DNA from: Cenococcum geophilum 1.58
Lineage: Eukaryota; Ascomycota; Dothideomycetes; Gloniales; Gloniaceae
Assembly: GCA_001692895.1 (NCBI GenBank)
Contig: KV748177.1
Location: forward strand, 3,162,001 to 3,226,000
Length of the DNA: 64,000 nucleotides
Direction: 5' to 3'
Shown piece by piece: positions 1 to 64,000 of the stretch. How positions within the stretch are numbered: the first letter of the stretch is position 1; every line of letters begins with the position of its first letter. Below the pieces are notes generated by a model, which was given only the letters and a program-made list of their open reading frames with translations, searched no databases and had not been told where the DNA came from. The position numbers and the translations under genes were made by a program.

Positions 1-829
1 TTATAGTCTAATTTAAAGGGTTTTTAGCTTTATACCGTTTAGCGCGTGCCTTAATTTAATAAAGGCCTTAGTTAATAGCTAAGCACTAGTTTATAAGTTC
101 CTTTAACGTCTATATAGTAGTAAAAACTAGTAATACGGCTCGCTGTAGGTCTAGGGTAAGCTTATTAAATAGGTCTAGCATTAGATCTTCTTAGGGAATT
201 TAAGCTTAGCTAGCTAGGTGTAAAAAGCGGGTTTAAAAGGCCAAGAAGGTCTCTATCGTTTTTATATTTAGGCTTTTATAATTAAGTTAGGCGTTTTATA
301 CTTTAATAAGGTCCTTATAAATAGAGGATAGGTAAATAATTATCTCTTCTTTAGAGAGGAAGGGATTTACTAAGTCCTATACGTATTACGAACGTAGGTA
401 CGTCTATATATCCCTACCGGTACGGCTAAAGACGTAGGCCATTTTAGCCTAAGTAGTAGGGGAGTAGTCCGTATTAACTTTAAGCTTATCCTATAATTAA
501 AGCTTCTAATTATTAAATATAGGGTTAGTTCCATCTATAAGCAATAGGGGGTCTATAACCTTCGCGGACCGCAATAATACTAATGCTGTATATTAGGCTA
601 GGGCCTTAAGGATTATAGTAAGTCTTTAGGTATCTAATAACTCTTCGCTAAGTATAGGGGGTTCTTTAGCTTTAAGCTGCTTTTAAAGTTATTAAATTTT
701 GGTATTAGCTGCTATAAGCTCCACCTAGGAGTTTAAGTTAGTTACTGTTTTACTATTAGAGGTATTTAAGGGTCCTACAGCTACTTTACCGGCCGCTATA
801 GTTCTTAGTATAGTAATATAGTTATTAGG
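1..829 (-). mobile_element. Ty3/Gypsy element, gag part, truncated by window edge
   Basis: Read on the minus strand, about 1-560 shows the pattern of a fungal Ty3/Gypsy gag (Retrotrans_gag). There is a helical stretch with a recurring Leu/Phe pattern, then a stretch typical of the gag C-terminus that ends in a basic Arg/Lys-rich segment near position 20. Protease and pol would lie beyond position 1. The element is broken by many RIP-type changes. Copia A1 has inserted at 830-834, so the upstream part resumes at 6824. LTRs of this element are not identified. The family call rests on the gag pattern alone. Confidence 0.55.
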
Positions 830-834
830 GTAAC

Positions 835-1008
835 TGTTGGTTATATAAGGGGATATTACGTAGCTACGGTTTATAGATAGTATAATAATTGTTGTTCTTT
901 ATTAATTAGGGGGGGCAAAGAGCTTAAGGCTTCTCGCCACACTAGTGCCGCGGCGATACGTGACGGCAACTTGCCGCACGTAACGGCAACTTGCCTATAT
1001 TCCCAACA
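835..1008 (-). repeat. Copia A1 3' LTR
   Basis: This 174-bp repeat opens TGTTGG and closes CCAACA. It matches 6645-6818 in the same orientation and the A2 LTRs in reverse complement. It contains two imperfect copies of an ACGGCAACTTGCC-type motif and a TGCCGCGGCG core. In element sense this is the downstream LTR. Confidence 0.9.
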
Positions 1009-1187
1009 CTAGCAACTCTTCTTTTACGGTTGCCATTTATATATATATACCGCTCGACCAGCGTAATAAATATTAATCCTCCTTACTTACTATTGCCATT
1101 ATAATATAAGTCTCGCTATCCTAAAAGTTTGCCTCTTAGCACGTAATGCTTTCTTACTTAGGAGTTATAGGTAGATATCTTGTTTAA

Positions 1188-1279
1188 AGGGCCGCCAAGG
1201 CGCTAGTAGTAAGCGAGCCAATAGCGATTTTCTATCCCGGGGATGGAAAATCCTAATTAGCTAGGTTAAGTTAGGGTCT
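1188..1279 (-). other. Conserved hairpin block in Copia A1 3' noncoding region
   Basis: This roughly 90-bp block lies between the RNase H end and the 3' LTR. It contains an inverted repeat of the form GATTTTCTATCCC/GGGGATGGAAAATC, able to form a stem of about 14 bp, next to a GCCGCCAAGGCGCTA motif. Closely similar blocks occur at 19791-19887 (Copia D) and 50276-50369 (Copia A2). D has unrelated LTRs, so the block is better conserved than its surroundings. A cis-acting role is inference. Confidence 0.6.
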
Positions 1280-1962
1280 GCAAAATCTAACTAATTAGAT
1301 AACTTTGACCGCCGGTTAAAGTTCCTAGATATCTTAAGACCTTACGTAACTAAGAAATTTCTAGGGACTCCCTTTTAACCTAACCTTTAACTTGTATACG
1401 TAGAGTATTTATATTAACAAACGTCTCTAGTGCCTTATTTAGGTTCGCCTTTATTATTATATTTACCGGGTTATCTTAGCTATTAATTTATCGAATCTTA
1501 AAGAGTTCTTAACGCTTATAGGATTGCTAAAGTGCTATAATATCAATTATAAGGCGCTTCTCCTTTATAGTACTAAGCTTAACTAAATACTTATAGAGGG
1601 AATATAAGTCGGTATATACGATTATAGGGATAATAGGAAGTTCGAGTTAATCTATAATTATCTTTAGGGTAGTTCTAATTACAATTGCTATATTAACTCC
1701 GCTAACTATTTTATATATCTCTAACGCTAGAACGCTTTAAGTAACGCGCTTACTCTTAGTTAAGCTCTAATAGATAAGATTGCCGTAGATTATAAAGTTA
1801 TTCTCTTTAGTAGATTTATTTGTAATAATAATCTTATATCCTAGCTAGGAGCTAAAATCTTTATTATTTATAAATAATCTATTAACAAATATAAAGAGCT
1901 TAGCGGTAGGAAGATTAATAGGCACGTAGTGTAGTCCCTAGTTAAGATAGTTTATTTACTAG

Positions 1963-2286
1963 NAAANANNTTTATTTAGGGCAAGAATATNNTCCTTAGT
2001 TNGTTCCTAGTATTAGGCNGCAATANANAGATTAAATAAAGCCTTAGGTTAATAGATAGAAGTAATATAAGCTCCGTAAGCGCGTTGCTCTATATATTCT
2101 TACTTTAGAGAATTAACGTTAATAACGTTAATCTTTTTACCTTAACCCTTCTGGCGTAAAGCAATAGAATCCTTATTTAAGGAGAGGATGCATCTATTAA
2201 AAAGTAATAGTGTTATTAAATTAAGCTTTTCCTTTAGCTTTNCTATAAGATTTNCCTTTACTAGCTTATNCTCTTTAAGAGCTAAN
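1963..2286. other. Cluster of ambiguous bases (N)
   Basis: About a dozen N positions are scattered through the RNase H to RT part of Copia A1. One more N lies at 39035 in Copia A2. The pattern suggests unresolved differences between near-identical repeat copies during assembly. Confidence 0.85.
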
Positions 2287-5200
2287 AATTAGTCGTCTTC
2301 TAAGATAATTATATTATTAGTTTATATACTAATAATTCTAAATAGGGTTCCTGTGGTTATAATAAGGAAGTAGGGATTAAATATAAAAGTAGTTATTAAA
2401 AGCTTCTCTTTATAGTACTTACTATAGGTAGTCTACTAGTAAGTTCCTACCTCTGCGATTCTATATAATGGCTTAAGCATAACTATAATTATATCTTTAG
2501 GATACTGGTGGCGAATTTACTTCGGAAGGTATGCTAATATTAAGCGCTAAAAGTGCGTCTCTAATTGGGTGTAGGCTTAAGTAATATCTTATAAATAAAC
2601 CGCCATTCTATTCTTTATTAAGGAGGAAGCTAGCGTAATAATAACTCGTTAACTAGCTTATTAAATTATAGGAGATTATATAAGAATTACCTCCTTACTA
2701 TTATTATTATAACCTTAAATAATAAGCCTTAATTTCTTAAATAGGGCGTTAGTAGCTTTGGCCTTAATCTTATTAACTATTCTTAACTTAAAGATGCAAA
2801 CTCTATTAAACTTAGTAGGGTTATACTTCTTAAATTTAAAGACTCCTCTTGTAATAAGACCATCAATCTCCTACTTATTAAATGCTTAGAAAGGAGCTCC
2901 TAGGGTTATAATATAACCTTCCTTTTAGAGCTGTTTTATAAGCTTAAAGTTAATCTTTTCCTTGGCTGTTATAAAGGCCATTAATAACTTAACTCTATTC
3001 TTAATAGCGGCAAAAAATTGTTCTTTAAAGTTAATAAGATGTTAGCGATTTCGTAATCCCTTTGGGCGACCTCTACTGCGTTATAGTTGTGGCGTATTTA
3101 CTATAATTATATTAGGATTATAGTCGCCTTCTAGAGCACGTTAATTGTAGTTTTCCTTTAAAGTATCTTCTAGGGCATCCTATAAAGGCTTAGAATTATT
3201 ATCTTTATAATAGGGTTTAATAACAGTTAAATGGAATTAAGTGGGTCTATAAGGCATCTAAATAGTATAAGTTTAACTATTAATTGTAATAAGTTGGTAT
3301 GGGCCTAACTATCCTCCCTTTTTATACTATACGCGTACTTTAGACTAGAGTGGTAGATTAAGTGTAGTTAAGGTATTTAGGCCATTTTTTATTCCTAGTG
3401 CGTTATTAACCTAGCGTATAGCATAGAGATATTACACCTCCTTTATTACCTTGCGAATAGCCTTAGCTTATTATATAATAAAGGGAGATAGTAGAGAATT
3501 ATTAGTTATTTAAGGGTAGGCGCTAAAGACTAGTAACGTAGGTATAAGTCTATTTAGGCTAGCGGAATTATTAATAGCTTTAATAGCTATTTATAAGGTA
3601 AGTTCTTTACTAGCGTCCTTTAGTTTTAAAGAGATAATCTTATATACACGGCATAATGGCGCGTAATATTATTCTACTTTTTTAATACTATTATATGCCT
3701 TAACGGGGACTTCCTTAACCTTAATTGCTATTGCCTTTATTTATTATCGGAACTCTATAGATAAGAAGTTCTTTTCTATATTATAGATAATTTAATTAGG
3801 GGGTCCTAAATAGACATTAATTTAGCATAATTAAAGGGTATCCTATATATTTCTGGCTAATATATCTTTTAAGAAACGCGCGGCTTAGAAGGAGGTTAAA
3901 AAGTTAATAACTTAGAGTACTGGCTTGCCGCTAAGATATATAATATTAATAATAATACAGAAGTTAAAGTCGTAGTTATCCTTAAGGGTAAACTTAAATT
4001 GGCTAGGGGACTTTTAGTTTATTTAGTAGTAATAGTAATACTTTATAAGATGCTTAATTGCCTTAACCTTAACTTTATAGCCTACTTGTTAAAGAACCCT
4101 AAGTAATTAATAAACGGATAGGTAGCTAAAACGACGGTATAGTTAGCGTAATTCTAACTTAGTTAAGTGGCTCTAAGTAACACTTTTTTCTAGTTAATAA
4201 AGGAGTAACTAGGGGTGACCCTACTTACGCACAACAGGCACCTAATTATCTCCCTAAATAAGTATATTCTTAAGGTTATTAAGCTTAACGCCTAATTTGT
4301 CTATATTTTTAATGTAAAATAGAAATAGGGTATTTATAGGAATAATATGGAAAGTAATGCACCCTAAGGGGGTTTGGACCCTAATTATACTAAAAGAGAT
4401 TATAGTACCCTTGCCAAAATAAATTGTATATTGGCCTACCGTTAAATAGTTAATCTAAATAGAGCTATTAAGCTACTAAAGGGCTTAAACTTAAGGTTCT
4501 CCTACTATAGATACTCCTATAGCTCTAGTATTCGGTATAATACCATAAAAGATATTTACTAAGTATTTATCGTTAAAGGAAAACGCGGAGCTCTTCTTTA
4601 GCTTATTAAAGATATCTAACTTTATAATAGAATGGAGCGTAGATTAGTTATTAAGAATAGCGACGGTTTATATACTATTTACCTTACTATACTTAGTAAA
4701 GTATTGGTTAGGTAAGTAGTCCTTAATTTCTATATCTATAAGGAGCTAATCGGTCTTATTAACCTTACCCTTAAAATCTTTTACGCCTTTATATTAAACT
4801 AGGAAGCTTTAAAAGTAGGCCGTAGTAACCTTATAATTTCTAATATTTCTTATACTTTAACGGAACTTATTATATACCTCTTTTCGCTTATTAAGGGAGT
4901 GTCTAGTTAACTAGTAATTTAGCTTCTTATAAATATAGCACTTCTTTTAGTAATTACTTTAAAATAAACCTTTATAAGAACCTCTATAATTACCTTATAG
5001 TTAACATTAATTATACCCTTTACTATATTCCCTACTATAGCCACTATATATTTAGTTAGTCTAGTTATAATTATATTAGTTAGGAACGCTTAGTTAGGTA
5101 GGGCTTTTAGTATAAAACTATTAAGATTCTTATATTCGTATTATAGTACCTATAGTAGAGCGTAGTTTGGTATATACTCCTTTAAACATATCCACAGGTT

Positions 5201-6644
5201 TATATAGCGCTAAATTGCACTTAGAAACGCTACGGCAGGCTAAGATAACCTAGTCCCTTAGACTGTTCTTATTTTAGTAAGTTTTAGTAAAGCCACGTTA
5301 GATTTTCTAAAGTTTATTAAAGAGTAGTTAAAGGCACTCTAAATAAGTCTTTATTAGGTTAGAAGCAATAACTCTTTAGAATATAGTCTCCTGCTATTTA
5401 GATATATAAAGTTAGCAATTCTTATTAGTCTTAAAGTGGGCTTTAGTAAGCTAAAGCATTATATTAAAGTTATAGTTTTTACCTGTAATATACTTATAAT
5501 AGAATATTACCGCCCGTTTTTTTAATATAATAGAGAAAGCGTAATAGTACTGGTAGCGTTAAATTTTAACCTTATTATAATAGTTATAAAAGACCTATAG
5601 TTTTACTTTAAGTATATTATATAGTTTTCCTCTAAACTTCTTCTCTTTATCTAAATATACCTTTATTAGATTTATAACTTCTTATAATAAAGGCTCACCA
5701 GTTAGCTAGAGTAGAGGAGGTAAAGGCGGAATAACTCTAAGTAGGAAAGCACCTCTAGGTAGGAGAGCAGCTTTAAGTAGGGGGTTAGCGTTTTAGGGGT
5801 TTTAATATAAATTAAAGTTGCCTTCTAAAGAATATAGGTTGTTTTTAGGTTTCTATAGTTAACGTATAATCTTAACTTCCGTTTATATTAGTTCTTCTAT
5901 ACTAGCAATAACGGCCTAAATATTACTAGTAATTAGGTTACTGTTTTTAGTAATATATACCCTATTCCTATAGAGAAAGTCTTAAAAATCCTAAACAATA
6001 TTAATATTGCTAAGTGCCTAGGTATTAGCAGTCCATTCTATAAAATTCTCCCTAAAATACTCCTATAGTTATAAGTCGGCGTAGTATCTATTTTAGTAGA
6101 ATATAATATAGTATAAGAGAAAGCTGTTAACTTGTTTTGCGGTATAAGTTATTATATTAAAGGCGAATTTATCCTAGTCTTTATTAATAAGTTTTGCGTA
6201 CTTAGCTACCCCTAGTAGTAAGAAGTCTTTCTAGTTATTTAAAGTAGGCGTAGCTATGTTTTCGGAGGGAGGGAAGTGTTATTAGTATAGGGATTATTGT
6301 TTGGTACGCGTTCGTGATATATATTTATTATTTAGTACGCGTTCGGACGTATATTTATAATTATAGGGTTTAAGACTAGATCTGGCCTTAAATTATAAAG
6401 ACTTATAAAGCGTGTTATTCTGCGTAATAGACGCAAGAATCTATAATCTTAGAAAGGCTTAGGACTAGTTCTAGCCTTTTAGATCCTTAGATTTATAAAA
6501 GAGTTCTATTTAAGGTTTAGGACCAGTTCTAACCTTAAAAAATAGCTTCTTCTAGCACGAGTAGCACTAGTATAGTGGCTCATCTCTTCTTAGTGGAATA
6601 CCTAGCTGCTCTATAGTATAATAGTGAAGTTAACTACTAATCAG

Positions 6645-6818
6645 TGTTGGTTATATAAGGGGATATTACGTAGCTACGGTTCGTAGATAGTATAATAATT
6701 ATTGTTCTTTGTTGATCAGGGGGGGCAAGGAGCTTAAGGCTTCTCGCCACATTAGTGCCGCGGCGACACGTGACGGCAACTTGCCGCATATAACGGCAAC
6801 TTGCCTATATTCCTAATA
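6645..6818 (-). repeat. Copia A1 5' LTR
   Basis: This is the partner of 835-1008, also 174 bp and in the same orientation. The 5-bp duplication GTAAC follows at 6819-6823. In element sense this is the upstream, promoter-bearing LTR. Confidence 0.9.
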
Positions 6819-6823
6819 GTAAC

Positions 6824-7213
6824 TTTTAGTAGAATTCTATAGGGGTTCTAGTCTATGCGTATTCTATAGGTCTTATTATTCTTTTCTATTCTTCTAGTTC
6901 TGTTTTATTCTTTAAGTTCTAGTAATAATCTTTAGGTCTACTTCTATATTCTATTCTTATTTATAGTCTATAGATATTTTTTTAAGTTTCTTCTTAGGAA
7001 GAAGAGTAGGCGAGCTTTAAATAATATTAGCGACTTAGTTAATTAAGGTATAAGTATAGTAAAAGGGTCGCGCAAGCCTATATAATTGGATTGTCTATAA
7101 ATAAGAATCTAAAGCTAGAGAAAGGAAAGGAGATAAAGGGTAGCACCGCTCGACGTTATATATAATCCTTTAGTTATATAACGGTAATTATCTAAAACTG
7201 TATAAAACTGTTT
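6824..7213 (-). mobile_element. Probable 5' part of the left-edge Gypsy element
   Basis: This DNA continues the element interrupted by Copia A1, because the TSD GTAAC joins 829 to 6824. The minus strand is purine-rich and reads as a charged Lys/Glu/Asn-rich stretch to about 7000, compatible with a gag N-terminus. Beyond that I see only RIPped noncoding sequence, presumably leader. No LTR boundary or primer-binding site could be fixed. Confidence 0.35.
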
Positions 7214-7311
7214 ACGACTATCTGCGACTATCTGCGACTATCTGCTATAATCTACCAATATCTATCTGCTATAATCTACCAATATCTATTAGCTACAATC
7301 TACCAGTTTTC
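7214..7311. repeat. Short tandem repeats (10 bp and 24 bp units)
   Basis: Three copies of a 10-bp unit TCTGCGACTA (7214-7243) run into two exact copies of a 24-bp unit, TCTGCTATAATCTACC plus AATATCTA (7241-7288). A third, degenerate copy follows to about 7311. The style resembles the direct repeats inside the Gypsy E/F LTRs, so this may be part of an unrecognised LTR. Confidence 0.7.
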
Positions 7312-7686
7312 ACCAATATCTATTAGTTTCCACTAGCGCCGTAATACGTATCTTCTTTCTTTTAAATTGCGCTATTATAATAGAGTTATATTAGTAAGGT
7401 TACGGCTATACGCTAAAAGGGTATTAGAAGGTAAAGTATAAAGATGCCTTACTTATTAAGCTTAATCCTTTTCCTTAACACCTTACTTTCTATTATTAAC
7501 CTTTATCCAATTTTAGACGTATCTTTAATATATTATTAAGATTTTCTTTTTTTTAATTATTACTTTAATATACCTCTTTATTCTCCTATTAATTGCTATT
7601 TTAAGCTAATTCCTTAGCGTATTTTAGTATTACCATTATATATAGAACTCTAACCTTCGCTAACTTATAACTAGTACTAGTCCTAC
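7312..7686. other. Unassigned RIPped DNA left of Gypsy C
   Basis: No family is recognised here. The last five bases (CCTAC, 7682-7686) are the left copy of the Gypsy C target duplication, so this stretch was once contiguous with 22145 onward. The plus strand shows scattered short open stretches but no motif. Confidence 0.6.
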
Positions 7687-8112
7687 TATTACGGACCTTA
7701 TATCGGCAGTAGTACGACTATTAAGAAGAGAGAAGAGATATAAATGGGTTAGTTAAGATAGTATAGGAGGCGCTGGAACCAATTAAGCTATAGGACAAGG
7801 GGTAGCCAAGTTATGTAATAAGTTACGTTATAAGTTCGGAACGTAGGAACGTAGAAATGTGGAAACGTAACGTACTAACGTACTAACGTACTAATATACT
7901 AAACCCTTTACTATAGGGAGGAGTTATATATTTAAAGACACACGGTCTCTATAGGTAGTTTCTTTTCTTTATAGTAAATCTTAGAATATAATTAGAGTTA
8001 ATCTATTGGGTAACTACTCTACTAGTTATATTTACATTATTAACTATTCTATACCTATATACCTAGCCTATTAATAAGTCTACCGTAGTATTTCCTACAA
8101 GGTTTTATTATA
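7687..8112 (+). repeat. Gypsy C 5' LTR
   Basis: This 426-bp repeat matches 21742-22144. It opens TATTACGG and closes TTATTATA. These are transition variants of the TGTTACGG and CCGTTACA ends preserved in the related solo LTR at 30550-30973. It includes a run of ACGTACTA repeats near 7870-7895. Confidence 0.88.
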
Positions 8113-11100
8113 TATTTACTACTAAAGTTATAGTAAAAGAAGTTAAATAATATGCCACCAAAAGCAGTAGCCACGACGCCGTTAATGGCAGCAACTACTT
8201 TGGGATTAGGTAACGACACTAGTATAGTAAATACTAACTCTTAACTAGTTACCGTTAGACAACTATAGGAAACGGTTAATTAATTAGTAGACAATAATAG
8301 GATACTTAAGGAAAGAATTAATAGAATTAGAGTAGCTAAGGTTAAGTTATCCTTAATTAAGCGATTCTTAGGGGAGAAGTTAAAACTTAAAGAATTCCTT
8401 ACGTAAATGCACTTTAAGGTTATATAAGAAGGAGTAAAGCTAGGAACGCCTATAGATTAAGTCGCTTACGTAGGATTATTCTTAACAGGAAGGGCACTTA
8501 AGTAGTTTAAATCTTACCTTATAAAGGTATAGGAATACGGTATAATAACTACTAACTAGGAGGTACGGTATATATTCTTAAGTTAGAACGGGTTCGCGGA
8601 ACACCCAACGCAAATATTTAAAGACCTAGAGGTAACCACTATAGTAAAAAAAAAGCTTTAAAACCTAGTATAAAGAACTTTAGCAATTAAGTATATAACG
8701 TAGTTTTAAATATTAGTAATATAAGTTAAATAAAATAATAAAGCGCTTATAGTATAGTATAAACAAGGACTTAAAGTAAAAGTCTAGGACGTAATTATTC
8801 TAATAGAAGATACGGATGCTCTTAGGGAATTAATTAATTAAGTAATTAAGATTAATAATAGGATCTACTAAAGAGAGTAGACTAAAAAAGGTTAAGATAG
8901 AGTTCTATAGTTATATAAGGCGCAAGGCACGCAATAATAAAGTTAGAATTAAAAACTATAGTATAGCGCAAAGCTAATAAACCTAAGTCGTACTAAAAAA
9001 AATAAAAAAAAATAGAATAAATGACTATAAAAACCTAGAGGATAAGGATTAAGTAATTAGAGGTCTAAGGAGTAGAGGCTAAACTAAGGATCTTAGTAAT
9101 AGAAGACATTTAGGCGGACTCTATAGTAAGAAAAATGGTTTAAAGAGGGAGCTTATATAAATAGCGGAAAATAAGGTTATTTTATTAGAGACTATAAAAG
9201 TAGGTAGAGTTATTATATAGTAAGAGGAATAAGACTAGTAGATAATATATATATATATATAGAGGGATAATAATATACTATAAGGAATAAAAGAGTATTT
9301 AATTAAAAGTTTCGCGTTTTGTTATAATAACGTATACTAAATTTATAAGGACGCTAAGTACGGCGTAAGCTATTAACTATAAGAGATAGAATTACTAAAG
9401 TTTAAAGAAACTAATAAACTATCTCGTAGATCGGATATTAAGGATAATAAATTTAATATAGGTAAAACATTCTATAATAATAAGGTAATAAAGGTAGCTT
9501 ACTAGAAGTATATAGACCTTAAAGATGTTATAAAAGAAGTAAAGAATAATTCCACTACAGAATAGGGAATATTAGTAGGGATTAAAACCCCACTAAATAT
9601 AATATCTATCGCTTTATAAGACGTAAGAGAAGTAGGGTAGTAAACTACTTTAGCACTTAATAAAGGCAAAAGGCTATAGGCTTAAGATTCTTAAAATAAG
9701 ATAAGCTTAAGGACCTATAACGGATAATAACCAATAGAGTAGAGTAACGGCTTAGTTTAGTAATATATAAATAAGCTTAGGACGAAGTTTCCTAAAGGTA
9801 TAAGACTCTTAAGACGAGATAAGTAAGATTTAAGACTCTTAAGATAAGATAAGAACACTATAGAAGCCTAGTTAAACTAAGGCTAGATCTAAGCTTAAGA
9901 AAGAAGTAAGCTTAGGATTAAGAATCCTATAGGACTAAGATTTTAGTACTAGAATAAGGACTATTAAAGAAATTATAAGTAAGGCTTAGCAATAGGATTA
10001 AAGAATTAATATCGCGATTAAGAAGTAGGAAGACTTTAAGGATCTACTTATAAGGCGAAAACTAAAAAAAAAACTAGAGAGGAATTTAGGTAAAGAATTC
10101 TCGTATAATAAGAACAGAAACTAGATTAAAGAACTAGTATACTAGGTTATATAAGGGACAGAGCACCTATATAAAGAATTACTAATAGGCTTAGGGTAGG
10201 TACGCTAAGAGCTAAGTAGCTTACTAAACTGGAAGATACAGAGGATCTAGGGATCCCTATTAGATTTAAAGAATAATATATAAAGGGCTATTACGACATA
10301 GTAATAAGAAGATACTTTCTTACGAACAAGCTGTATACACTCTAATAGCTATATTAAAAGTAGTATAGGTAACGATATAACAATAAGTAAGAAGATTTCT
10401 ATATATAGTTAGATAAAAAAGTTATTTAGGACTACCCTATTACGGAAAAGGCAATAAGTTATATTAAAGGAGCTTTAATTATAATATTAAAAGATCTAAA
10501 GGAATAATTAGAGGACTAGAGAAGTAAGAGACGTATCTTAGTACCTATAAACAAAGTTATAATATTTAGATTAGTATAGTAAAGGTTTAAACTTAAAGAT
10601 AAAGATAAGTTAAGAGTTAACCTAAAACACCTAGTATATTACACGTTATTATAGATTATATATATAGATAATATATATAAAATATATAAAAATCCAAAAG
10701 AGAAAATTTGGAAATACCCTATAAGGATATATTGGGCGCTAGATAAGTAAGTATAGAAATGCTAAGTAAATACATAGATAGCATCTAGCAGAAGTTTAGG
10801 AGTTAGTAGACTTAATACTTTAACTAGAAAGATTCTTTATAGAAGAATACTTAAATAGATAATAGTAGTAGAAATGCCTAAAGAATACGTGTCTATAGTA
10901 TATTAAGGATAAAAAGCGAATTAGGTATTAGCTAAAGAACAAGCTAAAAGTAATAGGATTAAGTAGCTAATAATTAGAAAAAGTAGAGGCCTATAAAACC
11001 AGAGGGAGCTAGTAGTAAAGCCTTAGACCCTTAAAGGAATTTAAGGAAGATACCTAAATTTATAAGTTAACTAGTAAGACTAACAGTTTAAAGTATTAAT

Positions 11101-11190
11101 AGATAGTGGAGTAATACGAAACTATATCTTATTAGCAGCTATTAAAAAAAATAGGGTTACCTTATAGATAAAAGGAATAACCTTACCTAT

Positions 11191-11570
11191 TATTACGGGA
11201 CACCCCCATAACACCTTATACACATCTACCTATTTCTACTAATTTAGCAACTAGAGACCGACTACAAGACAGCAATTTAATAGTAATCTGCGGCAATCTA
11301 ATAGCAACTTACTATATTTTACTATATTCTACTAAGTTCTACTAAGTTTTACTAAATCCTGCTAAGTTTTGCCAGGACTACTACCTAAATTCTATTCTAC
11401 TCTATATATATATTAACTAAGCAACTAAGTCTACAATATGTACCCTTTCTTCCCGTTTTCTTACCTTCTTTCCTTACGTAACGTCTTGACCTTATTATAC
11501 AGTTTATATACATAGCTTAATAATATCTACTTCGCTATATATTATCACCACTTATACTCGCTCCGTAACA
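11191..11570 (+). repeat. Solo LTR of the Gypsy E/F family inside Gypsy C
   Basis: This 380-bp sequence is colinear with the E LTRs (41399-41768, 46999-47368) and the F LTRs in reverse complement. It opens TATTACGGGACA and closes CCGTAACA. The 5-bp duplication CCTAT flanks it at 11186-11190 and 11571-11575. No internal sequence remains, so it formed by LTR-LTR recombination. It splits the Gypsy C pol region between protease and RT. Confidence 0.9.
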
Positions 11571-14031
11571 CCTATTAGTTATAATCTTAGGAGATCTAAT
11601 AACCTATAGAGGAGGGATTATTAACCTTAAGATAGAACCTATTTAGATAACCATTAAAGGAAGATAAATTAAGATGTCTTTTAATATCCTACTATTAGGA
11701 CGGGATAAGGCAGTATTAAGTATGCCTTAGTTATAGAAATATAATCTAAAGATTAATTAGATTATAGGTTAGGTTAATATTAGAAATACTTAACGCCGTA
11801 AGATATAATAATAGACTAAGTTAGTATAGTACTAAGTTAAAGCAATATATAAGAAAACTAAAAAGGGGTTATCCTATATACTAAAGAGATACTATAAGTA
11901 TAGTAAGAAACTATAGAGCCCAGAAAGTAAAAAGCTAGCAAATTATATAGTATAGGACTATAAGATAGAGTTAGAATTAGAAATAAGTTTAAGGTTCTTT
12001 CTAACCTATAAACTTATATAAGAAAAGTTAAGAGCACTTAAAGAGTTTGTTTAAGAAAACTTATAAAAGGGATATATTAGACTATTGTAGTTATTAGCGG
12101 GATATCTAGTACTGTTTATACTAAAGAAGAATAGAAAACTTAGATTATACATTAACTATAAACAGTTAAATAGCATTACTAGGAAGAATAGGTATCTTTT
12201 ATTCTTAATTAGTAAAATCTAGGATTAGATAGGTAATGCGTAAATCTTTATAAAGATAGATCTAAGATAGGCGTACTATTAGGTTAGAATTAAGGAAGGC
12301 AATAAATAAAAGGCAGCCTTTAGGTTAAAGGAAGAACTATATAAACTATTAGTAATGCAGTTTAGGTTAATAAATATTTTAGTAATATTTTAGAAATAAA
12401 TTAATAGTGTGTTAGGAGAACACCTTAATAAGTTTATTATAGTATACCTTAACGATATTATTATCTGCTTAATAACTAAGGAAGAATAAGGAGAATATAT
12501 TAAATTGGTCTTAAAGAGATTATAAGAAGAGCAGATACTAGTAGTAATTAAAAATGCGAGTTCTTTACTAGGAAGACCGATTTTATTAAATTTATTATTA
12601 AACTAAGTTATATTAATATAGACCTAAAGAAAAATTAAAGCTATAGTTAATTAGTAAGAACTAGAGAATATAATATAGTTAGGGTTATTTTTAGGGTTTT
12701 GCAACTATTATAGGAGGTTTATAGTACAGTAGTTAAAGAAAGAGAAACTATAGGCATAGGGAGACGAATAAAAAAACCATTTAAAGAACTTAAGGAGCTG
12801 TTTACCTAGAAGCCAATCCTTAAGATTTATTAATTAAGACTAGATATAGTTATAGAAACAGATATATTAGACTTTATACTAGGAGCGTATTTACTTTAAA
12901 AGTATAAAAATATATAGCACCTAGTAGCATATTATAGTTAAAAGATAACATTACTAGAGTTAAACTATAACATCTATAATAAGGAGTTATTAGGTATAGT
13001 TATAGTACTTAAAAATAGAGAGTATTTTTATAAGGCGTAGAGAAACTATTTATAGTTAAGACGAATTATAAAAACCTAATAGGGTTCCTAATAATAAAAG
13101 AACTTAATTAGAGATAGGTTAGATAGGTAGAGATACTTATAGAATACTATTTTAAGATTTAGTATACTAAAGGAACTAAGAATATAAGAGTAGACGTACT
13201 AAGTAGAAAGGCTAAACTATAAAATAATAAGAAACTATTAGGAGTAATGCTATACAGAGACAAGGATGGATTGATTAGATATGATTACCCTAAACTAGTA
13301 GCAACTTAAGAGGATAAAGAACTAAAAAGAGTCTATAAGACACTAAAGAGCTTTTAGGTATAAAGAATTCTAAAAATATAGCTAGAAGATCTATAGATAG
13401 ATATATATATAAATTAAGAAGTAAAGTATATCCTAAAAAGTATAGTATAGTATTTTATGGAAGATTTCTATAAAGGAATAACTTAAGGATATAATAGAGC
13501 AATAGGCTTAGTATTAAGACTTTAAGAAGAATATATTATTAATAGAATCTAGAATATTATAAGAAAAGTAATAAAAGAATATCTAAATTGCTAAAGGAAT
13601 AAACTAATAAGATATAAGCTATATAGAGGGCTATAACCTATTAAAATACTAGAGAGACTATAGGAGGTTATATTATAGGACTTTATTATTAAGCTACTAA
13701 AGTTAAGAGATCCTATTACTAGATAGGAGTATAATATAATTCTCGTAATAATAAATAAGTTAACTAAATAGGGCTACTTTATAGCATATATAAAAGAAAT
13801 CTTAGCAGAAGATATTATTAGACTCTATATTAAAAAAGTATTTATAAAATATAGAGCACTAAGTAAGATTATATTAAATAGAGATCTAAGATTTATAGTA
13901 GTATTTTAGGAGGTATTCTTAACGGAATAAGGAGTTAGAGTAGTAACTTCTACTATATATTATCCGCAAATAGATAAATAAATAGAAAGATTAAATTAAA
14001 CGCTAGAATAGTATTTAAGATATTATATTAA

Positions 14032-14206
14032 TGTCGGAATGTTAGTTATATAACGTGGTTACGGGACCACGAAGCGAGACTAGCTAATCTGACCTTGGAG
14101 CAAACCCCTATTTTCAAGACATTAATTAATAACTACTAACTTTAATACCGCATACGTACCACTATAAGTGATATTCGTGCACGTTGATAATGCAAGTATA
14201 CCGATA
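14032..14206 (+). repeat. Copia D 5' LTR
   Basis: This 175-bp LTR contains a perfect inverted repeat CGTGGT-TACGGG-ACCACG near its start, conserved in the partner LTR. The right end is CCGATA, a transition variant of CCGACA. Confidence 0.9.
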
Positions 14207-15234
14207 CTGATTAGTAGACGTATAGATTAGGAAATACGCAATAGCAAAGCTTAAGAAATAGCACTACTTACCTAGTGTTTAATGATCGCAGAGTTATCGC
14301 CCTATTTTAGTTAAAGGAGAAAGCTATACTACCCTTAAAGCTCGAGACGAACGTATTAGCTTAACTGCTAACGTGTTAGATCGCCTAGAGAATTGTATCT
14401 TTGCTAAGAACCGTCTAGTTAAAGGAGAAAGCTACGCCACCCTTAAAGCTTAAGACCACGCATTAGCTTAACCGTTGACGCGTTAGATCGCCTAGAGAAT
14501 TATATCTTTACTAAGAATCGTCTTTAGTCTTTAAAACTGTAGATCTGTTGACAGGACACGTATATACCTTTACACCCCACCTCTACACCCTCTATACCCT
14601 CCTCTACACCCTTACCTCTATACTATTACAACTATAGCACTAATAGAGGAAGAATGGGCCGTAAAGGCCAGTAAATACGGATACGGAATTAACGTAGATA
14701 AGGCTATAAAGGATAAACTGGTAGAGTTTGTATAAACGATAATATATCTTTACAAGATATAAGAACTCACAGATACCGACTTATAGGTTGTTTTTTAAGA
14801 GCAGTTTAAAGGATTTATAGTGGAGAGCTTTAAGAAGATATGTATAGATATTAGATCTAAGCTGCGAAGACATCTCCTTAAAAGAGGTGTTTACGTAGGC
14901 AAATATACTAATAGAGTTACCGTATCTGAACTGTTATTTAAGGTTATGCAACGGGAAGAGCAGCATTAGTGGATAGATGAGGAGCTTACCGCAGCCCTTA
15001 TAGAGGTAAAACCAATGATTATAACAACTCTGCAAGACTAACTTAATTTAACCTTAGATAAGCTTACTATATCTTTAGCCCTACTACTAGCTACTCTACT
15101 AACTTCACCAGCTATCCCAGCTGCCGTACTACCAGCTACTCCGGTTACTGCACTGCCAGCTACTCTAATTGCTACCCCCGCTACCCCTGCTACCCCTCCC
15201 GGTCCTTAATCCTCTAATTATAACTAAATCCACG

Positions 15235-15320
15235 CTCTTATTAACCAACTGCTATAGCTAAGAGAGCAGCAGCCGCAGCAGCTATAGCAGCCGCAGCAGC
15301 TATATATATATATATTACCT
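15235..15320 (+). repeat. Low-complexity CAG/CTA-rich stretch in Copia D gag
   Basis: Runs of GCAGCAGC alternate with GCTATAGCAG and end in a (TA)n tract. In gag sense this would be a Gln/Leu-rich linker of the kind common in fungal Copia gag proteins. Confidence 0.6.
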
Positions 15321-18300
15321 AAACCGGCCGTGCCTAGTGTGGAGTAAGGACCTAGATATAGCAAGGAGGTGGCTATAATTGCGAAGATTTACACAGACGA
15401 CTAAAAGTATAATGGAGTTAATGACAGCTTTAACTTTAAGCTGACTATCTTCTATAATATCTATAAGAGATCTGGCTTACTACCAGAAGGCTATATAGTG
15501 GCATTCCCTAGTATGCTAAAAGGGCTTGCTTAGGACTATTACTATAATAGCAACCTTAAGTCGAGACCTTTTACGGAAGCCTATAACTATATACAACAGT
15601 TCTTTAAAGGGCTAGAATACTACTGTAAGAACCTTACGAAGTGGAATAGTATAACCCTCTAAGGAGTTATAGACGAGAACCCTAATAAGTTAATTTATTA
15701 GAACTTCTAACTGCTTATAGATAAACTGCTAAAGTAACGTTATAGACTATACTTAGACTTTTATACGAACCGCATTCTTATAAATAAGTTAGTTACTACT
15801 TACTAGGGAGTGCTAGTATGCCATATTACTGTCTCTAACCCTTTAAAAGACCTCTTTTAGTTAATTAGTAAGCTATAATCCTCTATTATTGCGTGGGAAA
15901 AAGAACACTCCCTATAGGCCTTAATAAGATCGTCCCACTAAGCCTTTTTTACGGATTGATGTTACTATTAAAATAACTAAAATTAAGACTAAAACACCAA
16001 TTGCTATGGTAGCAATCGCCCCTATAAAACTAACGGCAAACTAAAGGCTAAGTGCTATGTCTGTAAGAAGGAGGACTGCTGTTTGTAGAAATATATAGAG
16101 GAGGAGCGTAATTAATCTAGAGACGACTATAAGAGACGTTTTATTGATATTAAGGGCCGTAATAAGGGTAACTTTAACAACCACTTTAAACAATACGTCG
16201 CCGCCTATAAAAGAGATAAAAAGGATAACTTAGACTTTAAAGCCTATATATAAGACGCTAATGACTCTAGGAGCAATGCCGGAGAACCTAACGATAGTTC
16301 TGCCTATATTACCACTTTTGGAACACTTACTATAGAGGAAGCAACCTCTATAAGCGTAGAGCTAGCTAATAAGGCTTATATATACCTACTTATAGCTTTA
16401 AAACTTACTACGGAGTCTGCTACAAAACCTTATACGGAGACTAACCTATTCGCCTGTAATACGACTATAACTATAGCGTTATGATATACCTTAACGGTCT
16501 TTATAGGAATTATAATTGATATAGGTGCTTCGCGTAAGTCTATAGCTGGCTACGGCCAGTTCTAAGCCCTATAGGCCGTAGATAAGTCCGTGAGTCTTAA
16601 CACGTTAACTAAGGGCTAAGTAACTATCTAATTTGGGATTGGAGCCTTTACGTCTATCGGAACTATAGACGTTAACAGCCCTATAGGCAAGGTACAATTC
16701 TATATCATTAAAGTAGATACTCCTTTCCTACTTTGCTTAGTAGATATAGATAAACTCTATATTAAATACGATAACCTAAAGGACGTTATTATCACTCGCA
16801 CTAAAAAGGTACCAGTAGTTAGATAATTTGGCTACCCGTTTCTTATATAGAGCTCCTCCTTACAGTTTTATTTAGTTAAGTCTTTTAACGCAAACCCTTG
16901 CTACTTAACTGACGTAGAGCTACGACGTCTATACCGTCGATTTGGTTACCCGTTAGTTAATAGACTACAAAAGCTTCTTAATAAGACTGGCCACGGCTAT
17001 AATACTAATAGATCTGCTATTAAAGAGCTAATAAGACTCTGCTACTACTGCTAGAAGTTTAGAAGATCTCTAAGTAAATTTCGCTTTACCTTACAAGACA
17101 ACGTTAATTTTAACTATAATATTATTGTCGACATTATGTATATTAGCGGCTCCCCCCTACTATACGTAGTTGACGAAGCAACTCGATTTTAAGCTGGTAG
17201 ATAGCTACGAGATATTAGCGCTAAGCACACTTAGGACGTTCTTCGAATGTGCTAGATTGATAGCTATTTAGGACTACTAGACTTAATCACTACAGACGCT
17301 AGGAAGAACTTTATTAGTAAGGAGTTTAAGCACTACGCTACTACTATAGGAGCAACTATAAAGTCGGTTCTAGTCGAATTATATAATTCTATTGGAATGG
17401 TAGAACGCTACTACGGTCCGCTACGACGAGCTTACTAAATTATTACGACTAAAATCCCTGAAATTAGTAAGGAGATAGCCCTATAAATAGCCTTTAAAGC
17501 CATTAATAATATAGCCGGCCTAGAAGGCCTAGTCCCTATACTCCTAGTCTTTAGAGCCTACCCCTAAATAGTTAAATTAGACGCGCTATTACCTTTAATT
17601 ATATAATAAGCTGCGGCTATTAAGAAAGCAATGGTGGAAATCTAGAAGCTATAAGCTGAACGACAGATCGCTAACGCTCTTAATATACAAAATGGACCAC
17701 GAACTGACGCTATTTATGGCCTTCCACCTAGTTTGCCTGTCTTAGTCTGGAGAGAAGGCAATACTGGCTAAAGTGGTTATTGGGACGGACTATATATACT
17801 GCTTGCCGTTAACGGTGAGACCTGTACTATAAAGCTACTAAATAGGCCTACGACCTTTTGCTTTACGGTTGTAAAACCTTAGCTACTAGACCTATAAGAC
17901 CCAGTTAAACCATAAGAGTCTGCCGAATTAAATAAACTAGTACCTTTACCAGCCGAACCTTAATTGTTACCTAAGGCTAAACTATAGCTACCGCCAAAGC
18001 GAGGTAGAGGTCGCCCCCGTAAATACCTATTGCTTATAGCTGTTGCAGATATAACTGTTACGGATACTATAATAGATATAGATGCTCTTACGGGTGATAT
18101 TATAGATATGGCTGATATCGCTATCTACTTACAGGACAATGATACCGCAGATATAGCTAATACTACTATTTACTTATAGAACAATGGTAATACCTAGTTT
18201 AGCGCTTTATGGCAAAAGGAGGTTATAGGCCTACTTAAGAAAGGCGTCTTTAAGATTATTAAGCTATATAATATGCTAAAGGGGGTTAAACTCTTTAATT

Positions 18301-19790
18301 TATAGTTTGTTAACGAGATTAAGAATAAGGGAACTAATAAAGCCTTTAAGAAATTATAACTTGTTATATAGGCCTATAACGATTTAGAGAAAGAGCTAGT
18401 CCTTACTTAATTACCAATAATTTAACGAGTTAGCCAGCGGCTGATTCTCTATATTATTGCTATACTACCATAAATATAACTCTACCTCTAAGATATTTTA
18501 CAAGCCTATGTCCAGTCTACTACGAACCTAAACCGCGAGTTCTATGTATAACCACTACATAAGCTAAACAAACAATTGGGAATTGATAAGGACTCCGTTC
18601 TAAAGGTTGTAAAGCCACTTTATAGAGTGCCTAAAGCTAGAAACCACTGGTTTAAGACCTACTATTTACACTACGTTAATTAGCTGTGAATAGACTAGTC
18701 TACGTACGACCCTTACTTGCTTTACAGCAATAAACCTTTTAGAATCGTCGGCTTATAGACTAATAATACGCTATTCCTTATAGATAATACCTTTATAGAG
18801 GCTAAATAAAGCGAACTATATAAGGCTGAATTTATAGCTAAGAAGCGAGAGTAACTAACTACTAATACACCAGTTAAGTTTAATGGAGGACTTATTTAAT
18901 TAGTATAAGATAAAAGTATTACGCTAACGCAAAAGCGCCAGTGTGAGAACCTTAGTGTGGTTAATACTACGCTAGCAGATAGCACTAGCTCTAGAGAAAT
19001 TACACGCGGCCTACTTACGCTAAAGGACTAGTATATCGCTTAACGCGCCAAAGGAGCCTATATCGCCTTAGTCTATTAACTAAAGGCTTTATTTAACTTA
19101 TCCTTTACTACCTAGGTAACTAATCCTAAAGAGGTAGATATAAAGGAGTTAAATAAACGCCTAAGTTGGCAGATTTAGAACTTATATAGAGGTCTTAAGT
19201 TTATTAAATTAGAGGCTAAAACCCTATAGCTCTTAGTTTTTACGGACGCTTCCTTTACTAATAATAAGGACCTCTCTTTGCAAATTAGCTACGTTATTAT
19301 ACTAGCTAACGTAACTAAGAAGGCCAATGTTATCTATTAGAGCTTAATTAAGTATAAAAGAGTTACTAGAAGCGTTTTGGCTTCTAAACTCTACGGAATG
19401 GCTTACGGCTTTAATATCGCCGTCGCTATTAAGTCTATGGTAGACAAGGTCCTATAGATTAACCTCCCGCTTATACTTTATACCGATTCTAAGTCGCTAT
19501 ATAACTATCTTATACGACTTAGAACTACATAAGAGAAGTAATTAATAATTAATATAATATGCCTATAATAAGCCTACAAACGTCAGCAGATTACGAAGGT
19601 TAAATAGATTAATAGTGAAGCTAACCCTACGGACGCGATGACTAAGGGGAAGGCTTGCGTCGCCCTATAGCGACTTATTAATACGAACTAAGTTAATATA
19701 TAGGCTATAGGTTAGGTAGAGCGTAAGGAGTAATAGAAGGTGGTTTATAGGTTATAACGGCACTAGGGTATACTACCTGCCATATTCTAC

Positions 19791-19887
19791 GGACCCTAAA
19801 TTTAACTAGCTAATTAGGATTTTTTATCCCCAGGATGGAAAATTGCTATTAGCTCGCTTACCACTAGCGCCTTGGCGGCCCTCGCGA
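19791..19887 (+). other. Conserved hairpin block in Copia D 3' noncoding region
   Basis: This is the counterpart of 1188-1279 and 50276-50369. GGATTTTTTATCCCC is followed by a near-complement, AGGATGGAAAATTG, and then CGCCTTGGCGGCCCT. It lies between RNase H and the 3' LTR. Confidence 0.6.
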
Positions 19888-20148
19888 TATATTAACCTGC
19901 TACCCCTAACAATTCTTCTCCTTCTTTTCCTTAGCTTAGTGTCCCTATAATATAGCATTCTACAAGCTTTAGTGTAGAGGTATTGGTATAAACCGTAACA
20001 CTAGTTATATAATTACGGACCTGTAAAAGGAGCGCGGAAACTATTGCGTATTAATTGGATCTTTAGCTATTACGTATATGCTACAAATAGTCTAGAAATA
20101 GACTTGGCTTAGGAGTATAGATTAGCCTTCTTCTTAAAGTTGCTTTAG

Positions 20149-20323
20149 TGTTAAAATGTTAGTTATGTGACGTGGTTACGGGACCACGAAGCGAGACTAG
20201 CTAATCTAACCTTGGAGCAAACCCCTATTTTTAAGACGTTAATTAATAACTACTAACTTTAACACCGCATACGTACCACTACAAGTGATATTCGTACACG
20301 TTAATAATGTAAGTATACCGACA
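20149..20323 (+). repeat. Copia D 3' LTR
   Basis: This is the partner of 14032-14206 and equal in length. It keeps the CCGACA end and is followed directly by the ATTAA duplication. Confidence 0.9.
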
Positions 20324-20844
20324 ATTAATTATATATAGAATAATTGGGTATTATTATTACTAGTTATATAGTTTATATATAATATAACACTATAAGAAGG
20401 AATAGGTATATTACTATTTAAGGCAAATTACAGATATAAGTTAAGAATATTATTATTACTATAATAAGCAAAGAAAATAAGTAATACAGCTAAAGAAAGA
20501 ATAAAAATACTAATAAATCTTTATATAGACCTTATAGAATTAGTAAAAAGGGTATAAGAGAGAATAAAAAAGTACTATAACGCTAAGAGATCTATAGGAC
20601 TAGATTTTAGGGAGGGGGATAAAGTATAGCTACTATATAAAAATTTTAAGAGTTAATAACTAAGTAAAAAGTTAAACTATATTAAACTAGGACCTTTTAA
20701 AATTATATAAAAGATTTTACCAGTTATATTTAAGTTAAACCTACTAGCTAAAATAAAGGTCTACCCTATATAGTATATTATAATACTAAAGCTAGTATAT
20801 AAAAATATTAAGCTACTAATTTATAAAGTAAATACGTATAGAGG

Positions 20845-20990
20845 ATAAGAAGAAGATAAATAGTAAGTTTTAAAGATCGTTAGTTATAAAAACACTAATA
20901 ATAAAATATAGTATAAAGTTAAGTAGATAGGCTATAATAAGACTACTTAAAAACTACTATAAAACTTAAAGAACGCTATAGGAAAGGTAT
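20845..20990 (+). other. Chromodomain-like segment of Gypsy C
   Basis: After the integrase C-terminal region the plus frame shows a roughly 45-codon pattern close to a chromodomain. A short hydrophobic strand with Lys/Ile-Val is followed by a Tyr-Lys-Val-Lys core, then a Gly-Tyr, then a C-terminal helix with Asn-Ala. That layout marks chromoviruses, whose chromodomain is known to bias integration toward heterochromatin. Confidence 0.5.
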
Positions 20991-21724
20991 AGGAGTATTA
21001 AAAGAGAACGGGTTAGGTAATATTAAGAAGGAGCTAAAAATAAAGGGATTAGTTAAAGGTAATAGATAAGCCGGATTATCTAAGGGATCTACCGCTAGCG
21101 TATTAGTTATTTCCGCCTCTTCTTAACTAGAATTCTTTTTAGCCTCCTTAGCCTTAAGCTTAGATAGACCTTACTCTACTAAATATAACTCCTTTAAGCG
21201 TACCTTTTTACGCACTTTTATTAAATAGCTTAGGCGAGTATAAGCATATAGTTAAGCTTTTAGAGCTTAAGACGCCTTATTAAAATAACGCTAAACCTTA
21301 ATAAGGGCCTTAGCTAGCTTACTCTCTAGTTTTTTAGCTACTACTATGTATAACCCTAAAGTAGATTAAATAAAAAACTAGATAGTTATAGAGAATAATA
21401 AAACGTATATACTTAGCGTTAAAGACAGATTAAATATTATAGGATAATTGTATATCCGCTCGCGTATATTTAGCATAGAAAGAAGGTTAGCGACTAAATA
21501 GAGCTGCAATTATAATATATACTAACTTCTTCTCCATATAATAAGAATAGGATAGTATAACTTTACTAAGAAAAAGAATAAACGTTACTAGCTAGTTATA
21601 ATAATTAGACGCGGAAGATCTAATAAAAGGCATTAAAAATAATAAAGGTTATTAAATTAAAAATAGGAATGCTATACCTCTAATAGATAACTTAGAGATA
21701 GAAAATATCTTTAAAGATAAAAAT

Positions 21725-21739
21725 AAAGAGGAGGGGAAT
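21725..21739 (+). other. Polypurine tract of Gypsy C
   Basis: AAAGAGGAGGGGAA lies immediately 5' of the 3' LTR start at 21742. This is the expected site and composition for second-strand priming. Confidence 0.7.
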
Positions 21740-21741
21740 AG

Positions 21742-22144
21742 TATTACGGACCTTATATTAGCAGTAGTATAACTACTAAAAAAAGATATAAATGGGTTAG
21801 TTAAAATAGTATAGGAGGCGCTAAAACTAATTAAGCTATAGGATAAAGGGTAGCTAAGTTATATAGTAAGTTACGTTATAAGTTTAGAATATAGGAATGT
21901 AGGAATATAGGAACGTAATATACTAACGTACTAAACCCTTTACTATAGGGAGGAGTTATATATTTAAAGACATACGGTCTCTATAAGTAGTTTCTTTTCT
22001 TTATAATAAATCTTAAAATATAATTAGAGTTAATCTGTTAGGTAACTACTTCACTAGTTATATTTATATTGTTAACTATTCTATACCTATATACCTAGCC
22101 TATTAACAAGTTTACCGTAGTATTTCCTACAAGGCTTCGTTATA
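21742..22144 (+). repeat. Gypsy C 3' LTR
   Basis: This 403-bp LTR is colinear with 7687-8112 apart from a shorter ACGTACTA repeat run. It is followed by CCTAC at 22145-22149. Confidence 0.88.
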
Positions 22145-22874
22145 CCTACTTAAATAACTTTACTTATACGTCCTTAAAAGACTCGAAGTCTAATAAGAGA
22201 ATTCTAAAAGGCTTATAATAAGACCTACTATATAAGGTCTAACACCTTTAGTCCTTATAATTAATATATATATATTAAAAGCGGCAGTTATATTAAGGTA
22301 AGCTTTTCTATTACTAATTTTAAGCTTTAATAGCTAAGGCCTAAGTAGCAATAAGTTTTAATATTTTTAGCTACTATATTGCCTAGGCTCTCTCTTATTT
22401 TAATACTAATACTAAATATCCAGGTTAAATTTAAGACTATACTATAACTATCTATATAGCCTATAATTCCTAGTAAGCTAGCTAGTAACCCCTAATATAA
22501 AAGTAAGGCTAATATACTAAGAATAGGGTTAAGGATAGAGGTAATAAGAAGAAGGTCGCCGTCTATTATAGAAAGGAGATTGCGTATATATGTTAAGTTT
22601 TAAAAGAGTATAATATAATACGTTATTAAATAGGTTACCTTTTAGGTACCTAGCGGATAGGTAACTAATAGTTACCATAGTAAGGTTTTAGTGGTTTTAG
22701 ATTATACTAGCTAGCTAATATCTTTATTTATTCTAGGCTTAAGCGTATCTTTATTAACTATAAGCTTATACCTTAAAGGCTTTATTAGTATTGGTTTGGA
22801 CCTAATATTAGTATTAAGCGTTTAAGAATTTCTACTCTAGCTATACCTTATCGCCCTACCCCTGTTTTTATACC
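22145..22874 (+). other. Unassigned RIPped DNA, possible decayed coding frame
   Basis: No family is recognised. From about 22310 to 22870 two plus frames have fewer stops than expected for DNA this AT-rich. One carries a basic segment around 22520-22600 (Lys/Arg-rich, then Tyr-Arg-Lys-Glu). It may be the remains of a gene or transposon reading toward 23490, now holding the fold-back element. I cannot assign a product. Confidence 0.3.
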
Positions 22875-22876
22875 TA

Positions 22877-23312
22877 CGTTAGGAAAAAATTTGGTAGCAT
22901 TTCGCAGCATTTCGTAGCATTTAAACAAGACTATAGGCCTTAAGCAGCATCTAGGCAGCTATATATATATTATATATAAAAATTTTTTTTTAAATATTTA
23001 ATTAAATATAGTATATTACATAATATATTTTTTATAAATTACTTATAAATTATATAAGTTATTCTACTTTTTAAAAAAAAATTAAAAACCTTTTTTTTTA
23101 GAAGTAGAATAACTTATATAATTTATAAGTAATTCCAAAAAATTTATATAATATACTATATCCAATTAACTATCTAAAAATAAAAATTTATATATAATAT
23201 ATATATATAGCTGCCTAGATGCTGCTTAAGGCCTATAGTCTTATTTAAATGCTGCGAAATGCTGCGAAATGCTATAAATGCTAGCTAAATGCTGTTAAAA
23301 TTTTTCCTAACG
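22877..23312. mobile_element. Fold-back MITE-like element, 436 bp
   Basis: The whole element is a near-perfect palindrome of two arms of about 215 bp, centred near 23094. The ends read CGTTAGGAAAAA and the complementary TTTTTCCTAACG, with TA directly outside both (22875-22876, 23313-23314). The arms share GCAGCATTTCG-type repeats, GCCTTAAGCAGCATC and a (TA)n tract. TA flanks and no coding capacity suggest a nonautonomous Tc1/mariner-type element. No autonomous partner is visible. Confidence 0.8.
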
Positions 23313-23314
23313 TA

Positions 23315-23489
23315 CCTATACTCCTATAAAGGAATCTTATTTCTATTAACCGTTACTTTATAAGTTAATAGATACTAATCCTAATCCTAGGGATAAAGTA
23401 TAATAGCTTTTTAGATTAGGTATTTAGGATTTATTCTTATATATAGTAGCAATTAAAAACCTACTAAATAGATTTAGCGGGGTTGAGGA
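23315..23489. other. Unassigned DNA between the fold-back element and the LINE 3' end
   Basis: This continues the host DNA of the fold-back element. A short plus-frame stretch near 23380-23490 is open apart from RIP-type stops and could be the end of the same decayed frame as 22310-22870. No motif is recognised. The boundary with the LINE 3' end is approximate. Confidence 0.3.
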
Positions 23490-23807
23490 AATCGTACGTT
23501 AGGTAAGATAATAATAAAGTTTATTCCGCCTAGAGGCACTAAGCCTAAAGGGTACTAGTGCTATATTATATATTTTTACCCCCTTTAGTCTTACTATATT
23601 TTTATATAAGCCTATATATACCTTATTTAGTACTCCCTAGTATTACTTATACCTTATTCTATAAAATCTTATAGGGAGTTAATAGCAGGTAGTCTTAGGG
23701 GGCTATTCCTCTAAGTATTTAGTATTTTATCTTTAGCAATTAAAGCGAGATTTACTAGTAGCACGAGGGTGCGTAATAAGAGTTGGTTAAAGTATAAGGG
23801 GGGGGAG
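23490..23807 (-). mobile_element. Tad-like LINE, 3' untranslated end (piece 5 of 5)
   Basis: This is joined to 29814 by the GGGAG duplication of Gypsy F (23803-23807, 29814-29818). The ORF2 reading frame ends near 29850, so this piece is 3' untranslated sequence. On the minus strand it ends in GGCGGAATAAACTTTATT followed by ATTATCTTACC. The exact terminus, poly-A tail and LINE target duplication could not be fixed. Confidence 0.5.
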
Positions 23808-24187
23808 TATTACGGAGTGAGTATAAGCGACGATAATATATAGCAAGGTAGATATTATTAAGCTATATATATAAACTGTGTAAGGAGGTTAAAACGTTGC
23901 GTAAGGAGAGAAGGTAGGAAAATAGGAAGAAAGGGTATATATTGTAGACTTGGTTACTTAGTTAACTCATATATAGAGCAGAATAGGATTTAGGTAGTAG
24001 TCTTGGAAGGACTTAGCAGGATTTAGTAGAACTTAGTAGAACTTAGTAGAATATAGTAGAATATAGCAAGTTGCCGTTAAATTGCCGCAGGTTGCTATTA
24101 AATTGCCATTTTATAGTTAGTCTCTAGTTACTAAGTTAGTAAAAACAGGTAGACGTATATAAGGTGTTATAGGGGTATCCCGTAATA
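23808..24187 (-). repeat. Gypsy F 3' LTR
   Basis: This 380-bp repeat is 3' in element sense and matches 29434-29813. The GGGAG duplication precedes it, and a G/C-rich polypurine complement (CCCCCCCTTTAAAC) follows at 24190-24203. Confidence 0.9.
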
Positions 24188-27100
24188 GTACCCCCCCTTT
24201 AAACTTAAGCTTCTGTAAGATGGGGCTGTAGTAGTTCTAGGTAGAGTTTATAAAAGTCTTCTGCGGCTTATATAAGTCCTATAGAGTTAACGGGTTCCTA
24301 TAAGGGTTTAGTATAGCCTTTCCACTTTATAAGGTATATATATTAGCGTTTCCATTTATTATACTTAATATTATTAATTCTTTTAATAAAGTACTTATCT
24401 TTACCGTCCACCTTAACTAGTGGGGGAGGGTCCTATATCTGTTTAGGCAGGACGTTTAATATAGGGGTAGTAGGGCGGAGGACTAACGTATAGAATATAG
24501 GGTGGATTTTAACCGTATCAGGGAGCTTTAGTCGGTAGGCATAAGGAGAGATAACCTTTTTAACCTTATAAGGGCTAGCATTCTTCTAATTAAGTTTCTT
24601 AGTAGGTTATTTCGTATTTAGATTTCTTATATCTAGCCAGACGAAATCACTAATTTAGTAGGCTGATGCTAGGGTTTGTTTTTTATTTACTGCGGATTTA
24701 TAGATAGATTAAGCCCATATTATCTCATTGGTAAGGAACTGTTATAGTTCCTCTATCTTTTTTACGAATTTATTTGCTTTTGCGACTTATAAGGCGCAAT
24801 AAGCGGGGTAAGGAACATTATTAAAGGGTTTAAAACCTATTTATAGGTACTATCTATAATTGGCTAGAAATAGGGAGACTTTTATAGTTTCCAAGACGGA
24901 ATTATTTATAGTAAACTCGGTAAATGCGAGCTAGTTAATCTAGTTATCTTATAAATATAACGTGTATATCTAAATATACTATTCTATTATAGCATTTATG
25001 TATTCCGTTTAACTATCCGTTTCTAGGTAATATATAGTAAATAATAGTGCTTTATTGCGGAGTTAAGTAGTTAGTTCTTTTTAGAATACTAAGATAAACT
25101 AACTACCTTTATCGGAGATAATTATTTTAGGGAGTCTATAGAGTTTCTATATGTAATCTAGGAATAGTTAGGCTATAGCAGGCGTTAATATATTAGAACA
25201 GGTAATTAAGTGTCTTATCTTAGATAGTTGGTCTACAACTACTATAATATTTATATAGCCTCTACTTTTAGGGAGGTTAATAACAAAGTTAATTAAAATA
25301 TCTTTCTATCTTCGGTCCGGAATAGGTAGCGGCTTTAAAAGACCGTTATACGTCTTATGCAAGGCTTTAGCTCGTCGGTAGGTGTGGCAGCTAGAGACAT
25401 ACCTTTATATTATATTATATATATTTAGCTAGTAATACTCCCGTTAGAGTAGTTTTAGGGTCTTTCCTTAGCCTAGGTAGCTGGTAATAGGTAAATTATA
25501 TATATGTTTGAGGAGCTTAAGCTTAAGCTTATTATAATTAGGGATAACTAGATGGTTTTAGTAATATAGGCGGTTTCCACAAGCTTCGTATTTACTTAAA
25601 GAAATCTTTTTAGAGCGTCTAACGCTATCTTAAATTAGCTTAAGCGTTTCTTAGATAAACTCGTTATTTGGGTATTTATTAACTATAATCTATTTAATTA
25701 GTTAATCGGTTATTTTAAGGATGTATACCGTAAGGTCTTTAGTAAAAGGGTTAAATAGTTTAGGGCGAAGTAGGGTCTAATTTTAGTAAGAGCGCGCTTT
25801 TTCTAGGGCTGGCGCGTCTTATAAGTGTTGGGTTAGGGTATTAGGCTTCTAACCTTAAACGCCTAGGCGGTACGTAATTAAGAATTGGAAGCGTAATAGA
25901 TATTCTAACTAGCGGGCCTAACAATAACTCAGCTGTTTTGTAATTGTGAAGTACTATAGGTTCTTATAGTCGCTAAGGACCTTAATTAGAAATCCGGCGC
26001 CTTTTAGTTTGGGTTACTATTACTTAAAGCATCTAATAATAGCTAGCAATTCTTTATCGTAGATCTCGTAATTGTATTTAGTAGGGCTTAGTTATTTTAA
26101 GAAGTATGCTATAGGGTGTAATATTCCTTCTTTGTTATATTAAGACAGAATACCTCCAGTAATATAATTAGATAAGTTAGCTTTTACAACACTCGTTTAT
26201 TTTAGGTTAAAGTATTAGAGCATAGGTGTAGTAGTAAATATAATTTTTAGATAAGTAAAGGCCTTTTTATATTCCTTATTAAAGATAAAAGCTTTATTCT
26301 TTTAGGTTAAAGTAATAAGGGGTAAAACTAGGGCAGAGAAGTTATTAATAAACCGTTAGTAGAAATTGGCGAATCCTATAAAGGCTCTTATATCCTTAAC
26401 ATTCTTAGGTTCTTACTAGTTTATAATTACTTTAACTTTCTTTAAATCTATTTATATACCATTTATAGAAATAAGGAGTTTAAGGTATAGGACTTCCGTT
26501 TTATGGAACTCGTATTTATCTATATCCAATTATAAACTAGCTCTATATAGGGCTTATAGGATAAAGTTAACGTATTTCTAATATTTGGTTAGGTTATTAC
26601 TATATATTAGGATGTTGTTAATATAAGTAGTATAGAAGATGTCTAGGTAGGGACGTAGGGTATTATTTATATAATATTAAAACGAGCTTAGAGCATTTGC
26701 GAGGCTAAATGGCGTTATTAAGTATTTAAATAGTTTATACCGAGTATAAAATACAGTAAGCTATTCGTCTCCTTTCGCTATATAGAGGCGGTTAAATGTA
26801 GAGATAATATTAAGCTTTGTATAGTAGCGAGCCTTACTTAGTTAGTTTAGTATCTCCTATATTAATGGGATCGGATATTAGTTCTTAATGGTGATAGCGT
26901 TAAGAGCTTGGTAGTCTATATAGAAGCGTAAACCGCCGCCGGGTTTCTTAACAAAGATTATAGGTGCGGCTATAGGCGATAAGCTTGCTCTAATAAATCC
27001 TTTGCTTAGGTTCTTATCTAAATACTTTTATAGTACTTAGAGTTTATTTTACAATATCCCGTATAGGGGTCTAAATCTAGGCTGCTTTCCTTCTTTAAGT

Positions 27101-27525
27101 ATAATCTTATGGTTGTATAATCGGTATTCTAGTAGCTTGTTAGCTTTCTTCTATAAGAATGCCTTTAGGCGGTTATAGCACTCTACTAGTACCTTTATAG
27201 CAGGGTTAGCGTACTTCTTCGGTGCTAAGGCCTTCTTAATATCAGCTATAGTGATAGTAAAGATTGTATATTTAGGTTTCTTAGCAAGTTGCGCTAATAA
27301 AGTAGCTTCAATTATATGGATATTTAGGGTACTAAGCTTGTTCGGCTCGTCTATAGTTTCTTATTTGGGTTTAGGTTTAGTATTAGGTACGGAGTTAGTA
27401 TTAGATTTAGGTTTAGGTTCTTTAAGTATTCTTTTTATTATAGGATACTAGTCCTTTTAGTAGTTTTATATACTAAGCTTAAGTTTCTATTTAGTTTAGG
27501 GCGGTATAGTGTTTAGTAATAACTT

Positions 27526-27715
27526 ATGGAGCTTAGTAGAATTTTTGGATCCTTGGTGGGTGTTGGTGGAATTCTTATATTAGTGGAATTTGGTGGAATT
27601 CTTATGCTAGTAGAATCTGGTGGGTTCCTTGGGCGTAAAGTAGATATTAGTAGAAATCTTATATTGGTGGAATCTGGTGGATTTCTTAGGTATAGGGTGG
27701 ACAGTTATAGAAATT
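27526..27715 (-). repeat. Minisatellite in Gypsy F pol linker
   Basis: There are about six to seven units of about 25-30 bp built on GGTGGAATTC/TTATGCTAG. It lies between the protease and RT regions. The same array occurs at 43501-43660 in Gypsy E, so it belongs to the family and is not a local expansion. Confidence 0.7.
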
Positions 27716-29433
27716 TTAGATTTTAGTTTTAGGTCTAAATAGCGAGTTATAAAGCACTTTTGCTTGTAACGGGAGGCGGTAAATAGAAGCTTAAGGTTAT
27801 CCTAATTAATAGTTACCTTATATAGCTTTATCTAGGGTTATTTAAGGATTACTAAGTAACCTAAGATGGTAACGAAAAGCTTAATTAGTTCTTTGTGGTT
27901 TAGGTATTAGAGTCTTAGGGTTACTACGTAGGTAATACGGCCTAAGACGGTGCGTTTACCATTAAATCTAAATATATTAATATGCTGGTTAAAGGGGGTT
28001 AGGGTAAAACTATTATCTTATATAAAGATCTTGTTAATAAATCCTATACCGCTAGCTTCTGTATTAATTAGGATTTAAGCGTTAGCCTATTAACTATTCT
28101 GCCAAAGATAATAGTTAATAGTTATGCTATAGTCCTAAGAGTTAGAGTTCGTAACGTTAAATGCATTTAACGAGATCTTATAGCAGAGCCGTTCTAGAGA
28201 GCGACTTAGCTTTAAGACCTTCCTTTTAGAGGCGATCGGGATGGGGTTCTTATAGGATATTAATTAGAGCTTTATTCTTGTAAACGGTGCTTATTAATTA
28301 TTAAGCTGGAGCTAGATAAAGATCGGGGATAGTAGCTAGAGGATTGGGGCGGTAGGCTGCTAGCGTTAGCTATTTGTAGATCTTTTTAAAAAGGGGTGGA
28401 GTAGTGATTAGAGAGGTAGGAGTTACTTCTATATTTAAAGCAGAGACCTAGCTTAATGCGTTATTCTTATTTAGAGGACCCTAGTGGGGCATATCCTAGG
28501 GTCTTAGTGTTAATATCCATAGCGTTAGGGTGCTTAAGCTAAAATGACTTAGTGGATGTTCGTAAGGTTGCTGTATTATATTAGGGGGTGGGCTTTGGTG
28601 TCAGGCGTAGTATATTATTATACCGTTTATTAATGACGTTTATATAGGTATTAAGGGCTCCTAGTAGGTCTACGCCTATTAGGGAGGTTTTTAGTTTAGG
28701 GCTTAGGGATTTAATAAGGCTGTTAATTAGTACGGAGTCGTTCCAGCCTATTTCCTTTACGTAATAGTTAAATTCGGAGAAGTATACTGGGAAACTTTTT
28801 GTTTTTTAAGTTATGTAGTTTATCTTTTTTTAAGCAGTAGCTTAGCGGTTTGGGTTACTATATATAGCTTTAAGAAGTACAACTAGGCTTTGCACTAAGT
28901 TTGGCTAAAGAGGTTTAATAAGGTTAGCTATATCTCCTCCTAGTTAACTTAGGGCGTAATAGAGTCGGTTAACTTTAGTTAGGTAATAGTCAGCGTTACT
29001 AGTTAGCTTATTTTTAAGCTAGCTTAGAAATAATTAGAGCTCTTATTATTTACTAGTAAATACTAGGGGATCTAATAGTTGTTCGGATTATTTTAGTGTA
29101 GTAGTTAGCTTAGGGTAAGTGGCTACTATAGGTTCGGGGCTTATGTTCTGCGTATTTATCTCCAGAAATAGCGTTTAGTCTTAAGGTTCTAGCGTGGGCA
29201 TTTTAAGGGCACGGACTTCTTCTTAGAGGTCCTTAATTAATTACTAGTATTATACTTCTTATTTGGCTTATTATTAATTTAAAGTAGCTTAGTTCTGTTT
29301 AAGGGCGTCTATAAAAGACTTTTATATCCCTACTAATTATTTTTAGAGTGCGGTTATAATACCGGCGGCCGTTATAGGGGCTTCGGGTTCGTTCTGCATG
29401 TCAACGGTAGTATAGGTAGTTAACGTAACGTAG

Positions 29434-29813
29434 TATCACGGAGTAAGTATAAGCGACAATAATATATAGCAAGGTAGATATTATTAAGCTATATATATAA
29501 ACTGTATAAGGAGGTTAAGATATTGCGTAAGGAGAGAAGGTAGGAAAATAGGAAGAAAGGGTATATATTATGGACTTAGTTGCTTAGTTAACTTATACAC
29601 GGAGCAGAATAGGATTTAGGTAGTGGTCCTAGCAGGACTTGGCAGGATTTAGTAGAACTTAGTAGAACTTGGTGAAATATAGTAAAATGTAGCAAGTTGC
29701 TATTAGATTGCCATAGGTTACTATTAGATTGCTATCTTGTAGTTAGTCTCTAGTTGCTAAGTTAGTAGAAATAGGTAAACGTATATAAGGTGTTACGGGT
29801 ATGTCCCGTGACA
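29434..29813 (-). repeat. Gypsy F 5' LTR
   Basis: This 380-bp repeat is the partner of 23808-24187. The right end GTCCCGTGACA is better preserved than the left copy. The GGGAG duplication follows at 29814-29818. Confidence 0.9.
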
Positions 29814-30549
29814 GGGAGGGAGGTTTAACTATAGTGGGCGGGTTATTAATCTAGTTCTGCCTTAAGTCGTCTAGTAGCTATTATATATTTTACTATTATT
29901 TAGACTACGTTTACGTTTAGTGTCTACTATCTAGGGTTAAATAGCGCCTTACCCCTAAGGTAGAAGGATAAGCTGCCTCTTCTTATATCTATTTACTGCA
30001 GCATTTACTCCTAATATACTATCTATTTTATACACCTAAAGAGAAAATATTCTACTATTTCTCTTACTTATCTGCAGTTATATTAATCTAATTCTACTAC
30101 TCTAATCTAGTATAGATATCTATTAAGTTATATTATTTCTGTCCATAACTAGGCTAATACGTTTACCTCTTTTTACTTAAAAAAGTTATATAGCCTATAG
30201 GTATATTTACCTAGTAGCGCTATATCTATTTTTCTTAAGTACCTTCCTACTCCTTCTAGTAGTATTTTCCTACCCCACTATCTTGCTCTTAAGGTATTTA
30301 TTATTATAGCCTTAGCCTAGTATTATTGTCCTTATAGTAGGCGTCCTTATATAGTAGCCTGCCGCGCTGCTTCTTTTACCTTCTTACCTAGTTTAAACTC
30401 CCCTTATATTAGGACCCATGCAATAAAAACGCGGTTATTTCTTTACCTTAATATATAGGCTATATTGTAGATCTATATAATACTTATTTAGCTAAACTAG
30501 TACTTAGATTAGCTAAGCGCTAGTAATACCGCCTAATTACTAGTAAATA
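29814..30549 (-). mobile_element. Tad-like LINE ORF2 C-terminus with zinc knuckle (piece 4 of 5)
   Basis: The minus strand gives the C-terminal part of ORF2. It is basic and Arg/Lys/Gln-rich, with a CCHC-type knuckle near 30020-30080 (Cys-x-Cys, His-Phe-Leu, Phe-Arg-Cys; the first Cys now reads Tyr, a G-to-A change). The frame ends near 29850. This layout of a zinc knuckle at the ORF2 C-terminus is typical of the fungal Tad clade. It is bounded by Gypsy F on one side and the solo LTR (TSD AAATA) on the other. Confidence 0.8.
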
Positions 30550-30973
30550 TGTTACGGACGCTTTAAGTACGATGTTACGACTACTTGGAGAAGAGACGGA
30601 AGAAGCTAGTTGGTTGATTTAAGCACGGTCCACGATGGAACCGGTAGAACTATGTGACGAGGAATGGTAACCGAGGTCACATGATGTGCTACGTGTTGAA
30701 CGGGAGGAACGGGAGGAACTTACGTACCTTACGTATAAGACGTACATCACGTACAAGAAGGATTTCATAGGAGTACGGTTGTGTATTTAAGGACCCTCAG
30801 TCCCTACCTAGATAGTTCCTTCCTTGTAGTGATTCTTAGAATACAATTAGAGTTAATCTGTTAGGCAACCACTCCACCAGTTGTTATTACGTTGTTGACT
30901 TTAACTTACATCACATACACACCTAGCCCAATAACAGGACCCACCGTAGTTCTTGCTACAAGGTTCCGTTACA
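30550..30973 (+). repeat. Solo LTR of a Gypsy C-related family, nearly free of RIP
   Basis: This 424-bp LTR has perfect ends, TGTTACGG and CCGTTACA. AAATA duplications lie at 30545-30549 and 30974-30978. It is colinear with the Gypsy C LTRs in its 3' half (TTAGAATACAATTAGAG, then GTTAATCTGTTAGGCAACCAC). Its GC content is visibly higher than anything around it, and it retains CpA and TpG steps lost elsewhere. It inserted into the LINE after, or escaped, the RIP that hit its neighbours. Confidence 0.93.
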
Positions 30974-32273
30974 AAATATAGTAATCTATCTCCCCTATAA
31001 ATCTAGCGGTAAGTATCTTATTACCATTAATATTACTATTAGTTTAGCTATATATAGGTTCTATTCTGCTTTAGTTCTAGCGTAATTAAGTATATAACTA
31101 CTTCCCTAGTTGGCGTATTGCTAAAGGTATTATAAACAATACCTCCTATCCCTACTATACCTCTCCTTCTAAATAAGCTTGTTGCGATCTATATACCTTA
31201 GGTAGAGTTAGCGGCTTTAGTTGCCCTATCTTTATTTAGGTTAATACTTATAGGTAATTAGTCCTCCTATAGTGGTACTATATAGGGTTAAATAACCTCT
31301 ATCTTATCTATTGGTGTATATTAGTGTAAGTATACTATCTTTTATAGTGGGGGTGTAAACCTCTAAAGCACCTTTATATAGAGCCTTAAGAGTAGGTTCG
31401 TTTTATATAGTATATAGAGGTTAACCTATAGTTTAGTAGCCCTTTTTAAGTGCCGCTTGCGTACTAACTATATGCTTACTTCGGCCTCTCTAATAACTAT
31501 AGCTACTATATAGAAAGTTCCTATAATTGCCTACACTCTAATTCTTTGTACCTTATTTAATACGGCTATAGCGGAACCCCTATAGGTGTGCATCTAGATA
31601 TTTAAGGTGTAGTTCACTATTGGCGCTACCGTTGCCCTAAATAGCTATTTTATAGTTAAAGGGGATACCATCTAGAGTCTCTTTAGTGCTATAACTGCGA
31701 TAAGGCCCTTGGTGGCTACTTTTATAATATATTGCTTATACTAAAGCTCCGCTTCTATAACTACCCTCAAAATCTTAGCTATATACCCTAGTATAACTAT
31801 TTTTCCTTTAATTATAAATGGGGTAGTATTAGTCCACTCCGCGTTTCTTATAAAGTGCACTAATATAGCCTTTTTACCTTTAAACGTTGCGCCGCTTTAT
31901 TTCTCCTAGTTTATTACTCTATTAATAATAGCCTAAATACCTTCGCAGTTTACTGCTGTTAATAGTCCTATAACCTATATATTATAGTCGTCTATAAACG
32001 CTATTAAGCCTTTATTTATATTAAGCCAGTGCTAAACTAAGTTGGCGTTAAAAAAGAAGAATAGTATTGGTAAGAGTGGCGATCCTTACGGTAGTTTTAT
32101 TTATAGTAACTATTACTAGTTAAAGGTATAGCCGTTAACTAAGATAGTCGCTATATAATTAGAGCAAAATATATTAATCCACTACACTAGTACTAGCGGT
32201 ATACCTTTTGCTATAAGCCTGTATAGTAGCCTCTCTTTATATACTCTATTATATATACCTTTTATATTAAAGC
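30974..32273 (-). mobile_element. Tad-like LINE RT and C-terminal domain (piece 3 of 5)
   Basis: On the minus strand from 32273 down, the RT palm is readable. There is Phe-Asn-Ile-Lys-Gly at the start, Gly-Ser-Pro-Leu near 32090 and the catalytic Phe-Ile-Asp-Asp near 32000. The thumb and the long domain after RT follow to about 31250 (motifs like Asn-x-Trp-Met-His and Gln-Ala-Ile-Ile-Gly). These are diagnostic of Tad-clade ORF2. TAA/TAG codons interrupt it at Gln/Trp positions. Copia B cuts it at AAAGC (32269-32273). Confidence 0.88.
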
Positions 32274-32544
32274 TGTATAATTACAGCACCTGTTGTACTA
32301 ACCGCGTGCTTACGCATTCGGTACACTAGGTACGCGTTTACGCGTTTAGTGCACCAACCACTCGCTTACGCGTCTGGTGCACTTATAAAGCACTGACTAA
32401 TTAGGGGGGAGGTGCATTAGTATATAGACTACGTAGTCTGCTTTATACAATCGACAGTCACCACCATCCCAAAGAGCATACGATACTATACGTATTTCGT
32501 GCCCCGGGATATGACTTACTTATGCTATTAAATTAGTACAAACA
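32274..32544 (+). repeat. Copia B 5' LTR
   Basis: This 271-bp LTR runs from TGTATAATTAC to GTACAAACA. U3 contains three imperfect tandem copies of a roughly 27-bp CGCTTACGCGT...GGTGCAC unit (32300-32383), which may be promoter elements. Confidence 0.9.
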
Positions 32545-32729
32545 CTGATTAGTAAGCGCGCACAGATCAGCAATCACTTAATACCTCCCCCGAGCGATAC
32601 TCGACAGCAACCACCCGTTTAGACTCCTAGTACGACCTACTGAAAGGTCAAAAGTTAGGGATTACGGACTATCACCAACTCTATATACTTATTTAAGTCT
32701 TAGTACGGTTTACCGGAAGTTATAGATGC

Positions 32730-32950
32730 GAATACAGACCTTTACGGAACCCCCTATCCTTAACCCCCTTAAACCCTAAACCTCTTCAGACCTTACGGAA
32801 ACCCCTTACCCTTCTATAAACCGTTACGGACCCGTTAATCGCCTTTACGGACCACTATAAGACCCCTTAAACTGTTACAGACCCGCTAATTAATTTTACG
32901 GATCATTACAAGACCTCCTCCACCCGCTATAAGCTACTACGACCCGCTAC
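32730..32950 (+). repeat. Leader repeats with TTACGGACC motif in Copia B
   Basis: Between the 5' LTR and gag, the motif TTACGGACC or TTACGGAAC recurs at intervals of about 25-35 bp, with CCCCTTA/CCCGCTAAT spacers. The same 8-9-mer recurs dozens of times further into Copia B and is nearly absent from the other elements. Confidence 0.6.
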
Positions 32951-33561
32951 AGCTTATATAGACATACAACGCTACATAATATGGCAGATATAAGTAAGCA
33001 AATCAGTAAAGGTTAAAAGAAGTAGAGCTAAGGAGTCAACCTCACGTCTACGGACGACGTTAATAACTATATTAATTTTAAAATCCTTAAATACGGACAC
33101 TATAAGCTTCTAAACAACGACCTATAGGAGTAATATAAGGAAGACTTTGCGGACTTTACGGAAGCTATTCTTAAGACTTATAACCCTACTGCTATCCGTA
33201 ACCTACGAACCCTTTTACATCACTAAGGTGTATGGGTTAAAAAAGATAAACGAGTTACTGTTGTACGGTCCTTATACAACATAATATAGGAGGAGGACCA
33301 AACGGAATAGACTAAAGAGAAAATCCTAGACTAAGTTAAAGCCACGAATAATCTCTCTGCTTCTCCCAAACTTAATAGTATTACTAGCCTTATACCTAAC
33401 CTACTTAACCAAATTTGTTTTATAAACCCAAGCAATTTCGGAATTAATCTTGCGGGCTAAAGTATACCTAGTACCTAAGTTACGGACCGTAATACCCCTG
33501 TAAACTAAAATACGGACTAAAACCCTTCTGTTAATAAAGCTATAGATCCATAACCTGCCTA

Positions 33562-33652
33562 AGTTATAGATCCGCAAGCTATATATCCGCAAACTATATA
33601 TCCGTAAGCTATATATTTGTAAGCTATAAATCCGCAAGTTACAGATCCGTAA
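33562..33652 (+). repeat. 15-bp tandem repeat in Copia B gag
   Basis: About six copies of AAGCTATATATCCGC (with AAACTATAT and AAGTTACAG variants) lie in tandem. The period of 15 bp keeps frame, so gag would carry a 5-residue repeat. The opposite-strand open frame here is a by-product. Confidence 0.75.
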
Positions 33653-35812
33653 CGCACCTAAGTAAAGACCTATAGTAAGGAACTAGCTAACCTGGCTAAG
33701 CTCTATACCGACGAATTTAAGTACAGCGGTGAAAATAATAATTTTAACTTTAAACTAACCATCTTTATGGACCTTTGCCAAAAGGCTGATATTCCTAAAT
33801 AAGAGTTCAGCTAAGCCTACTCTACTATACTGCGCGGCCTAGTACTTAACTACTACCACACCAACCTTAAGAGTAACCCCCTTGGTGTTCCCTTTAATAA
33901 GCTATATAAAGCTACCTATAACTACTTTAAAGGACCGGAATATAAGCGTAATATCCTTACCTAATAGAATGCGACTAAGCTACGGACCGTAATTAATAAG
34001 AATACTAAAAAATCGACTATAGAGTGCCTGCAAATTCTTATTAAAGACCTCCGGCACCTATAGTACGGCCTTAATACTAAGCTTTAAATAGACGACTTCC
34101 TATATAACAAACTTATTACGGCCTACTAGGAAGTAGAGCCCTATAAGTACGCCTATTATAAGCCTATAGACACCTTAACTAGCCTTATTAATAATCTACG
34201 CTCCTCTATTATAATGTATAAAGTCTTAAACCCACTAGGCAGCACTTAAGCCTTTACTACGGATATTTAATATCCGTAAACAGACTTAGACGTCTACTTT
34301 ACGGACCGCCGCTACTACTAGTAGCACCTATACCGACTAAGTCCCACCCGTAACCCCTATAGCAACTCCCGTATAAAAATATACCCCCGTAGACGGACCA
34401 GCTAGAAGTACTTCGTGTGCGGTAAGGAAGGATATTAGTTTATAAGGCATACCTAGGAAGAACGTAATAAGTCTAGGAAGAGACTTAATAGCCGTATTAG
34501 CTAGTTTATTTTAGAATATAAAGAAAAGGAAGTAGAAGAGCCCCCTAATAAGTTAATAGAAGCCCTTATAATTAACTTTAACTCAGACGCTTAGGAATAA
34601 GAGACCTTAGAGATATTCTTAACTACTTTTAGACCTTTTATAGACAGCTAAGCCTTTAATATTACGACCGTATTAACCGACCATTCCTTTATATACTTAG
34701 TTGCGCCCAAAAACCATTCTATAAGTACCCCCGTTACGGACGTTATAGATTATAAGCAGGACCTATTTGCATATATTACTACAGAACGCTATACCCCTAA
34801 GGAATTCTACGGTGTTATAATCGATATAGGTGCCTCTAAGAAGTCTACCGTAGGCTATAGATAATACCTTATATATAGGACCACCACAAATAATAATATG
34901 GACATTGATATTACGTAAACTAGGGCCGTAACCGTCCAATTTAGCATTGGCTCAACTGTATTAATTAAATTAGTAGTAGTTAAGACTCTAATTAGCCTAG
35001 TTAACTTCCACGTAGTAAAAGCGGACACCCCTTTCCTACTCTGCCTTGCGGATATAGATAGGTTATAGGTATACTACAATAACGTTACGGACACCCTAAT
35101 TGGCCCTGTAACTACCCTAGGAAGTAAGCATATTACCCTACTAATTACACGACGATTCGGACACCCATTCCTTATATAAGGAGAGACCTTACGGACGTAT
35201 ATTTAGGAATCTTTTAACTATAACCCGTGCTACCTTACTAGTATAGAAATCCACCGCCTATACCGCCGTTTCGGCCACCTATTAGCTGAAAAGCTGTATA
35301 GAGTCCTTAAACGCTCTAAACACGACGACGTTAATAGGAAGGCAATTAACCACCTAACTAAATACTGCTCCTACTACTAGAAATACGGACGTTCTCTAGG
35401 CTAATTTAAGTTTACCCTTTATAAGGATCTTAACTTTAACTACTTAGTATACGTAGACATTATATACATTAACGGCAGCCTAGTACTATATATAATTAAT
35501 AAGGCAACCCGTTATTAAGCCGCCCATTAGTTATAAAATATATCCGTAAAGTATACCTGGGATATTTTACGGACCTGCTGGATTAATACATACGTTAGAC
35601 CCCCGCAGTATATTACCCACAACGCCGGTAGGAACTTTATTAGTAAGGAATTCCAGCAGTATGCTACGGCCATGGCTATATTAACAAAAGCCGTTCTAGT
35701 TAAGGCGCATTAGTCCGTTGGGCTTGTTAAGCAAGCTTACCTAGCCTTACGGAGAGCTTACCAGATTATTACGGACGAATGTAAGGACATCTAAAAGGAA
35801 CTGGCTCTATAG

Positions 35813-36076
35813 ATGGCCGTAAAAGCCGTTAATAACACTACTGGCCCGGACAGACTAGTACCTACCCTCTTAGTCTACGGAGCCTACCTAAGGATAAGTA
35901 AACTGGATCCTCCTACCCCGTCTATTATAGAACGAGCAGCCGCAATATGGAAGGCAATGGCCGAGATAGTCAAGCTACGGGCTAAACAAACTGTTAATAA
36001 CGCCCTGCACTACCGCAACGGACCTAATACAACCCTAGTATACGACCTCCCGCTTAACTCTGAAGTCCTTATATAG
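35813..36076 (+). other. Open remnant of the Copia B integrase region
   Basis: This is an 87-codon stretch without a stop. It starts Met-Ala-Val-Lys-Ala-Val-Asn and carries Gly-Pro-Asp...Leu-Val-Pro-Thr-Leu-Leu-Val, the pattern that follows the integrase catalytic core in fungal Copia polyproteins. It is a fragment of Copia B and not an independent gene. Confidence 0.7.
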
Positions 36077-38265
36077 CGTAAAAGCGGTAATTAAAATGGA
36101 CCTTATCGCCTACTAGCCGTAGAAAACGAGACGTGCTATATATAACTCCCTAGCGGGCTAACTAGCTTTAGAAGCACGTCCGTAAAACCCTACTTTTGGC
36201 CCGAAGACAACTATAACGTTAAGCCAGACGAACTAGAAACACCCGTTAAACTAAACGAACCGGAAGCACCCGCCGAACCAGATAGACTAAAAGCACCCCT
36301 ACCTTTAGACAAACTAGAAGCACCTATGCCTGCTATAGAAGTCCCCCACAAACCTACTAAACCCGCTAAACCTGCCATAAAACGTGGTTGAGGACGCCCC
36401 CGAAAGCACCCTATAACTAAGAACCCTATAATAGAGAATTACCTAACCTCCACAGGAATATCCGTAAGGTAATCTCCGCCTGCGGATATATTAGTTCTAA
36501 TATAGGAAACCCCATTTACGGACTTATAACGTAAAGAAATTAACGGACTACTTAAAAAGGGTATCTTTACGGTTATAACAGAAAGAGACGTTCCGTAAGG
36601 CGCCTATATATTTAACTTACGCTTTATTAATGAAATTAAGCACCCTAGTACTAATAAAGCTTTTAAAAAATTAAGGCTTATTGTATAAGCCTATAACAAC
36701 CAAGGAAAGGACTTAGTCCTTACGCAATCGCCTATAATTTAACGAGTTAGTTAACGGATTATACTTACACTTACGCCTGGACTACAGCAAACTAAGCCTA
36801 TAGCCCTATACTTACGGGACATCTTATAAGCCTACGTGCAGTCTAATACCTACCTAAATAGGGACATCTTTATACAACTACCCCGCGAGCTTAACCTATA
36901 ACCAGGAACAATTTTATAAGTCGTAAAACCTCTTTACGGAGTACCAGAAGCCGGAAACTATTAGTTTAAGATATACTACCAGCACCACGTTAGTAAACTT
37001 AAAATGGAACAGTTAACCTACAACCCCTGCCTCCTATATAGCCTATTAAACGGCCTTAGTATTGTTAGACTCTAAATAGATAATACCCTATTCCTAGCAG
37101 ACTAGACCTTTACGGATACTAAAGAAACTAAACTATAAAAGGCCAAGTTCTTAGCAAAGCCGCAAGAGCAGTTAACTAAGTAGAATCCAATTAAGTTTAA
37201 TAGAGGCCTAATTACATAAAAGGGCAACCTAATTAAGCTAACTTAGGAACGCCAAGCTTAAAACCTAAAGCCTATTATAGCAAAACCTACGGACCTTACT
37301 AGTTCCCACAGAGAGACCCATAAAACTGTAAATACGAAGGACTAATACGCTGCATAGCGTGTAAGAGGCGCCTATATTGCCATAGTCTGTTAACCTAAAT
37401 CTGCCTACAAGCTGTCCTTTACGGCCCAGGCAGTAGATCCGTAAAAAGAAAATATTAAGCAGCTTAATAAGCGCATTTAATGGCAAATTGATAACGCGAT
37501 AAGAGGACTTACTTTTATACCACTAGACCTAAATTCCCTTAGTATAATAGCATTTATAGACGCCTCCTTTGCTAATAACAAAGACCTATTATCATAAATT
37601 GGCTTTATAATTATACTTACGGACCGCAATTAGGATGCAAATATACTGCACTAGTCTTCAATTAAGTGTAAACGAGTAACCCGCAGTATACTAGCTTCTA
37701 AACTATATGCACTAGCTTATAGCTTTAATATAGCAGCCGCAATTAAATTAACGGTCTAGAAGATCCTATAACTAGAGTAGTTACCCCTAGTTTTATACAC
37801 CGATTTAAAGTCCCTTTACGACTGCCTAGTTAAACTAGGTACGACACAAGAGAAGAGGCTTATAGTCGACCTAATGTGCTTATATTAGGCCTACGAACAA
37901 CGTAAGATTACGGAGGTCAAATAGATTAGCAGCGGAGACAACCTAGTAGACGCTATAACTAAGGCAAAGCTGTGTTAAGCTCTTAAAACCCTAATTAACA
38001 TAAATAAGCTTAACCTAAAGGTCATAAAATGGGTAGAGCGAGACTAACGGAGCATTTACGGTTTAGTTACGGCCCATTAGAAGGCCGTATGGTGCATTTA
38101 CGGACCGTAAGCAGGACTTACGGCCAGCTTGGAGCACCATTTGGAAGGCAACCCAGAAGGCACCTTAGGGGAGATTTCCTATGTATTTTCCTTTGTATTT
38201 TATGGTTTTATTAAAGCAATTACGGAGGCTGTACACAGGTGGTTTCATTTTTCAAGTACCGCCAG

Positions 38266-38536
38266 TATATAATTATAGCACCTATTGTACTAACCGCGTG
38301 CTTACGCGTTCGGTACACCAGGTACGCGTTTACGCGTTTAGTGCACCAACCACTTGCTTACGCGTCTGGTGCACTTATAAAGCACTAACTAATTAGGGGG
38401 GAGGTGTATTAGTATATAGACCACGTAGTCTGCTTTATACAATTGATAGTCACCACCATCCTAAAGAGTATACGATACTATACGTATTTCGTGCCCTGGG
38501 ATATAACTCACTCGTGCTATTAAATTAGTACGAACA
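38266..38536 (+). repeat. Copia B 3' LTR
   Basis: This 271-bp LTR is the partner of 32274-32544. It starts TATATAATTAT, a transition variant of the 5' copy, and ends GTACGAACA before AAAGC. Short open frames near 38029-38396 straddle this LTR and the element's 3' noncoding DNA and are not genes. Confidence 0.9.
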
Positions 38537-38701
38537 AAAGCTAATAAGGCTAAGCACCTTTTTAGCCCTCTACGCGTTATAGATATATTCTTATAGTAGT
38601 AGCAGCGCCTATTTAGTAGAGCGCTTCTTTCTTACCCTAAAGTAATTTATAGGTAGTAGTCTAAAGGTTTCTACTACGTATAATATTCTCTTGGCGACTA
38701 T
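38537..38701 (-). mobile_element. Tad-like LINE, RT fingers fragment (piece 2 of 5)
   Basis: This 165-bp island lies between Copia B and Copia A2. The minus frame shows Arg-Lys-Lys-Arg-Ser-Thr, then Ala-Leu-Leu-Leu-Leu, then Lys-Val-Leu-Ser-Leu-Ile-Ser. That is the Tad RT segment just before the Phe-Asp-(Val/Ile)-Lys-Gly motif. It continues directly into 32273 in frame once Copia B is set aside. This proves that the flanking pieces are one LINE. Confidence 0.88.
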
Positions 38702-38896
38702 TGTTAGGAATAAAGGCAAGTGGTCACCATATAAGGCATATTGCCGTCACGTATAGTAAGTTACCGTTACGTGTCGCCGCGGCACTAGCGTGGCGAGGAG
38801 CCTTAAGCTCCTCGCTCTCCCTTTCTTCAAATAGAAGAACAATTATTATACTATCTACAAACCGTAGCTACGTGATATCCCCTTATAAGACCAATA
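38702..38896 (+). repeat. Copia A2 5' LTR
   Basis: This 195-bp LTR runs from TGTTAGGAATAAAGG to GACCAATA. It is the reverse complement of the A1 LTR type, with about 20 bp more in the centre. The short open frame over this interval is noncoding LTR. Confidence 0.9.
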
Positions 38897-41398
38897 CTAA
38901 TTAGTAGTTAACTTTACTGTTATACCACAGAATAGCTAGGTATTCCACTAAGAAGAGATAAGCTACTATACTAGTGCTACTCGTGCTAAAGGAAGCTGTT
39001 TTTTAAGGTTAGAACTGGTCCTAAACCTTAAATANAACTCTTCTATAAATCTAAGGATTTAAAGGCTAGAACTAGTCCTAAGCCTTTCTAAAATTATAGA
39101 TTCTTGCGTTTATTACGCAGAATAATACGCTTTACAAGTCTTTGCGATTTAAGGCTAGAACTAGTCCTAAGCCCTATAATCGCAAATACACGTCTAAACA
39201 CGTACTAAATAATAAATATATATTACAAACGCGTACTAAATAACAATCCCTATACTAATAATACTTCCCTTCCTCCGAAAATATAGCTACGCCTACTTTA
39301 AATAACTAGAAAGACTTCTTACTACTAAGGGTAGCTAAGTACGCGAAACTTATTAATAAAGATTAGGACGAATTCGCCTTTAATATAATAACTTATACTA
39401 TAAAATAAGTTAACGGCTTTCTCCTATACTATATTATATTCTACTAAAATAGATGCTACGCCAATTTATAACTATAGGAGTATTTTAGGGAGGATTTTAT
39501 AGGATAGACTGCTGATACCTGGGCACTTGGCAACGTTAATATTATTTAGGATTTTTAAGACTTTTTTATAGGAATAGGGTATACGTTATTAAGAATAGTA
39601 ACCCAATTACTAGTAATATTTAGGCCGTTATTACTAGTATAGAAGAACTAATATAGACGGAAGCTAAGATTATACATTAACTATAGAAACCTAAAAACAA
39701 CCTATATTCTTTAGAAGGCAACTTTAATTTATATTAAAACCCCTAGAACGCTAACCCCCTACCTAAAGCTACTTTCCTACCTAGAGGTGCTCTCCTATTT
39801 AGAGTTGCTTTACCTCTACCTCCTCTACTCTAGCTAACTAGTAAGCCTTTACTATAAGAAGTTATAAATCTAATAAAGGTATATTTAGACGAAGAGAAGA
39901 AGTTTAGAGAAAAACTGTATAATATACTTAAAGTAAAACTATAGGTCTTTTATAACTGTTGCAATAAGGTTAAAATTTAACGCTACTAGTACTACTACGC
40001 TTTCTCCATTATATTAAAGGGATAGGTAATAATATTCTATTACGACTATATTATGGGTAAAAACTATAACTTTAATATAATGCTTTAGCTTATTAGAGCC
40101 TACTTTAAAACTAATAAGAATTGCTAACTTTATATATCCGAATAGCGGGAGACTATATTTTAAAGAGTTATTACTTCTAACCTAATAAAGACTTATTTAG
40201 AGTGCCTTTAACTACTTTTTAATAAACTTTAGAAAATTTAATGTAGCCTTACTAAAACTTACTAAAATAAGAACAGTCTAAGGGACTAGGTTATCTTAGC
40301 CTACTATAGCGTTCCTAAGTATAATTTGGCGCTATATAAACCTATAAATACGTTTAAAGGAGTATATACTAAACTACGCTCTACTATAAGTACTGCGATA
40401 TAAATATAAGAATTTTAATAGTTATATACTAAAAACCCTACTTAACTAAGTATCCCTAACTAATACGATTATAATTAGACTAATTAAATATATAGTGGCC
40501 GTAGTAGGGAATATGGAAGAGGGTATAATTAATATTAACTATAAGGTAATTATAGAGGTCCTTATAGAGGTTTACTTTAAAGTAATTACTAAAAAAAGTG
40601 CTACGTTTATAAGAAGTTAAATTACTAGTTAACTAGACACTTCCTTAATAAGCGAAAGAAGGTATATAATAAGTTCCGTTAAAGTATAAGAAATATTAAA
40701 AATTATAAGGTTACTATGGCCTACTTTTAAAGCTTCCTAGTTTAATATAAAGGCGTAGAAGATCTTAAGGGTAAGGTTAATAAGATTAAACAGCTCCTTA
40801 TAGATATAGAAATTAAGGACTACTTATCTAACTAATACTTTACTAAGTATAGTAAGGTAAATAGTATATAAACCGTTGCTATTCTTAATAACTAATCTAC
40901 GCTCTATTCTATTATAAAGTTAGATATCTTTAACGAGCTAAAGAAGAGCTTTACGTTTTTCTTTAATAACAGATACTTGGTAAATGTCTTCTATAGTATT
41001 ATGCCGGATACTAGAGCCGTAGGAGTATTTATAGTAGGAGAACCTTAAATTTAAGCCCTTTAGCAGCTTAATAGCTCTATTTAGATTAACTATTTAACGG
41101 CAGGCCAATACACGATTTATTTTAGTAAGGGTACTATAATCTCTTTTAGCATAATTAGGATTTAAACCCCCTTAGGGTATATTACTTTTTACGTTATTCC
41201 TATAAATACCCCGTTTCTATTTTATATTAGAGATATAAATAAACTAGGCGTTAAGCTTAATAACCTTAAGAATATACTTATATAGGGAGATAATTAGATA
41301 CCTATTATACGTAAGTGGGGTTACCCTTAGCTGCTCCTTTAATAACTAGAAAAGAGTATTGCTTAAAGCTATTTAACTAAGTTAAAGTTATGCCAACT

Positions 41399-41768
41399 TG
41401 TCACGGGACACCCCTGTAACACCTTGCACACGTCCACCTGTTTCCACCGACTTAGCAATTAGAGACTAACCGCGAAATGGCAATCTAACGGCAATCTAAT
41501 GGCAATCTAACGGCAATCTACGGCATTCTGCCATATTCTGCCAAGTTCCACTAAATTCTACTAAGTTCTGCCAGGACCACAACCTAAACCCTATTTTGCC
41601 CATATACGTGTTAACTAAGCAACCAAGTCAACAATATATGCCCTTTCTTCTCGTTTCCCTACCTTCTTTCCTTACGCAACGTCTTAACTTTATTACGCAG
41701 TTTATGTATATAGCTTAATAATACCTACTTCGCTATATATTATTACCGCTTATGCTCACTCTATAACA
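41399..41768 (+). repeat. Gypsy E 5' LTR
   Basis: This 370-bp LTR contains four to five tandem copies of a 12-bp GGCAATCTAACG unit at about 41486-41535, followed by TTCTGCCA repeats. It shares the family pattern with F and with the solo LTR at 11191. Confidence 0.9.
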
Positions 41769-43500
41769 CTATATTGCGTTAAAAACTTATACTACCCTCT
41801 AAAAATACAGAACGACCCTAAAGCCCCCGCAATGGCCAACGCTATTATAGCCGCACTCTAAAAATAATTAGCAGGTATACAGAAGTCCTTTATAGACGCC
41901 CTTGTATAGCACTAAGCCACTTTAACTTAATAGCAAGCCGAACAAGAAGCACGATAATAATAATTAATTAAAGCACTTTAAGAAGAAGTCCGCATCCTTA
42001 AGATGCCTACATTAAGGCCCTAAGACTAAACGCTATCTCCGGAGATAAACACGCGGAACGCAAGCCCCGAATTAGTAATAGTTACTTACCCTATAGAGCC
42101 GACTACCGCACCGAAACAATCCGAAAAACTACCAAACCCCCTAGTATTCACCGGTAAACGACAAGAGCTTTAGTTATTTTTAAGCCGGCTTAAGAATAAG
42201 CTAACCGGTAATGCTAACCGCTACCTAACCAAAGCTAACTAACTCTATTACGCCCTAAGTTAACTAGGAGGAGACGCAGCTAACCTTGTTAAACCTCTCC
42301 AACCAAACTTAGTATAAAGCCTAGTCATACTTCTTAAAGCCACGTACGGTAACCCAAACCGCTAAGCTACCGCTTAAAGAAAGATAAACCAAATAACTTA
42401 AGAAAAGAAAAGTTTCCTAGTATACTTCTCCGAATTCAACCACTACGTAAAGGAAACAGGCTAGAATAACTCCGCACTAATTAACAGCCTCGTTAAATCC
42501 CTAAGCCCTAAACTAAAAACCTCCCTAATAGGCGTAAACCTTCTGGAAACTCTTAACGCTTACGCAAACGTTATTAACAAACGGTACAACGATATACTAC
42601 GCCTCACACTAAAGCCCGTTTATCGGTACAACATAATAACCCCACAAATGTCTACTAAGTTATCGTCTTAACCCAAGCACCTTAACGCCATGGATATTAA
42701 TACTGGGACCCTAGGATACGCCCTATTAGGGTCCTTTAAATAAGAATAACGTATTAAGCTAGGCCTCTGCTTTAAATATAGAAGTAGCTCCTACCTCTTA
42801 AACTACTGCTCTGTCCCTATGCCCTAAAACAATTTACGAATAGCTAGTACTGGCAGCCGTTCACCATATTAATCTTTCGGTTACCGTCCCCGATCTTTAT
42901 CTGGTTCCACCCCTATGTCTAGTAAGCACCATTTACGAGGACGAAGCTACAGCCGACGTCCTATAAGAACCCCACCCTAATCGCCTCTAAAAGGAAGGTT
43001 CTAGAGCTAAGTCGCTCTCCAGGACGGCTCTGCTATAGGATCTCGTTAAACGCATTTAACGTCACGAACTCTGACTCTTAGGACCATAGCATAACCATTA
43101 ATTGTTATCTTTGGTAGAATGGTTAATAGGCTAATACTTAAATCCTAATTAATATAGGAGCTAGCGGCATAGGATTTATTAATAAGATCTTTGCGTAAGA
43201 TAATGGTTTTACCCTAACCCCCCTTAACCAGCATATTAACGTATTTAGATTTAATGGTAAACGCACCATCTTAGGCCGTATTACCTACGTGGTAACCCTA
43301 AGACTCCGATACCTAAACCATAAAGAACTAATTAAGCTTTTCGTTACCACCCTAAGTCACTTAGTAATCCTTAAACAACCCTAGATAAAGCTACATAAGG
43401 TAACTATTAATTAGGATAACCTTAAGCTTCTATTTACCGCCTCCCGTTATAAGTAGAAGTGTTATATAACGCACCGCCTTAACCCTAAACTAAAATCTAG

Positions 43501-43660
43501 GGAATCCGCTAAGATCCACCAGCCTAAGATTTCCACTAATGTCTACCCCGCGCCTAAGGAATCCACCAGATTCCACCAACCTAGGAATTCCACCAAATTC
43601 TACTAGCGTAAGATTTCCACCAACATCTATTAAGGATCCAGGAATTCCACTAAACTCCAT
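43501..43660 (+). repeat. Minisatellite in Gypsy E pol linker
   Basis: Degenerate units of about 25-30 bp built on TTCCACCAA and CTAAGATTTCCAC lie between protease and RT. They match 27526-27715 in Gypsy F in reverse complement. Confidence 0.7.
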
Positions 43661-43831
43661 AAATTAGCCCTAAGTACTATACTACCTAAAGATAGGCAGA
43701 AGCTTAAGCTCACTACACAAAGATATTAGAAAGACTGGTATCCAACTATAAAAAGGATTCTTAAAGAACCCGAACCTAAATCTAATACTAACTCCGTACC
43801 TAATACCGAACCTAAACCTAAATAAGAAACT

Positions 43832-44104
43832 ATGGACAATCCGAGCGAGCTTAGTACCCTAGATATCCGCATAATTGGAGCTACTCCGTTAGCGCAACTT
43901 GCTAAAAAACCTGAACATACAATCTTTGCTGTCACTATAGCTGATATTAAGAAGGCCTTAGCACCGAAGAAGCACACTAACCCTGCTACGAAGGTACCAG
44001 TAGAGTACCATAACCGCCTAGAGGCATTTTTATGGAAGGAAGCCAATAAGCTACCGGAATACCGATCGTACGACTATAAGATTATACTTAAAGAAGGAAA
44101 GTAG
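43832..44104 (+). other. Open remnant of the Gypsy E pol linker
   Basis: This 90-codon stretch without a stop lies just upstream of RT. It is rich in Lys, Ala and Pro and ends in Tyr-Asp-Tyr-Lys-Ile, the usual approach to the RT domain in this family. It is a piece of Gypsy E pol. The 106-codon frame on the opposite strand (43726-44046) is its shadow. Confidence 0.7.
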
Positions 44105-46784
44105 CCTGGATTTAGACCCTTATATGGGATGTCCTAAAATAAACTCCAAGTACTATAAAAGTATTTAGATAAGAACCTAAGCAAAGAATTCATTAGAGTA
44201 AGCTTATTGCCTATAGCCACACTAGTGATCTTTATTAAGAAACCCGGCGGCGGTCTGCGCTTCTATATAGACTACCGAGCTCTTAATACCGTCACTATTA
44301 AGAACTGATATCCGATCCCGTTAATACAGGAGACACTAAACCGACTAAGTAAGGCTTGCTACTATACGAAGCTTGATATTATCTCTGCATTTAACCGCCT
44401 CCGTATAGCAAAAGGAGATAAATAGCTTACTGCATTTCGTACTCGGTATAGACTATTTAAATACTTAGTGACGCTATTTGGCCTCGCAAACGCTCTAAGC
44501 TCGTTTCAACATTATATAAACAATACCCTGCGCCCCTACCTAGACATCTTCTATACTGCTTATATCGACAATATCTTAATATACAGTAATAACCTGACCG
44601 AACATCGGAAATACGTTAACCTTGTCCTATAAGCCCTGCACAGAGCTAGTCTATAATTAGATGTAGATAAATATAAGTTCCATAAAACGGAAGTCCTATA
44701 CCTTGGACTCCTTATTTCTATAAATAGTATATAAATGGACCTAAAGAAAGTCGAAGCAATTATAAACTGGTAAGAACCCAAGAATGTTAAGGACGTAAGA
44801 GCCTTTATAGGATTTGCTAATTTCTACCAACGGTTTATTAATAACTTCTCTGCCCTAGTTTCACCCCTTATAGCTCTAACCTAAAAGGATAAAGTCTTTA
44901 TCTTTAATAAGGAATGTAAGAAGGCCTTTACCTATCTAAAGGTTATATTTACTACTGCGCCCGTACTCTAACACTTTAACCTAAACCAAATAAGTATTAT
45001 AGAAGCCAACTCATCTAACTACGTTACTAGAGGCATCCTATCTTAATATAACGAGGATGGAGTATTACACCCTATAGCATACTTCTTAAAATGACTAAGC
45101 CCAGCTAAATATAACTACAAGATCTACGATAAGGAATTATTAGCCATTATTAGATGTTTCGAACAATGGCGACCTAAACTAGAAGGCGCTAGATTTCCGA
45201 TTAAGGTCCTTAGCGACCATAAGAACCTACAGTACTTTACAACCACAAAACAGCTAAGTTACCGTTAGGCCCGCTAGTTAGAATATCTGTCTCATTTCCG
45301 ATTCTCAATTACGTACTGCCTAGGCGTCTAAGGCCAGAAGCCTAATGCTCTAACCCGACGCTCGCAAGACGCGCCAGCCTTAGAAGAAGCGCGCTCTTAC
45401 CAAAATCAGACCCTACTTCGCCCTAAACTATTTAACCCTCCTACTAAAGATCTTATAGTACACGTCCTTAAAATAACTAATCGATCAATTAAACAGATTA
45501 TAGTCAATAAATACCCGAATAACGAGTTTATCTAAAAGACGCTTAAGCTAATGTAAAATAGCATTAGACGCTCTAAAAAGATTTCTCTAAGTAAATGCGA
45601 AGCCCGCGGAAACCGCTTATATTACCGAAACCGTCTAGTTATCCCTAATTACAATGAGCTTAAGCTTAAACTCCTTAAACACGTATATAATCTACCTATC
45701 GCCGGCCACCCGGGCCAAGGAAAGACCCTAGAACTACTCCAACGGGAGTATTATTAGCCAAATATACACAACATAACATAAAGGTATATCTCTAGCTGCC
45801 ACACCTGCTAACGAGCTAAAGCCTCGCATAAGACGTATAACGGTCTTTTAAAGCCGCTGCCTGTTCCAGACTGAAGATAGAGGGATATCTTAATTAACTT
45901 TGTTGTTGACCTTCCTAAGAGTAGAGGCTGCACAAACATTATAGTAGTTGTAGACCGACTATCTAAAATAAAACACTTGATCGCCTACCCTAATATATTA
46001 ACGCCTGCCGTTACCTGACTATTCCTAGATCACGTATAAAAACTCCACGGACTCCCTAAAACAATTATCTCCGATAGAGGCAGCTAGTTTATCTTGGCAT
46101 TCTAGAAAGAACTAACTATTTAACTCCGCATTAAAGCACTATTATCTACCACGTATTACCTAAAAACGGATGGCCAAATGGAATGCGTAAATGCTATAAT
46201 AGAACAGTATATTTAGATATACACGTCATATTTATAGGATAACTAGATTAACTGGCTCGTATTCGCTAAGTTTACTACAAATAACTCCATCTCGGAAACC
46301 ACGAAAGTTTCCCTATTCCTGGCCAATTACGGCCAATACCCACAAATGGGTTTTAAACCCTTTAGTAATATTCCTCACCCCGCTCATCACGCCTTATAAG
46401 TCACAGAAGTAAATAAATTCGTAGAGAAGATGGAGGAACTACAACAGTTCCTTACTAATGAGATAACATGGGCTTAATCTGTCTATGAAGCCGCAGCGAA
46501 TAAGAAACAAACCCTAGCACCGGCCTACTAAATTAGTAATTTCGTCTGGCTAGACACAAGAAATCTAAACACGAAACGACCTACTAAGAAACTTAATTAG
46601 AAGAACGCTGGCCCTTATAAGGTTGAAAAGGTTATCTCTCCTTATGCCTACCGATTAAAGCTCCCTGATACGGTTAAAATCCACCCCGTATTCCATACGT
46701 CAGTCCTCCGCCCTGCTACCCCCGTATTAGACGCCCTACCTAGACAGATATAAAACCCTCCCCCACCAGTCGAAGTAGATAGTG

Positions 46785-46935
46785 AGAACGAGTACTTTAT
46801 TAAAAGAATTAACGATATTAAGTACGACAAACGGAAACGCTAATATATGTATCTTATAAAATAGAGAGGCTTTACCAAGTCCTCATGGGAACCCGTTAAC
46901 TCTGTAGGACTTATATAAGCCACAGAAGACTTTTA
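46785..46935 (+). other. Chromodomain of Gypsy E
   Basis: At the pol C-terminus the plus frame reads Glu-Tyr-Phe-Ile-Lys-Arg-Ile-x-Asp, a basic Lys-Arg-Lys-Arg turn, Tyr-Leu-Ile-Lys, then Ser-Ser-Trp-Glu-Pro. These are hallmarks of a chromodomain (aromatic cage strand plus Trp-Glu-Pro). A Pro-rich linker precedes it. Confidence 0.75.
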
Positions 46936-46998
46936 CGAACTCCACTTAGAACTACTACAGCCCCATCTCGCAGAAGCTCGAGTTTAAAGGGGGGGTAC

Positions 46999-47368
46999 TA
47001 TTATGGGACACCCCCGTAACACCTTATATACGTCTACCTGTTTCCACCGACTTAGCAATTAGAGACTAACCGTAAAATGGCAATCTAACGGTAATCTGAT
47101 GGCAATCTAATGGCAATCTATGGCATTCTGCTATATTCTGCCAAGTTCCACCAAATTCTGCTAAGTTCTGCTAGGACCACGACCTAAACCCTATTCTGCC
47201 CATGTACGTGTTAACTAAGCAACTAAGTCAACGATATATACCCTTTCTTCCCGTTTCCCTACCTTCTTTCCTTACGCAACGTCTTAACTTTATTACGCAG
47301 TTCATATATATAGCTTAATAATACCTACTTCGCTATATATTATTACCGCTTGTGCTCACTCCGTGACA
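46999..47368 (+). repeat. Gypsy E 3' LTR
   Basis: This 370-bp LTR is the partner of 41399-41768. It is preceded by a polypurine tract (AAAGGGGGGG, 46986-46995) and ends in an intact CCGTGACA. Confidence 0.9.
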
Positions 47369-50275
47369 TAACTATACCGTTGTTTTAGTTACCTATTAGT
47401 TTACTAATTACTTAGGGTTCTTTAGCGAGTAGGCTATAAAGTTAAGGTTAAAGCAATTAAGTATCTTATAAAATACTACTACTACTGCTAAATAAACTAG
47501 AGGTCCCCTAGCCGATTTAAGTTTACCCTTAAAAATAACTATAACTTTAACTTTTATATTATTGTCGACGTTATATATCTTAGCGATAAGCTAGTACTCT
47601 AAGTTATTAACTTTTTAACCTCCTTTTAAGCCGCATAATTTTTAAAGGATATATTAGCTAGGAATGTATAGGATACCCTATAATTATACTGGATTAATAT
47701 CTACCTAAAACCCCCTAATTAAATTATCTACAATGTAGAAAAGAACTTCTTATTTATAGAGTTTTAATAATAGATAAAGGCAATAGCAATTAAGGTTAAG
47801 AAAGTCCCCGTTAAGGCATATAATAGTATTAAAAAAGTGGAACGATATTATGCGCCATTACGCCGCGTATATAAGATTATCTCTTTAAAACTAAAGGATG
47901 CTAGTAAAGAACTTACCTTATAAATAGCTATTAAAGCTATTAATAATTCCGCTGGCCTAGATAGACTTATACCTATATTACTAGTCTTTAGCGCCTACCC
48001 TTAAATAACTAACGGTTCTTTACTATCTCCCTCCGTTATATAACAAGCTAAAGCTATTCGCAAGGCAATAAAGGAGGTGCGATATCTTTACGCTACACGC
48101 TAGGTCAACGATATACTAGGAATAAGAAATAGCCTAAATATCTTAACTACGCTTAATCTGCCACTTTAGTCTAAGGTACGCATATAGCGTAAAAAGGGAG
48201 GGTAGTTAGGCCTACATTAACTTATTATAATTAATGGTTAAACTTATACTATTTAGATGCCTTACAGACCCACTTAATTCCGTTTAACTGTTATTAAGCC
48301 TTACTATAAAGATAATAGTTCTAAGCCTTTATAGGATGCTATAGAAAACGCCCTAAAAGAGAACTATAATTAATATACTCTAGAAGGCAACTATAATCCT
48401 AATATAATTATAGTAGATACGCCGCAACTATAACGCGGTAGAGGTCGCCTAAAGGGATTATAAAATTACTAATATCTTATTAATTTTAAAGAGTAATTTA
48501 TTGCCGCTATTAAGAATGGAGTTAAGCTATTAATGGCCTTTATAATAGCTAAGGAGAAGGCTAACTTTAAACTCGTAAAATAGCTCTAAAAGAAAGGTTA
48601 TATTATAACTTTAGGAGCTCCTTTCTAAGCATCTAATAAGTAGGAGATTAATGGTCTTATTATAAAAGGGGTTTTTAAATTTAAGAAGTATGACCTTACT
48701 AAGTTTAATAGAGTTCGCATCTTTAAGTTAAGAATAGTTAATAAGATTAAGGGCAAAGCTACTAACGCCCTATTTAAGAAATTAAGACTTATTATCTAAG
48801 GTTACAACGATAATAGTAAGGAAGTAATTCTTACGTAATCTCCTATAATTTAACGAGCTAGTTAGCGAGTTATTGTTACGCTAGCTCCCTCCTTAATAAA
48901 GAATAGAATGGCGGTTTATTTATAAAATATTACTTAAGCCTATACCCAATTAGAGACGCACTTTTAGCGCTTAATATTAGCATACCTTCTAGAGCAAATT
49001 CGCCACTAGTATCCTAAAGATACGATTATAGTTATGCTTAAGCCATTATATAGAATCGTAGAGGTAGGAACTTACTAGTAGGCTACCTATAGTAAGCACT
49101 ATAAAGAGAAGCTTTTAATAACTACTTCTATATTTAATCCCTGCTTCCTTATTATAACTATAGGAACCCTATTTAGAATTATTGGTATATAAACTAATAA
49201 TATAATTATCTTAGGAGACGACTAATTCTTAGCTTTTAAAGAGGATAAGCTAGTAAAGGTAAATCTTATAATAAAGCTAAAGGAAAAGCTTAATTTAATA
49301 ACACTATTACTCTTTAATAGATATATCCTCTCCCTAAATAAGGATTCTATTGCTTTACGCCAGAAGGGTTAAGGTAAGAAAATCGACATTATTAATATTA
49401 ATTCTCTAAAGTAAGGATATATGGAGTAATATATTTATAGAGCTTATATTACTTCTATATGTTAACCTAAGGCTTTATTTAATCTCTCTATTACGGCTTA
49501 ACACTAGAAACTAACTAAGGATAATATCCTTGCCCTAAATAAGCGTCTTTTCTAGCAAATAAACCATCTTAATTAGAGACTACTCTATATACCTATTAAC
49601 CTTCCTACCGCTAAGCTCTTTATATTTATTAATAGATTATTTATAAATAATAAAGATTTTAGCTCCTAGCTAGGATATAAGATTATTATCGCAAATAAAT
49701 CTACTAGAGAGAATAACTTTACGATTTACGGTAATTTTATCTATTAAAGCTTAACTAAGAGTAAGCGCGTTATCTAAAGTGTTTTAGCATTAGAGATATA
49801 TAGAATAGTTAGCGGAGTTAATATGGCAATTACAATTGGAACTACCCTAAAGATAATTATAGATCGACTTGAACTTCCTATTATCCCTATAATTATATAT
49901 ACTAACTTATATTCCCTTTATAAGTGTTTAGTTAAGCTTAGTACTATAAAGAAGAAGCGCCTTATAATTAATATTATGGCACTTTAGCAATCCTATAAGC
50001 GTTAAGAACTCTTTAAGATTTAATGGATTAATGGCTAAGATAACCTAGTAGATATAATAATAAAGGCGAACCCAAACAAGGTACTAGAGACGTTTATTAA
50101 TATAAATACTCTACGTATATAAGTTAAAGGTTAGGTTAAAAGGGAGTCCCTAGAAATTTCTTAGTTACGTAAGGTTTTAAAATATCCAGGAACCTTAACT
50201 GGCGGTTAAAGTTATCTAATTGGTTAGATTCTCTTGCTAAGACTTTTTTTTAGAAGGGGGAGTATAACATTCTAT

Positions 50276-50369
50276 AGACCCTAACTTAACCCAGCTAATT
50301 AGGATTTTTTATCCCCGGGATAGAAAATCGCTATTAGCTTGCTTACTGCTAGCGCCTTAGCGGCCCTAC
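50276..50369 (+). other. Conserved hairpin block in Copia A2 3' noncoding region
   Basis: This is the third copy of the block seen at 1188-1279 and 19791-19887. GGATTTTTTATCCCCGGGAT is followed by AGAAAATCGC and GCGCCTTAGCGGCCCT. It lies between RNase H and the 3' LTR. Confidence 0.6.
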
Positions 50370-50545
50370 TAATAAGATACCTACCCATAACTTATAAGTA
50401 AGAAAGCACCACGTATTAAGAGGCAAATTTTGAGATAGCGAGACTTATATTATAATGGTAATAGTAAGTAAGGAGGATTAATTTTTGTTCCGCTAGTTAA
50501 GCAGTATATATATATAGATGGCAACCATAAAAGAAGAGTTGCTAG

Positions 50546-50740
50546 TGTTAGGAATAAAGGCAAGTGGTTACCATATAAGGTATATTGCCGTCACGTGTGG
50601 CAAGTTACCGTTACGTGTTGCCGCGGCACTAGTGTAGCGAGGAGCCTTAAGCTCCTCGCTCTCCCTTTCTTTAAATAGAAGAATAATCATTATACTATCT
50701 ACGAACCGTAGCTATGTAATATCCCCTTGTGAGACCAACA
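50546..50740 (+). repeat. Copia A2 3' LTR
   Basis: This 195-bp LTR is the partner of 38702-38896. It ends GACCAACA and is followed by ACTAT. Confidence 0.9.
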
Positions 50741-52122
50741 ACTATAGACTTTAGTATCTTACCTAATATAAAAAGCAGCGAGATAGGCCTTTATACCCTT
50801 ACCTTTATCTAATCTTCTTTATTTGGCTTCTTAAGCAGTATAATCTTAGCATTTCTCTATTAGTTAAGAAGGTTGCCCTTATTTAAAAAGGTCTAAAAGA
50901 GAAATAGGGCCCTATTTTTTATTACTAGCTATATCTACCTCTATACTATTACTAATAGTCCGTTATCCCCTAGCGCTTTCTATAGCTTTACTATAAATAT
51001 TTTCTATTCTACCTCTTCCATTATAAGACGCGGTATTAGTATTAGCGTTTATTAAGGCTATAGGCCCTTATCCTCTATTCCTATTAGCAGTAGGGGAAAG
51101 AACGTGGTTAACAGCTCCGCTACTTACTTATTTTTTTCTTCTATAATAGATCTATTTATCCTTACTAACAGTAGTATCTTATTAAACGCTAAGTTACCGC
51201 TTAGGTTAAGGTATTTTACTACTTACTAAATATTTACGTTATTAGCTAGGAAGTTATTCTAGTATATCCTTTTTCGTTTCTGTATTATATTATAGTATTC
51301 CTTTAAAGCTTTCTTTACTTATTACTTTAGTTTTAGTAATATCTAGCCCACTTAGCGTTAGTTCTTTACCTAGTTTCTTTAGTAAGTATATACCTAGCGG
51401 AGCTTTATAAAGTCTATTATCTACCACCTTTTTATATATAGTAAAGGTCTAGCTTTTAGAGTTAATGCGTAGACTACCTCTAGCACTACATCTATAAGCC
51501 GGTCTGTTTACTACTATACTTTATTACCTACTAGGATAACCTAGAGGGCGGTAGTAATCCTATTCCTAATTTTATTTTATAGTACATTCTTAAAGAGCAT
51601 TCTTTATTCTATAGCGCGTTTAGGGACCGCAATATTAAATATTATCTTAATTACCCTATAGTTAGATCCGTGTTCTGTCCTATATACTATATACTTTACT
51701 ATTATAGATACTAGCTTATCTAATACTAGGATTAGGTTAATTATTATCTTATAGTTGCTATTTTGCTATATTTCTATACCCCTAAGTAGCAGGCTACGTA
51801 GGGAGTAATTTTCTATAAAGTTAATAATTAGGTCAGCTTCTCCCTATCTTACTAGCGAGATATTATTTCCTCCCTATAGCTAGTCGTACTAGTTAAAGTG
51901 TTCTGCGAGTATTATATCGGTTTATATACCTATCTTATTCTATATTTCCTAAATTAGTTAGTATAGTTTACCAGTTATATCCTATAGTACCTCTGTATTC
52001 TTTCCCTTAATATATACTAACACCACCAGTACTAATTAGTTAGGAAGGTGTAGCACTACTACGGTAAGGTCTGCTAATTATACTAGCACCTATTTGGCCT
52101 TAATGTCTTTTTAAACCTATAG
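50741..52122 (-). mobile_element. Tad-like LINE endonuclease and RT start (piece 1 of 5)
   Basis: The minus strand from 52122 shows the apurinic-like endonuclease of Tad ORF2. It has Asp-Leu-Thr and Leu-Val-Tyr strands, a degenerate Gly-Asp-Phe-Asn-Arg-His region near 51900, then Gly-Glu-Ala-Asp near 51840. The RT start (Ile-Leu-Leu-Lys-Lys-Pro-Asn-Lys) lies near 50820. The N-terminus of ORF2 and all of ORF1 are missing, because the LTR-like segment at 52123 cuts the frame. Stops sit at Gln/Trp positions as expected from RIP. Confidence 0.85.
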
Positions 52123-52423
52123 TGTGACGGCGCTGGAGCGCGTCACCTAGTTAGGGGTTCGCTTAAGACTTAGTATATATATATAGACGTGGCCTCACCA
52201 CCTTCTCTTACTCCTTAGCTTAATATCTTTATAATACAACATTTGTTCGCTTAATCTTGCAAGCATTTATTTAAGTCTCTATTAAGACATTTATTTAATA
52301 GTTCGAGCCGTTATATATAGTATACTTCGTACCGCCTACCTCTCTTTATACTAGGTTATAGGTATTACCTTAGTCTAATTTAGGTGTTCTATAGTGTTGG
52401 AATTACAAAGCTATAGGGTCACA
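52123..52423 (+). repeat. LTR-like segment, unknown family
   Basis: This 301-bp segment begins TGTGACGG and ends GTCACA, a perfect 6-bp terminal inverted repeat. A TATA-like run (52173-52184) precedes a pyrimidine-rich stretch, which gives it LTR architecture. No second copy exists in the window. The flanks TATAG and GCAGA do not match, so a simple solo LTR is unproven. CTATAG recurs at 52117-52122 and 52411-52416, so an alternative right end near 52410 would give a 6-bp duplication but a non-canonical terminus. It separates LINE codons from the RecQ block. Confidence 0.4.
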
Positions 52424-52899
52424 GCAGAGCTATCTTAAGGGTCTTATTAATAATAGAGATGACGCAGACAATAAATATTAATTAATTCGTGATATAGTAG
52501 ATGCGGTTAATGTCTATATAGATTATATACGGACTTCGTCCTCGCTTACCTCAGCGAGCTCAGACGCAATTTTTTAGCTAGTATTGGAATAACCTACGCC
52601 GTCTTCCAAATTGCAAAATCACGTCTGAGAGCGTTTGGCGCGTTTTGTTAAAATTATAACTAAAATTTACTAAGCGGACATTACGGATATCTAATTCATT
52701 CATTTATATAACGCGTTATTATTACCACATAAAGTCACATTTTTTTAAGACTTAGGGCTTCTAAATAGTATAAATTTTATTATACGGCTATTGCTTAGTC
52801 CTAATATTAATTTCGTTAAAGTTAAAAAACGCGTTGTTAAAATTATAAGCATATATTATATCTTATTAAATAATCTACTAATATAGATAAAACTATACA
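52424..52899. other. Intergenic RIPped DNA with a short inverted repeat
   Basis: There is no recognisable coding sequence. A 71-bp inverted repeat at 52559-52629 pairs CTCAGACGCAATTTT with AAAATCACGTCTGAG. It could be a hairpin or a very small fold-back element. The rest is AT-rich 5' flank of the helicase gene. No promoter could be identified with confidence. Confidence 0.45.
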
Positions 52900-53585
52900 G
52901 ATCTATAGATATCTACTACTTAAAGTTATTACAACACCTAGTAAATACTATAATTAGGTCCTTCCTTAAAAATATCCTTCCTTAGCCTAGAGTGCCTCCA
53001 CTACTACTAAACGCTATATCCGCATAGAAAACCCACTATAGCTTAGAAGAAAAACACTAGTTATTAGGGTCGGAAGACTATAGTTAAATGGGAACGCTAA
53101 TAAGTCTTACAGAGCTTATAGGAGCTGGATAATTATATATAGGAGAATCTTATATCCTTAGCAGAGAGGTAGTTATAGGATGTATAAGATAAGCTTCTAG
53201 CCTTATAAGAGGCAAGTAAAGATAAATAGTTAAGCTTAATAGATAGAGCTATTAAGCTTTTATATCCATATAGCGGATAACCTAGTTAAATTAAGGTATT
53301 AAGACGGGTAATATATGGGCGGAGGGACTTATTCCTAGCAGTAAAGACATTATAGGGTAAGAGTATAATAATACAGGCAATTCTATTACTAATTTAAGCT
53401 TCTGTTGCTATTATTATATTACCTTTAAACGTAATTAGAGAGGAGCAGCTATTAAAGATATAGGCTATCCTAGGAGTAAATCTCGTATTTATATATACGG
53501 AGGTAATAAAAGTGTATGCGGATATCCTAAAACATATTAAAGTAGGTCGGTTTACGTATATTCTAGTATCGCTAGAGTTACTATT

Positions 53586-53828
53586 GTGGTGGTGTAGATT
53601 GGACGTCGCCTACTATCTTGGCATTTTCCTATATTTATACAGCCTTCGGCTTCCTTCCTTCTTCCCTCTATCATATATATCACGACTCTACCAGTTACCG
53701 GAAATACACTCTTTTCTTTCTTTCTTACTGACTGTTCTACTGACTGATTACGACCGACCGACCGACCGACACCAGACAGACAGACAGCACTGTGACTTTC
53801 CCATCTTAGAGAGGTCGTACCCTCCCAC
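53586..53828. mobile_element. 243-bp unmutated insertion in the RecQ gene
   Basis: The 6-bp direct repeat ACTATT flanks it (53580-53585, 53829-53834), and removing one copy restores the helicase frame exactly. The ends are imperfect inverted repeats starting GTGG (GTGGTGGTGTAG against GTGGGAGGGTAC). Base composition is balanced, without the TpA bias around it. It contains (GACC)n and (CAGA)n microsatellites near 53750-53790. It may be a small nonautonomous DNA transposon. Captured filler DNA is the alternative. Open frames across it on both strands are fortuitous. Confidence 0.7.
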
Positions 53829-54242
53829 ACTATTAAGTAAACGGTTCTACTATATCCTTACTTAGCCCGCTTTTCGCTTACATATTTCCTTAGTTATAAT
53901 TAATAAGTACTATTTAGTTGCTAACTAGGGTAAGAGCTTCCGGCCCTATTATGTATAGCTCTTTAAGGTCTAATTACTACTTAGTCTAATAATACTATAG
54001 TTTATATATACTATAATACTTAATAAGGAGATATATGTAAAGGTAATAAAGCTAGTAGGGTTTTATTAGAGTATAACAGATCTTAAATAAACGGATATTA
54101 ATTGGCCTAACTTATCCATTATTAGGGGCTATATTAAAAGGAGGGATAAGAACAATTATAAGGCACTATTCTTTATTATTAAAGAGGCATTTAAGAAGGC
54201 GGTAGTAGAGGAGGATTATATATCTATAACCCTTAGCTAAAT

Positions 54243-54345
54243 ATCCGCAGGGTCCAGTAAAATATCCGCATTATTTAGCTAAACGCCCGCAGCGCCTAGT
54301 AGGATATCCGTATCTTCTAGTTAAATATCCACTACCTCTATTTAT
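54243..54345 (+). repeat. Short in-frame repeats in the RecQ inter-domain linker
   Basis: There are four degenerate units of about 27 bp with the core AATATCCGCA or GATATCCGTA followed by a CCTAGTA/TCTAGTT-type tail. They encode a Ser/Pro/Ala-rich linker (Ile-Ser-x-x-Ser-Ser-x) between the two helicase domains. Confidence 0.6.
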
Positions 54346-55600
54346 TAATTAGTCGGGCGGATCTAAAATCTAGTAGGAGGTACTATATAGCTAAAGGGAC
54401 GAAAGGTTCTAAGTCCCAAATTAATTTCTAAGATAATTATCTTTCTTTATACTAAAAATTATATCCGTGGGTGTATAAATACTATTTATTTATAGCTTAT
54501 AACTAAGGGCTATACTATTAAGTAGGCTAAAATAGCAGTGCGGAGTTATTATATAACATTATCCGAATATAATAAGAGTAGGGAATATCGAAATTTCTAT
54601 ATAGAAGACTTACCTACCTATATTCTTATTACATTGGACGCCCTAGCCTATAGTACGGATATTCTAGATATTATCCGTTCTATTATATATAGTTATTATT
54701 CTAATAAAAGCCTAAATATAATACTACAGCGATTTGGACAGGCCGCTTAACGTAATAGTATTACTAAATATATAATTATCCTTATTAAAGACTAGTATAA
54801 GGGCGCTCTTATAGATATTATACCGCTAAAGCAAAAGTCTTAAAAACTTATAGCCCCTTTATCTACCCGACTTGGCCGTAACTTTATTACTACTAAAATA
54901 GCGATATAAAAGGATAAGGTAGCGGATTTCGCTAGCGATCTAGCTTTATTTATTATAATTAATAGTAATATTATCTTATAGGTATCTGCTTAGGAGGAGG
55001 AGAATTAAATACTTAATAAGAATATAATATTATTAGCCCTACTAATTAAGTATATAAAAAAATAGAAGAGGGTAAAGACTAATATAGAGAAATAGGCGGT
55101 ACTTCTAGATATATTATACAAGCTTGTAAATAAAGCTACTAGATGCCTACGCAATATTCTACTTAAGCTGTATAAGGAAACAAGTCCGTTATTTAGAGGT
55201 CCACGCTGTTATTTTAATTACGATAATTCGTTATAGGCTTATAAGGAGTATAATATTATTATACTATATACTAAGAATATTATAAAGAGCAAGTACTTAA
55301 AGGATCTATTTATAAGTGTTAAGAAGTAGATTAAAGGATAGCTTAATATAATATACTAGTATGCAGTTTAGAGTCTAATTTCCAGTTATATTATATCCGA
55401 TAATTAAATCCGCATGCTCTATATCTAACCTCCGCTAACTTATAAGGGCCTTAAGCAGATATAACCTAAATAGAATTACAGCTTTTTAGGAGATAAAGTA
55501 GACGCGCTTATCCGCTTTATTTGTAAGGAAGAAACGTAATACTCTAGTACTAGTGTTTTATAGGTTGCGTCGCAATCTAGTAGACGTATTGTTATATCTA

Positions 55601-56429
55601 GAAGCTTATTATAGACGCCTCTACTATTAGCGGGTTAATAGGGACCTGTTAGTATATTAGCTATAAGGAGTACTAGCTCTAATTAACTGTTATAAACCAA
55701 AGTATTACTACCCTTATAGCTATTATTAGCATCTAGCTCATAAACGGATATAACTAAATTTTAAATATCTTAGCTTATATTAACCTAAGACTTATAGGCG
55801 AACTAGTCCCAGACTATATATACTACTCTATTATAGTCATCTTAATAACTGGATGTTTAATATCCATATACTTTAGATACACGGCTACCCGCTTAAAAAT
55901 CGTCTAGTATATATCCGTAGTACCCTTAACTTAGCCTTCGGCATCCTAATAACTCCCTACAGCGCCTCTATTATTCTTAATAGCTTCTTAATATAGCTTC
56001 TTATAATTCTCTACTACCTTAGTTTATATCTCAAAACAACCTAGGTATTAGTCTGTAATGTAGCCTTTAAGCTCTATAGTAGAAGTCCAATAGTATTATT
56101 AGCTCAAATATAGGTGGCGCTAGTTTATAGCGTAGTATTTAATCTCTATAGTAATCTCCACGTGCGGTTATTACAAATTAACGTAGCCTTATTAATAATC
56201 CTACTAGCAATAGTTTATTATCGGTAGCAATCTACAGCAATCTAGTATTAATGGCAACGGTAAACTACTGTATTATAGTACCCTTTATAGCAACTTAGCA
56301 GTAGGATACTAGAAGGGAATTAGCCTATATAGCGGGTGTGGACAGATATCTACAAGGTTAGTATAGTGGTTTAGTAGCTTATCTATTAACCCAAGCTCGT
56401 CGCTTATAGCGGCTTTTAAATAGTTCGTC
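55601..56429. other. Unassigned RIPped DNA downstream of RecQ
   Basis: The first 150 bases could be a disordered Ser/Gln-rich tail of the helicase frame. Further right, long minus-strand stretches (about 55900-56400) have moderate stop density and could extend the repeat-bearing gene at 56430-57790. I recognise no domain. A tRNA-like A-box string near 56360 has no matching B-box. Confidence 0.35.
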
Positions 56430-57790
56430 CGATTAATTATATATTAGTACTTAATAACCGTATACTTTACCTAGTAGCTTGCTAATACGGTTAAGAAGCT
56501 TATTCTAATACGTAGACTTATGGGCTAATGTATTAGCTACTATAGAGTTAGCTCCCTTTTAGCCGGTAGAATTAACTAAAGGTAAATCTAGCACTTTCTA
56601 CCGCTCTACTTAAGTAAGAAGTACTACCTCTACTTATATAGCTAGTGTTAATACAACTCTAAGCCAGTCTCTTTAGCCAATTCTCCTCTCTAGTACTATA
56701 TTAGCTAGCAGTATAACCTTAAAAAGGACATAGAGACGTCTATTTACTAATATTAGTGGCAATATAAGTATAAATAGGCCGCAGCTAAAGCGCTGGATAT
56801 TAGATCTTATAGCGTAGTATTAAGTCTTAGCCCTTAGAGCAATCTAGATATTAAAGCTTTTAGTATAGTATTAAATCTAAATTTATAGGGCAGCCTAAGT
56901 ATTAGAGCTTATAGTGTAACACTAAGTCTTAACTTTTAGATAAGCTTAAGGTTTAATATTCGCAATATAACACCGGATCTCCGACCATAAAAAATTCTAA
57001 AGTTTAATATTAGCGGCGTACCACTAGTTCCTAAATAGTAGGAAATCCGGAAATTTAGAGTTTATAACGTAGTATTAGATCTCCGCTTCTAGAAAATCCT
57101 AAAGCTTAGGATTTAAGTTATAATACTAGATCTCCGCTTCTAGGGAACTCTTAAGGCTTAGGGTTTATAGGCTAATGCTTAATATTTGCCTTCTAAATTG
57201 GGTGCGGCTTAGAATTTACAGCTTAATATTTAATCTCCGCTCTTTAAACCAAGTATAGCTTAGAACCTACAGCCTAGTGCTTAATCTCCGCCCTTAGGTT
57301 TAGATGTAATGCAGCTTTATAGGTTAGTATTTAATATTCCTTAGCGTTTTACTTATTTGTTAACTTAACTAAAACTAGGGCAGAGCTCTAATTAATATCT
57401 AAATATTAAGTGTCGATCTCCGTATACGTATTTAAATAGTCTATTAAATTCTTATTTAGAGAAATACTAAGGTTTATACCTAAAGCTCCTAAAACCCGCA
57501 GAACCTATATTATATTAGCTATTTAGTTTAAGTGTCTTATAATTCTCTTAATTAGATATTATCCGTTCTTCTTAGGCTACTATACCTTAAGCCTCTTAGC
57601 TAATATTAGATCTGCCTTATAGTAAGAGAAAACAAAATAATATATCTACGCACTTTAAAAGGGAGAAATCCGCTTACTAAGTAAACCTAATATTTACTTA
57701 TAACCCTTCTCTAGCACCTTAGCTAAGCGGTAATTCTATATTAATACCATTTCGCAAGTTAACTAGACGGCGCCCACTTACTTTAATTAG
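56430..57790 (-). pseudogene. Unrecognised protein with 17-residue repeats, RIP-mutated
   Basis: The minus strand keeps one frame across a tandem array (56795-57345) whose period is 51 bp, or 17 codons. Units look like Asp-Leu-Ile-Leu-Arg-Tyr-Lys-Leu-Gln followed by a variable Gly/Ser/Pro tail. About ten units are in phase. Upstream (to about 57790) the strand reads as helical Leu/Ile-rich sequence, and downstream (to about 56430) as mixed polar sequence. Both are interrupted mainly by Gln/Trp-type stops. No family is recognised. The gene ends are estimates. It lies convergent with RecQ. Confidence 0.4.
56795..57345 (-). repeat. 51-bp coding minisatellite, about ten units
   Basis: Units contain GATCTCCGCTTCTAG or its variants followed by AAGCTTAG and ATTTATAGC (plus-strand view). 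Spacing is 51 bp in most units, with one of 54 bp. Unit divergence is high, so the array is old. The fixed multiple of three argues that the array was translated. Confidence 0.75.
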
Positions 57791-57844
57791 TAGTAACTTA
57801 ATTATAAAGGATTTACGCGTTACAAATAAGCGTATATAAGGTAG

Positions 57845-59741
57845 TTAATATTTACTAAGGTAAATTACTATAACAGTAATTATTTGTTAGTAAGCTAATT
57901 TAATAAAATCTTAGCGCGGATATTTACCTTTAATTAATCTCCGCACCTTTTCTTCTACTAACCTTCTACCTTATAACAACGCACCGCAAACTTTATTATT
58001 ATTATTTTATCTACTATTAATTAGGATACTACTATCTATAATACCTTTTTTTATACCTTTAAATACGTCTAATAGCTATTTAGTTAAGGAACTTAATACG
58101 TGTAATATTAACGATAAAATAATTAAGAACGCTTTTAAGAACGCTCTTTCTTTTACTAATCCTTTAGAATTTCTACCTAAAAAGTAAGCTTTCTAATACT
58201 AAATTATGCCTGCAGCTAATATAATTTTAGGAAATATATACTAAAGCACTCTTTGTTAAATGTAGTAGAGCACTATAATAAGGTTATTGCGAAATCCGCT
58301 AAAAATCCGCTTACCTCTTTACTGCTTACCTCTTTACCGCCTACTTTTTTACCGCTTGCCTTTTTATTGCCTACCTTTAAGCTACCTATTTCTTTATCGC
58401 CTGCTACTTTTAAAAAGTTTAATCCTTGTTATACTTCTACTTCTCTTAAGAGACAGGCTAATAAAATTGCTATATAAAATGTTTAGTATAAGATAGCCTT
58501 TAAATCGTATATATTAGCTATACTCTTTTAGTATCTTATCTACTAATTTACCTCTTATAGTAACCTAATAGAAATATTAGAGATTTTAAATAACGATAAA
58601 GAGATTAATCTTAATAATGCCTACTCTCCTAAAAGCCCTCCTTTATCCTCTTATAATCTCCGTAGCCCTTATAAGCTCTATAGTATATAAATGGCCTAAG
58701 CTATAACGTTGGATATTAATATAAACAAGCGCCTTTCTATTTAAGTACTGTTAGTAAATAAATAGTATACCCTAGAAGCTAGTGCTTGGGAGAATATAAA
58801 AAAAGCTCGCTAGCGGATATATACCTATATCTAGAATATTAAGGGTAGCTTTAGTATACTATATAATCCGCTATACGCTCTATATATTAAGCAAGATTAT
58901 AAATATTGCGTTTATAAGCAGAACTCTAGGCCATATTTTAGAGGTGCGTACTTAAGATATCGCTTAAGTAGCAGGTTATATAAAAAGGTATATACTAATA
59001 GTATACTACTATTCTATCAGCTAATATATATATAGGATAATTTACTAAAACTAGAGCCGGTTATACCTTAGCGTAAAAAACATACGCAATTAGCTTCTGC
59101 TAGTAGTCCGGCTAAAACACCTACTAAGAAAGTATAATATCCGCATCTTAATAATATAGATATTGCTAATATCCGCATAGCTTTATACCTATACTATCCC
59201 CCCTTTAAAGACCTCCCCTCCCCCTAAGACTCCTACTTATAGTGATATACGTAGCCGTAGAGGCACCTATTCTACTACTGCTCCTTCTACTCTTTTACTA
59301 ATTCCTAGCACGCATAGTACTACCTCTAGTACTACTGCCGCTCCTACTACTACAGAAAATATTAGAGCGTATTTAGCAATTACTATTTCCGCGCGCGTTA
59401 ATATAGTTTATAAATGGGTAACTAAGATAGCGAAAGATACTTAAGCTATAAATTGCCGGTTAAGTAAGCTTAAAGATTCTCTAAGTAAAATTAAGGATAA
59501 ACTTGCGTTTATAAGGCGTAGTATTACTACACTTATACGCAACGCTAGGTTGCCGGATATAGAATTTAAGTAGATATAGGTTGGCTGTTATTATGGGTTT
59601 AGAGTAATAAAATAGTAGCTCTTACCTCTCTGCTACTGCGTATATAAGAATTAAGTCTTTGCCTTATATTTAATAGATATACTTAATTAATATTATAATA
59701 TCCGTATAAGCTAAGATAGAGATATTTATATATCTACACTA
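57845..59741 (+). pseudogene. Tandem-duplicated gene unit 1, Zn2Cys6-like protein
   Basis: This is the first of two direct repeats of about 1.9 kb. From about 58020 the plus frame reads Val-Lys-Glu-Leu-Asn, then a conserved Gln-Ala-Phe-Gln-Tyr-Gln-Ile-Met-Pro and Asn-Ile-Ile-Leu-Gly-Asn-Ile-Tyr. A Leu/Pro-rich stretch (58290-58400) and Ala-Phe-Lys-Ser-Tyr follow. A cysteine cluster lies near 58865-58985, in which most Cys codons now read Tyr (G-to-A). The C-terminal half carries Pro-Ala-Lys-Thr-Pro and Ser/Thr-rich sequence. Family unrecognised. The 74- and 69-codon open stretches at 58253-58496 are fragments of it or its shadow. Confidence 0.5.
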
Positions 59742-61711
59742 TTAATGTTTACTAAGGTAAGTCACCATAGCAGTAATTATTTGTTAGTAAGCTAATTTAA
59801 TAAAATTGGTAGCGTGGATATTTACTTTTAGTTAACCTCTATACCTCTTCTTTCTCTACTAACCTTCTACCTTACAGCACCGCACCGTAAACTTTATTAT
59901 TATTATTTTATATACTGTCCTTTAGAATACTACTATCTATAATACCTATATTTATATCTATAAACGATATTAATGCGAATAATAGCAACTAGGCGGTTAA
60001 GGAACTTAATATACGCGACGTTAATAATAAGGAGTTTAATACTATTAAGCACGCTATAGCTGCTCTTACTAAGCCTTTAAATTCTATTCTTAAAGAGTAA
60101 GCTTTTTAATACTAAATTATGCCTATAGCTAATATAATTTTAGGAAATATATACTAAAGCGCTCTTTATAAGGTTTAGTAGACGATAATAATAAAAATAA
60201 AGTGAAATCCGCTAAAAACCCGCTTACCTTTTTACTAAATACCTTTCCGCTGCCTATATCTTTACTATAGGCTACTTTACTATCTACTACTTTACTACCT
60301 ACCTCCCTACTACCGCTGCCTAATGTTTTTAAAAAGAGGCTTAACAAGGCTCGTTTATCTTCTTTTCTTAAAAAGCGGGCTAAAAAGGCTGCTAATATAA
60401 ATATAAAGCTTAAGATAGCTATTAAATCGTATATATTAGTTATATTATTTTAGCGTCTTATCTATTAATTTACCTCTTATAGTAACCTAAACACTATATA
60501 TAAGGTTCCTTTGGATAGCGAATCTTTAAACAGCAATAAAGATTAAGACCTTAATAACGCTAACTTTTATAATCTCCGCAGCCCTTACAATCTTCGCAGC
60601 CCTTATAATCTCCGCAGCCCTTATAATCTCCGCAGTACTCCTAATATAAATAAGCGCCTTCCTATCTAAGTGCTGTTAGTAAATAAATAGTACACTCTAA
60701 AAGCTAATATTTGGGAAAGTATAAAGGAAAGTCGCTAGTGGATATTGATATACGTTTAGAATATTAAGGGTAGCTTTAATAAGCTACGTAATCCGCTATG
60801 CGCTCTATGCAAAAAGCATAGCTATAAATGTTGCGTTTACAAGCAGAACTCTAAGCCTCATTTTAGAGGTATATACTTAAGATATTATTTTAGTAGTAGG
60901 TCATGCAGAACGGTATGCGCTAATAGTATACTATTATTCTATTAGCTAACATATATATAGGAAAGCTTACTAAATCTAAAGCCGGTTATACCTTAGCGCA
61001 AAAAACATGCGTAATTAGCTTCTACCAGTAGTCTAGCTAGAACACCTACTAAGAAAGTATAATATCCGTACCTTAATAATATAAATATTGCTAATATCCG
61101 TATAGCTTTATACTCACACTATCCCCGCCCGCGCCACTACGTCTTTTCCCCCCACTAAGACCTCCCCCCCTATTAAGACTCCTACTTATAGTAGTACGCG
61201 CGGCTATAAAGGCACCCGCTCTACCGCTACTCCTCTACCTCTTTTCCCAATTACTAGCACGCTAGGTACTACTGTTACTACTACCACTTCTACTAGCACA
61301 GAATCTATTAGGGTGTATTTAGCAATTAGTATTTCTATATATATTAATATAGTTCGTAAATAGGTAACTAATATAGCGAAAGATATTCAAGCTATAGATC
61401 GCTAGTTAAATAAGTTTAGAGATTCTCTAAGTAAGATAAAGGATGAGCTTATGTTCTTAAGGCGTAGTATTATTATACTTATACGCAATACTAGGCTACT
61501 GGATATTAAATAAGTAGATATAAGTTGGCTGTTATTGCGGGTTTATAATAATAAAATAGTAGCTTTTACCTTTTTGCTACTATATATATAGGAATTAAGT
61601 CTCCGCCTTATATTTAATAGATATACTTAATTAATATTATAATATCTATATAAGCTAAGGTAAAGATATCCGTATAAGCTAAAATAAAGATATTTATATA
61701 TCTACACTATA
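59742..61711 (+). pseudogene. Tandem-duplicated gene unit 2, Zn2Cys6-like protein
   Basis: This is the second copy, colinear with 57845-59741 and differing mostly by transitions plus small indels. The cysteine cluster is better kept here (about 60797-60930). Cys-x2-Cys, six residues, Cys-Cys, then about 14 residues with Lys-Pro-His-Phe-Arg-Gly, then two positions that read Tyr in place of Cys, then Ser-Ser-Arg-Ser-Cys. The spacing resembles a fungal Zn2Cys6 binuclear cluster with an extended loop. DNA binding is inference. A partial repeat of AAGCTAAGATAAAGATAT at 61650-61700 lengthens the 3' end. Confidence 0.5.
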
Positions 61712-64000
61712 AAACGGCTAACTGCTACGTTATATACTACGCATTAAGAAAATTATACGCCGGCCAGATTTAATATTAATAAAAAGAACTTGCTTAATAT
61801 ATTAAGACGGAAACGTACCATAAGCCCTAGTATTTAAAAGTCTTCCGGTATATTATCTATATCCTTATTAAATCCGTCCTTATAAGGGTTATATAGTAAA
61901 CCGCTAATATAAGATATCTGTATATTAAAATTAGCAATACTACCCTATAAGAGCCGCTCTAATCTAAGTTAAAAAATAGTAGGTACCTTAAACCTAATAT
62001 CCTATACATGCTAACGCATAATAGAAGTATATCTGTAATTAAAATAATACATTACTATTACTCTTAGTATTTATTAAGTAAGTTATACACTAACTATTAT
62101 ATATATTTATAGAGGTATAGGTGTAATATTAGGACAATAAACTATATAAATATATTTAATAGCTTCTCCTAGTACCTCTATATTCTTATTAGCATTACTA
62201 AAGCTATATATAAGGGGATCAAATAGTAAACCGGCTGCAGTTAATAGAAAGGCGTTAAATATATTTACGCCGTCCTTTGTAAGTTTCTTATATCCACGCT
62301 ATAGAAGTAAAGGAGCCTTAAAATCTATTAAGCGCCGCCTATATTGCACGATTAAATCCTTTCTAATCTAATCTATAAGATAGCGGATATCTAGCGCTAA
62401 AGACTTAGTTATATATTCACTGTTTATATATTCGCTAAATATACGCTTAAAAATATCGCGGAGCGCGCTAGTGTAACTTATTATAAGAACACTCTATTTA
62501 AATAGCTCGTCTATACTAAACTTCAAATTCCCACACATTTAGAGCAACTCCTTAAGTTAAAGATTTAGCAGTTTATTAAGGCGATCCGTCTTAAAGAAGC
62601 TATCTAGCCGCCCTTAAAGGTTAACTAAACTATTAGTAAGGATAGCCCGTTAAAGCATTAAATTATAAGTATTTATTCTAACTAGTTGCTATAAAATTAG
62701 TATATTGTATATATAGTTCTTTAATAAGCTTTTAGCGAAGTATAAGTAAAGGCGGGGGATTATACGCTTTAGTAGTCCGATATCTATATACTTAATGGCG
62801 TATTTTAAAAGCTTATAAATATTAATAACCTATAAAAACCGGATATAATTAAAGAACTCTATATTATGATTATTAGCGGCAAAGCTTAACATACCTATAG
62901 AGGACGACGTTACTGCTAGCTAACGTGCATTAGTAGGTGGCTTTAAATAATTAAACGTGCGTTAATTTACATCGCGGTATATATCTCTTAAAAAAGCCAC
63001 TGTGCGGATATCCTTAATATGCTCTAAAAATTGCTGCGGAGATAGGTTTTGTATATATTGCTTAGCCTTACTACCTACCTTAATGTTGCACTTATTATAG
63101 ATATAAAGTAGGAATAATGTAATAATATAAGCGTTAAAGCTTTAGAGGATTAGCTCTTCCATATAATAAAATAGGGCTTTTTCCCTAGAAATACTGCGCC
63201 GTCCTAAGTAGTTTATATAGGCGTAAAGCGCTAAAAACTGCTATGCGGCTTCCTTACCCCTATAGAACGTACGTATAACTATATATAGGAAGTTTAATTA
63301 TATATACTATAGCCCTAGAATAGGCAACACTTACTTATAGCTATTATACGCACCTTCCGCCTTAACCCGCTCCTCTTTATATAATTAAATAAGCTTTACG
63401 GTTTTCTAATCTCCGTATATTAGGAAAAGCCAATTATTAAAAGCGGTTTTATAATTATACTGCAGTTGTTCTAGGAAGATATTCTTTATTACGCAATAGT
63501 TGCTATTAATAAAAGCTTCGCTATATAGAATAGGTCCTAGAGTTATATACTCTGTCCTTTTATAAGGGAGAATATTAACTACTAGTATATGCGGATATTT
63601 AATATCCACGTTAAAGTTAAATATACTATTAAATGGCGTCCGTAATAAAACTTATAGATATCTGCTTTTAAAGGTCATTAAACCTATTCCTAGCTGCATT
63701 AATAACCTTATTTAGCTTAAGTTAATAGGTGTTGTTTAGCATTAACTGCTTAAGGCCCCCTTTAGGCATGCAAACTCCGCGTAAAATCTTTCCCGTAGTA
63801 TGCGAATTAAACTTACTAATCTTACCGATAACCTAATATTAAGTCTTTTAGCAATAGTTAAAGTTATTATAGATAATATAGATATTATTATAAATAGATA
63901 GAGACTTAATTAGTTTCTTAAGGGTTATTAGCGCTAGAAGAGCTATTAGAATTAATAGAACTTTTCTTAAAATATTTAGCTAGCCCAAGCTTTTTAGCGT
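61712..64000 (-). pseudogene. DUF6589-type protein gene, RIP-mutated, N-terminus beyond window
   Basis: The minus strand from 64000 to about 62150 follows the DUF6589 pattern. Ile-Tyr-Asn-Asn-Phe-Asn lies near 63850 (family: Tyr-Asp-Asn-Phe). Thr-Thr-Gly-Lys-Ile-Leu-x-Gly with Pro-x-Gly-Gly-Leu lies near 63770, and a hydrophobic Trp/Leu-Pro-Ile-x-Gly-Leu segment near 63320. Ile-Lys-Tyr-x-Asp-Ile-Gly lies near 62790, and Leu-x-Asn-Ser-Leu-Val-Asn-Leu-x-Gly with Asp-Arg-Leu-Asn-x-Leu-Leu-Asn-Leu near 62600. Stops are sparse, mostly at Gln codons. Below 62150 the frame is uncertain. The family's function is unknown to me; it is often found in repeat-rich fungal DNA. Confidence 0.75.

Follow-up and report, generated by a model that had tools for sequence, protein, structure and literature searches.

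The four gene families in the right-hand part of the window (the whole 64,000-nt stretch of Cenococcum geophilum 1.58 DNA that was analysed) are parts of one DNA transposon of about 12.1 kb. We consider it likely that this element, now inactivated by RIP, combines a RecQ helicase and a DUF6589 protein, its candidate transposase, with a repeat protein and Zn2Cys6-like proteins. The following features were assigned:

52537..52545, no strand: left copy of the 9-bp target duplication, CGTCCTCGC; the right copy lies outside the window, 3' of 65092
52546..64000, plus strand: window part of the transposon, six other copies having the same begin and end points
52546..52565, plus strand: left terminal inverted repeat, 20 bp, TTACCTCAGCGAGCTCAGAC, from end comparison between copies
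53230..55293, plus strand: RIP-mutated RecQ helicase gene, from tblastn with a sister-family protein; outer limits of the matched pieces, not gene ends
53586..53829, no strand: insertion of about 245 bp within the helicase gene, missing from 6/6 other copies compared
56750..57340, plus strand: 17-residue (51-bp) repeat tract, from its 51-bp periodicity
58547..59023, plus strand: Zn2Cys6-like protein, copy 1, matched piece (unit 57844-59725; match at C2:3220547-3221023)
60469..60951, plus strand: Zn2Cys6-like protein, copy 2, matched piece (unit 59742-61700; match at C2:3222469-3222951)
62212..64000, minus strand: DUF6589 gene, proposed transposase; domain at 62437-63618, homology continuing to 64619 beyond the window

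The first-pass annotation had set the start of this block at 52424. The four families that it named are present, but the unit starts at 52546 and runs to about 65092, so that its right end lies 1,092 bp outside the window (L019:1-1092). Base-by-base reading showed the boundary with its 20-bp inverted repeats to be constant in 7/7 copies, and the left-end repeat was found at 645 genomic places with at most 2 mismatches, compared to 0 for the control. The 9-bp target duplications were exact in three of these seven copies and differed only by C/T or A/G in two; in the remaining two, a neighbouring pair on contig C25, the duplications were exchanged between the copies. Empty sites within sister repeats were found for 2/7 copies, in a search in which the flank bounds of two minus-strand copies were 1-3 bases off. 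Short derivatives with identical ends are also present in the genome. Adjoining left ends on C38 and C87 were considered as a fold-back structure; these ends point apart, indicating two side-by-side insertions.

DUF6589 occurred within 15 kb of the helicase, in the same order and orientation, at 29 of 40 helicase-probe loci, where about 0.006 per locus would be expected by chance. The probe detected at least 40 loci, of which a listing of 40 was used, and two partial C87 rows and one partial C70 row were left out before counting; two companion listings likewise stand for at least 40 places each, and a further one covered 100 of 155 places. Gene order, shared ends and a target duplication, three of the properties proposed beforehand as a check, were thus all found, and the families were not seen to occur independently without a common boundary. 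The recurrent order, the sharp ends, the 9-bp duplications and the two empty sites support the earlier suggestion that a mobile unit of more than 11.6 kb is present. A chance cluster or a nest of independent repeats would be in keeping with the repeat-dense region and with copies' flanks that match other repeats, but order, ends and 9-bp duplications are constant around the whole block, and we regard this explanation as extremely improbable.

A second family of about 6.4 kb in the same genome has related ends and carries two convergent genes only, RecQ and DUF6589. Its facing ends were 6.39-6.44 kb apart in 6/26 listed pairs, with RecQ inside in 6/6. Both proteins are 28-42% conserved between the two families, in identical arrangement. 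Since the sister family carries only these two genes, RecQ and DUF6589 are the shared core of both families, to which the larger element has added a repeat protein and two Zn2Cys6-like proteins. Stop-free copies exist in the sister family, and near-identical stop-free copies are found alongside dozens of RIP-mutated ones in this one genome; their near-identity suggests activity.

The stop-free sister copies sit at contig ends, and the RecQ is of a fungal type, both of which would suit a RecQ repeat of the subtelomeric kind known from Mycosphaerella graminicola and other fungi. The available text of PMC4522978 describes the M. graminicola helicase family as tied to telomeres, and it resembles the present one in that its RecQ copies are low in GC and its host has RIP. 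Exact (TTAGGG)4 had no match anywhere in the assembly, and distances were therefore taken to contig ends rather than to telomeres. Of the 40 listed helicase loci, 18 lie on contigs of known length. In contrast to the telomere-tied M. graminicola family, 17 of these 18 had 236 kb or more between them and a contig end; for the remaining locus, on a contig of 138 kb, the distance was 18.7 kb. Moreover, the copies at contig ends appear to mark breaks in the assembly, because four contigs begin at the identical base and the sister-copy contig C43 runs on into a gene read as serine palmitoyltransferase. Given the internal position of 17 of the 18 measured loci, the subtelomeric repeat that had been suggested for this block is unsupported, and we consider it very improbable.

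Identification of the helicase relied on the less mutated C124 copy and on stop-free relatives. A Pfam search of the six window frames with stops written as X returned 0 families, the window RecQ being too decayed. A stop-free relative from the same genome matched the window at 53230-53586 (E 6e-17), 53821-54189 (E 1e-11) and 54418-55293 (E 3.4e-26), and its RecQ in turn matched recQ_fam at 3.7e-30 and a solved RecQ structure at 5.4e-19. This bears out the initial reading of a RecQ helicase. Pfam detected DEAD and Helicase_C domains in the helicase; the matches below cut-off (Img2, Mg_chelatase, RecQ_Zn_bind and Lentiviral_Tat) were left aside. The assumed RIP mutation of the block is confirmed since the copies differ almost exclusively by transitions. 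Concordantly, TA/AT and (CA+TG)/(AC+GT) were 1.60 and 0.43 in the window copy versus 0.99 and 1.22 in the stop-free relative.

The 17-residue-repeat protein described in the first-pass annotation was recovered as a measured periodicity: within 56750-57340 the self-match reached 0.526 at lag 51 versus 0.22-0.30 at lags 48-50 and 52-54. The adjacent units 57844-59725 and 59742-61700 share 72-75% DNA identity, each compared with the opposite unit of other copies. The motif CX2CX6C...CX2CX6C is intact in the C75 copy (CX2CX6C twice); in the window, mutation has altered part of it. Zn_clus was the sole Pfam match of the C75 protein and remained below cut-off (E 0.071, 13.7 bits versus 21). The duplicated Cys-cluster protein is therefore real and "Zn2Cys6-like" describes it fairly, but membership in the Zn2Cys6 family does not follow.

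No function has been assigned to the Pfam family DUF6589. On the minus strand, 62437-63618 matched PF20231 (DUF6589) with E 1.9e-32, in agreement with the original assignment. Among the 102 DUF6589 matches, 15 were without a RecQ or Cys gene among the matches listed, the Cys-gene side of this comparison being the best 85 of a longer list. Apart from the helicase gene, DUF6589 alone is long and conserved in both families. For this reason, and since its acidic motifs stand in an order usable by a DDE enzyme, we take it as the putative transposase; it is probably the protein that moves the element. The acidic residues of GDQ and MEE are retained in 7/7 window-family copies, while both D of YDNFD read as N, a RIP product, in 5/5 copies aligned there. 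These motifs are not specific, because about 40 acidic positions satisfy the same conservation filter. A search of solved structures with a single DUF6589 sequence gave two chance-level matches only (E 0.11 and 0.19), a five-row DUF6589 profile gave none, and the AlphaFold model of the window fragment (pLDDT 33.6) was unusable, providing no fold support for a transposase. Relatives of DUF6589 were not confirmed in the viral and prokaryote contig collections. The element encodes RecQ, the 17-residue-repeat protein and two Zn2Cys6-like proteins, with DUF6589 convergent to them. RecQ may act as a helper in opening the element ends or in donor-site repair; the Zn2Cys6-like proteins may bind element DNA.

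A 9-bp duplication in a helicase-carrying element agrees with AcademH but not with the TTAA of Kolobok. In the available portions of the cited papers, AcademH target duplications are given as 9 or 10 bp (PMC10045372), and DEAD and Helicase_C are named as helicase domains of AcademH, KolobokH or Helitron elements (PMC10799480). That the element is a true AcademH member, DUF6589 being the Academ DDD/E transposase, has in our estimate a slightly better than even chance of being right; the mechanism would be the same and only the filing would differ. This likeness is by description rather than by transposase sequence, the 12-kb form also carries a repeat protein and paired Zn2Cys6-like proteins, and the literature text searched yielded no mention of DUF6589 and no link between it and Academ. 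A KolobokH element, from the RecQ-bearing fungal branch of Kolobok, appears unlikely. The accessible text of PMC9587614 and PMC10989895 describes RecQ in a fungal DNA transposon for this lineage, including one from Cladobotryum that measures about 10.5 kb and has two genes for RecQ, and ascribes to Kolobok 4-bp TTAA duplications and a C/DxxH motif common to it and four other superfamilies. However, the duplications here are 9 bp and none is TTAA, the latter being given for Kolobok rather than for KolobokH itself. Given the motif assignment, C/DxxH was not found after YDNFD in the 957-aa sister DUF6589, its only match being at residue 265, before YDNFD.

Mutator-like elements also make duplications of about 9 bp. 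The present element differs from them in its helicase, and Pfam scans of the window and of the C124 copy contained no Mutator-type transposase domain.

More tentatively, DUF6589 could represent an undescribed class of DNA transposase that, with its constant RecQ partner, defines a fungal superfamily separate from Academ and Kolobok. Such a superfamily would make 9-bp duplications and comprise small members of 6.4 kb as well as large ones of 12 kb, the latter having gained DNA-binding cargo. Altogether, gene order, common ends and the two-gene sister family tie DUF6589 to a helicase-carrying DNA transposon whose duplication length has been measured, which makes a transposase role testable. Annotators gain a way of recognising RecQ/DUF6589 elements, and the constant helicase partner bears on the long duplications of helicase-encoding elements. 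With stop-free beside RIP-mutated sister copies, this one genome allows a comparison of recent spread with defence by RIP.

The first-pass annotation proposed that the helicase, repeat-protein, Cys-cluster and DUF6589 genes at the right of the window might belong to a mobile unit larger than 11.6 kb. Only three frames of at least 100 aa are present in 50000-64000 of the window, which corresponds to C2:3162001-3226000. Used as a DNA query against the whole assembly (177.2 Mb, 162 contigs), the block gave long collinear matches on other contigs, three of which start at query base 546-547. From five places 188 kb were fetched, and the window copy (on contig C2) was compared with six other copies, one each on contigs C124 and C1 (C1b) and two each on C8 and C25. 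All six matches to the window copy start at 52542-52546 and stop at 65092-65098, and the element ends are a 20-bp sequence, TTACCTCAGCGAGCTCAGAC, and its inverse. C124, C1b and both C25 copies measure ~12.08-12.09 kb each, the two C8 copies, which are without ~1.2 kb, 11.2 kb, and the window copy 12.5 kb. Approximately 245 bp inside the helicase gene of the window copy (53586-53829) are absent from all six other copies; this insert has the termini TGTGG...CCACA and includes short GACC/GACA runs. The two C8 copies align without interruption over a further ~290 bp (57542-57833) that C124, C1b and the C25 pair lack. The common boundaries and a 9-bp target duplication support the proposed mobile unit.

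This duplication is exact in the window copy (CGTCCTCGC at both flanks), C124 (ATGGTCGCC) and C1b (TGCGAGGTC), and the flanks of the C8 copies show C/T and A/G differences only (GAGGATCGT/GAGGATTGT on the plus strand, AGCACTACG/AGTACTGCG on the minus strand). The two C25 copies stand tail to tail, with flanks TATCGACTA/GTCTAGTAC and GTCTGGTAC/CATCGACTA; direct reading of this region (fetched stretches L033-L037, C25:235078-269400) revealed that the 9-bp duplications are swapped between the copies. This is the pattern expected from inversion by recombination between inverted copies, an event that we infer, since a run of N of 5,434 bases separates the two. At the C2 and C1b sites, the flanks joined through a single copy of the 9 bp align at 82-86% identity to sister repeats that continue without a break through the insertion point. 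No such empty site was found for the other five copies in the fetched DNA, the flank bounds of the minus-strand pair being off by 1-3 bases. The window copy (duplication at 52537-52545) and the C1 copy (C1:2007448-2019540; fetched stretches L025 and L026) lie in opposite orientations in the same repeat family with insertion points within ~1 bp, which suggests a target preference.

The RIP mutation noted for the block was confirmed by dinucleotide indices and by the differences between copies. The window copy has a TA/AT index of 1.60 and a (CA+TG)/(AC+GT) index of 0.43, compared to 0.99 and 1.22 in a stop-free relative from a sister family, a ~6.4-kb element carrying RecQ and DUF6589 only. Transitions vastly outnumber transversions in the C25 pair (1084 to 0), in the C8 pair (960 to 2) and between C124 and C1b (1032 to 3), implying that the closest pairs were near-identical before RIP; the window copy differs from the six others by 1273-1455 transitions and 123-133 transversions. 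The two C8 copies are arranged tail to tail with right ends 24 bp apart (C8:3089033-3089058; L030/L031), a spacer made of two 9-bp duplications plus 6 bp. Given this adjacency and their few transversions, the two may be related by a short-range transposition in which one gave rise to its neighbour.

The gene order also recurs across the genome. With 301-bp probes for the helicase, DUF6589 and Cys genes, 40 places each were scored from 64, 90 and 185 candidates, respectively. Among the matches listed, 27 of 40 helicase places are followed by DUF6589 in the same orientation at a distance of up to 10 kb, 29 at up to 15 kb (chance 0.006 per place) and 33 at up to 45 kb; a Cys gene lies within 45 kb of 19, and five have neither. 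Conversely, when the 102 DUF6589 matches listed (scored from 274 candidates) are set against the listed RecQ and Cys matches, 58 face a RecQ gene that converges on them from at most 15 kb away, a further 29 have a Cys gene only, and 15 have neither. The window-family end repeat occurs at 645 genome places with at most 2 mismatches (control, 0), and the end probes (left 379, right 363 candidates) outnumber every internal probe. Comparison of 41 left with 41 right ends yielded four pairs at most 20 kb apart, two full-size and two spanning 1.5 and 1.9 kb, the latter read as short derivatives keeping the element ends. Altogether, these data establish a bounded unit that generates a 9-bp duplication on insertion and has short derivatives.

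The sister family has its own ends, TTGTCTCAGCATGCTCAGACCA at the RecQ side and TTGACTCAGCATGCTCAGACCA at the DUF6589 side, and its end repeat was found at 155 places compared to 2 for the control. The 100 listed of these 155 places include 26 facing pairs at most 15 kb apart. Six of the listed pairs are 6.39-6.44 kb long and each encloses a RecQ match, and another 13 are 0.98-1.61 kb long. Flanks of four left and two right ends, from different insertions, showed no mutual match. RecQ protein matches numbered 59 in total, with 58 of 413 candidates scored: eight listed matches are near-identical and stop-free and 50 contain stops, and a stop-free match on C75 is a more distant relative (48%). 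Stop-free DUF6589 matches comprise seven of the sister family (that on C88 assigned by RecQ spacing) and one C75 copy.

The sister RecQ and DUF6589 proteins match those of the window family at 28-42% in the same arrangement, which defines a two-gene core common to both families. In the window family these core genes are separated by the tract of 17-residue repeats and the two Cys genes, which therefore represent gains or losses on the core; we favour additions. DUF6589, two Cys genes and RecQ follow the window order at C75:756301-765078, with no stops detected in the matches. The 601 bases read there (L045, C75:758640-759240) include 18 N, and this stop-free-looking copy may be a consensus blended from several copies instead of a single real one. 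The Cys cargo may be independent of the window family's ends, since a 12.6-kb interval at C4:3985070-3997631, bordered by end repeats of the sister family, contains two Cys-gene matches and one DUF6589 match. At C3:2530296-2530347 and C14:1296022-1296073, a sister-family end repeat is followed exactly 32 bp on by a window-family end repeat, reflecting either one nested insertion made twice or a composite that moved.

Domain searches identified the sister RecQ protein (recQ_fam 3.7e-30, DEAD 5.8e-12), the C124 helicase (RecQ5, 1.1e-7) and DUF6589 (3.1e-68 in the sister family, 3.5e-42 in C124, 1.9e-32 in the window). The C75 Cys gene encodes CALCEKxGHxCRVYKKDSGPHFGGACSRCRVGGRSC, whose cysteine spacing is of the Zn2Cys6 type and includes a long loop; its sole Pfam match, to Zn_clus, is under the cut-off. 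From its sequence, DUF6589 is a candidate transposase. The order of its acidic motifs, YDNFD (residues 368-372), GDQ (528-530) and MEE (612-614), would be usable by a DDE enzyme. The acids of GDQ and MEE are conserved in 7/7 window-family copies, a filter passed by ~40 acidic DUF6589 positions, and both D of YDNFD are changed to N, a RIP product, in 5/5 copies aligned at the motif. Searches of solved structures gave no result backing this assignment, and the window-fragment model was unusable. In the proposed mechanism DUF6589 would move the element, RecQ would most likely open its ends or aid repair, and the Zn2Cys6-like proteins would most likely bind element DNA.

According to one account, AcademH makes duplications of 9 or 10 bp and AcademX of 3 or 4, lengths linked to helicase versus nuclease (PMC10045372); the window family's 9 bp fits this published description of AcademH. 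Another gives TTAA for Kolobok and RecQ for fungal KolobokH (PMC9587614). The duplication length excludes standard Kolobok; RecQ is shared by KolobokH and both families here. In the 5.39 million papers searched, with most subscription papers and Repbase outside this set, the name DUF6589 is absent, and no description of such an element was seen among the listed papers on KolobokH, AcademH, AcademX and helicase-bearing Academ elements.

Sister-family copies are 99.95-99.98% identical across 4-5.7 kb, and their stop-free RecQ and DUF6589 frames sit at contig ends: C43 carries a RecQ frame and a convergent 957-aa DUF6589 frame, and C9 an 883-aa RecQ frame with the left element end. We take these contig ends to be assembly breaks in recent copies, because the match falls at the same base in C9, C42, C74 and C149, no doubled telomere unit was found in the fetched stretches L038 or L039, and C43 runs on past the copy into a gene that we take to be serine palmitoyltransferase. 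In L038 (5735-6500), the stop-free copy stops ~70 bp before the start of the neighbouring gene, presumably serine palmitoyltransferase subunit 1, and may thus affect the promoter of this gene.
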